Assembly: GCA_001769385.1 (NCBI GenBank)
Contig: MEPB01000019.1
Coordinates: forward strand, 248,001 to 312,000
Direction: 5' to 3'
Length of the DNA: 64,000 nucleotides
Source of the DNA: Bacteroidetes bacterium RIFCSPLOWO2_12_FULL_35_15
GTDB lineage: Bacteria; Bacteroidota; Bacteroidia; 2-12-FULL-35-15
Shown in pieces: positions 1 to 64,000 of the stretch. Both the position numbers and the translations under genes were made by a program. Within the stretch, counting starts at the first letter, position 1. Each line of letters starts with the position of its first letter. The notes below the pieces were generated by a model. It was given only the letters and a program-made list of their open reading frames with translations, was not told the origin of the DNA and did no database searches.

Positions 1-226
1 AACAGATTTAGGCTCAAATATGTATTTTAAAGATTTCATGGTGTATGTTTTTTTGATCAGCTTGATAAATATTTTATAAAATTAAACTCTCTTTGCTTTA
101 ATAGATATGAGTTTAATCAAGTTGAAAAATGAAATAGATTACTTAAAAAAGGAGAAATGATTTTTGATTTTTTTACTGAAGCTTATTCGCTGTATCTTTT
201 GTTTACTTTTACGTTATAGATGTAAA

Positions 227-652
227 ATGAAAGAGGTGAAAATTATAATTTTTCTGTTTTTGGCGATTTCTGTTTCTTGTTTGGGGCAAAAAAATTCGAA
301 TAGAGGAACGATAAAAGTTGTTAAGGATACTGCAATATATACTAAAGTGGATGTAATGCCTGAATTTTCGGGTGGAAATGCTGCAATGTATAATTTTATA
401 CAGTTAAATTTACGTTATCCCCAAAATGCAAAGGAACGCGGTTCAAGTGGTACATGCTTTATTACCTTTGCAGTAAATATAGATGGCTCCTTGTCGAATA
501 TTATTATTTTGAAAGGCGCTAGTGGATGTCCAGAGTGTGATTTAGCGGCATTGCGTGTAATTAATATGATGCCTAAATGGACGCCAGGTAAAAATAAAGG
601 AGAAACGGTTCGGGTTCAATATAATATACCTATTAAATTTACTTTACGATAA
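227..652 (+). CDS. Small secreted protein with a TonB C-terminal-like domain
   Basis: About 141 residues. Residues 1-20 form a hydrophobic export signal (MKEVKIIIFLFLAISVS) ending near CLGQ, so it is exported and could be a lipoprotein, although the lipobox is poor. Residues about 45-141 read like a free TonB C-terminal domain: MPEFSGGNAAMYNFI, LRYPQNAKERG, a VNIDG turn, then MPKWTPGKNKGETV before a final strand. There is no TonB transmembrane anchor or proline-rich spacer, so I infer a periplasmic binding module rather than an energy transducer. The frame is open from a TTG at 164, but the ATG at 227 starts directly with the signal peptide and is preferred. It shares the motif GTIKVVK just after the signal with the protein at 3099-3716. 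It lies upstream of the sigma factor gene in the same direction. Confidence 0.75.
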   Translation: MKEVKIIIFLFLAISVSCLGQKNSNRGTIKVVKDTAIYTKVDVMPEFSGGNAAMYNFIQLNLRYPQNAKERGSSGTCFITFAVNIDGSLSNIIILKGASGCPECDLAALRVINMMPKWTPGKNKGETVRVQYNIPIKFTLR

Positions 653-706
653 TTTTGTATCTTTTTAAAATACTTACGTTATATTTCGAAACACAGTAAA
701 AAATTT

Positions 707-1273
707 ATGCTGCAAACATCAAAATATCATGCAACTAAAACCGATCTGGCCAATGAACTTGTTCAGGTGGAAGATGCAAAAAAAAATCCTGCAAAGTTTG
801 CTGTGTTATATGATAAATATTATGAGCAGATATTCCGTTTTATTTATCAGCGTTTAGATGATAAAGAACAAGCATTTGATGCCACACAACAGGTTTTTGT
901 AAAAGCATTGGAAAATTTGCATAAATATGAATTTCGCGGAGTGCCTTTTGCATCATGGCTTTACCGGATTGCATCAAGTGAAGTGAATAATTTATTCCGT
1001 TCACAAAAGGCACAACGTACTGTAAATATTGATTCGGTTAGCATTTACGGAATAATAGAAGAAATTCAGGAAAGTAAAATTGAAGAGTATCACGATAAAA
1101 TAGTTGCCATTATTGCCGAGAACTTAGAAGAAGACGAATTGCAATTGATCGAGATGCGCTTTTTCGAAAAACGATCTTTTAAAGAAATGGGAGAAATACT
1201 GGAGATCACCGAAAATAATGCAAAAGTAAAAACATATCGGATCTTAGATAAATTGAAAAAAATAATTAAATAG
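707..1273 (+). CDS. RNA polymerase sigma factor, sigma-70 family (ECF-like)
   Basis: 188 residues, the usual size of an extracytoplasmic-function sigma factor. Residues about 30-95 match region 2 (core binding and -10 recognition): FAVLYDKYYEQIFRFIYQRL, then DATQQVFVKAL and FASWLYRIASSEVNNLFR. Residues about 128-186 match region 4 with a helix-turn-helix: DELQLIEMRFFEKRSFKEMG followed by ENNAKVKTYRILDKLK. The ATG at 707 gives a normal N terminus. The next gene, 80 bases on in the same direction, encodes a single-pass membrane protein with a long cytoplasmic N terminus, an arrangement common for a sigma factor and its membrane regulator. That pairing is inferred from position; the partner has no recognised zinc anti-sigma domain. 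Target genes are unknown. Confidence 0.88.
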   Translation: MLQTSKYHATKTDLANELVQVEDAKKNPAKFAVLYDKYYEQIFRFIYQRLDDKEQAFDATQQVFVKALENLHKYEFRGVPFASWLYRIASSEVNNLFRSQKAQRTVNIDSVSIYGIIEEIQESKIEEYHDKIVAIIAENLEEDELQLIEMRFFEKRSFKEMGEILEITENNAKVKTYRILDKLKKIIK

Positions 1274-1353
1274 TTTCACCACAAAACGCGATAGAAAAAA
1301 ACTTTGCGCCTTTGCGGCAAAAAAGAAAAAACATAGCATATACAAATTACAAA

Positions 1354-3066
1354 ATGAAAAGAAAAGTAAATATAAACCGCCCTGAGATTAGCTCTGAAGA
1401 AATTGCACAGCGAAAAAATTTCGATTCGGTTTTGAAAAATCATGCAAACATCAGTGGGAAACCTTTGTTTAAAAAGCCTTGGTTTTTATCCAGCGTGATT
1501 GTTGCAACAGTAGCTATTGTTACCTCAGTTGTATTGTTGAACCAGGATACAAAACACGAGGTGCCAGATCCAATCGCAACCAACCTACAGCAAGAGATTA
1601 ACAGCGAGTTGGAATTCTATAGAAAAGAAGAAGCAAAGCCCTGTATCAGTCCTCCTTTAAAAGATGTGAATGTGCCTTATACAACTTTTAAAGTTATAGC
1701 CGAAAAAGGTGCGAATCTTGATTTTAAAACCGGTTCGAAATTAGTTGTTCCGAAAAATTCTTTTGTTGACGAAAACGGCAAGCTGGTCAAAGGTGAAATA
1801 GAATTGCGTTACCGTGAGTTTCATGATCCTATTGATTTTTTCGTTTCAGGTATTCCAATGACATACGATAGTGCAGGAGTAACCTATCAATTTGAATCTG
1901 CAGGTATGATGGAAATGCTGGCTTACCAGGATGGAAAACCTCTGAATATGGCTCCTGAAAAAGCAATTAATGTGGAGTTAGCATCCAACTATAAAGGAAC
2001 AGAATACAATCTGTATAAATTAGATACCGTAAAAAATAATTGGGCTTGTTTAGGAAAAGATAAAGTAGTTACAACAAACGAAACAAAAGGAAAAGCCAAA
2101 CCGGATACTGCAAAGATTGTTAAGATTCAGCAAACTCCTGAATACAAAATTCTGGAAACAAAAAAAGTAGAGATCCAAAAAGAGAAAGAACTGAAAATTG
2201 CAGCATTACCTAAAGTGGCTCCCGAACCTAAAAAACCTGAATTAGCAAAAGCAGGCAAATACACTTTTGATATTTCAGCGGAGGGTTATCCCGAATTAGC
2301 AGTTTACAAAGGTTTGTTATTTGAGGTGGGAGATGAAAATAAGCATTTCGATAAAGCACTGTATAAAATAACATGGGACGAAGCAACCATTAAGGAAGGA
2401 ACTAAAAAAGGCGAGAATTATTTGTTGACCTTGCGTAAGGAAACAAAGAAATATGAATTTATTGTTTATCCTGTTTATGAAGGGAAAAATTATGAAACAG
2501 CAATGAAGGATTATCAGGAGAAGTTTTCTAAATATAATGTTGTTCTTGAAAAAAGGAAAGTGGACGAGAAACGAATTGAGGAGGAATACCAGGCAAAATT
2601 ACTAGCCATAAAAAAAGCGCAAGAAGCTCAGTTTGAGGAATGGAAAAGAGTCATGGCAAGTCAGGAAAAATCAATGAGTAAGGAAGAACAAGTGAGGCGG
2701 ATGTTTTCTATCAGTAGTTTTGGTGTTTATAATAGTGACCATCCGAGTCATTATCCAAAAGGCATGAAATGTTCAGCCAACCTGAGTACCGATAAAAATG
2801 TAAAACTCTTGTGTTACGAGATCTATTTAGCAGATAAAAATAAAAATGGATTATTTACATTTAATAGAAATCCAATTGCTTCGTTTTCATTTGATCCAAA
2901 TTCAAAAAATATGTTGTGGACCGTTGAAAATGGTGTTTTGTACTGGTTAAAGCCGGAACAATTTACCGATATTAAAAGTTCGGATGGGGTGCAAAAACTC
3001 GTTATGAATCGAGTGGATCAAAAATTTAAATCAGTTGATGAACTGAAAACGTATTTTAATTTTTAA
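1354..3066 (+). CDS. Single-pass membrane protein with ZU5-like domain, possible sigma-factor partner
   Basis: 570 residues from the ATG at 1354 (the frame is open from a TTG at 1312). A basic cytoplasmic N terminus of about 43 residues is followed by one membrane helix at about 44-62 (FLSSVIVATVAIVTSVVLL). The outer part begins with a beta-rich segment, residues about 105-170, containing GANLDFKTGSKLVVPKNSF and KGEIELRYREF. This resembles ZU5-type domains, in which a strand pair precedes a long sheet. A Lys/Pro-rich linker follows at about 245-310, and a charged helical, probably coiled-coil segment at about 405-450. Its position after the sigma gene and its topology suggest signalling or anti-sigma function, which is inference. 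I do not recognise a named family for the whole protein. Confidence 0.72.
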   Translation: MKRKVNINRPEISSEEIAQRKNFDSVLKNHANISGKPLFKKPWFLSSVIVATVAIVTSVVLLNQDTKHEVPDPIATNLQQEINSELEFYRKEEAKPCISPPLKDVNVPYTTFKVIAEKGANLDFKTGSKLVVPKNSFVDENGKLVKGEIELRYREFHDPIDFFVSGIPMTYDSAGVTYQFESAGMMEMLAYQDGKPLNMAPEKAINVELASNYKGTEYNLYKLDTVKNNWACLGKDKVVTTNETKGKAKPDTAKIVKIQQTPEYKILETKKVEIQKEKELKIAALPKVAPEPKKPELAKAGKYTFDISAEGYPELAVYKGLLFEVGDENKHFDKALYKITWDEATIKEGTKKGENYLLTLRKETKKYEFIVYPVYEGKNYETAMKDYQEKFSKYNVVLEKRKVDEKRIEEEYQAKLLAIKKAQEAQFEEWKRVMASQEKSMSKEEQVRRMFSISSFGVYNSDHPSHYPKGMKCSANLSTDKNVKLLCYEIYLADKNKNGLFTFNRNPIASFSFDPNSKNMLWTVENGVLYWLKPEQFTDIKSSDGVQKLVMNRVDQKFKSVDELKTYFNF

Positions 3067-3098
3067 ATACTGATTTCGTAAGTAGAAGAACAATCCCT

Positions 3099-3716
3099 AT
3101 GTTAAGAAGTAAAATAATTATATTTTTTCTTTTTTATGCGATCTCTTCTTTTGCCCAAAATGATACAACACAGCGGCACGGAACGATAAAGGTTGTAAAG
3201 CCGCATGATGGAGAAATCTACATTATGGCAATCGCTGATTTTGCTAATTTTGAACTCCCCAAAGTTAACCACGATTTTTCTAAAGAAGATTTATTCCAGC
3301 CTGTTCCGGTTGTTAAAGGATATTCCAATCCTTTCAATTACACAAAATATTTTAACAACAAATTTAAATCCGAACAAATTGATTTAAAAGGTAAAACGAT
3401 TGATACTGTAATTTTTGAAATAAAAGTGTTAGCGAACGGAAAAACGTATATCAAAGATAAAAGTAAGACAATGATGATAAGTGGTCTTCCTGCCGTTTAC
3501 AATGAAAAGGAAGCAGGGTTTGAACTAAATAGTTTGCATTTGAATTGTTTGACTTTTCTGAAAAATATTAACCAATGGCTTCCCGGATATGTGGTGTTTC
3601 CTAAAAAAGATAAATTTAAAGGTGAGACAGTGATCAAACCTGTCAAAAATAATGTGACTGTTACCGGATCAATTATGATTATATTTTCCACGATCCCATT
3701 TGAAGAAGATTTTTAA
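3099..3716 (+). CDS. Secreted protein, divergent TonB C-terminal-like domain
   Basis: 205 residues with a signal peptide of about 19 residues ending SSFAQ. After the signal it has HGTIKVVKPHDGEIY, matching the RGTIKVVK stretch of the gene at 227-652. The C-terminal half also follows the TonB C-terminal layout: DTVIFEIKVLANGKTY, a short helix, then INQWLPGYVVFPKKDKFKGE and a last hydrophobic strand ending MIIFS. The central part (residues 45-90) has no resemblance that I see. It lies 33 bases after the membrane protein, in the same direction, so the four genes from 227 to 3716 may be one locus. The family assignment of the C-terminal half is tentative. Confidence 0.7.
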   Translation: MLRSKIIIFFLFYAISSFAQNDTTQRHGTIKVVKPHDGEIYIMAIADFANFELPKVNHDFSKEDLFQPVPVVKGYSNPFNYTKYFNNKFKSEQIDLKGKTIDTVIFEIKVLANGKTYIKDKSKTMMISGLPAVYNEKEAGFELNSLHLNCLTFLKNINQWLPGYVVFPKKDKFKGETVIKPVKNNVTVTGSIMIIFSTIPFEEDF

Positions 3717-3790
3717 TTTCTGTCAATAGCGAGTTTTTCTTTGGGCTCCTTGCCGATAAAAATTATATCTTTATCATTCAAATTTTAAGA

Positions 3791-5323
3791 ATGCATTTTC
3801 TGAAAGATAAAAAAATCTATTTCCTGCTTTCTTTTATTGAAGGTGCTTCAGTGATGGCAACCGAATTGTTGGGTGCAAAAATGCTAGCTCCTTATTTTGG
3901 TTCTTCTCTATACGTTTGGGCAACGGTTTTAGCAATTACGCTTGGTGGTTTGGCTGTCGGGTATTTTTTTGGCGGGGTGCTTTCTTATAAAAATAAAAAT
4001 CCTTTTACCTTATTTTATGTGCTGTTACTTGCGGCAGGTTTTACAGTATTGATGCCTTATACATCAAAAATTGTTTTATGGGCAATTGGCATGCATAGTT
4101 TAATTCCATCAGTGATTGTTTCTTCCATTTGTATTTTATTTCCTCCGGTATTTATGATGGGAATGGTTTCACCACTCATCATTCGGACTATTACAAAAGA
4201 TATTGATGAATCGGGTAGGGCGGCAGGAGCAATTTATGCTATTTCAACCGTTGGTGGCATCATTGCCACATTTGCATTTGGATTTTATGTGATACCGACA
4301 TTTGGGTTAACGTATCCCTCCATTTTTACGGGCATTGCACTTGGCTTCATCCCTTTTTTAATTCTGTTGCGACAAAAACAAATTGCAAAGACATTGGTTT
4401 TTTCGTTGCTTTGTGCCTGGGCTTTATCTGCTGCATCATTTAAGTTTTCAAGTAATATAAAAGTGCTATACAATGCCGAGGGATTGCTTGGGCAGATAAT
4501 GGTTCTGGATTATCCTCATTATGATAAAAATGCAGTTATCGATGGTCATAGCCGCTGGTTATTTGTAAATCGAATTTCACAAACCATGTACGATTCATTA
4601 GCTGATGAATCAAAGAAGGAAGAAAAATATTTCACCTACGTATATCGTATTTCCGATTACATAGATTCATTACCCAAAGATTCAAAAATATTATTGCTTG
4701 GCATGGGAGGAGGCAGTGTTGCTCACCGACTCACGGAAAGAGGTTTTTCTGTTGATGTATGTGAATTGGATAAACGAATTTCAGATGTGGCGAAAAAGTA
4801 CTTTTATATCAATGATAATGTGAAAATAACTGTGGATGATGCACGACATTATATTAAAACCTGTACTAAAAAATATGATGTAATTGTCTTCGATACTTTT
4901 AAAGGCGAAGATCCTCCAAATCATGTATTCACTCAGGAATCATTGGAGGAAACAAAAAAAATACTATCTGAAAAAGGAATTATTTTTGTAAACAGTATGG
5001 GATATATTGATGGAAAAATTGGAAAGTCGATGCGTTCCATTTACAAAACATTTTTAGCAGATAATTTTAATGTGGAAGTCCTTTCAACAAATCCGGATCC
5101 CGATCAAAGTAATTTACTTTTTTATGCTTCTTTAAATAAAATAAAGCCGCATCCGGATTTTATTGCACAAAAAAAAATTGATTTAAATGATGCCGTGGTT
5201 TTGAAAGACGAGTTTCCGGTATTGGATATTTTAAATGCGGAAGCTGCAAAAAGATGGAGAGTAATGGCAATCGCTTTTTTTAATTCAGATCCTAATCAGC
5301 AATTATTGCCGGTGTTTAGGTAA
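3791..5323 (+). CDS. Membrane-embedded spermidine-synthase-like protein
   Basis: 510 residues. The first about 210 residues hold six or more hydrophobic helices, opening with EGASVMATELLGAKMLAPYF, the characteristic start of fused MFS-like spermidine synthase homologs. Residues about 290-420 form a Rossmann methyltransferase-like fold of the polyamine synthase family: ILLLGMGGGSVAHRL is the glycine-rich nucleotide loop, VDVCELDKRISDVAKKYF the acidic strand end, then VDDARHYI and DVIVFDTFKGEDPPNH. In soluble enzymes this fold transfers an aminopropyl group from decarboxylated SAM to putrescine. Whether the membrane-fused forms do so is not established, so I call it family-level only. It probably sits in the inner membrane with the catalytic domain in the cytoplasm. 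No polyamine genes lie nearby. Confidence 0.85.
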   Translation: MHFLKDKKIYFLLSFIEGASVMATELLGAKMLAPYFGSSLYVWATVLAITLGGLAVGYFFGGVLSYKNKNPFTLFYVLLLAAGFTVLMPYTSKIVLWAIGMHSLIPSVIVSSICILFPPVFMMGMVSPLIIRTITKDIDESGRAAGAIYAISTVGGIIATFAFGFYVIPTFGLTYPSIFTGIALGFIPFLILLRQKQIAKTLVFSLLCAWALSAASFKFSSNIKVLYNAEGLLGQIMVLDYPHYDKNAVIDGHSRWLFVNRISQTMYDSLADESKKEEKYFTYVYRISDYIDSLPKDSKILLLGMGGGSVAHRLTERGFSVDVCELDKRISDVAKKYFYINDNVKITVDDARHYIKTCTKKYDVIVFDTFKGEDPPNHVFTQESLEETKKILSEKGIIFVNSMGYIDGKIGKSMRSIYKTFLADNFNVEVLSTNPDPDQSNLLFYASLNKIKPHPDFIAQKKIDLNDAVVLKDEFPVLDILNAEAAKRWRVMAIAFFNSDPNQQLLPVFR

Positions 5324-5482
5324 TTTTAATTGAGTTAAATATGGGTGATAAGTAATTTAGGTAGTATTATTCATGGTGTTTTTTTACCTGTTTCATTATT
5401 TAACCCATTTCCCCAATTAACTTAATTAATTCCTGATCTCCCAATTGACTTACTTCCTTAATCAACCCATTCCCCCAAAAAC

Positions 5483-6025
5483 TTACAATCCAAAATTAAC
5501 ACCTATTCTTATTATTGGATTTTGGTAGGGAGTATAAAGTGATTCGGTGAAATTATATAGGATCATGGCAACAATTCCTGAATGTTCTCCAAAGCGTTGA
5601 ACATATCCTCCGCCAGCCATTAAACTTCCAACCTCGACTCTTCTGCGTGGGTAAAAATCAAATGCTTCTAAATTCAAATATTCATATTCAGCATGGGCAA
5701 ATAAATAATCAGTAAAAAAGTACCTGCCAAAAACCCTTCCCCCATATACATTAGTTTTTAGATCATAATACTTGTCGTGATATTCATAGTATTGATAAGT
5801 TGCACCAATACCTGCTGAAATCCTGTCGGTAATTTTATATCCGACCAAAGGAGAAACTTCAATGAAAGTAACTGTACCAAACTGAACCCCAAGGTTACCC
5901 CCGGTATATAATTTATCCCAAAAATCACTTTTCGGGGCATGCTTTCGGAGCATGGTGCTATCCTGTGCAATGCCCTTAAAAGCCAGTAATATAAGAATCA
6001 GAAAAAGTTTGAATTTTATTTGCAA
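5483..6025 (-). CDS. Outer-membrane beta-barrel-like protein, conserved in Bacteroidota
   Basis: 180 residues with a clear signal peptide of about 20 residues (LFLILILLAFKGIAQ). The mature part is made of alternating short amphipathic strands rich in Tyr, Phe and Gly: LYTGGNLGVQFG, FIEVSPLVGYKITDRISAG, VYGGRVFGRYFFTDYLFAHA, ending IIRIGVNFGL. A terminal aromatic or Leu residue after a strand is usual in outer-membrane barrels. The length predicts about eight strands. It matches a family of conserved hypothetical barrels that I know from Bacteroidota, but no function is assigned to it. It is convergent with the spermidine-synthase-like gene and divergent from the SDR gene, so it is probably transcribed alone. 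Confidence 0.75.
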   Translation of the reverse strand: MQIKFKLFLILILLAFKGIAQDSTMLRKHAPKSDFWDKLYTGGNLGVQFGTVTFIEVSPLVGYKITDRISAGIGATYQYYEYHDKYYDLKTNVYGGRVFGRYFFTDYLFAHAEYEYLNLEAFDFYPRRRVEVGSLMAGGGYVQRFGEHSGIVAMILYNFTESLYTPYQNPIIRIGVNFGL

Positions 6026-6100
6026 TTTATTTGAATTTGATATATGTAAAATTAATAAAAAAATGTGTTTCTTTGAAAGAAATAAAAATAGAAATAGATC

Positions 6101-6811
6101 ATGAATATTGTGATAACAGGTGCAAGTCGTGGAATAGGATATGAATTGGTAAAACTTTTATCTGCCGATTCAAAAAATACGATCATTGCAATTGCTCGTA
6201 ATCCGGAAAAACTGGATGAATTAAAAAGAGTATGTTCTGAATTCAATCCGGCATCTAAAGTAATACCTGTTGTTTGTGATCTGAGTAATTCCAATGAAAT
6301 CTCAGCATTGAATTCAAAGATAAAATTACATTTAGCTTCTGTAAATATTTTAATAAATAATGCAGGAGCTATTGTAAATAAAGCTTTTTCAGAAATTACC
6401 TCCACCGAGTTGGAATATGTTTATAGGGTTAATGTTTTTTCTGTTTTTCAATTGATACAAACGATCTTGCCGCTGATGGGCAAAAATGAACGAGCACATA
6501 TTGTGAATATTGGCAGCATGGGAGGTTTTCAGGGGAGTGCAAAATTTGCGGGATTATCAGCATACAGTTCAAGTAAAGCAGCGTTGGCTTGTTTAACCGA
6601 ATGTTTAGCGGAGGAATTTAAAGATTCAACTATTTCATTTAATTACCTGGCATTAGGTGCCACACAAACGGAAATGTTAAACGAAGCATTTCCCGGTTAT
6701 AAGGCCCCTTTGTCAGCTTCTGAAATGGCATCTTTTATTGCCGACTTCGCTTTAAATGCTCATAAATTTATGAATGGCAAAGTTCTTCCCATATCTCTGA
6801 GTACGCCATAA
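6101..6811 (+). CDS. Short-chain dehydrogenase/reductase (SDR)
   Basis: 236 residues, typical of classical SDR enzymes. The NAD(P)-binding loop is TGASRGIG at residues 6-13. NNAG lies near residue 86, the catalytic Ser is in VNIGSMGG near 136, and the YSSSK motif near 150 supplies the catalytic Tyr and Lys. Arg after the glycine motif (IAIARNPEKLDEL) suggests a preference for NADP, which is inference. The C-terminal substrate loop (GATQTEMLNEAFPGYK) does not reveal the substrate. It is divergent from the barrel gene at 5483-6025 with a 75-base gap, and no pathway partners are adjacent. Confidence 0.88.
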   Translation: MNIVITGASRGIGYELVKLLSADSKNTIIAIARNPEKLDELKRVCSEFNPASKVIPVVCDLSNSNEISALNSKIKLHLASVNILINNAGAIVNKAFSEITSTELEYVYRVNVFSVFQLIQTILPLMGKNERAHIVNIGSMGGFQGSAKFAGLSAYSSSKAALACLTECLAEEFKDSTISFNYLALGATQTEMLNEAFPGYKAPLSASEMASFIADFALNAHKFMNGKVLPISLSTP

Positions 6812-6884
6812 GTATTGCAGATTAATTTATTTAGTAGTAATTTGGAAGTGAATTTTATTTTCCAAAATATTTTTCTAAACAAGA

Positions 6885-7361
6885 ATGGATAATAAGCGAT
6901 TGAAAATTAGTTTGTTGTTTTTTGCTTCTGTCCTTTTTCTTTTTTCGGGATGTTCGTGGCAGGAGTATTTTGTTGTATCAAATGAATCAACTTCAGACAT
7001 TACACTCGAATATGAAATTGAAAGTCCTGAAAATGGATTTCCAATTTTTGAAAGCCATCCTTCCGTTTACCAACTTGATGCATCCGGTACTATTAATTGG
7101 AATGAAAAGTTAGCAGTTGCAGATGGTAACATGTTGCCACAGATCATTCAACTTGTATTGCCGCCAAAAAGTGCAATTATCATTGGTAATCTTTCAAATG
7201 ATCATTATGAAAAACAGGATCAGTATTTCATTAACGGGAGAAAATTTAATTTGAAAAATATGAAAATCGTTACAAAAAATAAGATAATAGAAATAAGTCC
7301 TGAAAATTTTGACACTTATTTTAAAAAGAAAAACGGGTTTATCATTTTTAAAACGAAATAA
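6885..7361 (+). CDS. Putative lipoprotein of unknown function
   Basis: 158 residues. The N terminus is a lipoprotein signal: a basic start (MDNKRLK), a hydrophobic core, and lipobox LFSGC with the Cys at about residue 23. The mature part has two regions of predicted strands, VVSNESTSDITLEYEIES and IIQLVLPPKSAIIIGNLS, and ends with a Lys-rich tail. I do not recognise a family. It follows the SDR gene by 73 bases in the same direction. The DUF4290 gene downstream has its own promoter, so this gene probably ends the SDR transcript. Confidence 0.65.
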   Translation: MDNKRLKISLLFFASVLFLFSGCSWQEYFVVSNESTSDITLEYEIESPENGFPIFESHPSVYQLDASGTINWNEKLAVADGNMLPQIIQLVLPPKSAIIIGNLSNDHYEKQDQYFINGRKFNLKNMKIVTKNKIIEISPENFDTYFKKKNGFIIFKTK

Positions 7362-7407
7362 ATAAGAAAAATTTCTTTGCAAGGAAAATCATGTTACGAA
7401 AACAATT

Positions 7408-7438
7408 TTTGTACTTTCCAATAAAATCGCTACTTTTG
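7408..7438 (+). promoter_or_regulatory. Bacteroidota sigma-A type promoter for the DUF4290 gene
   Basis: TTTG at 7408-7411 and TACTTTTG at 7431-7438 are separated by exactly 19 bases. This is a full match to the Bacteroidota consensus TTTG-N19-TAnnTTTG. It lies 43 bases before the ATG at 7481. Confidence 0.75.
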
Positions 7439-7480
7439 ATTAATAATTAGAATTTTTATCACCAATACCAAAATTTCCAG

Positions 7481-8158
7481 ATGGAATATAATACCAGTCT
7501 GCCCAAGATGATTATCCCCGAATATGGCAGAAACATTCAAAAAATGATTGATTTTGCGATTACCGTTGCTGATCGTGAAGAACGTAATAAAGTGGCTAGG
7601 GCTATTATCGATGTAATGGGGCAGTTAAATCCACATTTGCGTGATGTTACCGATTTTAAGCATAAGTTATGGGATCATTTATTTATTATCTCGGAGTTTA
7701 ATTTAGATGTAGATTCACCATATCCAAAACCAACACCCGAAACGTTTCAAACAAAACCTGATAGAGTTTTATATCCCAGTAATGATATTCGTTACAAGCA
7801 TTATGGTAAAACAGTTGAACGTATTATTGCCAAAGCAAAAGAATATCCTGATGGGGAAGAGAAAGCCGCTTTAACTGAACAAATTGCAAACATGATGAAG
7901 CGTTCCTATCTGACTTGGAATCGTGATTCAGTGAATGATGAAGTGATCTTAAAACAATTAGAAGAACTTTCAAATGGGGAATTGACTTTAGCTGATCCAT
8001 CTGCATTACGTAGTACTCAAACATTTGTACCTCGTACTCCAAGTACAAATCGCGATCGTGATAAAAAGAAACAAAATACATCCGGAGGAAAACAAAATAG
8101 TGGCGGAGGAGGGTTCCGGCATAATAATAACAATCCAAAATTTAAACGAAAATTTTAA
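7481..8158 (+). CDS. DUF4290 family protein with basic, Gly/Asn-rich tail
   Basis: 225 residues. The first about 180 match the Bacteroidota-specific DUF4290 family: IIPEYGRNIQKMIDFAITV, REERNKVARAIIDVMGQLNP, then KHKLWDHLFIISEF and SPYPKPTPETF. The family is broadly conserved in the phylum without an assigned function. Residues about 185-225 are a disordered tail rich in Arg, Lys, Gly and Asn (RDRDKKKQNTSGGKQ, then KFKRKF), which looks suited to contact RNA or another polyanion; that is inference. There is no signal peptide, so it is cytoplasmic. It has its own consensus promoter and a strong terminator right after it, so it is a single-gene transcript. Confidence 0.87.
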   Translation: MEYNTSLPKMIIPEYGRNIQKMIDFAITVADREERNKVARAIIDVMGQLNPHLRDVTDFKHKLWDHLFIISEFNLDVDSPYPKPTPETFQTKPDRVLYPSNDIRYKHYGKTVERIIAKAKEYPDGEEKAALTEQIANMMKRSYLTWNRDSVNDEVILKQLEELSNGELTLADPSALRSTQTFVPRTPSTNRDRDKKKQNTSGGKQNSGGGGFRHNNNNPKFKRKF

Positions 8159-8180
8159 TTTTCATATATCAAATGTCTTA

Positions 8181-8208
8181 AAAGCCAAGTTTTTGCTTGG
8201 CTTTTTTT
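8181..8208 (+). terminator. Rho-independent terminator after the DUF4290 gene
   Basis: Perfect stem AAGCCAAG / CTTGGCTT with a short T-rich loop, followed by a run of seven T. Its T-tract touches the -33 region of the next promoter. Confidence 0.85.
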
Positions 8209-8236
8209 ATAGATAAAAAAATAGAAATTACTTTTG
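8206..8236 (+). promoter_or_regulatory. Probable promoter for the repeat-protein gene at 8289
   Basis: TACTTTTG at 8229-8236 fully matches TAnnTTTG. Nineteen bases upstream is TTTA (8206-8209), one base from the consensus TTTG. The upstream box overlaps the end of the preceding terminator. Confidence 0.5.
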
Positions 8237-8288
8237 CCCAAACAAATCATAAAAGAACCAATCTACTATAACACTAAAAAAATTAAAC

Positions 8289-8690
8289 ATGAAAACAGAT
8301 CTTTATACCAAAACCGTTTTAACGGTAATCGCAATTGCACTTATTGCACTTGTTTTTAAAAATTCAACTATTGTAAATGAAGCAAGAGCCGACCAAACCA
8401 ATTTTAATAAATTTGTTTCGGTACCTGTTAATGCTGATGGTTCTATTAATGTAAAAATGGTAAGTGATATGGATGTAAATATTCACAGTATCGGAGGTAG
8501 CAGTGTATATGGCGCTTTGCCAATTAATTTAAAAGAAATAGGCGGAAATAGTTTTTATGGTTCCTTACCGATGAATATTAAAGAAATTAATGGAAGTACT
8601 ATTAATTCAAGCAATGGTTTACCTGTAAATATAGAAGCTGTTGATGGTACTAGTATTTATAGTTCTGTTCCCGTAAAAGAAGTTAAATAG
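8289..8690 (+). CDS. Membrane-anchored small protein with ~20-residue repeats
   Basis: 133 residues. One hydrophobic helix lies at about 9-28 (VLTVIAIALIALVFK). It may act as a membrane anchor or an uncleaved signal, followed by EARADQ. The rest is built from imperfect repeats of about 20 residues. Each has a strand such as LPINLKEIGG, LPMNIKEING or LPVNIEAVDG followed by a Ser-Tyr-Gly segment (SSVYGA, NSFYGS, TSIYSS). The regular hydrophobic-polar pattern suggests a short beta-solenoid or stacked-strand structure. I do not recognise a named family. It has a probable promoter directly upstream and no close operon partner. Confidence 0.65.
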   Translation: MKTDLYTKTVLTVIAIALIALVFKNSTIVNEARADQTNFNKFVSVPVNADGSINVKMVSDMDVNIHSIGGSSVYGALPINLKEIGGNSFYGSLPMNIKEINGSTINSSNGLPVNIEAVDGTSIYSSVPVKEVK

Positions 8691-8704
8691 AGATTTTTTT
8701 ATAA

Positions 8705-8720
8705 TTTAGGTTAACCTAAA
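8705..8720. repeat. Perfect 16-bp palindrome between two small genes
   Basis: TTTAGGTTAACCTAAA is a perfect spacerless palindrome, 15 bases after one stop codon and 77 bases before the next gene. It has no T-tract, so it resembles a dimeric protein-binding site more than a terminator. No regulator is known. Confidence 0.35.
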
Positions 8721-8796
8721 AATATTCTGTTTTATTGTTCGTATGTAAACAAAATTTTATATTATTGCACCATATTAACCCAAAAAACTAAATAAA

Positions 8797-9042
8797 ATGA
8801 AAAAAGTATTATTTATTGCAATTGTTGCAGTGGCTTCATTAGCTTCTTGCAAAAAAGACCGTGTTTGTACATGTACTACTACTGATGCTAGTTCAGGTAC
8901 AACTTCAATACAAGAAATAACTTATTTTGAAGCTAAAAAAGGTGATGCACGCCAACTATGTGCTGCGCAAGCAACCCAAACAAAAACAACTTCAGGTTCA
9001 GTTTCTGTAACTGGGGACAAAACAACATGTGAATTTAAATAG
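8797..9042 (+). CDS. Small Cys-containing lipoprotein
   Basis: 81 residues. The lipoprotein signal has a basic start, the core VLFIAIVAVASL and lipobox LASC (Cys at 18), followed by KKDRVCTCTTTDASSG. The mature part has four Cys: C24, C26, one near 54 in ARQLCAAQ, and one near 78 in KTTCEF. They could form two disulfides. I do not know its function. A strong terminator follows, so it is a single-gene unit. Confidence 0.7.
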   Translation: MKKVLFIAIVAVASLASCKKDRVCTCTTTDASSGTTSIQEITYFEAKKGDARQLCAAQATQTKTTSGSVSVTGDKTTCEFK

Positions 9043-9063
9043 TTTTATAAAAAAATAATTAAG

Positions 9064-9095
9064 AGCGTCCTGTAGTTAATGGGACGCTTTTTTTT
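9064..9095 (+). terminator. Rho-independent terminator
   Basis: Stem AGCGTCC / GGACGCT with an 11-base loop and a run of eight T. It ends the small lipoprotein transcript. The next start codon (9106) lies only 11 bases beyond, which argues against the earlier GTG-type start that would fall inside this stem. Confidence 0.85.
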
Positions 9096-9105
9096 CATTC
9101 AAAAT

Positions 9106-10065
9106 ATGCTTAAAAAAATTCTTTTTAGTTTTTTATGTGTTTTAGTAGGTATCGTATTCCTTGTTTCAGGATATACTAAAGGTGGTTTCCCATTCCCATA
9201 TTCTTCCCCAATTGAGCCTTTTGAATACACTTTTGTTGATTTAGGGATTGCTAATTGGCAAACAGCTCCATTTATTGCCCGTTTATTAATTGGATTAGAA
9301 TTGTTTATCGGCTTACTATTGGTCTTTAATATTAAACTAAAAAAAATAGCTTATAAATTAGGAATCATCACCTTGCTGATCTTTTGTATTTACCTTATAT
9401 TATTAATTTTGTTTTCCGGTAATAAAGGTAATTGTGGATGTTTTGGTGAGGTTTTCGCAATGACACCATTTTGGGCATTAATTAAAAACATCGTAATGCT
9501 CATCATTTTGGTAATTCTCTATAAGTTTCATGCTGGTTGGGATTCAAAAACTACAACTTATTTTTTATGGGCAACACTCGTATCGGCTGTGGGCTTGCCT
9601 TTTGTATGGAACCCTGTTGAATTAAGTTATTCTGAATCCTATTTAAACAAACCGGAAGAAAACTTTAAACTGGAGTTAGACACTTTATATGAGCATGCAT
9701 CCTTAAATATACCTCCCAAAACACTTTCTAAAGGCAAGCACATTATTGTTTTCATGAGTTTAACTTGTCCTCATTGCCGTATTGCAGCTAATAAGATCCG
9801 AATCATGCAGGAACGAAATCCTAATATTCCTTTTTATTTTGTTTTGAATGGAGAAGAAAAAAACTTAAAACCTTTTTTTGAAAATACACATACAGAAAAT
9901 ATTCCACATTGTATGCTAGTAGGTGGAAAGCCCATAAATTATTTTATTTATTTAGCAGGGACAACAATGCCGGCTATTTATATGGTTAATAATAGTGTGG
10001 TAGAACACAATGTAAATTATATTGATCTGGATCAGGGTGAAATAGAAAAGTGGTTAACGAAATAA
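9106..10065 (+). CDS. MauE/DoxX-like membrane domain fused to a thioredoxin-like domain
   Basis: 319 residues from the ATG at 9106. Residues about 1-165 contain four or more membrane helices and match the MauE/DoxX-like group: LVSGYTKGG after the first helix, FIARLLIGLELFIGLLLVF, and GNCGCFGE near residue 108, a Cys pair usual in this group. Residues about 190-319 form a thioredoxin-like domain with the redox motif CPHC near residue 220 (SLTCPHCRIAANKI). The cis-Pro region is TTMPAIYMV. I infer that the membrane part passes electrons to the CPHC domain, as in MauE or VKOR-like oxidoreductases, acting in the periplasm. The substrate is unknown. It stands alone between a terminator and a non-coding gap. 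Confidence 0.8.
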   Translation: MLKKILFSFLCVLVGIVFLVSGYTKGGFPFPYSSPIEPFEYTFVDLGIANWQTAPFIARLLIGLELFIGLLLVFNIKLKKIAYKLGIITLLIFCIYLILLILFSGNKGNCGCFGEVFAMTPFWALIKNIVMLIILVILYKFHAGWDSKTTTYFLWATLVSAVGLPFVWNPVELSYSESYLNKPEENFKLELDTLYEHASLNIPPKTLSKGKHIIVFMSLTCPHCRIAANKIRIMQERNPNIPFYFVLNGEEKNLKPFFENTHTENIPHCMLVGGKPINYFIYLAGTTMPAIYMVNNSVVEHNVNYIDLDQGEIEKWLTK

Positions 10066-10508
10066 ATTTCAGATTCAAATTTCATTACAGAACCCTTAAA
10101 CAATAAGTAGGGTTCACTCTAACACCAAGAATAGCAATGTTGTCGGATCATTTAAGCCTTTTTTGTTTTATTTGATGCAAACATTTCTATTGAAAATATG
10201 AAATTCCTTTGCACTTTTTTTCTTTTTTCATGATAAAAAGAAACAATTCTTCAGAGAAGAACTAGAGCAAACGATTCCTCCCCGCCTCTCTCCATTTTTC
10301 TGAATGTCTATGTGCGTTGCTAAAGCTCACACCAAGACCTTCATAAAAAATGGAGTTCACCCCGACTCTGCACCGCGTTTGCTCATTCCTCACGCGCGTT
10401 TTCAAAACAGCATTTTTCTTAAAATAATGCACCATTGATTTGCGCTTGCGTACGAGAATTTTGAGTGAACCTTAAGTAAACACAACGATTCGTATATTCG
10501 TACAAATT
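10066..10508. other. Non-coding gap, possible remnant of a degenerate element
   Basis: I find no gene in this stretch. Its base composition differs from its surroundings: 10270-10400 is clearly richer in G and C than the flanking DNA. On the minus strand a reading frame is broken by stops but gives protein-like pieces, including FFSEELFLFIMKKEKKC from about 10200-10260. This could be a decayed repeat or gene remnant. The label is uncertain. Confidence 0.35.
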
Positions 10509-10590
10509 CGTATTTCGTAGATACCCGTATTTCGTAGATACCCGTATTTCGTAGATACCGTATTTCGTAGATACCCGTATTTCGTAGATA
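10509..10590. repeat. 17-bp tandem repeat, about five copies
   Basis: The unit CGTATTTCGTAGATACC recurs at 10509, 10526, 10543, 10559 and 10576. The fourth copy starts one base early and the last is truncated to 15 bases. Copies are otherwise identical, which implies recent expansion. There are no spacers, so this is not a CRISPR. It ends six bases before the stop codon of the minus-strand TPM gene and could act on the 3' end of its mRNA. Confidence 0.9.
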
Positions 10591-10596
10591 TAAGAT

Positions 10597-11382
10597 CTAC
10601 CAGTTTCCTCCGGATCCACCACCACCAAAGCCGCCTCCACCAAAACCTCCGAACCCACCGGAAGAGCCTCCTCCGCCACCAAATCCTCTGCCACCACCCA
10701 TCATGGAACCTAAGAAAAATCCTGTGCCCATACTCAATCCTCCTCTTCCTCCACCACCTTTACTGGAACGTAAAATGATAAACAGGATAATAAAAATTAT
10801 TGGGATGATAACGCCTAATGGAATTCTTCTTTTTGAATGTTTTTTCCCATAAGCATCTGAGTTATATTCCCCTTTTGCTAATGACATTAATACATCAGTT
10901 GTTTTATCTAATGCATCATAATACTTTCCTGATTTTAAATTTGGAACGAGTTCATTTTCTTCAATTTGTCGGCATGTCAGATCGGGGATGGCTCCTTGTA
11001 ATCCATAACCGGGTGCAATAAAGTATTTGCGCTGTCCTTTTCCACCGGTCGGTTTTACCAGAATAACTATCCCGTTATCAAATTTTTCCTGACCAACCTT
11101 CCATTTTGCTCCGAGTTCTGTTGCGAAACTCCATGGCTCTTGACCTGCAAGATCATCAATAATTACTATTACTATTTGATTGGAAGTTTGATTTGCAAAA
11201 TCTTCTAATTTTTTTTCTAATTGTGATTCTTCCTGCTCAGAAAGAAAATCTGGAAATTCTTTGGAAAAATTATTTACCAATCTGGGAGGACTAGGCCGAT
11301 CAGGAATTCCAGCATTTTGAGCAATGGAACCAAATGCTGTGAAAAGAAAGAGGAAGATAGGGGCAGTTATTCTTGTTAGCAT
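10597..11382 (-). CDS. TPM domain protein (YgcG family), membrane-anchored with Gly-rich tail
   Basis: 261 residues. A signal peptide (ITAPIFLFLFTAFGSIAQ) leads to a TPM domain at about 35-165, with FPDFLSEQEESQLEKKLEDF, QIVIVIIDDLAG and KWKVGQEKFDNGIVILV. One membrane helix lies at about 188-206 (IPLGVIIPIIFIILFIIL). The last 50 residues are almost all Gly, Ser and Phe, the usual tail of YgcG-type proteins. TPM domains lie outside the cytoplasmic membrane and are linked to photosystem repair in plants; in bacteria the role is unclear. It is the last gene of a lemA-TPM-TPM run (53 bases after its neighbour), and LemA/TPM clusters are common in Bacteroidota. A tandem repeat begins just after its stop codon. 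Confidence 0.88.
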   Translation of the reverse strand: MLTRITAPIFLFLFTAFGSIAQNAGIPDRPSPPRLVNNFSKEFPDFLSEQEESQLEKKLEDFANQTSNQIVIVIIDDLAGQEPWSFATELGAKWKVGQEKFDNGIVILVKPTGGKGQRKYFIAPGYGLQGAIPDLTCRQIEENELVPNLKSGKYYDALDKTTDVLMSLAKGEYNSDAYGKKHSKRRIPLGVIIPIIFIILFIILRSSKGGGGRGGLSMGTGFFLGSMMGGGRGFGGGGGSSGGFGGFGGGGFGGGGSGGNW

Positions 11383-11435
11383 CTACAGATTATTAATTTT
11401 TTTTGTGTCATCTCTCTATCATGGAGAGGAGGTTT

Positions 11436-11873
11436 TTACTTCCCGAAACTTACTTCATTATTCAATTCATTTTTATCGTTGACTTGCAAAGGGAAATGAA
11501 CTTTTAGTTTTTTACCCGCCATTTCAATTCCTATTGCCAATCCTTCAGCAAATTCTTGTTTTTTGAAATGATCTAACAAAGTTTCTTTGATATGATCCCA
11601 AAATTTTTCAGGTACTTTTTCATTGATGCCTTTATCACCGAGAATAGCGAATTTCCGGTCATTCACAGCTAAATAAAATAAAACACCATTTCGCAATTCG
11701 GTTTTATCCATTTTTAAATTATGAAACACCGCAGCTGCTTTGTCCAAAACATTTTCCTTACAATCATCATCAATATGCACACGAATTTCACCGGATGTAT
11801 TTAACTCCGCCTGAGCAATTGAGTCGGTTATTGTTTTTTGTTGATCCTTTGTAAAGAATTTTTTCGCGTTCAT
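11436..11873 (-). CDS. TPM domain-containing protein without signal peptide
   Basis: 145 residues that are essentially a bare TPM domain: FFTKDQQKTITDSIAQAE, TSGEIRVHIDDDC, LRNGVLFYLAVNDRKFAILG and IGIEMAGKKLKVHFPL. No signal peptide or membrane helix is visible, so it differs in location from its downstream neighbour. It starts four bases after the lemA stop codon, which implies co-translation with lemA. It may help the membrane-bound TPM protein; that is inferred from position only. Confidence 0.85.
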   Translation of the reverse strand: MNAKKFFTKDQQKTITDSIAQAELNTSGEIRVHIDDDCKENVLDKAAAVFHNLKMDKTELRNGVLFYLAVNDRKFAILGDKGINEKVPEKFWDHIKETLLDHFKKQEFAEGLAIGIEMAGKKLKVHFPLQVNDKNELNNEVSFGK

Positions 11874-11877
11874 GTTC

Positions 11878-12432
11878 TTAAAATTTTACTTCCGGAGCTT
11901 TTTCTGAACCTTCAGCTGCTTTGAATGATTCTTTTTGAGGGAATCTGGTTTTACTTAAAAGCGTTTCATTTATAAATCCTGTGATGTGTGCGTTATACAA
12001 AGCCACTTTCTCATTGTATTGGTCGCGGGCATAATTTATTCTGTTTTCTGTTCCTTCCAATTGCGCCTGCAAATCCTTGAAATTTTCAGTTGAACGAATT
12101 TGAGGGTATGCCTCAAAAGCTAAGTTAATAGCCGTGTTTATTTTTTTGCCCATTAACTCCATGTCTTCAGGAGTTTTTGCACCAACAATGCCCGCACGAG
12201 CTTCAGTTACAGTAGTTAAAATGCCTCTTTCGTTTGCAGCGGCACCCTTCACTGTGGCCACTAATTGGGGAACTAAATCAGCACGTCTCTGATAACTGGA
12301 TTGAACGTCACCCCAAGCGTTATCTACCAGTTTTTGATACTCATTTGCAGTATTAAAATTACTTCTGTACATCAAAAAAATAATCAATATAAATGCTAAT
12401 ATTGATCCGAGTATTATCCATGTTTTATTCAT
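11878..12432 (-). CDS. lemA: LemA family protein
   Basis: 184 residues. One N-terminal membrane helix (WIILGSILAFILIIFLMY) is followed by a long helical domain with the LemA signature: YQKLVDNAWGDVQSSYQRRA, DLVPQLVATVKG, AYPQIRSTENFKDLQAQLEG and RINYARDQYNEKV. The C terminus is short and acidic. LemA proteins are anchored in the membrane with the helical bundle outside; their function is not settled. It is the first gene of the lemA-TPM-TPM operon, and the gap to the second gene is four bases. Confidence 0.93.
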   Translation of the reverse strand: MNKTWIILGSILAFILIIFLMYRSNFNTANEYQKLVDNAWGDVQSSYQRRADLVPQLVATVKGAAANERGILTTVTEARAGIVGAKTPEDMELMGKKINTAINLAFEAYPQIRSTENFKDLQAQLEGTENRINYARDQYNEKVALYNAHITGFINETLLSKTRFPQKESFKAAEGSEKAPEVKF

Positions 12433-12509
12433 TTTTTTGTTTTTTTAATTGATTAAATATAATTTATTTTGTTAAACCAAATGGTATTTAAAGTGTTTTT
12501 CTGATTCTT

Positions 12510-14384
12510 CTAATCAATCAATTCCACACTGCGTTTAATAAATTTAGTCAATTCTTCCCCTTTTAATAATCCTTGCGAAAGCATTGCTAAATCAGCAGTT
12601 TGTTTAGTTAATTGTTTTTGTTTATCAGCATCTTTCTCATGTAATATTTTGGAGATCAATGGATGATTACTATTAACAATTAAATTATGCATATCCGGCA
12701 TGGAGCCGTAAAAATTCATTCCTCCACCGCCCATGGCGCTCATGTCTTTCATTCTGCGCATAAATTCAGGTTTGGTGATCAGCATCGGTGCATCTTTTTC
12801 GCTCAGACTTTCAAATACAACAATGAATTTTTCTTTCGGGACAACAGATTCAATAACAGGCTGTAATTGTTTTTGTTCTGCTTCCGAGAGTTTTGAAGGT
12901 TGTGCTTCCTCTTTCTTTATAAGTTTATCAATTGTATCAGCATCCACACGAACAAAAGATGTATCCTTTAATTTGGATTCTAATTGATTGATGTAATGTG
13001 AGTCGATCGGACTATCAAATATCAATACATCATAACCACGATCTTTTGCTGTTTCAATAAAACTGTGCTGTTCATCTATGTTAGTAGTGTATAAATAAAT
13101 AACACGTTTGTCTTTATCAGTTTGTATTGGTGCAACTTTTTCTGCATATTCTTCCAGCGTAGCGTATTTGCCATCAGTGCTTTTTAGCAAGGCAAACTTT
13201 TGTGCTTTGTCATAAAATTTATCTTCCGAAAGCATTCCATACTGCACAAATATTTTTATATCTTCCCATTTAGCTTCAAAATCAGCACGGTCTTTCTTGA
13301 AAATATCTTCCAGCTTATCAGCCACTTTTTTAGTGATGTGTGAGGAGATCTTTTTTACGTTACTATCGCTTTGTAAATAGCTGCGACTAACATTTAATGG
13401 GATATCAGGTGAGTCAAGCACACCACGTAACAAGGTTAAAAAATCAGGAACAATGTTTTCTACTGAATCAGTAACAAACACCTGATTGCTGTATAATTGG
13501 ATTTTATCTTTTTGTATCTCGATCGATTTTTTAATTTTCGGGAAATATAAAATTCCGGTAAGATTAAAAGGATAATCAACATTCAAATGAATATGGAAGA
13601 GTGGATCTTCAAAACTCATCGGATACAATTCATGATAAAATTTATTGTAATCTTCATCTGTTAGATCTGCTGGTTTTTTTGTCCATGCAGGAACCGGATT
13701 ATTGATGATATTATCTACTTCAACTTCTACATCTTTTTCACCTTCTTTTTTTGTTTCTTTTTTTGTACCGAATTTTATTTCGACAGGTAAAAATTTGCAA
13801 TATTTTTTTAGCAATTCACCGATACGATATTCTTCTAAAAATTCTTCTGAGTCATCAGCTATATGAAGAATGATATCTGTTCCTCTTTCTGTTCTTTTAG
13901 CATCTTTAATTGTATAATCAGGGCTGCCATCACATTCCCAACGAACAGCTTTTGAGCCTTCTTTATGCGATAAAGTAACTATTTCTACTTTTTTTGCAAC
14001 CATAAAACCGGAATAAAAACCCAATCCGAAATGACCAATAATGGCATTTGCTTCTGCTGCTTTGTCCTTGTATTTATTTACAAATTCTTCGGCACCACTA
14101 AAAGCTATTTGAGTAATGTATTTCTCAATTTCTTCTCCAGTCATACCAATACCTTTGTCCTTGATGGTAAGTGTTTTTTTCTTTTTATCAATTACCACTT
14201 CAATTTTAATATCACCTAAATCGCCTTTGGCTTCACCAATTGATGAAAGTGTTTTTAATTTTTGAGTAGCATCAACAGCATTTGAAACAAGCTCACGTAA
14301 AAATATTTCGTGATCGCTGTACAAGAATTTTTTAATGATCGGGAAAATGTTTTCTGTTTGAACATTTATTTTTCCGGTTTGCAT
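12510..14384 (-). CDS. htpG: Molecular chaperone HtpG (Hsp90)
   Basis: 624 residues, full length for bacterial Hsp90. The N-terminal GHKL ATPase domain carries HEIFLRELVSNAVDATQKL (catalytic Glu, Mg-binding Asn), DKGIGMTGEEI and IGHFGLGFYSGFMVAKKV. The middle domain holds the conserved loop with Arg near PLNVSRSYLQSD. The C-terminal dimerisation part ends without an MEEVD motif, as expected in bacteria. It assists folding and remodelling of client proteins in the cytoplasm with DnaK. Upstream on its strand is a short AT-rich gap shared with the divergent ABC-F transcript. I see no CIRCE-like inverted repeat in that gap. Confidence 0.97.
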   Translation of the reverse strand: MQTGKINVQTENIFPIIKKFLYSDHEIFLRELVSNAVDATQKLKTLSSIGEAKGDLGDIKIEVVIDKKKKTLTIKDKGIGMTGEEIEKYITQIAFSGAEEFVNKYKDKAAEANAIIGHFGLGFYSGFMVAKKVEIVTLSHKEGSKAVRWECDGSPDYTIKDAKRTERGTDIILHIADDSEEFLEEYRIGELLKKYCKFLPVEIKFGTKKETKKEGEKDVEVEVDNIINNPVPAWTKKPADLTDEDYNKFYHELYPMSFEDPLFHIHLNVDYPFNLTGILYFPKIKKSIEIQKDKIQLYSNQVFVTDSVENIVPDFLTLLRGVLDSPDIPLNVSRSYLQSDSNVKKISSHITKKVADKLEDIFKKDRADFEAKWEDIKIFVQYGMLSEDKFYDKAQKFALLKSTDGKYATLEEYAEKVAPIQTDKDKRVIYLYTTNIDEQHSFIETAKDRGYDVLIFDSPIDSHYINQLESKLKDTSFVRVDADTIDKLIKKEEAQPSKLSEAEQKQLQPVIESVVPKEKFIVVFESLSEKDAPMLITKPEFMRRMKDMSAMGGGGMNFYGSMPDMHNLIVNSNHPLISKILHEKDADKQKQLTKQTADLAMLSQGLLKGEELTKFIKRSVELID

Positions 14385-14495
14385 CGTTATTTATATTTAA
14401 GGGTTTATGTAAAATTATTTTGACGCCAATTGATTTCAAATGATGTGCCATTGCTTATGAACTGACAAGATGGCAAGGTTCTCTTGCATTTATCA

Positions 14496-14527
14496 TTGAG
14501 AAAAGGCTGTTTTTTTTCGTATCTTCG
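14496..14527 (+). promoter_or_regulatory. Weak candidate promoter for the ABC-F leader transcript
   Basis: TATCTTCG at 14520-14527 differs from TAnnTTTG by one base. A TTG at 14496-14498 lies 21 rather than 19 bases upstream. It is 36 bases before the leader ATG. Confidence 0.35.
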
Positions 14528-14563
14528 CGCGCTAAAAATTAAAATCTATCAAGTAAAATAGCC

Positions 14564-14635
14564 ATGTGTAAAACGGACACCATTACTTCTGAAGATAACA
14601 TGGTGTATTCCATGTGGCAAAAAATAAAAAAATAA
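14564..14635 (+). CDS. Possible 23-residue leader peptide upstream of the ABC-F gene
   Basis: A complete short ORF: ATG at 14564, 23 codons, TAA at 14633-14635, ending ten bases before the ABC-F start. The peptide begins MCKTDTITSED and ends MVYSMWQKIKK, with a Trp and a lysine-rich end. Two hairpins that share bases and cannot form together lie inside it. Several antibiotic-resistance ABC-F genes are controlled by short upstream ORFs and attenuation, so the layout is suggestive. The function is inferred and no homolog is known to me. It could also be chance, given its small size. Confidence 0.45.
   Translation: MCKTDTITSEDNMVYSMWQKIKK
14577..14615 (+). promoter_or_regulatory. Two mutually exclusive hairpins in the ABC-F leader
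   Basis: Hairpin 1: ACACCAT (14577-14583) pairs with ATGGTGT (14600-14606). Hairpin 2: ACATGG (14598-14603) pairs with CCATGT (14610-14615). They share bases 14600-14603, so only one can form. A ribosome paused on the first codons of the leader would block hairpin 1 and favour hairpin 2. No T-tract follows, so any effect would be on translation rather than termination. Confidence 0.45.
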
Positions 14636-14645
14636 TAAATTATAC

Positions 14646-16571
14646 ATGAATTATTTATCTATTGAATCCCTTTCAAAATCTTACGGAGAAAAGCGTTTGT
14701 TCGACAATATCAGTTTTGGTCTTAATCAGGGGCAACGTACCGGTTTAATTGCCAAAAATGGGGCAGGGAAATCCACATTGCTAAAAACCATTATGGGTAA
14801 AGAGATCGCAGACAGCGGCACCATTACTTTCCGGAAAGACATTGTGGTGACTTATCTTGATCAAAATCCTCTGTTTGATGAAAGCAAAACGGTGATTGAA
14901 ACCATTTATAACACCAACAATCCGCTATTGAATGCTGTACGTGATTATGAATCTGCGCTTACGGCATTTGAAAACGACTATAATGATAAAACATCCGATC
15001 AACTCGAAAAATGTAGTGCGATGATGGATAAGCTGGAAGCTTGGGATTTTGAAGCCAAGATCCATGAGATTTTACAACGATTGAAAATTGCTTTTTTGGA
15101 CACGCAAATTTCAACTCTTTCGGGCGGACAAAAAAAACGTGTTGCATTGGCGAAAGTGTTGATCAATGAACCTGATCTGTTAATATTAGATGAGCCTACC
15201 AATCACTTAGATGTAGAAATGATCGAATGGCTCGAAAACTATTTGGTGTCGCGAGATCTAACATTGTTACTTGTTACGCATGATCGCTATTTTTTAGATA
15301 GTGTTTGTAACGAGATCATAGAAATTGATAACGGGAAATTATTTCATTACAAAGGTAATTTTCAATATTTTGTGGAGAAGAAAGCCGAGCGTGAAGCAAT
15401 GGAAAGCAGTGAAATTGATAAAGCAAAAAATTTATACCGCAGAGAGTTAGAATGGGTTCGCAAAATGCCGAGAGCTCGTGGTACAAAAGCAAAGTATCGT
15501 GTTGATTCTTTTTATGAAACAAAAGAAAAAGCATTCAGCGGACAAAAAGAAGAGAAGTTAGAGTTGGGTGTAAAAATGTCGCGAATTGGCGGAAAGATTC
15601 TGGAATTTATTAAGATCAAAAAAGCGTTTGGCGAAACAAAAATTGTAAATGATTTTTCGTATGTGTTTAAAAAAGGTGAAAAAATTGGTGTTATCGGTAA
15701 AAATGGAGTAGGGAAGTCCACCTTTTTAAATATGATCATGGGTATGGAAATGCCTGATGCCGGGAAGATACAAAGCGGAGAAACCATCATCTTTGGTTAT
15801 TATTCCCAGGAAGGGTTACAGCTGAATGAAGACAAGCGTGTAATAGAAGTAGTAAAAGATATTGCGGAATTTATTCCGTTGGCGGATGGCTCCAAACTTT
15901 CTGCATCCGGATTACTGACCAAATTTTTATTTCCTCCTGATGTGCAATATGGTTATGTTTCGAAATTGAGTGGTGGCGAAAGAAGAAGGTTATATTTAAT
16001 GACCATCCTGATAAAAAATCCTAATTTTTTAATACTGGATGAGCCTACCAATGATTTGGACATTGTAACATTAAGTGTGTTAGAAGATTTCCTGACCAAC
16101 TTCCAGGGATGTGTGTTGATTGTAACACATGATCGTTATTTTATGGATAAAATGGTGGACCATTTATTTGTATTTGAAGGTGGTGGCGTGGTACGTGACT
16201 TCCCCGGAAATTATACCGAATACCGCGATAAAAAAGAATCAGAAGATAAAATTCAACGTAAAGAAGAAAGTGGAAGTAAGATTATTCCTGAAATTAGCAA
16301 TATCCCGAACACAACGATTAGTAATTCGGATTCATTAGTAACTCGTAGTGTTCCGAAAAAGAAATTAAGCTTCAAAGAAAAATTTGAATTTGAACAATTA
16401 GAAAAAGATATTGCTGCACTTGAAGCAGAAAAAATAAAAACTACCGAATTACTGAATGCAGGAAGTGATAAGCATGAAGAAATAATTGAGTGGAGTAGTA
16501 AGATCGAAAAAATTATTTCTGAACTGGATGAAAAATCTTTGCGTTGGTTGGAGTTGAGTGAGGGAATCTAA
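14646..16571 (+). CDS. ABC-F family ATPase, Uup-like
   Basis: 641 residues with two ABC domains and no membrane segments, hence ABC-F. Domain 1 (about 1-240) has Walker A AKNGAGKST, signature LSGGQKKRVALAKVL and Walker B LLILDEPTNHLD. Domain 2 (about 318-530) has GKNGVGKST, LSGGERRRLYLMTIL and FLILDEPTNDLD. The linker (about 240-315) is charged and helical, the region that reaches into the ribosomal E site in this family. A C-terminal coiled coil at about 575-640 (FEQLEKDIAALEAEKIKTTE) is typical of Uup. ABC-F proteins act on ribosomes; Uup affects ribosome function and transposon excision in E. coli. A short ORF with alternative hairpins precedes it. Its stop codon overlaps the end of a decayed convergent gene. 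Confidence 0.93.
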   Translation: MNYLSIESLSKSYGEKRLFDNISFGLNQGQRTGLIAKNGAGKSTLLKTIMGKEIADSGTITFRKDIVVTYLDQNPLFDESKTVIETIYNTNNPLLNAVRDYESALTAFENDYNDKTSDQLEKCSAMMDKLEAWDFEAKIHEILQRLKIAFLDTQISTLSGGQKKRVALAKVLINEPDLLILDEPTNHLDVEMIEWLENYLVSRDLTLLLVTHDRYFLDSVCNEIIEIDNGKLFHYKGNFQYFVEKKAEREAMESSEIDKAKNLYRRELEWVRKMPRARGTKAKYRVDSFYETKEKAFSGQKEEKLELGVKMSRIGGKILEFIKIKKAFGETKIVNDFSYVFKKGEKIGVIGKNGVGKSTFLNMIMGMEMPDAGKIQSGETIIFGYYSQEGLQLNEDKRVIEVVKDIAEFIPLADGSKLSASGLLTKFLFPPDVQYGYVSKLSGGERRRLYLMTILIKNPNFLILDEPTNDLDIVTLSVLEDFLTNFQGCVLIVTHDRYFMDKMVDHLFVFEGGGVVRDFPGNYTEYRDKKESEDKIQRKEESGSKIIPEISNIPNTTISNSDSLVTRSVPKKKLSFKEKFEFEQLEKDIAALEAEKIKTTELLNAGSDKHEEIIEWSSKIEKIISELDEKSLRWLELSEGI

Positions 16572-17250
16572 TTACTTGTTGTGTTTTGTAAACCCAACTT
16601 ATAAGTAAAACCAATTAACAGATTTGTTGAGTTCGTTTTTATTGCCTCATTATTTATATCCGGATGTTTCAGCACATTTATTAGTCCTAAGTTATTTCTT
16701 ATTTCAAAAGAAATTGCAAATTTATTTTTGAGTGGAACTAACATTCCAAATCCAGCTGTAATCCCCGTATCAAATCGTTTGTAAAGGTTTGTGTTATCAG
16801 CATTAGGAACATAAATTGCTGTAATATTTTGTAAACGATTGTCTGCTTTATTAAATAACCGAAAAACATACCGGCATTTGCAAAGTATTTTATTCTTTTT
16901 CCAAATGTTGCGCGAAGAAGAATTGGAACCGTTAAATAATCAAAATGATTGGGCCATGCAGCTTGAGCCATAATCTCCCCACTTTGAAAAGTTAACGGTA
17001 TATCCGCTAATGAACCTTTCCGTTCGTAGGCAACACTTGTTCTTAATGAAAGTGCTTTTTAAAAATTATATTGAAAAAATAGGCCACTAGAAAAACCAAT
17101 CGCTGGTTTGTGATATTTTTTAATTATATCATTGCCTCGAAGGAAAATTAGACTTGGACTACCTTCAATCCCAATGTCAATTTTATTTTGTTGTCCGAAA
17201 ACTATAACTGCTAGAAGAAGTGATGGAACTACGAGGAGTAATCTTTTCAT
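16568..17250 (-). pseudogene. Decayed PorT-like outer-membrane protein gene
   Basis: A PorT-family-like barrel gene with two lesions. The start (ATG ending at 17250) gives a signal peptide (LLLVVPSLLLAVIVFGQ) and IDIGIEGSPSLIFLRG. An in-frame TAA at 17059-17061 interrupts it after FFQYNF. The same frame continues with KALSLRTSVAYERKGS and FDYLTVPILLRATFGK. A frameshift near 16860, in an A-run, is needed to continue with ADNRLQNITAIYVPNAD and FAISFEIRNNLG to the stop at 16568-16570. The reconstructed protein is about 226 residues, normal for PorT-like barrels. The end overlaps the ABC-F stop codon by four bases. Either it is truly inactive or the assembly contains errors. Confidence 0.8.
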
Positions 17251-17363
17251 CTTTTTATAAAATGGCTAATGTTTCTCTAAACGAAAACCCTTTCGATTTA
17301 TTATATTTTTTTAGATGCTGTTTAAAATTTAGAAAAGAATAAAATTTAGATATTTTTAACCCA

Positions 17364-17441
17364 ATGTCATTTCGACCAAAGGGAGAAATCTCAAAAAATC
17401 AGACTAAAAAGAGAGATTTCTCCCTTTGGTCGACATGACAT
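17364..17441. repeat. Palindromic repeat, TCATTTCGACC family, copy A
   Basis: Two 29-base arms, 17364-17392 and 17413-17441, match as an inverted repeat with one mismatch and a 20-base spacer. The outer arm starts ATGTCATTTCGACCAAAGGG. It lies 10 bases downstream of the GH75 gene (minus strand) and could fold as its terminator. Related copies are at 22956, 40797, 49788 and 51631. Confidence 0.8.
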
Positions 17442-17451
17442 ATAATTTTTT

Positions 17452-19710
17452 TTATTTATCCACGACAACTTTATTCCTAAATAATTTACCATCACAATTC
17501 ACTACCACATAATACAAACCATTAGCCTGTTTTGAAATATCCAATTGGTAATTTGAATTTTGAGAATTAAGTTTCGAACTAAAAACTTCTCTTCCTAAAG
17601 CATCGGTAACTGTAATTGTCCCAAGGGAAAAATTAAGATTCGAAAATTGGATATTGAAAACTCCTGAGCTTGGATTAGGAAACACTATTAAATTTTGCTC
17701 ATCCCTTAGTTTACTAATTGTAGTTGCCAGGTTGTAATAAAGTTGTCCGTCAGAAGTAACAACAGACGACTTCATTCCGGCACCATCTTCGGCTTTAATA
17801 CTGATGTAATAGTTTTGTAAGTTAACTAAAGTTAAACTTGTTGCTGATAAAGTTAGGTTGTTTAAATTGTTCGTCCAGCCAACCACATTCGTTCCTCCGG
17901 GACTTGTCCCAATTGCATAATAATAGTTGGTTATTCCTGAATTTGCATCAACAGAAGGGTTCCAATTACCTTGTAATTGTGTTCCATTATTGGTTGTATC
18001 AATATCAGTTGTTGTTCCATCTTTTAGAAGAGAAACAGAAGAAGGAGGCGTCCAGTCCACATTTACATTTTGCGAACTAACAGTGCTGATATTTCCTGCG
18101 GCATCGGTAACAATAGATTTTATTTGTCCGGCAGGTGTTGCAGGGTTTTGATTTTGAAAACGGATATCATTCGCATTACCTGCTCCTACAGTTATTGTAG
18201 CTGTTGCGTTTCGAGAACGATATACTTTAAAATTATTTATCTGATAAGTACAGTTTGCATTCCTGAATGAAATATAAGAACCATTGGAAAGAGGTGAAGA
18301 ATCAATCCATTGCGCTGACATAATGTCGTTAACATATACTCTTATTAAGCCGGTGATACGATTGTAAATCACTTTGAAATCGTAGGATTGATTTGCTGTA
18401 AAAGCATGTGCAGTATCTTTTACCGGACTAGCTCCCCAGGAGTTATTTATTGATTTATAAATCTGTATTTTTTGATCGTCTAATCTAAACCAAACAAAAT
18501 AAGAATTACCTCTGTTGGTGGAATCCGGTTGATCGGCAAAGAAGTGAAATCCTGCTCTACGGCTTGTTCCTGTACCTCCCAGTATTCCTGTCCAATTGTA
18601 TAAATAGCAATCAGAAAGATTTTGAACAAGTGGAGAATAAATATTTGTATTCGTTACATTCTCATCTGATTGTTGTAAAAAATTATTGGTGTTGATGCTC
18701 CAGGTTCCCGAAACAGCAGACCATTCAGGATTAATTGTTGACAGATCAAAATTATCATTAAAAAAACCATGTGTGTAATTTGCTCTCCAATCATTGTTGG
18801 TATTATAATCGGTAACCTGATAAAAGCTCTTTTCTATTCCGCTGCCTCCGCTATTATCAACATCTGTAAACGTGGATATAAAACTTGTAGTATCCCAACC
18901 TGCCGGGATTGAAATCTGAGTTGTAGGGGCAATAGGGTCACCTGTATTAGTTTCCAAACAAGCGGTTATACCTGTTCCTCCAACAGTAGCGATCTTCAGA
19001 TTCCCAATACTATCGATCTGAGCAATTGTTGGGATTGTACCTTGACCATAACCTGAGTAAGGAAAAACAATGTAATCAATGATTCCCAGAGAAGTGCCGC
19101 CGGTTCTTGCGTTTGGGTTAACACCAATTTGACCGGCAAGGTAAATTGATCCTTCTCCAAGACTTGCAGAAGGACCAGTATCTGCATAGATGGCATAACA
19201 CCCCAATCCGGTAACAGTGTTATATACATATGCAATATCGCCTATTCTAATACCTCCTAAGGAAACTACGGATGAAGGCAAAACAAAGAAAGGCACTGTT
19301 TCAGAATTCGTATATCTCAAGGGGTTTGTAGATGGATAAGCAGAATTTACTAAAGATGTTGTTGAAACATACATGCCGGGATAAGGATCGCTTGCGCTTT
19401 GAAGTATCGGGTTGGTTCCGGTAGCATCTGCCACAACTCCCCACCAATTGCCTGTTGAACCGGCATTTGCGGTCCAGTCCAATCCACTGTTATTGGGGCC
19501 ATATGCTCTCGGACTGCCATCAGCATCAATATACATTTTTGCTTTGTACATGGTTACACCGGTTGGATTGTGGTTATAAACATTAAAAGTTTGAAGGGTG
19601 GTTATAAGCGTTAGATCACAAACAACCGGTGAACGATTGAACGGATTACCATTTTGGGCAAAACTATTTATTACAAAAAGTAATAAAAACAGGGTGGTTC
19701 TTTCTTTCAT
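17452..19710 (-). CDS. Secreted GH75 chitosanase-like protein with T9SS sorting domain
   Basis: 752 residues. A signal peptide (TLFLLLFVINSFAQ) precedes a domain at about 45-245 that I match to glycoside hydrolase family 75: MYIDADGSPRAYGPNNSGLD, GNWWGVVAD, then YADTGPSASLGEGSIYLA, where the Asp and Glu (near residues 178 and 187) correspond to the catalytic pair of fungal chitosanases, and VNPNARTGGTSLGIIDYIVF. Residues about 320-495 look like a concanavalin-type jelly roll (VWFRLDDQKIQIY), with a fibronectin III-like segment at about 555-655. The last 75 residues are a T9SS type A sorting domain (NLIVFPNPSSGVFNIQF and GLYYVVVNCDGKLF). It would be secreted or surface bound and could cleave chitosan or a related amino-sugar polymer. 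Substrate is inferred. Confidence 0.82.
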   Translation of the reverse strand: MKERTTLFLLLFVINSFAQNGNPFNRSPVVCDLTLITTLQTFNVYNHNPTGVTMYKAKMYIDADGSPRAYGPNNSGLDWTANAGSTGNWWGVVADATGTNPILQSASDPYPGMYVSTTSLVNSAYPSTNPLRYTNSETVPFFVLPSSVVSLGGIRIGDIAYVYNTVTGLGCYAIYADTGPSASLGEGSIYLAGQIGVNPNARTGGTSLGIIDYIVFPYSGYGQGTIPTIAQIDSIGNLKIATVGGTGITACLETNTGDPIAPTTQISIPAGWDTTSFISTFTDVDNSGGSGIEKSFYQVTDYNTNNDWRANYTHGFFNDNFDLSTINPEWSAVSGTWSINTNNFLQQSDENVTNTNIYSPLVQNLSDCYLYNWTGILGGTGTSRRAGFHFFADQPDSTNRGNSYFVWFRLDDQKIQIYKSINNSWGASPVKDTAHAFTANQSYDFKVIYNRITGLIRVYVNDIMSAQWIDSSPLSNGSYISFRNANCTYQINNFKVYRSRNATATITVGAGNANDIRFQNQNPATPAGQIKSIVTDAAGNISTVSSQNVNVDWTPPSSVSLLKDGTTTDIDTTNNGTQLQGNWNPSVDANSGITNYYYAIGTSPGGTNVVGWTNNLNNLTLSATSLTLVNLQNYYISIKAEDGAGMKSSVVTSDGQLYYNLATTISKLRDEQNLIVFPNPSSGVFNIQFSNLNFSLGTITVTDALGREVFSSKLNSQNSNYQLDISKQANGLYYVVVNCDGKLFRNKVVVDK

Positions 19711-19778
19711 GTGCAGGTTGTTTTGTATGCAATTTACAAAAAAAATTGCATTATAAATTTTAGATCTTTTGGAAAATA

Positions 19779-20075
19779 TTATTCTAAAACAACCTTTTGT
19801 TCCACACTCCAGGCTTCTGCTTTAGCAATAAATAATACTTTTGTTCTGCTCCATACACTTGCAAACAAATCAGAAGTACGATAATTGTTTAAATCATTTT
19901 CTGAGTTCCAATAGCTGTAAGTAAAAAATATATTTGCTGAGTTGATATCATTCAATAATTCCAAACGGTTGCAACCTTGCATTGCCCTAATGCGATGTTT
20001 GGATGAATTAAAAATTTCCATGAATTCATTTAGTTTTTCAGGATCAAAGGTCATTTTTACAATACGTATCATCAT
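19779..20075 (-). CDS. Antibiotic biosynthesis monooxygenase-like (ABM) domain protein
   Basis: 98 residues, the length of a single ABM ferredoxin-like fold: IRIVKMTFDPEKLNEFMEIF, a central RAMQGCNRLELLND and FFTYSYWNSENDLNNYRTSD. The WNSENDLNNY stretch fits the usual W-x4-DL-x2-Y pattern of the fold. Members include quinol monooxygenases and heme-degrading enzymes; nothing here shows which, and the heme-binding residues of IsdG-type proteins are not apparent. Its ATG overlaps the stop of the upstream gene in ATGA, so it is translated together with the DUF62 protein. Confidence 0.8.
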   Translation of the reverse strand: MMIRIVKMTFDPEKLNEFMEIFNSSKHRIRAMQGCNRLELLNDINSANIFFTYSYWNSENDLNNYRTSDLFASVWSRTKVLFIAKAEAWSVEQKVVLE

Positions 20076-20854
20076 TGAAATCGCACAGTTATGGTGTCAT
20101 TAATTTTCATGTAAAGTAATTCGTTTGCTCTGCCGATATTAATAGCAATTTCAAGGAACCCGGATGAATTAAATAATGCTAATACTTCTCCATCAGGCAC
20201 ATCGCTATAGATCTTACTCAGTCGGTTTATCTCTGTGCTTTTCAGTTCAATGATAAGATCCCTGCCTTTCCCAATTTGATTAAACAGTGTAGTATGGATA
20301 TTCGTAATTACGTTTCCATACGAATCTATATACACCACTGATCCGCGGATCATATTTTCCATGGATGCTGCACGGAAAGGCATCCTCTCCAATAAGTCAG
20401 TTTTGGGTTTTGCGATTTCTTCTATTGTTCCTCCTTCAGCTAAATGACAAGCTGCTTTTGTAAAAATATCACGTGTCGCAAAAGGAGAAACAATACCTTC
20501 TGTGGTATTAATTTCATATATCTTTTCAGGCACGTTGTCTAACAAAAGTGAAAAGATGCCATTGTTGGTCCCGATAAAAAAATGTCCATCTGCTAAAACA
20601 ATAACATATTGAGACAGGTAGGTTTGTTCATCCCGCAGTTCATCTTTCACACCGATAATGTGAATAGTTCCTTTTGGGAAATTCGGATAGGCATTTTTTA
20701 AAATATAAGCGGCATCCAAAATGTTATAAGTGGGGATTTGATGCGAAATATCAACAATTTTGGCTTCCGGCAACCGGCTTAAAATTGCGCCTTTTATGGC
20801 ACTCACATAATGGTCTTTTAAACCCAGATCTGTGGTAAGCGTTATGATTGCCAT
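20072..20854 (-). CDS. SAM hydroxide adenosyltransferase-like protein (DUF62)
   Basis: 260 residues, full length for the DUF62 family, which includes SAM-dependent chlorinase and fluorinase and the common SAM hydrolases. The N terminus carries ITLTTDLGLKDHYVSAIKGA and KIVDISHQIPTYNILDAAYI. Further on are IVLADGHFFIGTNNGIFSLL and the C-terminal domain with YIDSYGNVITNIH. In the usual members water replaces the halide, giving adenosine and methionine from SAM. I infer that activity here; the halogenase-specific loop is not identifiable by eye. It is cytoplasmic. It has a probable promoter about 50 bases upstream and is coupled to the ABM gene by a 4-base overlap. Confidence 0.9.
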   Translation of the reverse strand: MAIITLTTDLGLKDHYVSAIKGAILSRLPEAKIVDISHQIPTYNILDAAYILKNAYPNFPKGTIHIIGVKDELRDEQTYLSQYVIVLADGHFFIGTNNGIFSLLLDNVPEKIYEINTTEGIVSPFATRDIFTKAACHLAEGGTIEEIAKPKTDLLERMPFRAASMENMIRGSVVYIDSYGNVITNIHTTLFNQIGKGRDLIIELKSTEINRLSKIYSDVPDGEVLALFNSSGFLEIAINIGRANELLYMKINDTITVRFQ

Positions 20855-20904
20855 TTGTTAGTAAATTGTGATTTTTTAAAACTCAGTTTTAGCCAATGAA
20901 TAGG

Positions 20905-20935
20905 CAAAAATATGTTATTTTCGTGCTTTCAGAAA
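20905..20935 (-). promoter_or_regulatory. Probable promoter for the DUF62-ABM pair
   Basis: On the minus strand TATTTTTG (20912-20905) matches TAnnTTTG. TTTC (20935-20932) lies 19 bases upstream, one base from TTTG. It is 51 bases before the start codon. Confidence 0.5.
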
Positions 20936-21017
20936 ATAATAATTAAATAAAGAATTTTTAAAGAGGCGATTTGCAGGGATGCAGGCACAAGCAGGGAAGA
21001 TAAAATAAAGAAAAAAA

Positions 21018-21968
21018 TTGAGTGAAAAAAAAATAATACTCGAAGATATTGCACCGATTGATCTATACGGTGTAAATGACTCTAAACTGGAGTTGATAAA
21101 AAAACGTTTCCCAAATTTAAAAATTGTTGCAAGGGGCGAAACCATTAAAGCTATTGGAGAAGAGGAAGAGATCAACCAATTAGAAATGGTTTTGAATATT
21201 CTGACGGCTTATTTTAATCGTTATGGAAATTTAACGGAAAACGCTATGGAGCAGATTTTAGGCGGTTCGGTAAAAAGAACCGGCACAGCAGATATGGCAG
21301 ATGGAGATAACGTATTGGTTTTCGGCAACAGTGGTTTGATCATTAAGGCACGTACCGTAAATCAGCGAAAGATGGTGGAGAGCATTGCAAAAAATGATAT
21401 GGTGTTTGCTGTTGGTCCGGCTGGAACAGGAAAAACATATACAGCAGTTGCTTTGGCGGTTCGGGCATTACGTAACAGAGAAGTGAAAAAAATAATTCTA
21501 ACCCGTCCGGCTGTGGAAGCAGGTGAAAATTTGGGTTTTTTGCCGGGTGACCTGAAAGAAAAACTGGATCCTTATTTACAACCGCTGTATGATGCGTTGG
21601 GCGATATGATCCCTGCTGAAAAGTTATCTTATTATTTGGAAAATAGAATAATTCAAATCGCACCTCTTGCTTTTATGCGTGGTCGTACCTTAGACAATGC
21701 ATTTGTAATTTTAGATGAAGCACAAAATGCAACAGAAGGCCAATTAAAGATGTTTTTAACCCGTATGGGCTCCTCTGCAAAGTTTCTGATTACAGGGGAT
21801 ATCACACAAATCGATTTGCCAAAACATCAGCCATCAGGATTGCCGCAAGCAATAAAATTATTGAATAAAATTGAAGGAATTGATTTTATAATGCTGGATG
21901 GAAGCGATATCATCCGCCATAAATTGGTAAATAAAATTGTGAGTGTTTATGATAAATTAAAAAGTTGA
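21018..21968 (+). CDS. phoH: PhoH family ATPase
   Basis: 316 residues, the normal length. An N-terminal KH-like part (about 1-100) leads to the P-loop domain: Walker A GPAGTGKTYTAVA near residue 133, EAGENLGFLPGDLKEKLDPY, RTLDNAFVILDEAQNAT as Walker B, and TGDITQIDLP. PhoH proteins are cytoplasmic ATPases linked to RNA metabolism and phosphate stress in some bacteria; the precise role is unsettled. No ATG is available at the N terminus; the TTG at 21018 gives MSEKKIILED and is the best start. It is divergent from the DUF62 gene and followed 40 bases later by purC. Confidence 0.93.
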   Translation: MSEKKIILEDIAPIDLYGVNDSKLELIKKRFPNLKIVARGETIKAIGEEEEINQLEMVLNILTAYFNRYGNLTENAMEQILGGSVKRTGTADMADGDNVLVFGNSGLIIKARTVNQRKMVESIAKNDMVFAVGPAGTGKTYTAVALAVRALRNREVKKIILTRPAVEAGENLGFLPGDLKEKLDPYLQPLYDALGDMIPAEKLSYYLENRIIQIAPLAFMRGRTLDNAFVILDEAQNATEGQLKMFLTRMGSSAKFLITGDITQIDLPKHQPSGLPQAIKLLNKIEGIDFIMLDGSDIIRHKLVNKIVSVYDKLKS

Positions 21969-22008
21969 AATCAAAAAATATAGTTCTTAATATCATTAAT
22001 TAAATAAA

Positions 22009-22950
22009 ATGGAAGCGATTACAGAAACCAATTTTAATTTTCCGAAACAAAAGAGTTTTTATAAAGGAAAAGTACGTGATGTGTATAACATCGATGATAA
22101 AATGCTTGTTATGATCGTAAGTGATCGGATTTCCGCATTTGATGTAGTACTACCTGAAGGCATACCTTACAAAGGGCAAGTGTTGAATCAGATCGCTTCA
22201 AAATTTTTAAAGGCAACTGAAGATATTGTTCCGAATTGGGTAATCGCAGTTATAGATCCGATGGTGACTGTTGGTCATCTGTGTGAACCCTATAAGGTTG
22301 AAATGGTAATTCGCGGTTATTTATCTGGTCATGCCTGGCGAGAATATAAATCGGGAAAACGACAATTGTGTGGAGTGACAATGCCGGATGGAATGAAAGA
22401 GAATGATAAATTTCCTGAGCCGATCATTACTCCTTCAACAAAAGCATCTGTTGGTCATGATGAGGATATTTCGAAAGAAGATATTATTTCAAAGGGAATT
22501 GTTGCCAAAGAAGAATACGAACAATTGGAAAAATATGCCCGGGCAATTTTTCAACGCGGAACAGAAATTGCTGCAAAAATGGGATTGATATTGGTAGATA
22601 CAAAATATGAATTCGGAAAAAAAGATGGAAAAATTTATTTGATAGATGAAATTCATACTCCGGATTCTTCCCGTTATTTTTACAAAGAGGGTTACGAAGA
22701 GCGCCAAAAGAAAGGCGAGGCTCAAAAACAATTGTCGAAAGAATTTGTTCGTGAATGGTTGATGGCAAATGGATTTCAAGGTAAGGACGGACAGAAAGTT
22801 CCTGAAATGACTCCTGAAATAATCAAATCTATTTCGGAGCGTTACATTGAATTATACGAAAACATTGTTGGTGAAAAATTCGTTAAGTCGGATGTTTCAA
22901 ATGTATTAGGCAGAATAGAAAACAACATCACAAATTTTTTAAAAAGTTAA
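22009..22950 (+). CDS. purC: Phosphoribosylaminoimidazole-succinocarboxamide synthase
   Basis: 313 residues, the longer form of SAICAR synthetase. Evidence: [20 protein letters not shown] (ATP-binding start), [38 protein letters not shown], then [18 protein letters not shown] and [10 protein letters not shown], and [15 protein letters not shown] with the metal-binding acidic residues. The enzyme condenses CAIR with aspartate using ATP in purine synthesis. It is cytoplasmic. It follows phoH by 40 bases and may share its transcript; no other pur gene is nearby. A palindromic repeat starts six bases after its stop. Confidence 0.97.
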
Positions 22951-22955
22951 TTAAA

Positions 22956-23015
22956 TGTTATTTCGACCGGGGGGAGAAATCCCTTTTTTGAGTTTTTCCC
23001 GCCGGTTGAAATGAC
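22956..23015. repeat. Palindromic repeat, TCATTTCGACC family, copy B
   Basis: Imperfect inverted repeat: one arm reads TGTTATTTCGACCGGGGGGA, the other, on the opposite strand, GTCATTTCAACCGGCGGGAA. It begins six bases after the purC stop codon and could act as its terminator. It includes the ATG at 23011, which argues for the later start of the next gene. Confidence 0.7.
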
Positions 23016-23034
23016 TGAGTTTAAAGATAATTGT

Positions 23035-24906
23035 ATGAGTATAAAAAGTTTTGTTTATTTCTTGTTTTTTCTTGTCCCTGTTTTTTTATTTTCTCAAAAT
23101 AAATATTCTATTTCCATTGACTTAAATCATGTAAAGAATGATAAGATAAAAGTTGTAATTAATACACCTGAAATTACTGCTGAAGAGCTGATTTATGTGA
23201 TGCCTGATGTTATTCCCGGCTCTTACTCTCAAAAAGAGTATGGCCGGTTTTTGTCTGATTTTAAAGCCTATTCAACAAAGGGGAAAAAATTAAATGTGAC
23301 CCATTTAGATAAAAATACATTTACAATATCGCTTTCAAAAGATAAAAGTAAAACGCTTGGCCGTATTGAGTATTTTGTTGACGACACCTGGGATGCGGAA
23401 AAAAAAGAGGGAATGAGCGATGAGGAGTATAATTACATTTTTCAACCGGGAGGAACCAATATTGATGAGGGAAAAAATTTTGTGATCAATCACCAGGGCT
23501 TTTATGGCTATTTGCAAGGCTATGAAATGTTACCATACGAAATTACTTTTTTAAAACCGGATTCTTTTTTTGGTGCAACATCCTTGAAAAAGGAAAAGTT
23601 GAGTGCAGGCAGTGATATTTATTTTGCTGCTAACTATGTTAATTTAGTTGATAATCCTATCCTTTATTCTATTCCTGATACAGCAAGTTTTATTTCAGGA
23701 GGGACATTGATCAATATCGCTGTGTATTCAGAAACAAATGCTGTTAAGGCTACTCAGATCCGTGAATATTTAAAACCGATTGCTCATTCCTTAACCAAAT
23801 TTTTTGTGCAAATGCCGGTGGACCATTATCAATTCTTAATGTATTTTCCAACCAACGAAAAATCAGCCATCACACAATTTGGTGGTTATGGAGCTTTGGA
23901 ACATTCGTATGGTTCTTTTTATTTTTTACCGGAATTACCAAATGAACAATCTTTTAAATCAATGATACTTGGTGTGGTTTCTCATGAGTTCTTACATATT
24001 CTCACTCCTTTGAATATGCATAGTTTTGAAATCGCGAATTTTGATTTTTTGCATCCGAAAATGTCACAACATTTATGGATGTACGAAGGTGTAACGGAGT
24101 ATTTTTCTATGCTTGTCCAGGTGCGCGATTCATTGATCACATACCCTGCTTTTATTAATGAAATGGAGTTGAAGATACAAGAAGCATCTGGTTTTCCGGA
24201 AGTCTCATTTACCCAAATGAGCAAGTATATTTTGGAAAAAGAATATAAAGGGATGTATAACAATGTTTATCAAAAAGGTGCCCTTCTGGGTTTTTTGCTT
24301 GATATACGATTGAATGAATTAAGTAATGGAGAATTAAGTTTGCGTGATGTTATGCTTAAGTTAAAGGATAAATACGGGCCGGATAAACCCTTTAATGATG
24401 ATGATTTAATTAATGATGTTGTCGCATTTTCATATCCTGAAATCCGTTCCTATTTTAATGAGTATGTTATAGGTACTAAACGTTTACCTTATAAAGAGTA
24501 TCTTAATAAAATTGGTTTGAATTATTATGATGTAAAGCAAGATACTGTATTTACATTCGGTAAATTCGGTCTCACTTTTAGTGAAACCGAAGCGAAATTT
24601 AAGATCACCAATACGGATGGCAGCAATTCTTTTAAGTTAAGAGATGATGATAATCTGCTTGTGGTAAATGGCAGAGTAATTACATTGCAAAATTATACTG
24701 CTGCACTTGCCCCGCTTTTTTCAATTAAAGATCAGTTACCGGTTAAAATTAAATTTACACGTAGTGGTGAATTATTCGAAGAAGAAGCCGTACCCTATAA
24801 GGAATTGAATGAACGAAAAATGGTGTTAGAGGAAAACCCTTCAGCAACTGTTTCACAAATTAACCTGCGTAAAAAATTGTTGTTTTCAGTTTCAGCAACA
24901 AAATAA
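23035..24906 (+). CDS. M61 family metallopeptidase-like protein (glycyl aminopeptidase type)
   Basis: About 623 residues from the ATG at 23035 (an earlier ATG at 23011 lies inside a palindromic repeat). A signal peptide (FVYFLFFLVPVFLFSQ) is followed by a beta-sandwich N-terminal domain with VMPDVIPGSYSQKEYGRFLS. The catalytic domain carries the zinc motif VSHEFLHILTPLNMHS (HEFxH) near residue 317 and the third ligand in LWMYEGVTEYFSMLVQVRD, the pattern of M61 peptidases. The C-terminal about 110 residues resemble a PDZ domain (KFGLTFSETEAKF, GRVITLQNY). It should act in the periplasm or at the surface. Substrate is unknown. Confidence 0.88.
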   Translation: MSIKSFVYFLFFLVPVFLFSQNKYSISIDLNHVKNDKIKVVINTPEITAEELIYVMPDVIPGSYSQKEYGRFLSDFKAYSTKGKKLNVTHLDKNTFTISLSKDKSKTLGRIEYFVDDTWDAEKKEGMSDEEYNYIFQPGGTNIDEGKNFVINHQGFYGYLQGYEMLPYEITFLKPDSFFGATSLKKEKLSAGSDIYFAANYVNLVDNPILYSIPDTASFISGGTLINIAVYSETNAVKATQIREYLKPIAHSLTKFFVQMPVDHYQFLMYFPTNEKSAITQFGGYGALEHSYGSFYFLPELPNEQSFKSMILGVVSHEFLHILTPLNMHSFEIANFDFLHPKMSQHLWMYEGVTEYFSMLVQVRDSLITYPAFINEMELKIQEASGFPEVSFTQMSKYILEKEYKGMYNNVYQKGALLGFLLDIRLNELSNGELSLRDVMLKLKDKYGPDKPFNDDDLINDVVAFSYPEIRSYFNEYVIGTKRLPYKEYLNKIGLNYYDVKQDTVFTFGKFGLTFSETEAKFKITNTDGSNSFKLRDDDNLLVVNGRVITLQNYTAALAPLFSIKDQLPVKIKFTRSGELFEEEAVPYKELNERKMVLEENPSATVSQINLRKKLLFSVSATK

Positions 24907-25102
24907 TTATTTTATTTACGATGCCTTTCTTTAGTACGATGCCTTTCCAACGAAGGCTATACCTTCCGTTTTTTTGTGAACCCCAATAAAGATTATCCTT
25001 ATTTTGATTTATATCATTCATTCACTTGAGTAAATCCATTCCTGTCCCCATTCTCTATTTCTAATTTTGTAGAGGTCAAATTAAATTAGAAAAATACTTA
25101 AC

Positions 25103-25582
25103 ATGATTTCTTTTACAAACAAGTCCATTTGTTTTTTAGTAAGCTGCTTTCTTCTTTCAGCCTGCGTGCAAAAAGGAGAGAAAATATTAAAAAATCAAAA
25201 AACAAAGGATGACATAATGATGACGATAAGTAAAGATAGTCTTATGTCAGCTGAAATGTTGAATCATATTATATTGAATGAAATAACCTTGCAAAAAATT
25301 TTTAAAAACAAATTAACTATGCAAAGTCTTTTAACAAAGGACAATATGATAGAGCTGATGAAAGAAGATACAGTAATTGCGAATACAATGATGTGTGAAA
25401 TAATGGAGTTTGCTCTCACTGATTCAAGCGTTTGCAGGAAAATGAATCAAATAATGATCTCTAAAAATATTTTTGAGAAAATGGGAATTGATAAATATTC
25501 GGAATACCCTTTGGTTGCAAAAGATAAATTAAAAATTAATGAGCCAGCGAAATTTTCAAGTCAAAAAATAAAAACAAATTGA
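25103..25582 (+). CDS. Putative helical lipoprotein
   Basis: 159 residues. The lipoprotein signal ends in LLSACVQKG with the Cys near residue 21. The rest is predicted helical and unusually rich in Met, Ile and Lys. It has imperfect repeats of about 20-25 residues of the form DSLMSAEMLNHIILN, NKLTMQSLLTKDNMIELM and DTVIANTMMCEIMEF. I do not recognise a family. A TAATTTTG matching the -7 consensus lies at 25072-25079, without a good upstream box. The PorT-like gene follows 68 bases after its stop and the same transcript may cover both. Confidence 0.6.
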   Translation: MISFTNKSICFLVSCFLLSACVQKGEKILKNQKTKDDIMMTISKDSLMSAEMLNHIILNEITLQKIFKNKLTMQSLLTKDNMIELMKEDTVIANTMMCEIMEFALTDSSVCRKMNQIMISKNIFEKMGIDKYSEYPLVAKDKLKINEPAKFSSQKIKTN

Positions 25583-25650
25583 TTTTTTCTTTTCTTAATC
25601 TAAAAATGCCGGAGCTGAAAACGGTAAGGAAAGTCAATAAAAAAAATAAA

Positions 25651-26391
25651 ATGAAAAAAATAAAGTTGAGTGTAATTGGAATGATACTCCTTTTTTCAGA
25701 GGGAATGATTGGAGGAAATACCTTGAATAATTACACAGATACTGCAAATGTAAAAAATCAAGAAAAAAAAGCAGCGGATATTCCTTTTTTACCAAAAGTG
25801 GAAATAGGTGTACGCTTTATTCCGACATTTTCATCATTAAATGTTCAGACTGCGGATGGTGGAAAAATAAATGGTGACGTAACACTTAATTACGCATATG
25901 AAGCATTTTTAGGTATTTATATTGGTAATCATATTGGGATTCAGGCAGAAATAATTTATAATTCTTTGACTCAAAAATACCGGGATTTAGATTTGGATCG
26001 AAAAATCAAAATCAATTATGTAAATGTTCCGGTGTTACTTTCATTAAATACACGTAAAGGTGCCAGACTAAATTTAAATGTAGTGTTCGGTCCGCAATTT
26101 GGGTTTAATGTGGGAGCCACTATGGAAACAACAGGTACAAATGGAACATATAATTCACAAGCTGTTTTTGCAGTGAGAAAAAATGACCTTGATCTGGCTT
26201 ATGGAGCCGGATTTGATGTTTCCCTTAATTCAGCACATACACTTAGATTAGGTTTAGGATACCGTGGTGTTTCGGGTTTGATGGATATTGCTGACCACAG
26301 TAAGAGCCTTGCTGCAAATGAATATTACGTTCTTGATAATTCAAAAATAAAAACAAATTCAGGTTATATAGGTCTGTCTGTTTTATTCTGA
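25651..26391 (+). CDS. PorT-like outer-membrane beta-barrel protein
   Basis: 246 residues from the ATG at 25651 (the open frame begins earlier at 25579 without a signal peptide). Signal peptide KLSVIGMILLFSEGMIGG. The mature part has the PorT-like barrel layout: KVEIGVRFIPTFSSLNVQ, YEAFLGIYIGNHIGIQAEI, INYVNVPVLLSLNTRKGARL and LNVVFGPQFGFNVGA, ending with SGYIGLSVLF, a terminal aromatic residue. The pattern of strands, NVPVLL and the GPQFGF turn are diagnostic of the family. It is an outer-membrane protein with no ligand evident. A helical lipoprotein and CsbD-like genes flank it. Confidence 0.82.
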   Translation: MKKIKLSVIGMILLFSEGMIGGNTLNNYTDTANVKNQEKKAADIPFLPKVEIGVRFIPTFSSLNVQTADGGKINGDVTLNYAYEAFLGIYIGNHIGIQAEIIYNSLTQKYRDLDLDRKIKINYVNVPVLLSLNTRKGARLNLNVVFGPQFGFNVGATMETTGTNGTYNSQAVFAVRKNDLDLAYGAGFDVSLNSAHTLRLGLGYRGVSGLMDIADHSKSLAANEYYVLDNSKIKTNSGYIGLSVLF

Positions 26392-26410
26392 TTAAAGGAG
26401 CATCACAAAG

Positions 26411-26539
26411 ATGAAAAAGTTGTGTCAAAAAAAATCATACTGCATTTATGTGATACAAAAAATGCAAGAGAACTTAAAATCAAAAGAAAGCTGGAAAGAA
26501 TTAAAAGCTAACTCAATGAACAGACAAAAACCCCAATAA
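26411..26539 (+). CDS. Possible small protein, 42 residues
   Basis: A complete small ORF: ATG at 26411, TAA at 26537-26539. AAAGGAG lies ten bases upstream, unusual here because most genes in the window lack such a site. The segment SKESWKELKANSMN resembles the start of the next gene product (RNWNELKTELKQKY), so it may be a reduced relative of the CsbD-like family or a remnant. It is followed 30 bases later by the CsbD-like gene. Coding status is uncertain. Confidence 0.35.
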   Translation: MKKLCQKKSYCIYVIQKMQENLKSKESWKELKANSMNRQKPQ

Positions 26540-26569
26540 ATTAATTTATAAACTAAAAAAACAAAAAAA

Positions 26570-26959
26570 ATGGAAACAGCACTTAAAATTACAAGAAACT
26601 GGAATGAATTAAAAACGGAACTTAAACAAAAATATCCGAACTTAACAGAAGCGGACCTGACTTATTCAGCCGGAAAAGAAGAGGAATTAATAACAAATCT
26701 TTCAAAAAAGATTGGTAAAACACCTGATGAGGTTAGCAACATGATTGAAGATTTACAATCAAAGACCATGGAAACCCCAAAAAGTGAAACAGGAAGTAAA
26801 CAACCGGAAAATAAACAACCGGAAAGTAAAATGCCGGAAAGTAAACAACCGGAAAGTAAAATGCCGGAAAATAAACAACCGGAAAGTAAATTGCCGGAAG
26901 ACAAACAACCAGAAGGCGAAAAAGAAGGTTCAAAAAATTGGTTAAATTTTGAAGATTAA
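26570..26959 (+). CDS. CsbD-like stress protein with C-terminal KQPES repeats
   Basis: 129 residues. Residues 1-60 match the CsbD-like family: RNWNELKTELKQKYPNLTEA, DLTYSAGKEEELITNLSKKI and KTPDEVSNMI. CsbD-like proteins are small hydrophilic general-stress proteins of unknown mechanism. Residues about 77-116 are eight copies of a 5-residue unit, alternating mainly KQPES and KMPES. Their DNA is a 15-base tandem repeat with few changes. Such a tail is absent from ordinary CsbD proteins and looks disordered. The protein ends SKNWLNFED. A strong terminator follows. Confidence 0.82.
   Translation: METALKITRNWNELKTELKQKYPNLTEADLTYSAGKEEELITNLSKKIGKTPDEVSNMIEDLQSKTMETPKSETGSKQPENKQPESKMPESKQPESKMPENKQPESKLPEDKQPEGEKEGSKNWLNFED
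26798..26917. repeat. 15-bp coding tandem repeat, eight units
   Basis: The unit AAACAACCGGAAAGT and close variants repeat eight times in frame, giving the KQPES/KMPES tail. Variants ATGCCGG and TTGCCGG alternate, so a 30-base higher-order unit is visible. Copy number may vary between strains. Confidence 0.85.
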
Positions 26960-26990
26960 TTTTTGGTCTGTTAAATTAAACTTCATAAAG

Positions 26991-27025
26991 GGAATTACTA
27001 TTAACAGTAGTAATTCCTTTTTTTT
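26991..27025 (+). terminator. Rho-independent terminator after the CsbD-like gene
   Basis: Perfect 10-bp stem GGAATTACTA / TAGTAATTCC with a 7-base loop, followed by eight T. Confidence 0.9.
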
Positions 27026-27096
27026 CGCTACGATTAAAAGCAAATTTTGTTCAAGTAATATACCTTTTAATTTAAGCTATAGATTTATTTATTTCA

Positions 27097-29208
27097 TTAC
27101 GATATTCTGCTCCAATTGGTTTTATTGCTAACCATCATGGAATAATGGTACGCAATAGTTGCATTTTCAGATTTTTCAAGATTCGGATCTTCTGATAATA
27201 ATTCTATAACAATGTTGCGTGCAGCATGAAGTATTTGTGAATCTTTTGCCAGATCGGCAATGTTTAAATCTAAAACTCCACTTTGCATGGTGCCGGCCAT
27301 ATCCCCCGGTCCGCGCAATTTCAGATCGACATCAGCAATTTCAAATCCATCATTTGTTCTGCACATGGTTTCCATTCGCAATTTACCATCACTGCTTAAT
27401 TTATGAGAGGTCATTAAAATACAATACGACTGTTCAGCACCCCTGCCAACACGTCCCCGCAATTGATGTAATTGTGATAACCCGAAACGTTCAGCACTTT
27501 CAATTACCATTACACTTGCATTCGGAACATTCACTCCTACTTCAATAACTGTTGTGGCAACCATTATATGTGTTTGGTGTTTCACAAATCGTTGCATCTC
27601 ATATTCTTTTACATCCGATTTTAATTGGCCATGAACAATACTAACCTGATATTTCGGTTGCGGAAATGCCCGCACTATACTTTCGTACCCATCCATCAGA
27701 TCTTTGTAATCCATTTTTTCAGACTCTTTGATTAAAGGATATACGATGTAAATTTGACGGTCCAAAGCAATTTGTTCACGCATAAAACCAAACACTCTGT
27801 CACGATGATTGTCGAAACGATGAATTGTCTGAATCGGTTTTCTTCCCGGGGGTAATTCATCGATCACACTCACATCGAGATCACCATAAAGGGTCATGGC
27901 CAATGTGCGTGGGATGGGAGTGGCGCTCATGATCAATACATGGGGCGATTGCGAATTTTTATTCCACATCTTTGCTCGCTGTGCCACACCAAAGCGATGT
28001 TGTTCATCAATCACTACAAAACCTATATTTTTAAATTGAACAACATCTTCTAACAAGGCATGAGTTCCAATTAAAATCTGCATTTCGCCATTTTGTAATT
28101 GTTCATGTATTGCTCTGCGTTCTTTCGTTTTTTTTGAACCGGTGAGCAATCCAACATTTATAGAAAGTGGTTTTAATAATTCAGAGATCGTTTCATAATG
28201 CTGGTTAGCCAGGATTTCAGTTGGGGCCATCAAACAGGCTTGAAATCCGTTATCCATAGCAATTAACATATTCATTAATGCCACCAATGTTTTTCCGCTG
28301 CCAACATCTCCTTGCAACAAACGATTCATTTGTTTGCCACTTCCCATATCCAAACGAATTTCTTTGATCACTCTTTTTTGTGCATTGGTTAATTCAAAAG
28401 GCAAATAGTTGTTGTAAAAAGTATTAAAATAATCACCCACTTTTGAAAACACAAATCCTCTGAACATTTTTTCTCGTAGGCCCTTTTGTTTTAAAAGTTT
28501 GAGCTGTATGAAAAATAATTCTTCAAATTTCAAACGGAACTCCGCTTTCTTCAGCATTTCAGGATTTTGAGGGAAATGAATTTGTCTGATAGCTTCTTCA
28601 CGGGAAATTAGCTGATAGCGTTCTTTTATAGTATTTGAAAGTGTTTCAGGAATATTGTTTTTAATTAAGGCGACCAGCGTTTTTTGCAAACGTGAAATAC
28701 CTTTAGTGTCTAAGCTTCTTGTTTTTAATTTATCCGTACTGTTGTAAATGGCTTGTAAGGCGCTTGCAAAGGTTGTATTTTCCTCGCTTACCAATTCAAT
28801 TTCAGGATGAGCAATATTAAATTTTCCATTGAATACACTTGGTTTTCCAAATATTATATATTCATTTGTAACATGTGGTTTTATTTTTTCAGATATCCAT
28901 TTTGCCCCCTGAAACCATACCAATTCAAGTCTTCCTGTTTCATCAGTGAATGTTGCAACAAATCGTTGAGCACGTTTCGCACCAACCATTTCTGTATGAG
29001 AAATTTTTCCGCGAAGCTGAACATAAGGGAGGTCAGCATTGATCTCTTTTACTTTATAAAATTTTGTCCGATCAACATAACGAAATGGATAATAGGTAAG
29101 TAAATTTGAATAGTTGAAAATGCGCAATTCTTTTTTCAGCAATTCAGCCTTTTGTGGGCCAACGCTTTTAAGGTATTCAATAGGTGTATTTAAAAAATTG
29201 CTCGACAT
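27097..29208 (-). CDS. recG: ATP-dependent DNA helicase RecG
   Basis: 703 residues, full length. The wedge (OB) domain occupies about 1-190. The helicase core follows: LLQGDVGSGKTLVALMNMLI (Walker A), APTEILANQHYE, VIDEQHRFGVAQRAKMW (DEQH box), ATPIPRTLAMTLYGDLDVS, then TTVIEVGVNVPNASVMVIE and QLHQLRGRVGRG (motifs V and VI). The C-terminal motif includes RGPGDMAGTMQSG. RecG is a cytoplasmic motor that reverses stalled forks and branch-migrates Holliday junctions. It has no operon partner downstream. The helical protein gene upstream on the same strand is separated by a terminator. Confidence 0.97.
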   Translation of the reverse strand: MSSNFLNTPIEYLKSVGPQKAELLKKELRIFNYSNLLTYYPFRYVDRTKFYKVKEINADLPYVQLRGKISHTEMVGAKRAQRFVATFTDETGRLELVWFQGAKWISEKIKPHVTNEYIIFGKPSVFNGKFNIAHPEIELVSEENTTFASALQAIYNSTDKLKTRSLDTKGISRLQKTLVALIKNNIPETLSNTIKERYQLISREEAIRQIHFPQNPEMLKKAEFRLKFEELFFIQLKLLKQKGLREKMFRGFVFSKVGDYFNTFYNNYLPFELTNAQKRVIKEIRLDMGSGKQMNRLLQGDVGSGKTLVALMNMLIAMDNGFQACLMAPTEILANQHYETISELLKPLSINVGLLTGSKKTKERRAIHEQLQNGEMQILIGTHALLEDVVQFKNIGFVVIDEQHRFGVAQRAKMWNKNSQSPHVLIMSATPIPRTLAMTLYGDLDVSVIDELPPGRKPIQTIHRFDNHRDRVFGFMREQIALDRQIYIVYPLIKESEKMDYKDLMDGYESIVRAFPQPKYQVSIVHGQLKSDVKEYEMQRFVKHQTHIMVATTVIEVGVNVPNASVMVIESAERFGLSQLHQLRGRVGRGAEQSYCILMTSHKLSSDGKLRMETMCRTNDGFEIADVDLKLRGPGDMAGTMQSGVLDLNIADLAKDSQILHAARNIVIELLSEDPNLEKSENATIAYHYSMMVSNKTNWSRIS

Positions 29209-29236
29209 AGATTGTCGCGAATTTACAGATAAATTT

Positions 29237-29261
29237 AAAAAGGCTTCCCAAATGAGAAGCC
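29237..29261 (-). terminator. Terminator of the helical-protein gene (minus strand)
   Basis: On the minus strand GGCTTC pairs with GAAGCC across an 8-base loop, followed by five T. It lies between the 501-residue gene and recG and separates their transcripts. Confidence 0.75.
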
Positions 29262-29296
29262 TCTTTATTTATAATAAAATATAAATGTGAATGAAA

Positions 29297-30802
29297 TTAC
29301 TTTAAAGGAATCTCAAAATAGTCAGTCATATCATCAATCAGCCTCCGAACTTGTTTAAGATTATCATTTTCCTGGGTTTTCTTTAATACTCCCTGAAGTT
29401 TCTCAATATATTGTTTACGATGTGTACTTAGCCATTGTGAGGTGTAATAAACTGATTTAATTGATAAATCATTTTCTACATTTTTGCTGGTGCCGGCAGT
29501 TAATTTTTCATAACGTTTATAACATTCCTGAACTCCTTCATGATCATTCAAAAAGAAATAACCTAAAATGAGTGTTCCGAACAACGAATCGTACAATCTC
29601 TGGAAAGCAATCTGCTGAAAGTTGACCAGTAAAAATTCTATTTTTTCAATTGCTTGTTTTATTTCTTGTTTTGTTCCCAGCAGCAAAAAGCAGCAATAAA
29701 TGTTATTCAAATTAATAAAACGCACATATAAGCCATCGTTCCAAATTGGTTTTGCAATTATTTCTTCACACTTTTTTTTGTAATAGGCAATATGAGATTT
29801 TACATCTTTCGGTAAATTTTCATTGTAATCTTTTCGATAACCATGGCAATAAGTGGTCAGAAAATAACTAGCCTGTATGCTTATATAAACTATTTCAGGT
29901 GTGTTTACATAATTTTTCCAAAAGCGAAGAGGTTCACGTTGTTTTATCAGGAATGCTGCTTCCTTTTGCAATTCGTCATTTTCTAAGGAACTGATAAGAT
30001 GTTTTAATTTTAAATAATCAATATTCAATTGAATATCATCGGAAAAAGAAAAGATAACAAAACTGTTTTTTTCCAGATCATCCAGCAGATGCAATATCTC
30101 ATCGAATACTTCTTTACTGTAAAAACGATCATCATTTAAATAATTTAAAGTGTGACAATATGCAAATCGACTAAGCATTTGAATGCTCCATGATTTGTTA
30201 TCGCGGTATAAATCATAAAAACGAAGATGTTCTTCCATTTCTTTATTTGAAAGTTCGCTTTTTCCTTTAAAATTAAGGTTTTTGCGCATGTACAAATAAA
30301 TCTGGTTGATGATGTGCTCGTTTTTTAATAATTCACTAATACGCTCATGGTATTTAATTGCATTGTTTTTATTTTCAGTAATAAATGATTGTTGAGCAAA
30401 GTATTTAAGAACAGCTGTGGCAGTTGGAAAGTCTTCCACTTTTTCAGCAATATCCAATAAAATTTCGGCTGTCTCATTGGCTTTTTTTAACTCCCCGTTA
30501 TTTACTGCTTGTTCAATAATAGAGATGTTATGCATTAAATATGAAGGATAGTTACGACTTAAATAGGAGGTTAATCGGAATGTATAATGAACTAATTGAA
30601 AAAACTTTTTTTTGCATTTTTCATCATTTGTTCCATAAACTGACTTGCACAATGCATCTGATTCTTTCTGTGCCCAATTATCCTTACGGATTTGTGTAAC
30701 AAGCTTAAAAGATAATTCTGCATTGTTTACTTTCAAATGATTTTTGAATTCATCGAAATGAAAATTATCGAGCAGTAATATTACTTTTTGAATACTTAAC
30801 AT
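29297..30802 (-). CDS. Conserved helical protein of unknown function
   Basis: 501 residues, no signal peptide or membrane helix. It is rich in Leu, Tyr, Lys and Asn and is predicted all-helical. Helix pairs such as NGELKKANETAEILLDIAEK, NAIKYHERISELL and DDHLGVQ-like pairs near the C terminus (NDHEGVQECYKRYEKL) are consistent with degenerate TPR or similar repeats. The N terminus (VILLLDNFHFDEFKNHLKVN) recalls large cytoplasmic proteins seen in Bacteroidota that have no assigned function. I cannot name a domain. It is monocistronic, with a terminator after it. Confidence 0.7.
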   Translation of the reverse strand: MLSIQKVILLLDNFHFDEFKNHLKVNNAELSFKLVTQIRKDNWAQKESDALCKSVYGTNDEKCKKKFFQLVHYTFRLTSYLSRNYPSYLMHNISIIEQAVNNGELKKANETAEILLDIAEKVEDFPTATAVLKYFAQQSFITENKNNAIKYHERISELLKNEHIINQIYLYMRKNLNFKGKSELSNKEMEEHLRFYDLYRDNKSWSIQMLSRFAYCHTLNYLNDDRFYSKEVFDEILHLLDDLEKNSFVIFSFSDDIQLNIDYLKLKHLISSLENDELQKEAAFLIKQREPLRFWKNYVNTPEIVYISIQASYFLTTYCHGYRKDYNENLPKDVKSHIAYYKKKCEEIIAKPIWNDGLYVRFINLNNIYCCFLLLGTKQEIKQAIEKIEFLLVNFQQIAFQRLYDSLFGTLILGYFFLNDHEGVQECYKRYEKLTAGTSKNVENDLSIKSVYYTSQWLSTHRKQYIEKLQGVLKKTQENDNLKQVRRLIDDMTDYFEIPLK

Positions 30803-31035
30803 TCTATTTATTTCTGCTCTAAAGTATTTAAAATTATTGTAATTAAAAATCCTTTTTCTGATTTTTTGATCGAAGCAGGAGGAAAAATAAAAAACAATTT
30901 ACAAGAGTAGCAGCCTATTTGGATTTTAATGCGGTAGTTTAAGTAAAAAAAATGTCTGATTAAGTCCCGGATGAAAGACTTTTAATAACTCTATTTCGGA
31001 TTTAAATTTGTTTAAATATTTAACCTCTCATAAAA

Positions 31036-32412
31036 ATGACAAAATTAAAAACGTTTTACTCAGCACTCTTTTTTCTTACTGTAATCCTAAAGGCCCAAGC
31101 CTTTCAAATTGGAACAACTGTAATAACTTATTCCGATCCTGCACGAAGCAATAGAAGTATTCAGACAGAAATTTATTATCCTGCTGCTACAGCAGGTTCA
31201 AATGTTGCAGTTTCTGCAGGTACATTTCCAATAATTGTTTTTGGACATGGTTTTATGATGGCATGGAGTGCCTATCAAAATATTTGGGAAGATCTTGTTC
31301 CTCAAGGATACATTGTTATTTTTCCTACTACGGAAGGAAGTATCTCTCCGAATCATGCTAATTTTGGTGCTGATCTGGCATTTCTCGTAACGAAACTCCA
31401 ATCAGAAAGCGCAAATAATGCTTCATCCCCATTTTTCAACCATATAAATTCTAAGTCAGCAATCATGGGGCATTCAATGGGTGCCGGAAGCGCCTTTTTA
31501 GCTGCAAAAAATAATACTGCCATTACCACCATGATAACTTTAGCTGCAGCCAATACGACACCCTCCTCAATTACAGCGGCTCAAAATGTTACTGTTCCAA
31601 ATTTGGTTTTTTCAGGCGCTAATGATTGTGTGGCTCCAGCACCGGCAAATCAGGTGAAAATGTATGATTCACTTGCTTCGGCATGTAAAACGTATATAAG
31701 TATTAAAGGTGGCGCTCATTGCGAGTTTGCGAATTCTAATACAAACTGCTCCTTCGGACAATCAACCTGTTCTCCTGCACCTACCATTACACGTACCCAG
31801 CAACAAGATGCCGTTTCTGATTTTTTAAAATTATGGCTTGAATATTATTTAAAAGAAAATTGTAATGCATGGAATGTATTTAATGATTCATTAGCTCTTT
31901 CAACACGAATTACACATAATCAATCGTGTTCTATCTCAAATCCGTTGATCAATCAATCGGGTGCTGTGTTAAATTCTACTGCTGCTTCCACTTATCAATG
32001 GTATTTAAATGGAAGTCCGATAAGTGGTGCTACTTCTCAGAATTATACTGCAACTCAATCGGGGATCTATTATGTTCAGGTTACCTATATTAATAATTGT
32101 CCTTATCCTTCCAATTCTATTAATATAACAGCTACCGGAATTATGATAAGTTCATTTACAAATGGATTGAAAATTTACCCTAATCCTGCAATAAACAGTA
32201 TCACGGTTGATTTCTCGACAAAAACGGATGTTCAAGTGAATGTGAAGTGTGTAAATATAGCAGGACAGGTTATCTTTGAAAATAGTATGGCGGCACAAGC
32301 GAATGAAGATAGATCTCACACATTTTTTATTTCTGATATGAAACCCGGAGTTTATTTTGTGGAAGTAAGTTCTAAAGATTTTAGATATACCGGAAAAATA
32401 ATAAAACAATAA
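31036..32412 (+). CDS. Secreted alpha/beta hydrolase with Ig-like and T9SS sorting domains
   Basis: 458 residues. A signal peptide (FYSALFFLTVILKAQA) is followed by an alpha/beta hydrolase domain at about 25-280: oxyanion region VFGHGFMMAWS, nucleophile GHSMGAGS (Ser near 146), acid in SGANDCVAP and His in GGAHCEF. The fold is closest to the chlorophyllase, PAF acetylhydrolase or dienelactone-hydrolase-like group; substrate unknown. Residues about 305-365 form an Ig-like domain (STYQWYLNGSPISGATSQNY). The last about 75 residues are a T9SS type A sorting domain (GLKIYPNPAINSITVDF, PGVYFVEV). TAAATTTG at 31003-31010 fits the -7 consensus. It is a single-gene unit. Confidence 0.85.
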   Translation: MTKLKTFYSALFFLTVILKAQAFQIGTTVITYSDPARSNRSIQTEIYYPAATAGSNVAVSAGTFPIIVFGHGFMMAWSAYQNIWEDLVPQGYIVIFPTTEGSISPNHANFGADLAFLVTKLQSESANNASSPFFNHINSKSAIMGHSMGAGSAFLAAKNNTAITTMITLAAANTTPSSITAAQNVTVPNLVFSGANDCVAPAPANQVKMYDSLASACKTYISIKGGAHCEFANSNTNCSFGQSTCSPAPTITRTQQQDAVSDFLKLWLEYYLKENCNAWNVFNDSLALSTRITHNQSCSISNPLINQSGAVLNSTAASTYQWYLNGSPISGATSQNYTATQSGIYYVQVTYINNCPYPSNSINITATGIMISSFTNGLKIYPNPAINSITVDFSTKTDVQVNVKCVNIAGQVIFENSMAAQANEDRSHTFFISDMKPGVYFVEVSSKDFRYTGKIIKQ

Positions 32413-32460
32413 TTTTTTGTTGGGTGAATCGCCCGTTTTTCAATTGAATTAAGGGCTTTT

Positions 32461-33141
32461 CTATTTTTCTAAACGCCAATCAATTGGTTGGATTCCTTGA
32501 TGTTCTAGTAATTTATTTGTTTTTGAAAAATGTTTGCATCCAAAAAAAGCTCCACGTGCCAATGGCGAAGGGTGAGCTGCTTTTAAAATAAAATGCTTGT
32601 TATGGTCTATCAGCGCTTCTTTTGTTTGAGCATAATTCCCCCACAATAAAAAGATAACACCTTTTTTATTATCTGAAATGGCTTTAATAACAGCATCAGT
32701 AAAAGTTTCCCAGCCTTTTTTTTGATGTGAACCGGGTGTATTTGCTCTGACCGTTAAGGTTGCATTTAACAATAATATTCCTTGATCTGCCCAGGATTCA
32801 AGATTTCCGGTATGCGAAATTGGAATGCCCAAATCAGAATTTAATTCTTTGAAAATATTTTTAAGAGAGGGTGGATTGGAAACCCCGAGGCTCACAGAAA
32901 AACATAATCCATTTGCTTGTCCCGGACCATGGTAAGGGTCCTGTCCTATAATGACCACCTTAACTTTTTCAAAAGGAGTATGATTAAAAGCGGAAAATAT
33001 TAAGCTCCCGACAGGGTAAACAATATGTTTTTGTTTCTCATCGACAAGAAATTTTTTAAGGTTTAGGAAATAAGGCGAAGAAAATTCATTCTTTAATACC
33101 TCTTTCCAGCTGGGATGAATAGTAATGTTTGCTGTGTTCAT
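32461..33141 (-). CDS. ung: Uracil-DNA glycosylase (family 1)
   Basis: 226 residues, full length. The water-activating motif is GQDPYHGPGQANGLCFSV (Asp near residue 70). The substrate pocket motif LLLNATLTVRANTPGSHQ and the C-terminal HPSPLARGAFFG (intercalation loop) are also present. It removes uracil from DNA in base-excision repair in the cytoplasm. It is convergent with the T9SS hydrolase gene and overlaps no other gene. Upstream begins the divergent micro-lipoprotein promoter region. Confidence 0.97.
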   Translation of the reverse strand: MNTANITIHPSWKEVLKNEFSSPYFLNLKKFLVDEKQKHIVYPVGSLIFSAFNHTPFEKVKVVIIGQDPYHGPGQANGLCFSVSLGVSNPPSLKNIFKELNSDLGIPISHTGNLESWADQGILLLNATLTVRANTPGSHQKKGWETFTDAVIKAISDNKKGVIFLLWGNYAQTKEALIDHNKHFILKAAHPSPLARGAFFGCKHFSKTNKLLEHQGIQPIDWRLEK

Positions 33142-33216
33142 AGAATAAAATATTCGATAAAAGTACTAGGATTAACACGGATTACGATAAATGTGTAAAA
33201 AATATTTTCTATAAGG

Positions 33217-33247
33217 TTTGCATAATTGCAGAATTGTCATAACTTTG
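33217..33247 (+). promoter_or_regulatory. Consensus promoter for the micro-lipoprotein genes
   Basis: TTTG at 33217-33220 and TAACTTTG at 33240-33247 are separated by exactly 19 bases, a full match to TTTG-N19-TAnnTTTG. It lies 49 bases before the ATG at 33297. Confidence 0.75.
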
Positions 33248-33296
33248 CCATTCAATTATGAGATTATCCATTAAAAACAATCTTACTCTGACTCAC

Positions 33297-33449
33297 ATGA
33301 AAAAGTTTTTTGTAATTGTTGCATCTGTTCTTTTTGTAAGTGCTATCATTACTTCTTGTAGAAGTCATGAGCGTTGTGCTGCTTATGGGAAAATAAATAA
33401 AATAGACACCGGAAAATCTCATACCGACAAAACAGAAAAATCAATTTAA
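33297..33449 (+). CDS. Micro-lipoprotein, first of a tandem pair
   Basis: 50 residues from the ATG at 33297 (the frame is open from 33258). The signal (KKFFVIVASVLFVSAIITSC) has a lipobox-like end with Cys near residue 21. The short mature part has RCAAYGKINK and DTGKSHTDKTEKSI. It is a paralog of the next ORF: both share SC-x4-RC-x-AY-x-K and TGKS. The mature part is too small for a catalytic domain, and the two Cys (one lipidated) are conserved. A full consensus promoter lies upstream. Function is unknown. Confidence 0.65.
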   Translation: MKKFFVIVASVLFVSAIITSCRSHERCAAYGKINKIDTGKSHTDKTEKSI

Positions 33450-33474
33450 TTTTAATCTTTTATACTCCTTTTCG

Positions 33475-33603
33475 ATGAAAAAACTATTTATCGTGGTATC
33501 TCTTTTTGCTTTTTTTATTTCAGTTTTAAGCTCTTGTAAAGCTTCATCTCGTTGTCAGGCTTATTCTAAAGTGGATAAGGTACAAACCGGCAAATCAATC
33601 TAA
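33475..33603 (+). CDS. Micro-lipoprotein, second of a tandem pair
   Basis: 42 residues: ATG at 33475, TAA at 33601-33603. The signal (KKLFIVVSLFAFFISVLSSC) ends with Cys 21, followed by KASSRCQAYSKVDK and QTGKSI. It aligns with the preceding gene over the mature part, so the pair arose by tandem duplication. It is shorter than many gene finders accept. It starts 25 bases after its twin and is followed 13 bases later by ytxJ, so all three may be one operon. Confidence 0.65.
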   Translation: MKKLFIVVSLFAFFISVLSSCKASSRCQAYSKVDKVQTGKSI

Positions 33604-33616
33604 AAGTTTAGTTAGT

Positions 33617-33970
33617 ATGGAATGGTTAAATCTTACATCTGAAAATCAGTTGAAGGAAATAAACCAAAGATCTTTCGATCCCCGGTTTTTGGGTGTGTTA
33701 CTATTTAAACATAGTACACGTTGTTCAATAAGCTCATCGGCCCTTAACCGGTTGGAACGTAATTGGAAATTTTCAAGTGAAACCCTTCCTTCCTATTATT
33801 TAGATCTGATAAATTATCGACAGTTATCCCAAAAAATTGCCGAAACATATCTTATTCAACATGAGTCCCCTCAGGTTTTAATAATAAAAAACGGGAAGTG
33901 TATTTATTCAACTTCCCATTCTGATATTAATGTTGATGACATTATTTCAACAATACAAATTAATAATTAA
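33617..33970 (+). CDS. ytxJ: Bacillithiol system protein YtxJ-like (thioredoxin fold)
   Basis: 117 residues. FKHSTRCSISSSALNRLERN is the YtxJ signature with a single active-site Cys. YLDLINYRQLSQKIAETY and QHESPQVLIIKNGKCIYSTS follow (cis-Pro region and terminal strand). YtxJ is a monothiol thioredoxin-like protein proposed to act in the bacillithiol redox system; Bacteroidota commonly make bacillithiol. It is cytoplasmic. It follows the micro-lipoproteins and overlaps the osmC-like gene at its 3' end by 11 bases, tail to tail. Confidence 0.9.
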   Translation: MEWLNLTSENQLKEINQRSFDPRFLGVLLFKHSTRCSISSSALNRLERNWKFSSETLPSYYLDLINYRQLSQKIAETYLIQHESPQVLIIKNGKCIYSTSHSDINVDDIISTIQINN

Positions 33971-34364
33971 AAATTACTGTTTGCTTTAATTCGGAGCTTA
34001 AACTTTTTGCCACAGGGCAAGTATATGCTGTATGTTCCAATAATTGTTTGTCCTTATCTGAATAATTGTTTTTTGGAAATGAAAATTCTACAATTATTTC
34101 ACTAACACGTCTTGGGTTAGATTCCATTATTTTAGTGATCTCAATTTGGGTGTTATCCATATTTATTGAATGACGTTGAGCTACAATTCCCATTACAGTT
34201 AACATGCAACAACCCAATGATGTTGCTAAAAGGTCGGTTGGAGAAAAAGCTTCTCCTTTGCCATTATTATCTATCGGTGCGTCTGTAATAATGCTGTTCC
34301 CTGAATGTAAATGAACAGCCTCTGTACGAAGATTTCCTGCATAAATAATTTTAGAAGTTTTCAT
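33960..34364 (-). CDS. OsmC family protein
   Basis: 134 residues. The family is recognised from AFSPTDLLATSLGCCMLTVM (first active Cys) and HTAYTCPVAKSLSSEL (second active Cys), with a helical centre MGIVAQRHSI. OsmC/Ohr proteins reduce organic hydroperoxides with two Cys thiols; which subfamily this belongs to is not clear. It is cytoplasmic. Its 3' end overlaps ytxJ by 11 bases; both are thiol-related, which may be coincidence. It diverges from the protein at 34425. Confidence 0.9.
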   Translation of the reverse strand: MKTSKIIYAGNLRTEAVHLHSGNSIITDAPIDNNGKGEAFSPTDLLATSLGCCMLTVMGIVAQRHSINMDNTQIEITKIMESNPRRVSEIIVEFSFPKNNYSDKDKQLLEHTAYTCPVAKSLSSELKQTVIFNY

Positions 34365-34395
34365 AAAGTAATTTTTTAAATTGTGTTATAATGAT

Positions 34396-34414
34396 TATAT
34401 TTGTAAGTACAAAT
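34396..34414 (+). promoter_or_regulatory. -7 element with an overlapping palindrome
   Basis: TATATTTG at 34396-34403 matches TAnnTTTG. It overlaps the inverted repeat ATTTGTA-AG-TACAAAT at 34399-34414, which reads like an operator. It lies between two divergent genes, osmC-like and 34425. Confidence 0.45.
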
Positions 34415-34424
34415 GTAACAGGTA

Positions 34425-35204
34425 ATGTTTAAGAATAGTTTCGTTTTTATTTTTCTTGCAATTTTTTCTTTTGAAGTTGGAGCACAAGAGTTAAAAGATG
34501 ATTTAACTCGTTTGCAAAGTGGTGAAGATATAAATGTTTTATATAGAAACGAAGCTAGTTTTGGGATTTTTGCTCATTCTGCAGGTGGTTTTGGACTTGC
34601 ATACCGAAGAGCACAACATGTTACCGGAAAACGTAAACGTATGTTTGAACTGGAAGCCCAGAATTTCAAACATCCCAAGGAAATAAAAAGTGTTAATCAA
34701 AATGTTCCAAATGCAAAAGGATATACTTACGGAAAATTAAATTCTATTTTAATTATTCGCCCGGGTGTTGGTTATCAAAATGTGATCTATCAGAAAAGTG
34801 ATAAAAAAAGTGTAGAAATTCGAGTTTCCTATTTTTTAGGTGCAACCCTGGCCTTTGCAAAACCTGTTTATCTTGAAGTTGACCATACTAATTCTTCTTC
34901 TAACGGTCCCGTTATTACAACAGAAAGATACGTTCCCGGGTCATATAACGATACAATAGATAATGTGTTAGGTAAAGCCTCTTTTTTTAAAGGAATGGAA
35001 AAAACAAAAATATACCCTGCAGCGTATGCAAAATTAGCATTGAGTTTTGAATATGCCGATCGTTATAATGGAGTTAAAGCAATAGAAACAGGAGTTGTTG
35101 CTGATGTATATCCTTACGCTATCCCTATGATGGCCTATAATAAAAAACAGGAAGTTTTGATTTCTTTATATATCAAATTTGTTTGGGGGAAAAAGTGGTT
35201 TTAA
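34425..35204 (+). CDS. Conserved outer-membrane-like protein of unknown function
   Basis: 259 residues with a signal peptide (FVFIFLAIFSFEVGAQ). The mature protein has alternating beta strands with aromatic ends: EASFGIFAHSAGGFGLAYRR, RMFELEAQNFKHPKEIKS, VEIRVSYFLGATLAFAKP and ISLYIKFVWGKKWF, consistent with an outer-membrane barrel. RLQSGEDINVLYRNEASFG near residues 24-45 recalls a conserved Bacteroidota protein of unknown role. lipA starts 22 bases after its stop, so the two are likely co-transcribed, although no functional link is known. The promoter overlaps a palindrome. Confidence 0.7.
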   Translation: MFKNSFVFIFLAIFSFEVGAQELKDDLTRLQSGEDINVLYRNEASFGIFAHSAGGFGLAYRRAQHVTGKRKRMFELEAQNFKHPKEIKSVNQNVPNAKGYTYGKLNSILIIRPGVGYQNVIYQKSDKKSVEIRVSYFLGATLAFAKPVYLEVDHTNSSSNGPVITTERYVPGSYNDTIDNVLGKASFFKGMEKTKIYPAAYAKLALSFEYADRYNGVKAIETGVVADVYPYAIPMMAYNKKQEVLISLYIKFVWGKKWF

Positions 35205-35226
35205 TAATTAGGATTGATAATTAAGA

Positions 35227-36105
35227 ATGTCAGAAAAAAATAGTGCATCTGCTACGGAGCATAAAATGATTCGCAAGCCAGATTGGTTAAGGGTAAAACT
35301 TCCTACCGGAAAAGAATACGCACAAGTTCGTCAAATTGTTGCTTCACATAAATTACATACTATTTGTGAAAGTGGAAACTGTCCAAATATGGGCGAATGC
35401 TGGGGTGCAGGTACTGCAACATTTATGATCTTAGGGAATATCTGTACAAGGTCCTGCGGTTTTTGTAACGTAGCCACAGGTATGCCTAACCCGGTAGATA
35501 TACATGAGCCTGAACGCATCGCGGAATCAGTACGTTTGATGAATTTAAAACATTGCGTGATCACCTCTGTTGATCGTGATGACCTAAAAGATGGTGGTGC
35601 CGGAATTTGGGTGGAAACAATAAATGCAATCCGTAAAGCAAGTCCGCAAACAAAATTTGAAACTCTTATTCCGGATTTTCAGGGAAAATGGGAAAATTTG
35701 CAACAAATCATTGATGTGAAACCGGATATCGTTTCTCATAATTTAGAAACGGTTCGAAGGCTTACTAAACAAGTTCGTATCCAGGCAAAATACGACAGAA
35801 GTTTAGAAGTATTAAAAAGACTTAAAGCTGCCGGTGTAAAAACAAAATCAGGTATTATGCTTGGCTTAGGTGAAACAGAAAAAGAAATTTATGAAACGAT
35901 GGATGATTTGCGGCTCGTAGAATGTGACGTAATGACTATCGGGCAATATTTACAACCAAGTCCGAAGCATTTGCCTGTAAAAGAATTTATTCATCCTGAA
36001 AAATTTGAGAAACATAAACAAGTGGGTATAGAAAAAGGTTTTCGAATTGTAGAAAGTGGTCCTTTAATTCGTTCATCTTACCACGCAGAAAAACATATTT
36101 ATTAG
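35227..36105 (+). CDS. lipA: Lipoyl synthase
   Basis: 292 residues, full length. It carries both LipA iron-sulfur motifs: [13 protein letters not shown] (auxiliary cluster) and [10 protein letters not shown] (radical-SAM CxxxCxxC). It also has [33 protein letters not shown] and a C-terminal RSSYHAEKH with the Ser ligand. It inserts two sulfur atoms into octanoyl groups on 2-oxoacid dehydrogenases and glycine-cleavage H protein. It is cytoplasmic and follows the barrel gene by 22 bases. Confidence 0.97.
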
Positions 36106-36175
36106 TAAAAATTTTACAATTAATTATTATTTTCGTATTTTTGAATCGTCCCCTAATAAAACAATATAATAAACT

Positions 36176-39100
36176 ATGAAAAATTACAAATTACTTTTAG
36201 GTTCAGCATTTTTATCTGGAATGTTACTGTTTTCTGCATCTATGTATCTGAAAAACAACATTCAAAATAATTTTAGAACTAATAATGAAACAAAAGATAT
36301 CGAAAAGGAAAAAAGTGCAGTGGGTGCTGCTCGATGGCTTTTTAATATCAAGAAAAATCAATTGACAGGGAAAATTGATGATTTTGATGTGTTAAAGGCA
36401 AGAGAAGAAATAGCACAAATGAGACAAAATAAATCTGTTACAGCAGCTTTAGGTTTGGAGTGGAACGAATTAGGTCCCGACAATGTTGGCGGTCGCACAA
36501 GAGCCATATTAATTGACAAATATAATTCAAATAAAATTTTTGCAGGAAGTGTAAGCGGTGGACTTTGGGTTTCGACAGATGCCGGGGCATCATGGGCAAA
36601 TGTTAATGGCTTCGATCAGCAACCGATTTTATCTGTAACATGCATTACTCAAGCAGCTAATGGTGATATTTATGTAGGAACCTGAGAGGATTTATACTAT
36701 CTGTATGGAACAGGTTCCGCAGGGATTTTAGGTGGAGGGATTTATAAATCATCAGATGGTGGTGCTACATTTGTTTTATTGCCTTCAACAATTCCAGCTA
36801 CTGCTAATTCAACCGGAAATAGCGCGACAAATAAATTTTTAGGTGTGAATAATATAGCTGCAGATCCAACTAACCCAAATAGAATATATGCAGCTACCCG
36901 TTATGGTTTGCAAATGACTGATGATGGTGGTGTTACCTGGGTACATTCAATCCTTTACGTAAATGGTTCTCCTAACATTAGTAGGACTACTGATGTTGAT
37001 GTTGCAAGTGATGGAACTGTAATTACATCTTTAAGCGGAAGAGGATATATTTCAGCAAATGGTAATTCCGGGACATTTACAATAATTCCAACTACAGCTG
37101 GTTTGGCGACTAGTGGGATTGGTAGAACCGAGTTTGCATTTGCTCCATCTGATCCAAACTACATATATGCAGTTATTGGGAATTCTTCTGGTTTGCTAAA
37201 AGGAGTTTATCAATCTATTGATAAAGGTGTAAGCTGGACATTAATTGGTAATGGAGGTACTACACAGTTTGAACCTTTTGGCTCAGCAAGTCAAGCCGGA
37301 CAAGCTGATTACGATATGGCACTTGCAGTTGCTCCAAGTAATAAAACATCAATAATTATTGGCGGAGTATCTTTATGGGGATGGTGTGCAACTAATCAAA
37401 GTTCACCATCTATTGGACAATGGAAAGAAGCAGCTACACTAAGTGAATTTTATTATGCAACTACTATTCCAAGACCGGATTATGTGCATGCCGATGTACA
37501 TACCATAAAATTTAGCACAACTAATCCAAATACCATGTATATTGGATGTGACGGAGGTGTTTTCCGATCAACAAATGTTAACCCGACATTTATTCCTACC
37601 CCAAATTATATTCGGTCGAATCATAATTATAATGTAAGTCAATTATATTCGATAGCATATGAATCGGATAATATTTACGGAACAGGAGTAATAGGTGGTT
37701 TACAGGATAATGGAACACAATACATAAGCGGTACCGGAAATACTGCAAAAACAGCTAAACATATTGATGGTGGTGATGGTGCAGAATGTGAAATTTCATT
37801 TTTAAATCCGGGTGTATCATTTTCTACTGTGTATTATGGAGCCCTTGCGCGTCATGCTACTAAAGGAAGTGAGGGATCAGATTTTTATTCCTATAATATT
37901 TCAAGCCAGTTAAATGCAAACACATTAAGTGCATCATTTGTAACTCCAATAGCTTTATATGAAACAAAAACAGCAACAAATAGTCCTGACTCTGTCATGT
38001 TTATTAATGGAGTAGTTTCACAAATTTTAGGTTCCGGAAACGGGGCCAATAAACATTTCACAGGGTATTTGATTTTACCACAACAATCTGCTTCTTTTGT
38101 TCCCGACTCAATAGAGATCACTTCCGGATTGAAAAAAGTGAATGATAATGGTTTAGGAACACTTACAGGTGATGTTGATTTGACACAAACAAACACGTTC
38201 GATTATGCAACCGGGTATTATGATTTTTATTTTAATGCGGCTCCCGCTTTGGGTGCACCTGTTAATGCAAGTTTTTATGTGAAGTATGCTTCCGGTTCAA
38301 ATATTAGTATTACAAGATCCGATTATGTTTCTCCATTAAATTTTACAACAACTCTAGCCATTGATCCTAACGACACTGTTATGGTGTATGATCCTTTTCA
38401 GGCAAAACTGGCTGTTGGTTTTACAGGCCATGTTTACATGACAAAAGGATGTTTAGATTTTTCAGGTATTCCTGCATGGCTTCATATAGGAACAATTGTT
38501 GGGACTTCTGAAGAATTAGCTTGGTCGGCTGATGGTGATATTCTTTATGTTGGAACAGATGCAGGTAATTTATACCGCTTTAGTAATTTGGCAGCTGTTA
38601 AAGATTCGGTAACAGGTGATATTGCCAGTCCTGGCTGTGTGGTAGTAAAAACCCAGATTGCAGGTTTTGGTAGATTTATTACCGGTCTTTCCGTTGATCC
38701 GTCAGATGCAGATAAATTAGCGGTTTCACTTGGATCGTATGGTAATACAACTTATGTTCATTATTCATCCACAGCTGCAACTTGTGCTACTTCTACATCA
38801 ACTTCAAACTTTACTCTAAAACAAGGTACAGGTACTACAAAATTACCGGCAATGCCTGTATATTCTATATTGATTGAGAAAAATGATCCTAAACGGGTTA
38901 TTGTAGGAACGGAATATGGAATTTATTCAACGTCCGATATTACTGCTGCAAATCCCGTTTGGAGCACTGATAATGGAATCAATCAAAAGTTCCCGAATAC
39001 TCCTGTTTTCAAAATCCGTCAGCAAAGGCGCGATGGTTCTGAAGTGACTAATCCTTACGTGATCTATGCCGGAACTCATGGCCGTGGAGCTTGGAAAAGC

Positions 39101-39424
39101 GAAACATTTATTGGACCACTTACTATTGGAATAAACGAACCTAACTCATCAGTTTTTAATTCATTGGAATCAGGAATAAAAATTTATCCAAATCCGATGA
39201 CAGAAAAGGGAACTGTTGCATTTAATCTGGCTTCTACTTCCAGTGTAATTGTTTCAATATATAATTTACAAGGTAAATTGGTAAAATCAATAAAATCTGG
39301 TTTGTTAATTGCCGGTGATCAAAAAATAGAAATCAATACGGCAGAATTTTCTAAAGGTACTTATCTTTTAAGTATTGATGGAAGTGCTGTTCATGCAACA
39401 TCAAAATTTGTTGTTGTAAAATAA
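36176..39424 (+). pseudogene. BNR/sortilin-like repeat T9SS protein broken by an in-frame TGA
   Basis: The frame runs 1082 codons from the ATG at 36176 to the TAA at 39422-39424, interrupted only by TGA at 36683-36685. Before it: a signal-like helix (LLGSAFLSGMLLFSASMYL), then LGPDNVGGRTRAILIDKY and GLWVSTDAGASWANV. After it the same frame continues EDLYYLYGTG, IYKSSDGGATFV and TDDGGVTWVHS. These S-x-D-x-G-x-T/S-W boxes are BNR repeats as in sialidase or sortilin-like propellers. The end is a T9SS type A domain (GIKIYPNPMTEKGTVAF, KGTYLLSIDG). Comparable proteins read VGTGE where this reads VGT-stop-E, so one GGA-to-TGA change suffices. It is a real nonsense mutation or a sequencing error. 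TATTTTTG at 36136-36143 fits the -7 box. Confidence 0.85.
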
Positions 39425-39440
39425 TTAATTGAATATTCAA

Positions 39441-39486
39441 AAAAATGTCCCTTTCCATTTTTTATGGAAAGGGACATTTTTATTTT
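39441..39486 (+). terminator. Very strong Rho-independent terminator
   Basis: An 18-bp perfect stem (39441-39458 with 39464-39481, arm AAAAATGTCCCTTTCCAT), a 5-base loop and a T-rich end. It ends the BNR gene transcript and insulates gap. Confidence 0.92.
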
Positions 39487-39499
39487 AGCTTTATTGTAA

Positions 39500-40566
<1,067 letters not shown>

Positions 40567-40588
40567 ATCTTTCCGTATTCTTAGGAGG

Positions 40589-40644
40589 TCATTCTGAATT
40601 TGATCCTGCATCCGAGAGAAAATTCTGAAATAAATTAAGAATGA
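40589..40644. repeat. Imperfect inverted repeat with TCATTCT ends
   Basis: TCATTCTGAATTT at the left end faces AAATTAAGAATGA at the right end. It resembles other palindromic intergenic repeats of this window but has a different core. The remaining DNA to 40796 shows no gene. Confidence 0.4.
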
Positions 40645-40796
40645 TTTTTTGCCATACACTTCAAAAGTATTGCCATTTAATTTCTAGTAGAGTAGAGAAA
40701 GTTTGCTGTAAAGAATAAGCTAAAAATTTCATAAATAATATTATACCATTTAACATAACAAACTAGTCCAATTTTAATTGCCTACTTCGTTTGTCA

Positions 40797-40839
40797 ACTC
40801 CGCTTGAAATGACAGCGCTGGTGTCATTTCGAGCGGAGT
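40797..40839. repeat. Palindromic repeat, TCATTTCGA family, copy C
   Basis: Arms ACTCCGCTTGAAATGACA and TGTCATTTCGAGCGGAGT match over 18 bases with one mismatch and a 7-base spacer. It lies about 50 bases beyond the stop of the DUF4412 gene (minus strand). Its core is shared with the copy at 49788. Confidence 0.8.
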
Positions 40840-40889
40840 CGAGAAAGTGTGTTGGGCTAAATTTAGGACTAATTTATTTAGAATTGGTA

Positions 40890-41648
40890 TTATTTATCTG
40901 TAGGAGTTTGGTATTGTTTTTTCAAATCTTCAATATATTTTGCTCTTTCTTCAGGTGTCATATTTTGAAGTTGACTTGCATCAGTTTTTGGAACACCTGA
41001 TGCGGAAGAGGATGCTTTATAATCAGCAGGTATTTCAAATAATTTGGGACTCAGTTCTTTTTTCTCCAATTTTACTAATTCCATGGTGAAATCACCACCG
41101 CGTCCTTCCCGTGTAATTATTTTCACAAGAAAGCCGGCTGCTCCATTTTTTGCCAATGCCTCATAATCATCACTGGATCCCATATATTTATTTCCAACAT
41201 TGGATTTGTTGTATTTTTCAAAATCACCTATTTCAGTAGTGGTCCAAAAATCTGTGGATTCATTGCCTTTTGTAACAACAGCATGAATGCAGTTGTAATT
41301 TCCAATTTTTTCTTTTCCAATAATTTTTACCGTGCGGTTATCACTATTCGAAGTTTTTGTTGCTTGCGTTTCTGTTGCAGTATATGTTTTGTTTTTTTCA
41401 TCCAGCATATAAACGGTTGTTGGTTTACTGCTTTTTACCAGGTTTACATGAGTTATTCCTCCCGAGGGCATTTGGGGGACCTTTATTTGTACCTCGACAC
41501 GAGAGCCTAATGAGGAGACATTTGCAATCACATTTCCGGTGACACCTTTAGTGGAGGTGACCTTGTATTCGAATTGCACTCCGCTCTGAGCAAATACATT
41601 TGAAAGGAGCGCTGTGAATGACACGATTAAAAAAAATATTTTTTTCAT
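40890..41648 (-). CDS. DUF4412 domain-containing secreted protein
   Basis: 252 residues. Signal peptide FFLIVSFTALLSNVFAQ, then a beta-rich domain: GVQFEYKVTSTKGVTGNVI, TTVYMLDEKNKTYTA, KIIGKEKIGNYNCIHAVVTK and LEKKELSPKLFEIPADYK. This fits the DUF4412 family, periplasmic proteins of unknown function found in Bacteroidota and others. The tail (QLQNMTPEERAKYIEDLKKQ) is a charged helix. It is followed on the same strand by nothing close. lpxH precedes it by 23 bases, and the two probably share a transcript. Confidence 0.82.
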   Translation of the reverse strand: MKKIFFLIVSFTALLSNVFAQSGVQFEYKVTSTKGVTGNVIANVSSLGSRVEVQIKVPQMPSGGITHVNLVKSSKPTTVYMLDEKNKTYTATETQATKTSNSDNRTVKIIGKEKIGNYNCIHAVVTKGNESTDFWTTTEIGDFEKYNKSNVGNKYMGSSDDYEALAKNGAAGFLVKIITREGRGGDFTMELVKLEKKELSPKLFEIPADYKASSSASGVPKTDASQLQNMTPEERAKYIEDLKKQYQTPTDK

Positions 41649-41671
41649 GATAAATTATTTTGTTGATTATT

Positions 41672-42421
41672 TTATTTGTATTTTTTTAATTCCAGATTAG
41701 TTCCATCAAAAACCGCATAGCTATTGTAATTGATCCATTCACCAAGATTTATATATCTGCTGTTTTCATTTAATTTTATGTCCAATGGAAGATGGCGATG
41801 ACCGAAAATAAAATAATCAAAATGTTCTTTTTTTAGTATTTCTTTTGAATGCATAACTAACCATTCATTTTCTTCACCTAAAAATATTTCATCAACAGGA
41901 GCATTTGATAATCTGCTTTTCCTTGACCAAAAATTTGCCATGTTTATTGCAAAGTTAGGATGCAGGCGGGTAAAGAGCCATTGACAAAAAGGATTGGAAA
42001 AAACTTTTTTAATAAATTTATAACCTTTATCTCCGGGTCCAAGACCATCACCATGTCCAAGCAGGAATTTTTTATCATTGAAAATTCGTATAATAGGTTC
42101 CCGGTAAATCGTAACACCTAATTCTTTTGGTAAATAATCAAACATCCACATGTCGTGATTGCCAGTAAACAAAGTGATCGGGATCCCTGAATCACTTATT
42201 TCTGCTATCTTTCCGAGCAAACGAATAAACCCTTTTGGAACAGTATGTTTGTATTCAAACCAAAAATCAAACAGATCACCCATCAAAAAAATTTCCTGCG
42301 CGTCATCTTTTATTTCATCCAACCATTTAACAATAAGCTTTTCGCGAACAAGACTTTTTTCATGATTGGGAATTCCTAAATGAAAATCGGATGCAAAATA
42401 TATTTTTTTGTTTGTACTCAA
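41672..42421 (-). CDS. lpxH: UDP-2,3-diacylglucosamine diphosphatase (LpxH-type)
   Basis: 249 residues. Metallophosphoesterase motifs in order: SDFHLG, FLMGDLFDFWFE, FTGNHDMW, LGHGDGLGPGDKGYK and FGHRHLPLDI. The spacing and the GDGLGPGD segment match LpxH. It hydrolyses UDP-2,3-diacylglucosamine to lipid X in lipid A synthesis, at the inner side of the cytoplasmic membrane. Upstream on its strand CAAAGATA at 42461-42468 (TATCTTTG) is a -7 candidate. The DUF4412 gene follows 23 bases later. Confidence 0.92.
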   Translation of the reverse strand: MSTNKKIYFASDFHLGIPNHEKSLVREKLIVKWLDEIKDDAQEIFLMGDLFDFWFEYKHTVPKGFIRLLGKIAEISDSGIPITLFTGNHDMWMFDYLPKELGVTIYREPIIRIFNDKKFLLGHGDGLGPGDKGYKFIKKVFSNPFCQWLFTRLHPNFAINMANFWSRKSRLSNAPVDEIFLGEENEWLVMHSKEILKKEHFDYFIFGHRHLPLDIKLNENSRYINLGEWINYNSYAVFDGTNLELKKYK

Positions 42422-42549
42422 AATATGTTTTTAAAATTATTTGATAAGTCAGATTTCCTGCAAAGATACTGATTTGAAGTTTTGAGTTCATAGAAGAAGA
42501 GAAAATTTGTTTAAGGAAATAAACGTATATTAGTTGTAAATTATTTGTC

Positions 42550-44604
42550 TTGCCCCCTATCTTAAACATAATAAAGAGATTTTCGACTTTTGGTAGTTGT
42601 TCGCTTAAACGATTTTTGCTTTTAGCGATACTAGGTTTAATTAATCAGGATTTTTTATCCACTAATTTAGATTCGTTAATTAATTTATTGCCCCAAATAA
42701 AAAACGATTCTGTAAAAATTTCAATGTTAGCAACAGTATCGGAAGAGTGTTCGGAGGTAGATATTTTAAAATATTCGAATCAAAATCTTTTATTAATTGA
42801 AAATGCTTATAACAGAAAATCCATCACATTTGACTACTACGAAACGGAAAAAGCAAGGGCATATAATAATATTGGAGTTTACTATTATTCTGTTTCCGCT
42901 AATTATCTGGAGGCCATTGATTATTTTCTTAAATCAATATCTCTTCTGGAAAAAAAATCAAATTCAAACCAGGACATAGACGAATTACTTTCATCGGCAT
43001 ACAACACGATTGCCACAACGTATTTGAAACTTGATAAATATAAATTAGCTGAAATTTATTTTATTAAAAGTATTTCCTTAGATAAAAAAACGGGGAATAA
43101 ACAATATTTAGCGAATGATTACAATAATTTGGCAGCTTTATATGTTACTATAAATAGCTTTGATAAAGCTTTGCAATATTTTAATTTAAGCCTGGCACTG
43201 GCTTTGGAGGATAACGACTCTCTCGCTATCCGAACAAGGTATTGTAATATAGCAGCACTCTATTTAAGAAAAGGAGCGTATGATCTGGCTGAGGTAAATT
43301 TAGAAAATGGATTCGACTATTTAAAAAACCAAAAAGACAGTTCCTTTTTTTATTTCCCGATGATTACTAAATTCAGCTTATTAACCCAAGTAAAAAATTA
43401 TAAGGAGGCTGAAAAGCTAATACCGTTTTTAGAAAAATTTAAAACCGACAACCTCTCTGATCTTTCAAATTATTATAAATTATTGTATGTTTTTTATGAA
43501 GAAACTGGTAATTATAAATTAGCATTGCAAAACTATAAACAGTATAAAACACTGTCTGATAGTGTGGTTAGTGAAGCCATTAAAAATAAATCTGAAATAA
43601 AACAAATGAGTTTTAATTTTGAGAAAAAACAGCTTGCTGAAAAAAATAAAAACGAAACATTATTTATACAAGAAACGGAAAAAAGGCACAAACAAACCTA
43701 TATAACAATATTTACATTGCTTATTAGTATTGTAGTTGGAGCCTTTTCTATTGTTTTTTATAAAAAATTAAAACTAACACAAAAACAAAATAAAATTATT
43801 GAAGACCAAAAATCAGAAATTACAAACCAGCACCAATTACTTGAAGTTAAAAGCAAAGCCATTACGGATAGTATTAATTATTCCAAAAGTATTCAAACAA
43901 CTTTATTAGCAAACAATAATAAATTTAATTCCTATTTTGATGAAACCTTTCTCATCTATAACCCGAAAGATATTATTGGAGGAGATTTTTATTGGGCACA
44001 CGAAATAGGCAATAATTTATTAATTGTTGTTGGTGATTGTACCGGGCATGGAGTTCCCGGAGCTTTAATTAGTGTGTTGGCAATAGAAGCTTTAAATAAA
44101 ATAGTTGCAACCAATCCCGGTTTAGAAGAGTTAGATGAATTAATAAAAAAATTGCGGGATAACTTCAACCAATATTACGAATCAAGTTCTCTGGTTAGTA
44201 TTGGAGTTGATCTAGGTGTTATTTATGTAGATAAAGATAAAAAAGAAATTATTTTAGCCGGTTCCGGAGCTACAATAACTCAGCTTAAAGATAACGCTCT
44301 CTCAAAATTCAAATTCGATTCAATTAATATTGGCGGAAAAATGCCGGTTAGTTATACTTACCAAACTATTAGATTGCCATTAAATAAGAATGATGTATTT
44401 TATTTATATACGGATGGTATTCTTGATATGAAAGGTGGGGAGTTTTCAAAAAAATTCACATCAAAAAAATTGGAAGAGCTACTTCTTAGCATTACTGATT
44501 TGAGTCTTGCAGAACAAAAAGAGTATATAAACCATGTAATACATCATTGGAATTTTAATTCCGAAAGAATTGATGATATCACCATGTTAGCAATAAAAAT
44601 ATAA
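42550..44604 (+). CDS. TPR-containing SpoIIE-type (PP2C) protein phosphatase, SiaA-like role
   Basis: 684 residues. The start is a TTG at 42550; no ATG appears before residue about 59. A signal-like stretch (FLLLAILGLINQDF) is followed by about six TPR units at 95-340 (YNNIGVYYYSVSANYLEAID, AYNTIATTYLKLDKYKLAEI). One membrane helix lies near 385-405 (ITIFTLLISIVVGAFSIVFY), then a coiled coil and the linker AITDSINYSKSIQTTLL. Residues about 455-684 are the phosphatase: IIGGDFYWAHE, VVGDCTGHGVPGALIS, YLYTDGILDM and DDITMLAI, holding the metal-binding Asp residues. The layout is a periplasmic sensor with a cytoplasmic Ser/Thr phosphatase. Its stop overlaps the next start by one base (TAATG). Confidence 0.9.
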   Translation: MPPILNIIKRFSTFGSCSLKRFLLLAILGLINQDFLSTNLDSLINLLPQIKNDSVKISMLATVSEECSEVDILKYSNQNLLLIENAYNRKSITFDYYETEKARAYNNIGVYYYSVSANYLEAIDYFLKSISLLEKKSNSNQDIDELLSSAYNTIATTYLKLDKYKLAEIYFIKSISLDKKTGNKQYLANDYNNLAALYVTINSFDKALQYFNLSLALALEDNDSLAIRTRYCNIAALYLRKGAYDLAEVNLENGFDYLKNQKDSSFFYFPMITKFSLLTQVKNYKEAEKLIPFLEKFKTDNLSDLSNYYKLLYVFYEETGNYKLALQNYKQYKTLSDSVVSEAIKNKSEIKQMSFNFEKKQLAEKNKNETLFIQETEKRHKQTYITIFTLLISIVVGAFSIVFYKKLKLTQKQNKIIEDQKSEITNQHQLLEVKSKAITDSINYSKSIQTTLLANNNKFNSYFDETFLIYNPKDIIGGDFYWAHEIGNNLLIVVGDCTGHGVPGALISVLAIEALNKIVATNPGLEELDELIKKLRDNFNQYYESSSLVSIGVDLGVIYVDKDKKEIILAGSGATITQLKDNALSKFKFDSINIGGKMPVSYTYQTIRLPLNKNDVFYLYTDGILDMKGGEFSKKFTSKKLEELLLSITDLSLAEQKEYINHVIHHWNFNSERIDDITMLAIKI

Positions 44605-45566
44605 TGCAAACTACATTAAAAAAAATATACGATAAACAGTTTGAGGATCAAATAGTATTACTTTCCTATTTAGGCGAAGTAAACCAAAAAAATATTGATG
44701 GTATATTGTTTAACATCAAAGAATTTAAACAACAGCAAAAAATAAAATTAATTACATATCCTTACTTTAAAAAAATTTACTCCATTACAACAGAATTATT
44801 GGAGAATATTAAAAAGCATGCTGTTTCCGGAAATGAAAAAAATAGCACGGAAGGGTTTATTGTTATTTTAATGGAAACCAATTTTATAACTATCACTTCG
44901 GGAAATTATATTTTAAAGAAGGAGTGTAGCAGGTTGGAAAACTGGGAAAATGAATCACGGACTCTTTCCATTGAAAGTATTAAAGAACTGTCACGTAATA
45001 GTGTCAAAAACAATAAGGGGCTTTCTGCTAAAGGGGGGGCTAGTATTGGCTTGTCATTGATTTTGCTATGGACAAATAAAAATTTAGAGATTAACTTATT
45101 CAATGCCGACAGTGATAAAAAAATAGTTATATTTACTTCAAAGCTTTATATTATGGAAAAATTATTTATAGCAGCTTCTACATCTTCACCTGAAATTAAT
45201 TTTGACCCGGTATCGAAAAGTTTAACTATTTCAGGTGAATCGCGTCCGGAAGATATTCAATCATTTTACAAACCCATTTTCGATTGGATTGGACAGCTAA
45301 ATGCTTTAATTCATTACACAACAAGTGTTTCCGATAAACCCGTTACAGCATCCTTAATCTTTAATATGGTTTATTTTAACTCCTCATCGGTAAAAGTTTT
45401 TATTCAGATTATTGAACTTTTTTCAGCTATTGAGAAGCAGAATGATTTATGCAAAACAACAATTGTTTGGAGGTATAACACCGAGGATGAAGATGTTTTT
45501 GAAGCAGGTAAAGAAATTGAAAAGATGTGTGGGGTTAAAATGGAGTTTAGTGAAAATAAATTTTGA
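44604..45566 (+). CDS. SiaB-like kinase domain fused to SiaC-like (DUF1987) phosphoprotein domain
   Basis: 320 residues in one unbroken frame. Residues 1-183 match the SiaB-like (DUF6272) ATP-binding family: YFKKIYSITTELLENIKKHA (Asn/His region), SGNYILKKE, GGASIGLSLILLWT as the nucleotide loop. Residues 184-320 match SiaC/DUF1987: MEKLFIAASTSSPEINFDP, LTISGESRPEDIQSFYKPIF, MVYFNSSSVKVFIQIIELF, TTIVWRYNTEDEDVFEAGKE. In Pseudomonas SiaB phosphorylates SiaC in a Thr/Ser loop; here the loop offers S260-S262. The SiaC part keeps its own initiator Met (184), so the genes appear joined by loss of a stop codon. The phosphatase encoded just upstream would reverse the phosphorylation. Function is inferred from the Sia system. 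Confidence 0.82.
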   Translation: MQTTLKKIYDKQFEDQIVLLSYLGEVNQKNIDGILFNIKEFKQQQKIKLITYPYFKKIYSITTELLENIKKHAVSGNEKNSTEGFIVILMETNFITITSGNYILKKECSRLENWENESRTLSIESIKELSRNSVKNNKGLSAKGGASIGLSLILLWTNKNLEINLFNADSDKKIVIFTSKLYIMEKLFIAASTSSPEINFDPVSKSLTISGESRPEDIQSFYKPIFDWIGQLNALIHYTTSVSDKPVTASLIFNMVYFNSSSVKVFIQIIELFSAIEKQNDLCKTTIVWRYNTEDEDVFEAGKEIEKMCGVKMEFSENKF

Positions 45567-45587
45567 GTTTAAGTTTGGTTTACTATT

Positions 45588-48500
45588 CTACAATTTAAAA
45601 TTTCGGATCATATCAAACGGATTTAACAAATTCAAATTTAATGTAAATCGAATTGTCTCAGGATATTTTAATCCATAGATCGAATTATAATTTTTAAATG
45701 ATTGAGAAATTAGTACCGGGAAATAAATTTCAAAAATGTTTTTTCCCAGTGAAAGACACACGCCTGCATCGTAAAATATTTTTTCATCTGCAATTCCATC
45801 ATATTCAGTTGTTCCGATATCTGCATATAAAATAAGTGGGATTTTAGCATTACCAAGTGATGATTTTAAATTTAATGCGGTGATCCATTTTGCTGTTTGT
45901 CCGGCAAATGTAAAAGATTTAAACCCGCCATTTCCTCCAGAAAATTGCTGAGAAAGAATTCCTTCCCGTTGGCTTCTGCCCAAATAAATATTGTCATAAA
46001 AATAATCCCGGGAGCCAGTTGTTCCGCTAATACTAAAGCGGTATGGCCCTGCGTCAACTGCGCTGGTCGCAATAAAAGTTCCGGCAAACAAACGAACATC
46101 AATTCCTTTGTTCTTGTTTTTGAATTTGTAATTGTAATTAGCTGTAACAGCAGCTTTACACATGTTTTCGCCTTGCTGCAGGTTTAAGCTGATATCAAAT
46201 GCATTTATCGCATCAGTTTTTGTGAGTGTATAGGTAAGGTCATTAAAATTCAGGAACTGTTGCTTGCGCACATAGGAATAAGTACTTCCCGTTGAATCAA
46301 GCTGAACGTTGATACTGTAATCGTCTTTTAAGATACTAATATTGCGATATCGAATAGATTGCGAAACAGGACTTCTCAACGTTTTTTTCTTGAATTCAAA
46401 ATTTATTTCTGGAGCGATTTTTTTGAAATTCATATAAAATGGTTCGCTTTCATAGGCATATTTTGTGCCGGTAACTCCAATTGAAATATGTTGGAAAAAA
46501 TTTCCTTTTGGAAAAATATTATAAGTTAATCGTCCATAACCTGAAAAGTCTTGAGATGTATAACTATACATTGGCATGATTTCAAATTCGAATTTTTTCT
46601 GTGGAAGCAGGTGATTGTAAAAAGCAACTCCCAGCATTAATTTATTATAATTGTTCCATCCTCCAACCGGGGTACAGAAGAGTTGTGTTTTGTCAGGATT
46701 ATCAAGACTACCGAGAAATTGTAATTTTAGTGTTTCTGCTTTTTTGAAAAGTCCGTTGGTCCAGATCGTATTGTTGTTTCTGTTGATCTCCGGCATATTT
46801 TCCATATAATCGATCTTAAAATAATCAACTTTAGCAGGAGGAAAGGTCAATACTTGTTTACCCGAAAAGCCATCGTAAATAATCTTGCCAACCACTTTAT
46901 TGTTTTTTATTCCCTGAATAAAAACCGGGCCATTTATTTCACCTGTATTTTTTACTCCAATATCCCAGGATCCATTTTCATTTTTATGAGCAAATGCAAT
47001 TTTATAATCCAGTTTTTTTGTTGAGTTTATAAGATCATCAAAAAACCAACTTAAATTTTTACCTGTTGATTGTTCCAGAATTTTTCGCAGGTCATTCGGT
47101 TGAGGGTGTTTGAATTTCCACTCCTCAAAATACTGTTGCATGGCTTTATCCATTTCTTTTTCACCAATGTAAGCCATCAAATAGTCAAACACAATTGCAG
47201 TTTTTGAATAAACAACTCCTCCATAATTTAATTGCGTATAATCATAAGCAGGCAGTTCGATAGGCTGATCTTCATTTTTTGCCGCAGCAAGTAAATACAT
47301 TAATTGGTATTGACTTTTTTGTTTGTACCGGCTTAGATCAAAAACTTTTCCAATTTTACTTTCACCAATTAATTTTCGATCAGGGTATTTTGTTTCAATG
47401 TAGCGCAATTCATTAAATGAATTTATTCCTTCATCCAGCCATGCATGTTTGCGTTCGTTAGAGCCAAGTATTCCATAGAACCAATTATGACCCACTTCAT
47501 GCATGATCACCGTTTCTAACATAAAATCATTTCCTGAACTGCCAATTACTGTAATGTTGGGATATTCCATTCCACCACCTGCGCTAATTGTTCCATCTAC
47601 AGCAGTGCAGTTATTGTAAGGGTAATCACCATTCCAAAGAGAATAATAATAGATGGCATCATTTATATATTCAATGCTTCTCGACCATAAATTTCCTTCG
47701 GCATTTGTAAACATGGTCCAGGTAGTAACTTTGCTTTTTGTATGTGGTGTCTGGATCTCGCCTTTTAAAACATGGTAACGTTTATCGCAAAACCATGCAA
47801 AATCATGAACCTTTGATTGTTTGAAACGGATTGTTTTTGTTTCGGGATCGGAGGCAGGGAAATTTAGATCTTTTGAATCAAATGTTTTAATTGCTTCGGT
47901 TTCTTTTACTTTTTGGTTGAGCCATTCCAGTTCTTTTTCTCCGTCCACCATGTCACCTGTTGCTCCAAGCACATAGTTTTTCGGAAGTGTGATACTTACA
48001 TCATAACTTCCAAACTCCGAATAAAATTCACCCTGATTCAGATAAGGAATATAATTCCAGCCGTTAAGGTCGTAAACAGCTGGTTTTGGATACCATTGTG
48101 TGATTTGATACGACTGGCCAATATGTCCCAAGCGAGAAATATTTCCGGAAGGAATTTTTACATGAAAAGGAGTGGAGATGGTAATTTTATTTCCGCTTAG
48201 CAATGGCTCATTCAAAAATAATTTACAGATATCAATACTGTCTTTTAATAATTCCCATTTTGCCGGTATCCCATTTATTTTAAAATCGATCTGGTCGATA
48301 TATCCAAGTTCATCATCGGTTGCAAAGTACAATTTTGTATCACCATCCTCCAGTAATTTTTTGGCAAGTGCAGTGGTATTGTCTTTGTATGCATTGGGCC
48401 ATAAATGCATGTAAATAAATGAAAGCGTATTGGGTGAATTGTTAATGTATTCAATACTTTCATCAGCAGTAATTTCATTTTTAACATCATCCAGTTTTAC

Positions 48501-48605
48501 ATGAATGGTGTAATTTACTTCCTGCTGAAAATAAGTCTGAGCACTTGTGATGCCCGACAGGAAAAGTAATGCAATCGTTATGTGTATTGAAAAAAAATTC
48601 CTCAT
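45588..48605 (-). CDS. M1 family zinc metallopeptidase with C-terminal barrel-like region
   Basis: 1005 residues, much longer than a minimal M1 peptidase. Signal peptide FSIHITIALLFLSGITSAQ. The N-terminal domain (LDDVKNEITADESIEYINNS) leads to the catalytic domain with GGMEYPNITVIG (GAMEN equivalent) and the zinc motif HEVGHNWFYG near residue 367, with the third ligand Glu 18 residues later in HAWLDEGINSF. A helical domain follows. The last about 350 residues (PVGGWNNYNKLMLGVAFYNH, FKSFTFAGQTAKW, ISQSFKNYNSIYG) look like a surface or outer-membrane beta-barrel, perhaps anchoring the enzyme. It should degrade peptides outside the cell or in the periplasm. It is convergent with the Sia-like pair and 9 bases after the thioredoxin-like gene. 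Confidence 0.88.
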   Translation of the reverse strand: MRNFFSIHITIALLFLSGITSAQTYFQQEVNYTIHVKLDDVKNEITADESIEYINNSPNTLSFIYMHLWPNAYKDNTTALAKKLLEDGDTKLYFATDDELGYIDQIDFKINGIPAKWELLKDSIDICKLFLNEPLLSGNKITISTPFHVKIPSGNISRLGHIGQSYQITQWYPKPAVYDLNGWNYIPYLNQGEFYSEFGSYDVSITLPKNYVLGATGDMVDGEKELEWLNQKVKETEAIKTFDSKDLNFPASDPETKTIRFKQSKVHDFAWFCDKRYHVLKGEIQTPHTKSKVTTWTMFTNAEGNLWSRSIEYINDAIYYYSLWNGDYPYNNCTAVDGTISAGGGMEYPNITVIGSSGNDFMLETVIMHEVGHNWFYGILGSNERKHAWLDEGINSFNELRYIETKYPDRKLIGESKIGKVFDLSRYKQKSQYQLMYLLAAAKNEDQPIELPAYDYTQLNYGGVVYSKTAIVFDYLMAYIGEKEMDKAMQQYFEEWKFKHPQPNDLRKILEQSTGKNLSWFFDDLINSTKKLDYKIAFAHKNENGSWDIGVKNTGEINGPVFIQGIKNNKVVGKIIYDGFSGKQVLTFPPAKVDYFKIDYMENMPEINRNNNTIWTNGLFKKAETLKLQFLGSLDNPDKTQLFCTPVGGWNNYNKLMLGVAFYNHLLPQKKFEFEIMPMYSYTSQDFSGYGRLTYNIFPKGNFFQHISIGVTGTKYAYESEPFYMNFKKIAPEINFEFKKKTLRSPVSQSIRYRNISILKDDYSINVQLDSTGSTYSYVRKQQFLNFNDLTYTLTKTDAINAFDISLNLQQGENMCKAAVTANYNYKFKNKNKGIDVRLFAGTFIATSAVDAGPYRFSISGTTGSRDYFYDNIYLGRSQREGILSQQFSGGNGGFKSFTFAGQTAKWITALNLKSSLGNAKIPLILYADIGTTEYDGIADEKIFYDAGVCLSLGKNIFEIYFPVLISQSFKNYNSIYGLKYPETIRFTLNLNLLNPFDMIRNFKL

Positions 48606-48614
48606 TAAAAATAC

Positions 48615-49745
48615 TTATTGAAATAATTCAGTTAATTTTTTTTCTAAGTCCTCTCCTCTAAGGTCCTTTGCAATAACTTTCCCATCGCTATCGATCAAAA
48701 CATTGCTTGGTATGGAGTTGAAATTGTAAAGTTGAACAACTGGAGAATTCCAATCTTTAAAATCACATACATGGTTGGACCATGATAAATTATCTTTTTC
48801 GATCGCTCTTTGCCATTTGTCGAGATCCTTATCAAGTGATACGCTGAACACATCAAAGCCTTTTGATTTATAAGTGTTATATGCTTTTACTACATTTGGG
48901 TTTTCTGCTCTGCAAGGGGCGCACCAGGAAGCCCAAAAATCAATTAAAACTACTTTCCCTCTTAATGAAGAAAGGGACAATGGTTTTCCATCGGGTGTGT
49001 TCATAGTTATTTCAGGAGCTGGTTTGCCGATTATTATTGTGTTTTGTGATGTTATTCCTGCATGAAATGATTTTGCATAAAGCGAATTAGGATATTTTGC
49101 TAATAAGGTTCCATCCAGTTTTATATAAGTATCCATAAATTGCTCTGCCGGTAATTGTTGTATAGCCACCAAGGATGCAAATGATTCAGGATGTTTTTCA
49201 ATAAAATCTTTTAGATAATTATTGTGTTCGTTAATCAATTCATTATATGGCTTTTCAAGTGCATTGCTCATAGAATCAATACGAACAGAATCCATCTTTA
49301 CCATATTTACATAAGCCTGAAATGTTTTTTGTAAAGAATCGCGCTGACGATAATTTTTTATGGATACCTGATTGATCTCCCAAAATAACTTTGAATCAGG
49401 CGATCCTTCAACAGTATATGTATTTCCAAGATCTTCGGCATTTCCATTTACGGTAACTTGTTGATTAGCATCAAAAATAAAGGTTGCGAAATTTTTTGGA
49501 GAAATTTTTAAACGATAAAATCCGATGTCAGCCATATAAGGTGTCATCACAAATTCACCTTTATCATCCAGGGTAACTGAATCAATTGTTTTTAAACCAT
49601 CAGGCGACATGAGTTCCAAGAAAATCATTTCGCTATGACTATTGTCAAGTTTTCCTTTTAATTCAAAACCTTTGGGTTCGCTTTTGCAAGCGGCTAAAAG
49701 AAGTAATGGTAAAGCGATGGAGAGGTAATAAAATTTAAATTTCAT
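48615..49745 (-). CDS. TlpA-like thiol-disulfide lipoprotein with DUF4369 domain
   Basis: 376 residues. Lipoprotein signal with lipobox LLAAC (Cys near 20). Residues about 24-125 match DUF4369: FELKGKLDNSHSEMIFLELM and KTIDSVTLDDKGEFVMTPYM. A helical linker runs to about 230. The TlpA/AhpC-TSA domain follows: ITMNTPDGKPLSLSSLRGKV, LIDFWASWCAPCRAENPNV (active Cys pair WCAPC) and NFNSIPSNVLIDSDGKVIAK with the cis-Pro. It would reduce disulfides or cytochromes in the periplasm; the partner is unknown. It starts the pair with the M1 peptidase gene (9-base gap), so the two are co-transcribed. Confidence 0.92.
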   Translation of the reverse strand: MKFKFYYLSIALPLLLLAACKSEPKGFELKGKLDNSHSEMIFLELMSPDGLKTIDSVTLDDKGEFVMTPYMADIGFYRLKISPKNFATFIFDANQQVTVNGNAEDLGNTYTVEGSPDSKLFWEINQVSIKNYRQRDSLQKTFQAYVNMVKMDSVRIDSMSNALEKPYNELINEHNNYLKDFIEKHPESFASLVAIQQLPAEQFMDTYIKLDGTLLAKYPNSLYAKSFHAGITSQNTIIIGKPAPEITMNTPDGKPLSLSSLRGKVVLIDFWASWCAPCRAENPNVVKAYNTYKSKGFDVFSVSLDKDLDKWQRAIEKDNLSWSNHVCDFKDWNSPVVQLYNFNSIPSNVLIDSDGKVIAKDLRGEDLEKKLTELFQ

Positions 49746-49787
49746 ATTAATTTTTATTATAGGTTCAATTTGTTTCCCACTTTCCTG

Positions 49788-49842
49788 ACTCCGCTCGAAA
49801 TGACTGCGCGATAGTCATTTCGAGTACTTCGACTTCGCTCAG
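49788..49842. repeat. Palindromic repeat, TCATTTCGA family, copy D
   Basis: CTCGAAATGACT (49794-49805) and AGTCATTTCGAG (49813-49824) are a perfect 12-bp inverted repeat with a 7-base spacer; the flanks ACTCCG and CGACTTCG are imperfect. It sits between two minus-strand genes, closer to the thioredoxin-like start. Its core matches the copies at 40797 and 17364. Confidence 0.75.
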
Positions 49843-49929
49843 TATAAACTCAGTCGGGAAAATGGGTTGTCTGTTTATATTAAAAAGTATTTACATTTAG
49901 TTTCAATTATATTTCAACCTCTCAAATTT

Positions 49930-51381
49930 TCAAATTGAATTCAGCATTTCTTTCACTAATTCTGTTGCAATTTTCGGGTCGGCTTTTCCTTTTGATAGTT
50001 TCATTACTTCGCCCATGAACAAACCTAATAATGTAACTTTTCCGTTTTTATATTCAACTACTTTATCAGGATATTTTGCAATTGCCTGTTTCACAAATTC
50101 TGTTAAAGCACCACTGTCACTTTCCTGGATCCAATTATTTTCTTCCGCAATTTTTGATGGTGATTTTTCCAGGTCTTCCATCATTTTTGGAAATATTTTT
50201 TGAATAGCGATGGTATGACTTACCTTTCCGCTGTCAATAAAATCAACTAATTCAGCAATACGTTTGGGGCTGATCTTGAATTCAGAAATATGAATGGCGT
50301 TGTCATTCAAATACGATTTGACCTGAACAGTGAGCCAGTTAGCAGCCGATTTAGCATTTTTTGTACTTGAAATAATATCTTCGAAATACAAAGCAATTTC
50401 TTTGTTCTCTGTTAATACCCCTGCATCATAAGCTGATAATCCTAAGGAAAGATATTTTTTAAATAATTCATTTGGCAAAGGAGGCAAGGTGGTTTTTACT
50501 TTTGAAATATATTCTTGTGAAACCACCACCGGTTGAAGATCGGGCTCAGGAAAGTAACGATAATCATTTGCCATTTCCTTACTTCGTAAAACGAATGTTG
50601 TTCCGGCAACAGCATCAAAGCTACGGGTATCTTGCGAAATTTCTTCACCATTTTCTATCGCTTCGATTTGTCTTTTTGCTTCGTATTCAATGGCTCGTTG
50701 CACATTGCGGATCGAATTCATATTCTTTACTTCGGTGCGTTTTCCAAAACTTGTTGCACCTTTCAATCGTACAGAAACATTGGCATCACAGCGTAAACTT
50801 CCTTCTTCCATATTGCCATCACAAATATCCAGGTAACGAACCAGCTTACGTACTTCAGTTAAATACTGATATGCTTCAGCGCCACTGCGCATTTCGGGTT
50901 CGCTTACTATTTCTAATAATGCAACTCCTGCACGGTTCAGATCGATCAGCGTATCAAAAGGATCGATATCATGAATACTCTTACCGGCATCTTCTTCCAT
51001 GTGAATGCGGGTAATATTAATGTTCTTTTCAGAACCATCTTCCTGTTTGATGGTAATATGACCTCCGGTACAAATTGGAGTTTTATCTTGTGTTATCTGG
51101 TAGCCTTTCGGAAGATCGGCATAAAAATAATTTTTGCGTGCATATTCATTGACCTCACGAATGGTACACTTGCAAGCTAATCCTAAACGGACAGCAAATT
51201 CAATAACTTTTTTATTTGTTTTTGGCAAAGTACCCGGATGCCCCAATGAAATTACACTGATGTTAGTATTTGGCAAAACGCCAAACTCGGTAGAATCGCT
51301 CGAATATGCTTTACTCTTGGTAGATAATTGTGCGTGAACCTCTAAACCTATTACTGTTTCGTACTTATCGTAAATGCTCAT
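49930..51381 (-). CDS. gatB: Aspartyl/glutamyl-tRNA amidotransferase subunit B
   Basis: 483 residues, full length. Cradle domain: VIGLEVHAQLSTKSKAYSSD, SLGHPGTLPKTNKKVIEFAV, KNYFYADLPKGYQITQ, GSLRCDANVSVRLKG and VLRSKEMANDYRYFPEPDL. The C-terminal YqeY-like tail ends with VTLLGLFMGEVMKLSKGKAD. GatB binds misacylated Glu-tRNA(Gln) or Asp-tRNA(Asn) and works with GatA and GatC, which are not in this window. It is cytoplasmic and alone on its transcript; a repeat-rich gap lies on its 5' side. Confidence 0.97.
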   Translation of the reverse strand: MSIYDKYETVIGLEVHAQLSTKSKAYSSDSTEFGVLPNTNISVISLGHPGTLPKTNKKVIEFAVRLGLACKCTIREVNEYARKNYFYADLPKGYQITQDKTPICTGGHITIKQEDGSEKNINITRIHMEEDAGKSIHDIDPFDTLIDLNRAGVALLEIVSEPEMRSGAEAYQYLTEVRKLVRYLDICDGNMEEGSLRCDANVSVRLKGATSFGKRTEVKNMNSIRNVQRAIEYEAKRQIEAIENGEEISQDTRSFDAVAGTTFVLRSKEMANDYRYFPEPDLQPVVVSQEYISKVKTTLPPLPNELFKKYLSLGLSAYDAGVLTENKEIALYFEDIISSTKNAKSAANWLTVQVKSYLNDNAIHISEFKISPKRIAELVDFIDSGKVSHTIAIQKIFPKMMEDLEKSPSKIAEENNWIQESDSGALTEFVKQAIAKYPDKVVEYKNGKVTLLGLFMGEVMKLSKGKADPKIATELVKEMLNSI

Positions 51382-51454
51382 TTATTTGTTAATGCTGATT
51401 AAAGCGCGAAAGATACGAAATTTTTGGATTTTTTGGAGGGGGGAGGGATTTGGC

Positions 51455-51489
51455 AAAGGTTCTCCCTTTTTAAAAAGGACAAAACCTTT
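51455..51489. repeat. Inverted repeat in the gatB-apt gap
   Basis: AAAGGTTCTCCCTTTTT is followed at once by AAAAAGGACAAAACCTTT, an imperfect inverted repeat with almost no spacer. No gene is present from 51382 to 51949; this and the next two entries are what the gap holds. Confidence 0.5.
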
Positions 51490-51630
51490 GGAGATTACTG
51501 AAAAAAATCAGTTTTGTAATTTTATAAGGGATGAATCGAAGATCTCAATTTGCGATCTCAATTAATAGGATAAAAACAAAGAAAAATTACAAATGGTATA
51601 AAAATTAATACATTACAGATAGAAAATTTT

Positions 51631-51705
51631 AAATTTCGACCGGAGGGCGAAATCTGGTTATTATCTTTTGTTTATTGAGGTTTCTCCCTGCGGTCGAAAT
51701 TGACA
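51631..51705. repeat. Palindromic repeat, TCATTTCGACC family, copy E
   Basis: AAATTTCGACCGGAGGGCGA on the left faces a right arm whose reverse complement reads AATTTCGACCGCAGGGAGAA. The spacer is about 22 bases. It is close in sequence to copies at 17364 and 22956. Confidence 0.75.
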
Positions 51706-51760
51706 TATGAAGCATTTTACTAAGACGATGTTTAAATTTGTTTCAAAATTTATTATTGTC

Positions 51761-51895
51761 GTCCCATCGGGAAATATCTTAATACGATACTGATTTTCAC
51801 CAACATCTCGTCCCTGCGGGACTATTTTTGCTCCGTTAGGAGCTAAATATTGGTAGTAATGACAAAAAAAGAACAACAAAATCCCTTTTAGGGGA
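51761..51895. repeat. Cluster of four small hairpins
   Basis: TCCCATCGGGA (51762-51772), GTCCCTGCGGGAC (51810-51822), GCTCCGTTAGGAGC (51830-51843) and CCCTTTTAGGGG (about 51883-51894) follow one another in about 130 bases. On the minus strand this stretch gives an open frame with YLAPNGAKIVPQGRDVG, but the hairpins suggest a structured non-coding repeat. I have a general memory of similar sequences in Bacteroidota gaps. Confidence 0.6.
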
Positions 51896-51949
51896 GATAT
51901 AAATTATTAAAAATTAAATTTAAGCAGGCTCCAACTTAACAGCTTCTTA

Positions 51950-52477
51950 TTAATAATTTACCAAACTAATTATATTTTCGCTGTATTGCTTTAATTTTTC
52001 TTTCCCATTAAGAAAATCCAATTCTACGATGAACGCAAATCCGGAAACATTTCCTTTTTGCATTTGAATTAATTTTGCAGCAGCCTCGGCTGTTCCACCG
52101 GTTGCAAGTAAATCATCATGGATCAATACATTCCAACCAGGTTGAATTTCATCTTCCTGCATTTCTACTTTAGCGCTTCCGTATTCCAAATCATACTCAT
52201 AAGAAATCGTTTTGTACGGCAATTTCCCTGATTTACGAACCAATATAAATGGAACATTTAGTTTGTTCGCCAAAGCAAAACCGAATAAAAAACCTCGACT
52301 TTCAACGCCCACAACGGCATTGATATTTTTATCTGTACAATAGTTCACAAATACATTTACAATGTCATCACAAAGTTGCGGATGGTGTAATATTGGTGTA
52401 ATGTCTTTAAAAAGTATTCCGGGTTTCGGGAAATCAGCAACATCCCGGATTGTAGTTTTAAGTTTTTGTTCTAACAT
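51950..52477 (-). CDS. apt: Adenine phosphoribosyltransferase
   Basis: 175 residues, full length. FPKPGILFKDITPILHHPQL at the N terminus, VVGVESRGFLFGFALANKL, FILVRKSGKLPYKTISYEYD, and the PRPP-binding motif NVLIHDDLLATGGTAEAAAK. It makes AMP from adenine and PRPP (purine salvage) in the cytoplasm. The gene is alone on the minus strand. A long imperfect inverted repeat fills the gap to the next gene upstream. Confidence 0.97.
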   Translation of the reverse strand: MLEQKLKTTIRDVADFPKPGILFKDITPILHHPQLCDDIVNVFVNYCTDKNINAVVGVESRGFLFGFALANKLNVPFILVRKSGKLPYKTISYEYDLEYGSAKVEMQEDEIQPGWNVLIHDDLLATGGTAEAAAKLIQMQKGNVSGFAFIVELDFLNGKEKLKQYSENIISLVNY

Positions 52478-52479
52478 TG

Positions 52480-52589
52480 TTGGTTAATTAGTAAGTAGGT
52501 TAATTAAGTTAAATAAGTTCCTGGTTAAAAGTGAAATTAATTTTTGGGGAGCTTTAAACCCAAATTACTTAATTGACCTAATTAACCAA
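52480..52589. repeat. ~110-bp imperfect inverted repeat filling the apt-HhH gap
   Basis: Outer arms TTGGTTAATTAG (52480-52491) and CTAATTAACCAA (52578-52589) are perfect. Inner arms GGTTAATTAAGT (52498-52509) and ACTTAATTGACC (52567-52578) pair with one G-T. It starts two bases before the apt start codon and ends at the HhH gene stop. A similar TTAACTTAATTAA motif occurs in the gap at 5324-5482. Confidence 0.65.
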
Positions 52590-53558
52590 TTATTCTAAAA
52601 TTAAATAGGATGCAATTTTACGGTATGTTTCGTCATCTACCAAATCTGTTTTCTTAATATCATCAACAGTTTTGTATTTACCATGATTTTTACGATAGTT
52701 CACAATTGCATTCGCCACATTCCATTTGATGTACGCATTTTTTAATTCCGAAGCTTCACACGTATTTATATTCACTTTTTTAATTTTTGCCGGGTCAATG
52801 TCAATATATTTTTCAATCGAATTTAATTTTTCCTGATCAAACTTCCAGATTTCCAGAAGCTGTTCTTTTGCAACAAAGCCACCAATTGAATTTCTGTATT
52901 TAATAATATTTTTTGCATAAAAAGGACCAATTCCTTTTATAGCTGTTAGCATTGCTGAATCTGCTGTATTAAGTTCGACCACTGTAAAAGATTCTAGTTT
53001 AGTTTTTTTCAAATCAATTGCATTTTCTACCTTTCCATCTTTAAAAACAGCGGTTATTTTCCCTTCCGTCCTACTCTCTTCCAATTTAGAATCAGTTATT
53101 TGAATATATGGTTCTATAGAAGAAAAGAGATCAGCTTTGATACAATACATTTTTTTTACATCTTCTTTTTTGCGAAACTTTCCCCCTTTTGATTCGTAAT
53201 TTTTAATTGTTTGAATTTGCTTTTTACTTAAACCAAGACGTTTCCACTCTTTTTCAGGTAAATTATTCGGATCAAAATTAAAAAGTTCTGATTGCTTTTT
53301 AATAGCATTACCAGAAGCTGCCACAGTTGTATAATCAGAACCTTTCTCTTGTTTTAATGAATCATTTACTTTTTGAACAGACGCACTAAATACTTTAATT
53401 TCATTTTCAAACTTTGTGAAATCAACTAGTTGAGGTTTTAAAAACCGGTCGGAAACATTGAGGTAAACGATTAATGAAGTAATAATTGCGAGTAAAATAA
53501 ACAACCCGTTGCGTTCACGTTTGTTGAATGTAAGGTAATCACGAATAAATTGTTTCAT
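52590..53558 (-). CDS. ComEA-like helix-hairpin-helix protein
   Basis: 322 residues. An N-terminal membrane helix near 18-36 (GLFILLAIITSLIVYLN) follows a basic start. After a charged linker come three helix-hairpin-helix units: KKQIQTIKNYESKGGKFRKK (about 125), VELNTADSAMLTAIKGIGPF (near 195, with the ComEA-like pattern) and VNINTCEASELKNAYIKWN (near 268). HhH motifs bind DNA without sequence specificity. ComEA-like proteins take up DNA at the outer face of the membrane, but these long Bacteroidota members are not characterised. The anchored topology agrees with an extracytoplasmic domain. It precedes apt on the same strand, separated by the inverted repeat. Confidence 0.85.
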   Translation of the reverse strand: MKQFIRDYLTFNKRERNGLFILLAIITSLIVYLNVSDRFLKPQLVDFTKFENEIKVFSASVQKVNDSLKQEKGSDYTTVAASGNAIKKQSELFNFDPNNLPEKEWKRLGLSKKQIQTIKNYESKGGKFRKKEDVKKMYCIKADLFSSIEPYIQITDSKLEESRTEGKITAVFKDGKVENAIDLKKTKLESFTVVELNTADSAMLTAIKGIGPFYAKNIIKYRNSIGGFVAKEQLLEIWKFDQEKLNSIEKYIDIDPAKIKKVNINTCEASELKNAYIKWNVANAIVNYRKNHGKYKTVDDIKKTDLVDDETYRKIASYLILE

Positions 53559-53989
53559 GGGTTATGATAGCAAGTTTTAAAAACAGGATATGTAATAAGC
53601 TTACAAATTTTACACAAGAACTAATTCCTGTTCGGGCGAAAGTAGAATGAAAAAAGAAAACCTAACCTGAAAAAACACAGGTATTTTCAAAACTGGTCGA
53701 CTTATTTATTTAACGGTAAGAATTGATCCTTAAAGATCAAACATTCTCTTAGAAATTATTGAATTTTACAATTGGAGTGAACCCTATTGAGATTTTTTAT
53801 GTTGGGTTATATAATAAACCGGAATTCTCAACACAACTATTAGCAAACCTAATCCTGTGTTTTTTGTATCATAAATTATGAGTTGAGTACAAATGGCAAG
53901 AGCAGGTAAAATATACTGTGCAGAAATAACCGGATATCCCATGCCATGTGCGAGCGTTGGTGTCCGATTATTTTTTAATAAAAATTCTA
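53559..53989. other. Gap between the HhH gene and the MetS-like gene, no gene seen
   Basis: 431 AT-rich bases. A 61-codon plus-strand frame exists at 53893-54078, but it is opposite the MetS-like gene and has no features of a protein. I see no clear terminator or promoter apart from runs of A and T. Confidence 0.4.
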
Positions 53990-54133
53990 TTACCTTTTTT
54001 CCTCATCATTTTCCGAATAAGAATCGGGTTCAGGTTTTGGGGGAGTTTTTAAAACCTTTACAAAATAATAAATTGTGACAACAGTAACCACTATCTCAGT
54101 TACAAGCATCATTATGAGTGCGGATGAGTTCAT
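53990..54133 (-). CDS. MetS-like small subunit of an NSS transporter
   Basis: 47 residues: ATG at 54133-54131, TAA at 53992-53990. One membrane helix (LIMMLVTEIVVTVVTIYYFV) is followed by a Pro- and acid-rich tail (KTPPKPEPDSYSENDEEKR). The start overlaps the stop of the symporter gene in ATGA, so it is translationally coupled. In Corynebacterium the short MetS peptide is required with MetP, an NSS-family methionine symporter, and this gene fits that pattern. It is too short for the usual gene length limits. Function is inferred from position and topology. Confidence 0.75.
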   Translation of the reverse strand: MNSSALIMMLVTEIVVTVVTIYYFVKVLKTPPKPEPDSYSENDEEKR

Positions 54134-55710
54134 GATGTAAATCTCCCTTCTTTAATACGTTTTTTGTAAGCTATGTAAACTAAATATGCAATACCTAACC
54201 ATACTAACAATAAACCTACACGTGAAATATTCACGTATAATATTTGTGTGTTTAATTGTTCAATTACAGCAGGGTCTGTTGCGGCAAGTATCTGTTTATC
54301 GATTGCTTCATTTTTTATCTGACTCCAGATACCAGGCAAACTTGAAATAAATACCCAGCCTAGCATTAATGGTGTCACAAATTTGATGATATACTTAAAA
54401 ACAATTGGAACTTTAATGTCAGCACCAGTAGTAATTTCTTTCCAACCTTTCTCCATCCCAAATACCCATCCGAATAATATAATTTCAAGCAAGGCAAATA
54501 CCACTAAGGAGACTGTTCCTGCCCAATAATCATATTCATCAAATACACCATAATTAAAGAACAAAACTGTTGGCAAGCCTAATATTAGTATCGCAATACC
54601 AAATGCCCATGCTGCATTTTCACGTTTCCAGCCAAATTCATCTTGTAAAAAACCCATACAAGGAGTACCCATTGCCAAGGATGAAGTAATTCCCGCAAAA
54701 AATAATAGTCCAAACCAAAATACACCACACATTACTCCTAAAATTCCACCGAACTGATCAAATAAATAAGGCAATGTTTTGAAGCCTAAACCTAAACCTC
54801 CGTTTTTTGTCATTTCAACCACTGCATCGATTCCTAAATAACCAACAGAGATTGGAATAATAATGGCAGAACCCAACACAATTTCTACAAAGCCATTCAT
54901 CCAACCGGCACTCATGGCATTTAATGCAATATCATCTTTCGAACGGACATAAGAAGCATAACATTGAATGGAACCCATACCAATTGAAAGTGTAAAAAAT
55001 ATTTGTCCGGCAGCTGCTAACCAAACTTTAGGAGTCCAGATGGTTGAAAAATCCGGGGTCCATAAAAAATTTAATCCCATTGTTCCATCATTAACTGCAC
55101 CATGTTCACCGGCTTTCAATGTAACAGCAATAAATGCAAGGATAGCACCAAAAATTATTAATAAAGGCATACCAATTTTTGCAACTTTTTCTACACCGCC
55201 ACTCAAGCCACGAGATAAAATCCAGGTATTTAAAAACAAGCATACTATCCAAAAAAGAATTGGCTCAATTGTTTCCAGGGAAATATAACTTCCAAAAAAA
55301 GATGCAACCTGTTCCTGACTTTGACCTGAAAAACTTCCGGTAACCGAATGCCATACCCATGACAATGTCCATGACTCCAGATAACAATAGTAGGCCGCAA
55401 CAGCAAGGTTTGTAAATATCCCGAACACTCCAACATATTTCCAAAACTTCCGCCTGTCCATTGAATCAAGAATAAAAGGAGTACTATGATGTCCGAATTT
55501 TCCACCAAAGCGTCCCATGCTCCATTCCACATATAACAAAGGAATACCCATTAACAGAAAACAAACTAAATAAGGAATTATAAATGCTCCTCCTCCATTT
55601 TGAATAGCCTGAACCGGAAATCGTAAAAAATTTCCCAAACCAACCGCATTACCTGCCATTGCTAAAATGAGTCCGACACGTGAACCCCAAGCTTCTTTAT
55701 TATTGCTCAT
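54130..55710 (-). CDS. Sodium-dependent symporter, NSS (SNF) family
   Basis: 526 residues from the ATG at 55710; an ATG nine codons earlier (55737) is also open, but SNNKEAWGSRVGLILAMAGN is the family's usual start. It has twelve predicted helices. The signature GNAVGLGNFLRFPVQAIQNG in helix 1 carries the unwound sodium-binding stretch, and IQNGGGAFIIPYLVCFLLMG follows. Later helices include LAAAGQIFFTLSIGMGSIQC and FFAGITSSLAMGTPC. NSS transporters use sodium to import amino acids or related compounds; the coupled MetS-like peptide suggests an amino-acid substrate, which is not proven. It is divergent from nhaD, so two sodium transporters share a promoter region. Confidence 0.92.
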   Translation of the reverse strand: MSNNKEAWGSRVGLILAMAGNAVGLGNFLRFPVQAIQNGGGAFIIPYLVCFLLMGIPLLYVEWSMGRFGGKFGHHSTPFILDSMDRRKFWKYVGVFGIFTNLAVAAYYCYLESWTLSWVWHSVTGSFSGQSQEQVASFFGSYISLETIEPILFWIVCLFLNTWILSRGLSGGVEKVAKIGMPLLIIFGAILAFIAVTLKAGEHGAVNDGTMGLNFLWTPDFSTIWTPKVWLAAAGQIFFTLSIGMGSIQCYASYVRSKDDIALNAMSAGWMNGFVEIVLGSAIIIPISVGYLGIDAVVEMTKNGGLGLGFKTLPYLFDQFGGILGVMCGVFWFGLLFFAGITSSLAMGTPCMGFLQDEFGWKRENAAWAFGIAILILGLPTVLFFNYGVFDEYDYWAGTVSLVVFALLEIILFGWVFGMEKGWKEITTGADIKVPIVFKYIIKFVTPLMLGWVFISSLPGIWSQIKNEAIDKQILAATDPAVIEQLNTQILYVNISRVGLLLVWLGIAYLVYIAYKKRIKEGRFTS

Positions 55711-55819
55711 TGTTTTTTTATTAAATAGTGTTTTCAAATATATAGAAGTTTTGATTATAATCTCTAAAAATGTAAATTTTGTTTTATGTATTTTTACGCA
55801 TTAACAAAAAAAATTGAAT

Positions 55820-57103
55820 ATGATTACATTGATGATAATACTTTTTGTAATAGGTTATGCAGCTATTGCATTCGAACATCCTATTAAAATAAATAAATCA
55901 GCAAGCGCTTTACTGACTGGGGTTTTATGCTGGACGGTTTATATCATGATGGGTGAGGATAAGCACATTATTTCGGAACAATTAACAGAACATTTGGGAG
56001 AGTTATCCGGAATACTTTTTTTCCTGATGGGAGCAATGACTATTGTAGAACTAATTGATGCACACGATGGATTTGATGTAATAACATCACGAATAAAAAC
56101 TACTGATAAACGAAAATTACTTTGGATCATTTGTTTAATTACTTTCTTCCTTTCAGCTGTATTAGATAACTTAACAACAGCTATAGTAATGGTTTCATTA
56201 TTACGAAAATTAATTGATAAAAAAGAAGACCGTTTACTTTTTATAGGGATGGTTGTAATTGCGGCAAATGCAGGCGGTGCATGGAGCCCGATTGGAGATG
56301 TTACTACAACCATGCTATGGATCGGGGGGCAAGTCACTGCGCAAAACATTATGCTTAAACTTTTTATTCCCAGCATTGTTTGTTTAATTGTCCCCTTATT
56401 AATATTATCGATAAAATTAAAAGGAAAAGTTTCCCGACCGGAAATTACAGAAACGGCTATCGTAAATCCAACATCCCAATTTGAACGCAATGTCGTATTT
56501 TTTTTAGGAATTGGAGCCCTGGTTTTTGTTCCCGTATTTAAAACCATTACTCATTTACCTCCATTTATGGGAGTTCTATTTGGATTAGGGATTCTGTGGG
56601 TTGTTACAGAAATTATTCACAGTCAAAAAGACGATGAAGATAAAGACACCCTTTCTGTAGTGCACGCCTTGCGCAAAATTGATGTACCCAGTATTTTATT
56701 TTTCTTAGGAATTTTAATTGCTATTTCATCCTTACAAGCAACAGGAATATTAGCTTCACTGGCTCACTACATGAACGATACAATTGGGGACTTAAACATT
56801 ATAGTTCCCGCTATTGGTTTATTGTCTGCAATTGTAGATAATGTACCTTTAGTAGCAGCATCTATTGGAATGTATGATTTAGCAGCTTATCCAACTGACT
56901 CCTATTTGTGGGAATTTTTAGCCTATTGTGCCGGTACAGGCGGAAGTATTTTAATTATTGGTTCTGCAGCCGGTGTTGCAGCCATGGGAATGGAAAAAAT
57001 TGATTTCATCTGGTATCTCAAAAAAATTGCATGGCTGGCAGTATTAGGTTATGCGGCAGGCGCCATTTGTTATATCGGATTAGAATATTTTTTTCATTTG
57101 TAA
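55820..57103 (+). CDS. nhaD: Sodium/proton antiporter NhaD
   Basis: 427 residues from the ATG at 55820 (the frame opens at a TTG two codons earlier). The family is recognised from AFEHPIKINKSASALLTGVL, LFFLMGAMTIVELIDAHDGF, SAVLDNLTTAIVMVSLL and AANAGGAWSPIGDVTTTMLW, then SAIVDNVPLVAASIG. The two DN motifs are typical of the IT superfamily. It exports sodium in exchange for protons, important in salt or alkaline conditions. It has about eleven helices in the inner membrane. It diverges from the NSS symporter; the phosphatase gene's chosen start lies 25 bases after its stop, suggesting a shared transcript. Confidence 0.92.
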   Translation: MITLMIILFVIGYAAIAFEHPIKINKSASALLTGVLCWTVYIMMGEDKHIISEQLTEHLGELSGILFFLMGAMTIVELIDAHDGFDVITSRIKTTDKRKLLWIICLITFFLSAVLDNLTTAIVMVSLLRKLIDKKEDRLLFIGMVVIAANAGGAWSPIGDVTTTMLWIGGQVTAQNIMLKLFIPSIVCLIVPLLILSIKLKGKVSRPEITETAIVNPTSQFERNVVFFLGIGALVFVPVFKTITHLPPFMGVLFGLGILWVVTEIIHSQKDDEDKDTLSVVHALRKIDVPSILFFLGILIAISSLQATGILASLAHYMNDTIGDLNIIVPAIGLLSAIVDNVPLVAASIGMYDLAAYPTDSYLWEFLAYCAGTGGSILIIGSAAGVAAMGMEKIDFIWYLKKIAWLAVLGYAAGAICYIGLEYFFHL

Positions 57104-57128
57104 AATCAATATGTTATATATTTGGTTG

Positions 57129-59300
57129 ATGAAAAAAATATTACTTGCTGTTTTTCTTTCAATAAAGATTGTCGCTTTTGCCCAGAACGATGCTGTTTTT
57201 CGGCTCGACTCTCTTCCAAATGCACAAGAATATACGGTCAATGATCCCGGTCTAATCGTTTTAACATCCTGGAAATATCACAAAGGAGATGACATAAGAT
57301 GGGCCGATCCGAATTTTGAAGATCAATCCTGGATCTTTGTTGCACCGGAATTGAATTTCGATTCGATGCCCAAAAACACGTTCGAAAATATTGCCTGGTT
57401 CAGGTTACATATAGCCGTTGACACCTCTTTTGTTGACAAAACACTGGCACTTCTTATCACACATTCCGGTGCTTCGGAAATATATCTTGACGGGAAATTA
57501 ATTCATTCCTTTGGAAAAATCGACACCAAGAATTCAGCAAATGAAGAGCGTTATGATCCACAGGAAGTTCCGGTTGATATCCGTTTCGAAAAAACAAGAT
57601 CACATGTATTAGCTATCAGGTATGCCAATTCAACAGCCATGTCAGATTATAAAAACAGGAATGTAACACTCGGAGGCTTTAATCTGAAATTTGCTCAGAT
57701 CCGTGAAGCAATAGTTTACAAATATGTTAATTCGAATATCATTACCGCTATTTTTATTTTCTATTTTACTTTTTTTATTGCGTTGAGTTTTTTGCATTTC
57801 ACCTTCTTTCTTTTTTACAGAACTAACAAATCAAATCTTTATTACAGCATTTTTGCAGGGGCATTCGGCACCTATTTTTTATCGCTCGTCATCAGCAAAA
57901 ATTTTATGTTCCCTGATTTTGTAACTTCTATAAATCAGATTGCAAATACATTTTCCGATTTTTATATGCCAGCGCTATTAGCGATGCTTTACAGCATATT
58001 TTACAAAAAAATGCCCAAAATATTTTGGTTATGGATTATTCTGTTTGGTATTGACCTGTTGCTTGCCATTTTTTATAAGGAAGTAAAACAACTAGGCTAT
58101 TTATTATCTCTTATTTTTATTATTGAATCACTCCGCATAATTATTGCATCCATTTATAAAAAACAGGAAGGTTCATGGATACTTGGTTCCGGCATAATTA
58201 CTACTGTTGGTTTTTTTGCCCTTTTCTTTATTCTTTCCATATCAGGAGTTCGGGTAAATTTTAATTCTCAAGGAGGCTGGAGTGGATTATTTTTCGGGCT
58301 TCTTGTAATTTATGTAACATTAAGCATTCCTTTATCAATGACCATTTATCTGGCTCGTGATTTTTCAAAAACAAGTAAAAATTTAGAAAAAAAACTCATT
58401 GAAGTTGAATCTCTTTCTGCAAAAAGCATGGAGCAGGAAAAAGAAAAACAAAAGATCCTTGAAGCACAAAAGGAAATGTTAGAGGTTCAGGTTAAAGAAA
58501 GAACAACTGAAATTGTTGAACAGAAAAAAGTGATAGAGGAAAAGAATAAAGATATCACCGACAGTATAAATTATGCAAAAAGAATTCAGGAAGCCATTCT
58601 TCCGGATCAAAAATTGTTACCGCAAATTTTTTCAAATGCTGCTATTTTATTTAAACCGAAAGATATAGTAAGCGGGGATTTTTATTGGTTTGGCGAAAAA
58701 GACGGGAAGAAAATAATTATTGCAGCGGATTGCACAGGACATGGTGTTCCCGGATCCTTGATGAGCATGATAGGAAGCAATATCCTTAGTCATTTGATTG
58801 TAGAAAAAGCAATTACAAAACCGAATGAGATCTTAAATAATTTACATAAAGAAATAAGAATTGCTTTAAAACAAAATGATGAAAAAACAGAAACACGTGA
58901 CGGAATGGACATTGCGATTGTTTCCATAGAAAATAATATTCTTCAATATGCCGGTGCACAGCGGCCATTATGGATCATTAAAAACAATAAACTCGAAGAG
59001 ATAAAAGCAAATAAATTTTCCATCGGGGGCATACAACACGAAGAAGAAAGGGTCTTTACAAATCACACCTTTAATTTAGAAAAGGATGATTGCATCTATA
59101 TTTTTTCAGATGGATACGCTGATCAGTTTGGTGGAGAAACAGGAAAAAAATTTATGACCAAAAACTTCAAGCAGTTATTGGTCAATATAAATGAGAAGAA
59201 TATTTTGGAGCAAAAAGAAATCGTAAATAAAACGATAAAAAATTGGAAATCAGCGACCGAACAAGTGGATGATATCCTGGTGATCGGAATAAAGATTTAA
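57129..59300 (+). CDS. 7TM receptor-like SpoIIE-type (PP2C) protein phosphatase
   Basis: 723 residues from the ATG at 57129, which starts a good signal peptide (KKILLAVFLSIKIVAFAQ); the ATG at 57111 adds six residues. Residues about 30-200 are a jelly-roll sensor like those before 7TMR-DISM receptors (IAWFRLHIAVDTSF, SGASEIYLDGKLIHSFGKI). Seven helices span about 205-415. A coiled coil and the linker DITDSINYAKRIQEAIL lead to the phosphatase at about 490-723: VSGDFYWFGEKDG, AADCTGHGVPGSLMSMIG, YIFSDGYADQFGG and VDDILVIGI. It would link an outside signal to dephosphorylation of a cytoplasmic target. The linker is nearly the same as in the phosphatase at 42550. Confidence 0.9.
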   Translation: MKKILLAVFLSIKIVAFAQNDAVFRLDSLPNAQEYTVNDPGLIVLTSWKYHKGDDIRWADPNFEDQSWIFVAPELNFDSMPKNTFENIAWFRLHIAVDTSFVDKTLALLITHSGASEIYLDGKLIHSFGKIDTKNSANEERYDPQEVPVDIRFEKTRSHVLAIRYANSTAMSDYKNRNVTLGGFNLKFAQIREAIVYKYVNSNIITAIFIFYFTFFIALSFLHFTFFLFYRTNKSNLYYSIFAGAFGTYFLSLVISKNFMFPDFVTSINQIANTFSDFYMPALLAMLYSIFYKKMPKIFWLWIILFGIDLLLAIFYKEVKQLGYLLSLIFIIESLRIIIASIYKKQEGSWILGSGIITTVGFFALFFILSISGVRVNFNSQGGWSGLFFGLLVIYVTLSIPLSMTIYLARDFSKTSKNLEKKLIEVESLSAKSMEQEKEKQKILEAQKEMLEVQVKERTTEIVEQKKVIEEKNKDITDSINYAKRIQEAILPDQKLLPQIFSNAAILFKPKDIVSGDFYWFGEKDGKKIIIAADCTGHGVPGSLMSMIGSNILSHLIVEKAITKPNEILNNLHKEIRIALKQNDEKTETRDGMDIAIVSIENNILQYAGAQRPLWIIKNNKLEEIKANKFSIGGIQHEEERVFTNHTFNLEKDDCIYIFSDGYADQFGGETGKKFMTKNFKQLLVNINEKNILEQKEIVNKTIKNWKSATEQVDDILVIGIKI

Positions 59301-59748
59301 CGGTTACAAATAACGAATAAGAACTAATTTACAATCTCTGTTTTGAAACATACTTGTTGAAATGAAAATCCACTTTAAGAGGCGCTTGGGTTTGTAAATT
59401 GAACAATACAGAGCGATATAATACGAGTTTTAAAAAATAATTTACATCTAAGAGCCAATTGTTTAAAATTTCATTCAAAATGTAATATAACTCATTTCTC
59501 GCGGAGTTTATCCTGACCAAAGCAGAAGGAATCGAAAAATAACAGATTGGTTAAAAAATACTCAGATCAGATCCTTTTATTAAAATTTAAACAGGCCTAA
59601 GATTTTTCAATCAATAGTATTCAAGAAATTAAGCATCGAAAGAACATTTAATGATTCCTGTCATAATCTGATATTTTTTCAGAAACAAGCAAAAACTATT
59701 AAAATAAAAATGATATTTTTGCCCACTCAAAATCAAAAATAATAAATC
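59301..59748. other. Gap before the acyl-CoA dehydrogenase, no clear gene
   Basis: 448 bases. A minus-strand frame at 59329-59520 gives 63 residues (part: NELYYILNEILNNWLL) that look somewhat protein-like, but I recognise nothing and see no start signal. TATTTTTG at 59714-59721 matches the -7 consensus 28 bases before the next ATG, without a good -33 box. Confidence 0.4.
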
Positions 59749-60888
59749 ATGGATTTTAGCATAAACGAAAATCAGCAAATGATTGCTGATATGATTAAAA
59801 AATTTGGTAATGATCATATTCGTCCCAAAATGATGGAATGGGATGAAAATCAAATTTTCCCGATCGAAGTTTTCAAAAAATTGGGCGAACTTGGATTAAT
59901 GGGTGTTGTAGTGCCAACGGAATATGGCGGTTCAGGATTTTCATACACCGAGTATGTAACAGCTATTGTTGAATTATCAAAAATATGTGGCTCAATCGGA
60001 TTGTCAATGGCTGCACACAATTCATTGTGTACAGGGCATATCCTTGCTTTTGGTAATGAAGAACAAAAGAAAAAATACCTGCCGAAATTAGCTACTGCTG
60101 AATGGATCGGTGCTTGGGGCTTAACTGAAACCGGTACAGGTTCTGATTCCGGTGGAATGAATACAACAGCAAAAAAAGAGGGTGATTATTATGTGTTGAA
60201 TGGCTCTAAAAATTTTATTACGCATGCTATTTCCGGACAAGTTGCAGTAGTAATTGCCCGTACCGGAGAAAAAGGCGATTCTCATGGAATGTCTTCATTC
60301 ATCATTGAAAAAGGGACTAAAGGATTTAATTCAGGTAAAAAAGAAAATAAATTAGGCATGCGTGCTTCAGAAACCGCAGAACTGATCTTTGATAATTGTC
60401 GTGTTCACAAAGATCATATGATGGGTAAAGAGGGAGATGGCTTTGTTCAGGCTATGAAAGTATTGGATGGAGGACGAATTTCAATTGCCGCATTATCTGT
60501 TGGTATTGCAAAGGGAGCTTTTGACGCAGCTGTGAAATATTCCAAAGAGCGTGAACAGTTCGGTAAACCAATATCGCAATTTCAAGGGATAGGGTTTAAA
60601 CTTGCTACTATGGCAACTGAAATTGAAGCTGCTGAATTACTAACTTTTTCTGCTGCCGATAGAAAAAACAAAGGTTTGAAAATGACCAAAGAAGGTGCAT
60701 TTGCTAAATATTATGCATCAGAAGTAGCCGTTAGGACTGCCACAGAAGGTGTTCAGATATTTGGCGGATATGGCTATACAAAAGACTTTCCGGCAGAAAA
60801 ATATTACCGTGATTCAAAACTTTGTACCATTGGCGAAGGAACCTCAGAAATTCAAAAAATGGTGATTTCAAGAGAAATTTTGAAATAA
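59749..60888 (+). CDS. Acyl-CoA dehydrogenase
   Basis: 379 residues, full length. FAD and substrate motifs: EYGGSGFSYTEYVTAIVEL, WGLTETGTGSDSGGMNTTAK, NKLGMRASETAELIFDNCR, YSKEREQFGKPISQFQGIGF, and the C-terminal QIFGGYGYTKDFPAEKYYRD then GEGTSEIQKMVISREIL. The catalytic Glu is probably that of GEGTSEIQ, as in short- and medium-chain enzymes. It oxidises acyl-CoA to enoyl-CoA and passes electrons to ETF. Chain length is not evident. A -7 box (TATTTTTG) is located upstream. The last part of rpsU's promoter region begins after it. Confidence 0.94.
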   Translation: MDFSINENQQMIADMIKKFGNDHIRPKMMEWDENQIFPIEVFKKLGELGLMGVVVPTEYGGSGFSYTEYVTAIVELSKICGSIGLSMAAHNSLCTGHILAFGNEEQKKKYLPKLATAEWIGAWGLTETGTGSDSGGMNTTAKKEGDYYVLNGSKNFITHAISGQVAVVIARTGEKGDSHGMSSFIIEKGTKGFNSGKKENKLGMRASETAELIFDNCRVHKDHMMGKEGDGFVQAMKVLDGGRISIAALSVGIAKGAFDAAVKYSKEREQFGKPISQFQGIGFKLATMATEIEAAELLTFSAADRKNKGLKMTKEGAFAKYYASEVAVRTATEGVQIFGGYGYTKDFPAEKYYRDSKLCTIGEGTSEIQKMVISREILK

Positions 60889-60988
60889 TTTAGGATTTAG
60901 AGTTTAAGATTTAGAATTTTTTAATACATTTGCAACCCGTTTGTAAAAACGATAATAAAAACAATTTAACAATTCAACAAATAAAAAG

Positions 60989-61183
60989 ATGTTAATAGTA
61001 CAAGTTAAAGAAGGCGAAGCAATTGAAAAAGCACTAAAAAAATTCAAAAAGAAATTTGAAAAAACAGGTGTTGTAAAAGAATTACGTGAACGTCAAAAAT
61101 TCACAAAACCATCAGTTGTTTTCCGTGAAGCCAGAATAAAAGCTGTTTACAAAGAAAAAATGCAACGTAACGAAGAAGCTTAA
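60989..61183 (+). CDS. rpsU: Small ribosomal subunit protein bS21
   Basis: 64 residues, normal length: MLIVQVKEGEAIEKALKKFK, TGVVKELRERQKFTKPS and a basic tail. bS21 joins the 30S subunit near the 3' end of 16S rRNA. In Bacteroidota it is reported to help cover the anti-Shine-Dalgarno sequence. TACATTTG at 60925-60932 matches the -7 consensus. No AGGAGG lies before this ATG; the bases there are ATAAAAAG. The position before the xerC-like gene, hpf and the tRNA-tuf cluster is usual for the phylum. Confidence 0.97.
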   Translation: MLIVQVKEGEAIEKALKKFKKKFEKTGVVKELRERQKFTKPSVVFREARIKAVYKEKMQRNEEA

Positions 61184-61206
61184 TTCTTCATTATTTTATA
61201 ATCCCG

Positions 61207-61286
61207 AAAGAGGAAAAATTTATTTGTTTTATTATAACCTTAATAAGTTATATGCGTTAAACAAAGTAATTTTTCCTCTTTTTTAT
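61207..61286 (+). terminator. Large two-level hairpin between rpsU and the recombinase gene
   Basis: A 14-bp perfect long-range stem (AAAGAGGAAAAATT at 61207-61220 with AATTTTTCCTCTTT at 61268-61281) encloses a smaller hairpin, TATAAC (61233-61238) with GTTATA (61247-61252). T-rich sequence follows. The next ATG is at 61289, directly behind it, so it may also influence translation of the recombinase. Confidence 0.7.
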
Positions 61287-61288
61287 TT

Positions 61289-62173
61289 ATGGATCTAGCA
61301 GCGAGTCGGGATAGTTTTTTACAATACCTCCAATACGAAAAGAGATTTTCCAATCACACATTAGTTGCTTATACTAACGATTTACACCAGTTTCTGGAAT
61401 ACCTTCTTTCTTCCTACGAAATAAAAACTACTGCAGAAATCAATCATAGCATTGTTCGTTCATGGGTGGTAAGTTTAATGGAGCAGAAAGTTACACCACG
61501 TTCAGTAAATCGCAAGATCAGTACACTAAAAACCTTTTATAAATACCTGCTGCGACAAGATATTGTAACTGAAAATCCGATGCTTAAAATTCAATCACCA
61601 AAAACTTCCAAGCGATTGCCTGTTTTTGTTGAAAAACAAAATATGGATACATTGCTTGATAATATTGAATTTGGAGATGATCTGGAAGGGCAACGTAATA
61701 AATTAATTATCGAATTGTTTTATGCTACCGGCATGCGTTTATCCGAATTGATAAACTTAAAAGTATCAACAATCGATTTGTTCAATTGTCAGTTAAAAGT
61801 GCTGGGAAAACGAAATAAAGAAAGGATCATTCCTTTTAACAACCAAATAAGTGAAAGTTTAAAGGAATATATCACTCTTAAAGGTGATTTAGAACATGAT
61901 TATTTATTTATAAATAAAAAGGGAAAAAAAATCTATGAAAAATTTGCCTATCGAGTGGTTAATAATTACCTTTCGCAAGTAACAACGTTGGATAAAAAAA
62001 GTCCACATGTGTTAAGGCATACTTTTGCAACACATATGCTTAATAACGGAGCTGATTTAAATGCGATAAAAGAATTATTAGGCCATGCAAACCTTTCAGC
62101 AACGCAAGTTTATACACATAATACAGTTGAAAAATTAAAAAACATACATAAACAGGCACATCCAAAAGCATAA
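61289..62173 (+). CDS. xerC: Site-specific tyrosine recombinase, XerC/XerD-like
   Basis: 294 residues, normal for Xer proteins. The N-terminal SAM-like domain (LQYLQYEKRFSNHTLVAYTN) is followed by the catalytic domain: ATGMRLSELINLK (Arg 1), LGKRNKERIIPF (Lys), SPHVLRHTFATHML (His, Arg 2), LLGHANLSATQVYTH (His and nucleophile Tyr). The Xer pair resolves chromosome dimers at dif. XerC rather than XerD is my choice because of its place beside rpsU and hpf, which is common in Bacteroidota; sequence alone cannot separate them by eye. It is not a phage integrase. Confidence 0.92.
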   Translation: MDLAASRDSFLQYLQYEKRFSNHTLVAYTNDLHQFLEYLLSSYEIKTTAEINHSIVRSWVVSLMEQKVTPRSVNRKISTLKTFYKYLLRQDIVTENPMLKIQSPKTSKRLPVFVEKQNMDTLLDNIEFGDDLEGQRNKLIIELFYATGMRLSELINLKVSTIDLFNCQLKVLGKRNKERIIPFNNQISESLKEYITLKGDLEHDYLFINKKGKKIYEKFAYRVVNNYLSQVTTLDKKSPHVLRHTFATHMLNNGADLNAIKELLGHANLSATQVYTHNTVEKLKNIHKQAHPKA

Positions 62174-62276
62174 ATAAAATAGATAATTAGAGAGTTTAGG
62201 AAAAAAATTAAAAAAAAGAATCAAATAAGGTTAGAGTTGAATTCGACAAATCAAAAAATTAATAATTTAAAATAAT

Positions 62277-62290
62277 AGGAGGAAAAGATT
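62277..62290 (+). promoter_or_regulatory. Perfect Shine-Dalgarno before hpf
   Basis: AGGAGG at 62277-62282 lies eight bases before the ATG at 62291. Most genes in this window have no such site, as expected in Bacteroidota where the anti-SD is reported to be covered. The strength of this site therefore stands out. Confidence 0.85.
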
Positions 62291-62590
62291 ATGACAATTA
62301 AAATTCAATCGGTACATTTTGATGCCGACAAAAAACTTTTAGATTTTGTTCAGGAACGGGTTGATAAATTAACTCTTTATTATGATGGAATAATAAAAAG
62401 CGAAGTCATCTTAAAAATAGATAAATCGGATGGGTTAGAAAATAAAATAGCTGAAATAAAATTACATATCCCTGGAAATGATCTATTTGCCAAAAAGCAG
62501 TGTAAAACTTTTGAAGAAGCTGTAGATACGAGTATAGACGCCTTGAAAACACAGGTAAAAAGACACAAAGAAAAAATAAAAGGGATATAA
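62291..62590 (+). CDS. hpf: Ribosome hibernation-promoting factor (HPF/RaiA)
   Basis: 99 residues, the short HPF form. IKIQSVHFDADKKLLDFVQE, LYYDGIIKSEVILKIDKSD, AEIKLHIPGNDLFAKKQCKT and FEEAVDTSIDALKTQVKRHK match the family. It binds ribosomes between subunits during slow growth and blocks activity. It is preceded by a perfect AGGAGG, unusual here. The gene is the last before the tRNA-tuf operon; a terminator follows. Confidence 0.94.
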   Translation: MTIKIQSVHFDADKKLLDFVQERVDKLTLYYDGIIKSEVILKIDKSDGLENKIAEIKLHIPGNDLFAKKQCKTFEEAVDTSIDALKTQVKRHKEKIKGI

Positions 62591-62619
62591 GGTAAATAAG
62601 TCAAACATTTACCTAAATT

Positions 62620-62654
62620 TGCAGCCTCAAAATAAATGGGGCTGCATTTTTTTT
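62620..62654 (+). terminator. Terminator after hpf
   Basis: Stem TGCAGCC / GGCTGCA with a 13-base loop and a run of eight T. It separates hpf from the tRNA-tuf operon. Confidence 0.88.
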
Positions 62655-62673
62655 GAAAAAAAGTAATAAATCT

Positions 62674-62704
62674 TTTGTTGGTACGCAAATGTTTTATAGC
62701 TTTG
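62674..62704 (+). promoter_or_regulatory. Consensus promoter of the tRNA-tuf operon
   Basis: TTTG (62674-62677), exactly 19 bases, then TAGCTTTG (62697-62704): a full match to TTTG-N19-TAnnTTTG. The first tRNA begins 81 bases downstream. Confidence 0.8.
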
Positions 62705-62785
62705 CAATCCTTTTTCAAGAAGGTTATTGAAAAAAACACCGAAATACGATTAAAGTTCTTTAAAATATAATGTTTCAACAGATAA

Positions 62786-62859
62786 GCCGATGTAGCTCAG
62801 TTGGCCAGAGCAGCTGATTTGTAATCAGCTGGTCGGGGGTTCGAATCCCTCCATCGGCT
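62786..62859 (+). tRNA. tRNA-Thr (anticodon TGT)
   Basis: 74 bases. Acceptor stem GCCGATG / CATCGGC, discriminator T. The anticodon loop TTTGTAA holds TGT in an AGCTGA / TCAGCT-type stem. The T arm contains GGTTCGAATCC. CCA is not encoded. Confidence 0.97.
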
Positions 62860-62880
62860 CTTTTTTTGTGTGATATTGTC

Positions 62881-62963
62881 GGGGAGATACCAGAGTGGCC
62901 AAATGGGACAGACTGTAAATCTGTTGCTTAATTGCTTCGAAGGTTCGAATCCTTCTCTCCCCA
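62881..62963 (+). tRNA. tRNA-Tyr (anticodon GTA)
   Basis: 83 bases, with the long variable arm of class II tRNAs. Acceptor GGGGAGA / TCTCCCC, discriminator A. Anticodon loop CTGTAAA holds GTA. It lies 21 bases after tRNA-Thr. Confidence 0.97.
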
Positions 62964-63026
62964 CAATTTTTGGAGAGAAGAGTTATAAATAGATAATAGT
63001 TCTTTAATATATAATAATTAATAAAA

Positions 63027-63099
63027 GCGGAAGTAGCTCATTTGGTAGAGCGTCAGCCTTCCAAGCTGAGGGTGGCCGGTTCGAGCCCGGTCTTCCGCT
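63027..63099 (+). tRNA. tRNA-Gly (anticodon TCC)
   Basis: 73 bases. Acceptor GCGGAAG / CTTCCGC, discriminator T. Anticodon loop CTTCCAA in a TCAGC / GCTGA stem. T arm GGTTCGAGCCC. Confidence 0.97.
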
Positions 63100-63131
63100 C
63101 TTTTTTTTAAATGCTCAATGCTTTACATTAA

Positions 63132-63203
<72 letters not shown>

Positions 63204-63349
63204 CTTAATGAGGTGTTGTTTTTGGAAATAAGTTTAGAAATAAGTTTAGTAGTGTAATTTTTTCGGTTGAATTTTAAATTACATACTTTTTTAAGAAGTT
63301 TTTTTGAAGTAAATAATATATAAAATAACAATTAATAAATAAAATAGCA

Positions 63350-64000
63350 ATGGCTAAAGAAAAATTCGACCGCTCCAAACCACATGTAAACATTGGAACA
63401 ATCGGTCACGTTGACCACGGTAAAACTACCTTAACCGCAGCAATCACTGTTGTATTAGCTGAAAAAGGTTTATCTGAAGTAAGAGATTTCTCTTCGATCG
63501 ATAATGCTCCTGAGGAAAAAGAACGTGGTATCACGATTAATACTTCTCACGTAGAATATTCTACGGCTTCACGTCACTATGCCCATGTTGATTGCCCGGG
63601 TCACGCGGATTACGTAAAAAACATGGTTACAGGTGCTGCCCAAATGGACGGTGCTATCCTTGTTGTTGCTGCTACTGATGGTCCAATGCCACAAACACGT
63701 GAACATATCCTTTTAGCTCGCCAGGTTGGTGTTCCTAAGATTGTTGTGTTTATGAACAAAGTGGATATGGTTGATGATCCTGAATTGTTAGAACTTGTTG
63801 AAATGGAAATTCGTGAATTATTGACATTCTATCAATTTGATGGTGCTAACACTCCTATTATTCAAGGTTCTGCTTTGGGTGGATTAAATAAGGATGCTAA
63901 ATGGATGCCAAAAATTATGGAATTAATGGATGCAGTTGATGCATACATTCCAATTCCAAAACGTGAAATAGACAAACCTTTCTTGATGCCGGTTGAAGAT
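63350..64000 (+). CDS. tuf: Translation elongation factor Tu, N-terminal part (runs off the window)
   Basis: Only 217 codons are within the window; EF-Tu has about 395. ATG at 63350. GTPase motifs: [16 protein letters not shown] (P loop), [13 protein letters not shown] (switch I), [12 protein letters not shown] (switch II) and [10 protein letters not shown] (NKxD). EF-Tu brings aminoacyl-tRNA to the ribosome. It follows four tRNA genes with no terminator seen between, consistent with co-transcription from the promoter at 62674. secE, nusG and the rpl-rpo genes probably follow outside the window. Confidence 0.98.

Follow-up and report, generated by a model that had tools for sequence, protein, structure and literature searches.

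Gene arrangement and phosphatase

The window, that is, the whole 64,000-nucleotide stretch of DNA analyzed from Bacteroidetes bacterium RIFCSPLOWO2_12_FULL_35_15, carries a gene for a SiaA-like phosphatase followed directly by a gene in which a SiaB-like kinase domain is joined to a SiaC domain (Table 1). An earlier note, made from the sequence alone, had described two open reading frames at 42550-44604 and 44604-45566 with an overlap of one base; both are present there, and the common base sits in ...AAATATAATGCAA.... The linker-free fusion of SiaB and SiaC that the note had described appears as a single frame, stop-free and unbroken between the two domains. Pfam profile searches match all of the families that had been named (DUF6272, SiaC, TPR, and SpoIIE), and the proposed check with DUF6272- and DUF1987-type profiles places both halves of the second gene above the Pfam cut-offs. 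The fusion is confirmed, as are the assigned families.

The product of the first gene shows an N-terminal TPR region (TPR_12, 61.4 bits) and a SpoIIE domain (66.5 bits against a cut-off of 25), with a single strong predicted membrane span between them. The NCBIfam profile for SiaA matches residues 399-683 with 142 bits, below its cut-off of 700. The PP2C domain of SiaA contains the residues D457, D474, G477, D600, G601, and D653 (PMC7647112). All six positions are kept with identical spacing as D479, D496, G499, D622, G623, and D675, D479 lying just ahead of the Pfam match, so the adjoining SpoIIE phosphatase of the earlier note has an intact metal-binding pattern. The window contains a second SpoIIE gene at 57111-59300 (+), with the SpoIIE match at C19:306701-307297. 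Its N-terminal part is different and apparently multi-span, and no SiaB or SiaC gene adjoins it.

Table 1. Position and basis of the features discussed in the text
Feature	Position	Strand	Basis or remark
SiaA-like phosphatase gene (gene 1)	42550..44604	+	684 aa, TTG start uncertain; TPR region N-terminal, SpoIIE PP2C C-terminal
Predicted membrane span of gene 1, ~residues 383-405	43696..43764	+	Best Kyte-Doolittle window 2.61 at residue 385
SpoIIE/PP2C domain of gene 1, residues 488-683	44011..44598	+	Pfam
Base common to gene 1 stop (TAA 44602-44604) and gene 2 start (ATG 44604-44606)	44604	+	
SiaB-SiaC fusion gene (gene 2)	44604..45566	+	320 aa, ATG start; open reading frame and Pfam
SiaB/DUF6272 half, residues 1-183	44604..45152	+	Pfam, 56.8 bits; fold match 6kko_A
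N-box E64-L-L-E-N68 of kinase half	44793..44807	+	E64 in 42/42, N68 in 41/42 aligned sequences
Gly100-Asn101, conserved ATP-site motif	44901..44906	+	G in 42/42, N in 41/42 aligned sequences
Altered glycine-rich lid, residues 143-150, KGGASIGL (family KGGxGLGx)	45030..45053	+	
Codon 182 TAT, where the SiaB TAA stop stands in the paralogous pair C40	45147..45149	+	Inference
Met184, former start codon of SiaC	45153..45155	+	Aligned with starts of separate SiaC proteins
SiaC half, residues 184-320	45153..45566	+	Pfam, 89 bits; fold match 6kko_D
Ser260, predicted phosphorylation site, Thr68 equivalent	45381..45383	+	Alignment with 6k4f/6kko SiaC
SiaB-SiaB double proteins	L020:8115-9212 (-), L024:7898-9022 (+), L095:1687-2832 (+), L096:4572-5666 (+)		

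Domains and fold of the fused protein

In the second gene, the DUF6272 match covers residues 56-172 (cut-off 26.6 bits) and the SiaC match residues 189-315 (cut-off 24.5 bits). The nearest NCBIfam model for the kinase half, "SiaB family protein kinase," reaches 61.8 bits, below its cut-off of 85, which marks this half as divergent. The NCBIfam equivalogs for SiaB (30.4 bits, cut-off 225) and SiaC (56.3 bits, cut-off 150) also score low, and the unfused paralogs in the same genome likewise stay under both equivalog cut-offs.

An AlphaFold2 model of the fused protein, built with 42 aligned sequences, has a mean pLDDT of 89.2 and a pTM of 0.74. SiaC chains are its top matches in the PDB (6kko_D, TM 0.88 by target length), and SiaB chains are also among the best (6kko_A, TM 0.79 by target length); 6KKO is a crystal of the Pseudomonas SiaB-SiaC complex. 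SpoIIAB comes next. The Foldseek matches 1l0o, 1tid, and 6m37 stand for the fold classes of the SpoIIAB-SpoIIAA and RsbW-RsbV switches. A chance resemblance is ruled out, as both halves pass the Pfam cut-offs and each matches a different chain of the same crystal. With the final strand of SiaB running to residue 182 and the SiaC fold beginning at ∼187, there is next to no linker.

The kinase half keeps the N-box and ATP-site residues listed in Table 1 as well as G149 (Gly in 41 of 42 aligned sequences). At residue 147, Gly is found in 40 of the 42 sequences and Ser in the window protein only. Further changes are I151S, A154L, and K156W in the lid region and Y130S elsewhere. Altogether, 18 of 37 conserved SiaB columns are changed in this half, compared to 0 to 14 in nearly all other rows, and it forms the longest branch of the SiaB tree. 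An unfused SiaB domain, that of the second pair at L029, exceeds it with departures at 21 of 36 conserved columns. Since the ATP-lid motif is altered at G147S and its neighbors, the activity of the predicted kinase half is left in question, a point that the earlier note had not raised, and its action in cis is possible rather than established. The genome has 11 further DUF6272 matches, so phosphate could also reach the SiaC half in trans from another SiaB kinase.

The SiaC of Pseudomonas receives a phosphate on Thr68 from SiaB and loses it through SiaA (PMC7647112, PMC7278518). Ser260 of the fused protein aligns with this residue and lies inside the range S260-S262, where the earlier note had placed the site. 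Of the 42 sequences in the family alignment, 31 have Thr and 11 have Ser at this position; both Ser260 and Ser262 are conserved, the latter being invariant. The SiaC half is intact at every site that is invariant in the family alignment.

Junction of the two domains

Codons 180-185 of the fused gene read AAG CTT TAT ATT ATG GAA. Both the last strand of SiaB (KIVIFTSKLYI) and the N terminus of SiaC (MEKLFIAAST) are in the correct frame, and a hidden frameshift near the junction is ruled out, as neither domain continues in either of the other frames. Met184, which the earlier note had taken for the retained initiator of SiaC, does align with the Met at which separate SiaC proteins begin. The paralogous pair C40 of the same genome, which also lies in one frame, has TAA ATT ATG GA where the window has TAT ATT ATG GA. 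In nine other stretches of the genome (∼130 kb), the pattern TA[AT]ATTATGGA turned up at two places, where the SiaC genes of C40 and C22 start, and nowhere else. To judge by the sequence, the fusion most likely arose by loss of one stop codon between adjacent in-frame genes. As the junction pattern recurs only at these two SiaC starts, a single A to T change in the stop codon would be the simplest origin; with no close unfused ortholog to compare, this origin stays an inference.

Distribution of fused and separate forms

The fused form is rare. An ortholog was not found in 36 genomes of the genus, so there is no evolutionary proof of selection keeping the fusion. Where the matches listed for relatives span both domains, an in-frame stop separates these, and only the window protein has none. 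Among the matches listed for 396 genomes of the class, 3 of ∼115 in-frame SiaB-SiaC pairs, counted by hand, are stop-free, and SiaB and SiaC are separate in the other ∼112. A phylum sample of 392 genomes gave no further fusions among the matches listed. These counts are lower bounds from fewer than 1,000 sampled genomes, with at most 6 candidates per genome scored in the large scans. A scan of named contigs gave relatives of the SiaC half only, all in Bacteroidota records. The literature search yielded nothing on SiaB or SiaC in Bacteroidetes or on fused forms.

The two other stop-free pairs come from the genomes G384 and G146 and show 25% and 18% identity, respectively, with the window protein. 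The G384 fusion (L093, 319 aa) starts 38 bases behind a SpoIIE phosphatase gene and has a canonical kinase lid, while the G146 fusion (L094, 308 aa) has no neighboring phosphatase. Of the conserved columns, 12 of 35 are changed in the kinase domain of the former and 14 of 37 in that of the latter. The G384 fusion does not recur among 80 relatives of its genome, nor does that of G146 among 35 genomes of its family. The fusions appear to be repeated and lineage-specific and are probably young. Both other fusions share with the window protein the domain order in one chain, and G384 also has the phosphatase directly upstream; unlike the window protein, they lack the Met where SiaC begins, retain Gly at position 147, and carry Thr at the site, and the linker of G384 is longer. 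The "two-gene partner-switch module" of the earlier note is a fair name for the anatomy, which recurs in a distant genome.

A different architecture, SiaB-SiaB double proteins of 364 to 381 aa followed by a separate SiaC, occurs in the genome of the window as well as in distant ones and is apparently more widespread than the SiaB-SiaC fusion. SiaC-SpoIIE fusions had been suspected from frames of ∼500 aa, which proved wrong in the two loci inspected (L095 and L096); both contain SiaB-SiaB double proteins and then a separate SiaC.

Genomic context and output

Profile searches of the genome give 12 DUF6272 and 15 SiaC matches in ∼10 SiaB/SiaC loci, besides 52 SpoIIE domains; most of these phosphatases have no adjoining SiaC partner. 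The genome holds two SiaB-SiaB double proteins and one SiaC-SiaC double protein (273 aa, L024:12427-13248 [-]), in whose first copy the N-[ST]-S site motif is lost, the sequence there reading PDNES. At L018:6859-7962 (-), a SiaC domain follows ∼245 residues without any Pfam match; two SiaB genes, one SiaC gene, and one SpoIIE gene complete this cluster. A SiaC-like stretch with 8 in-frame stops lies right behind an intact SiaB at G000:C70:96194-96541 (+) in the genome of the window and is a probable pseudogene.

The cyclase SiaD of Pseudomonas is activated by SiaC in its unphosphorylated form (PMC8457831, PMC7278518), and control of this diguanylate cyclase is the only role of SiaABC in the literature found. 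The absence of a nearby cyclase, pointed out earlier, is borne out and extends to the whole assembly (99.4% complete, 110 contigs), in which the profile search gave no GGDEF match. This is not peculiar to the locus, since out of 14 further genomes of the class with SiaB/SiaC, 13, including G384 and G146, also have no match. The exception is G002 with two matches, both in one open frame of 1,011 aa (C7:15031-16224). Because genomes with SiaB/SiaC pairs mostly show no GGDEF protein, Bacteroidia probably use SiaC for something other than diguanylate cyclase control. By eye, no recurrent neighbor genes emerged as output candidates in nine other genome stretches, and no sigma factor gene adjoining the module was recognized among the listed open reading frames.

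Proposed mechanism and alternatives

The best explanation for the locus, with about an even chance of being right, is a partner switch of the SiaABC type reduced to two genes. The membrane phosphatase would probably sense a signal via its TPR region and remove the phosphate from Ser260. The second chain would carry both the antagonist (the SiaB kinase domain) and the switch protein (the SiaC domain), with Ser260 phosphorylated either by the kinase domain tethered to it or by a different SiaB. Depending on its phosphorylation, the SiaC half would differ in the binding of a partner other than a diguanylate cyclase. Tethering would set kinase and substrate at a ratio of 1:1 and at a high local concentration, so that the switch would rest in the phosphorylated state, with its output set by the phosphatase. 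A stricter form is rather doubtful: a self-contained intramolecular switch in which the tethered kinase phosphorylates its own SiaC and only the phosphatase carries the signal, with an output other than c-di-GMP, in a lineage with multiplied SiaABC systems that is apparently cyclase-free. The earlier interpretation stands in its anatomy, families, adjoining phosphatase, and lack of a nearby cyclase; its proposal of a kinase acting on its own SiaC is unproven.

The divergence of the kinase half bears on a tentative alternative, in which this half is a pseudokinase for docking or dimerization and SiaC is phosphorylated in trans by another SiaB, giving cross-talk between switches. The Ser in place of the lid Gly147, the four other changes, the 18 of 37 conserved columns lost, and the longest branch of the tree point this way, as do the 11 further DUF6272 matches. 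However, E64, N68, G100, N101, and G149 are kept, one Gly to Ser change in the lid need not abolish ATP binding, and the unfused SiaB domain at L029 is even more divergent. The same lid changes, taken with the loss of the stop, could also signal the decay of a redundant copy among ∼10 switches. The many paralogs, one of them clearly broken (the SiaC at C70:96194), and the lack of orthologs in the genus are consistent with decay, but 320 open codons, a SiaC half intact at its invariant sites, and an intact phosphatase partner make it improbable.

The junction allows two further readings. Internal initiation at Met184 might yield free SiaC beside the fusion, a reading compatible with the others. 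The fused protein needs no Met at this point, the sequence ahead of it equals two SiaC starts of the same genome save one base, and the Met is lost in both other fusions; a young fusion would nevertheless retain it by default, and a second product is unlikely. In the other reading, codon 182 is really a stop and the genes are separate in the cell, TAT being a sequencing or assembly error. TAT and TAA do differ by one base only, and the fusion is absent from the matches listed for the 36 genomes of the genus. Yet a consensus sequence seldom errs at one exact base, and independent stop-free fusions that have lost the internal Met occur in two other assemblies, which leaves such an error improbable.

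For the two-gene partner switch, the fusion of kinase and substrate offers one such system in a form that is simple to purify and test. A tagged fusion would also be a good bait for the output partner of the SiaC half.

Comparison with known switches

The module shares with SiaABCD of Pseudomonas aeruginosa a membrane phosphatase of the SpoIIE/PP2C type, a kinase domain with the SiaB fold, the gene order A-B-C, and a switch protein with the SiaC fold whose phosphorylatable residue stands at the start of helix 2. It differs in that SiaB and SiaC form one chain, the site is Ser instead of Thr, the sensor is of the TPR type, the kinase lid is altered, and neither SiaD nor any detectable GGDEF protein is present. 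The separate SiaA/SiaB/SiaC loci of Bacteroidia, ∼9 of which lie in the same genome, show the same families in a similar clustering. There, SiaB and SiaC are often in one frame with one stop between them, which is absent in the window, and most have the canonical lid motif. The anti-sigma switches SpoIIAB-SpoIIAA and RsbW-RsbV are alike in their fold classes and in the logic of kinase, phosphatase, and STAS-like antagonist, but consist of separate proteins with a sigma factor as the output. The module would act like a SiaABC switch and is not a strict SiaABCD system, because separate SiaB and SiaC proteins and a cyclase output were both looked for and neither was found. While the SiaABC switch is known, the variant with kinase and target joined in one protein is new, real, and rare.
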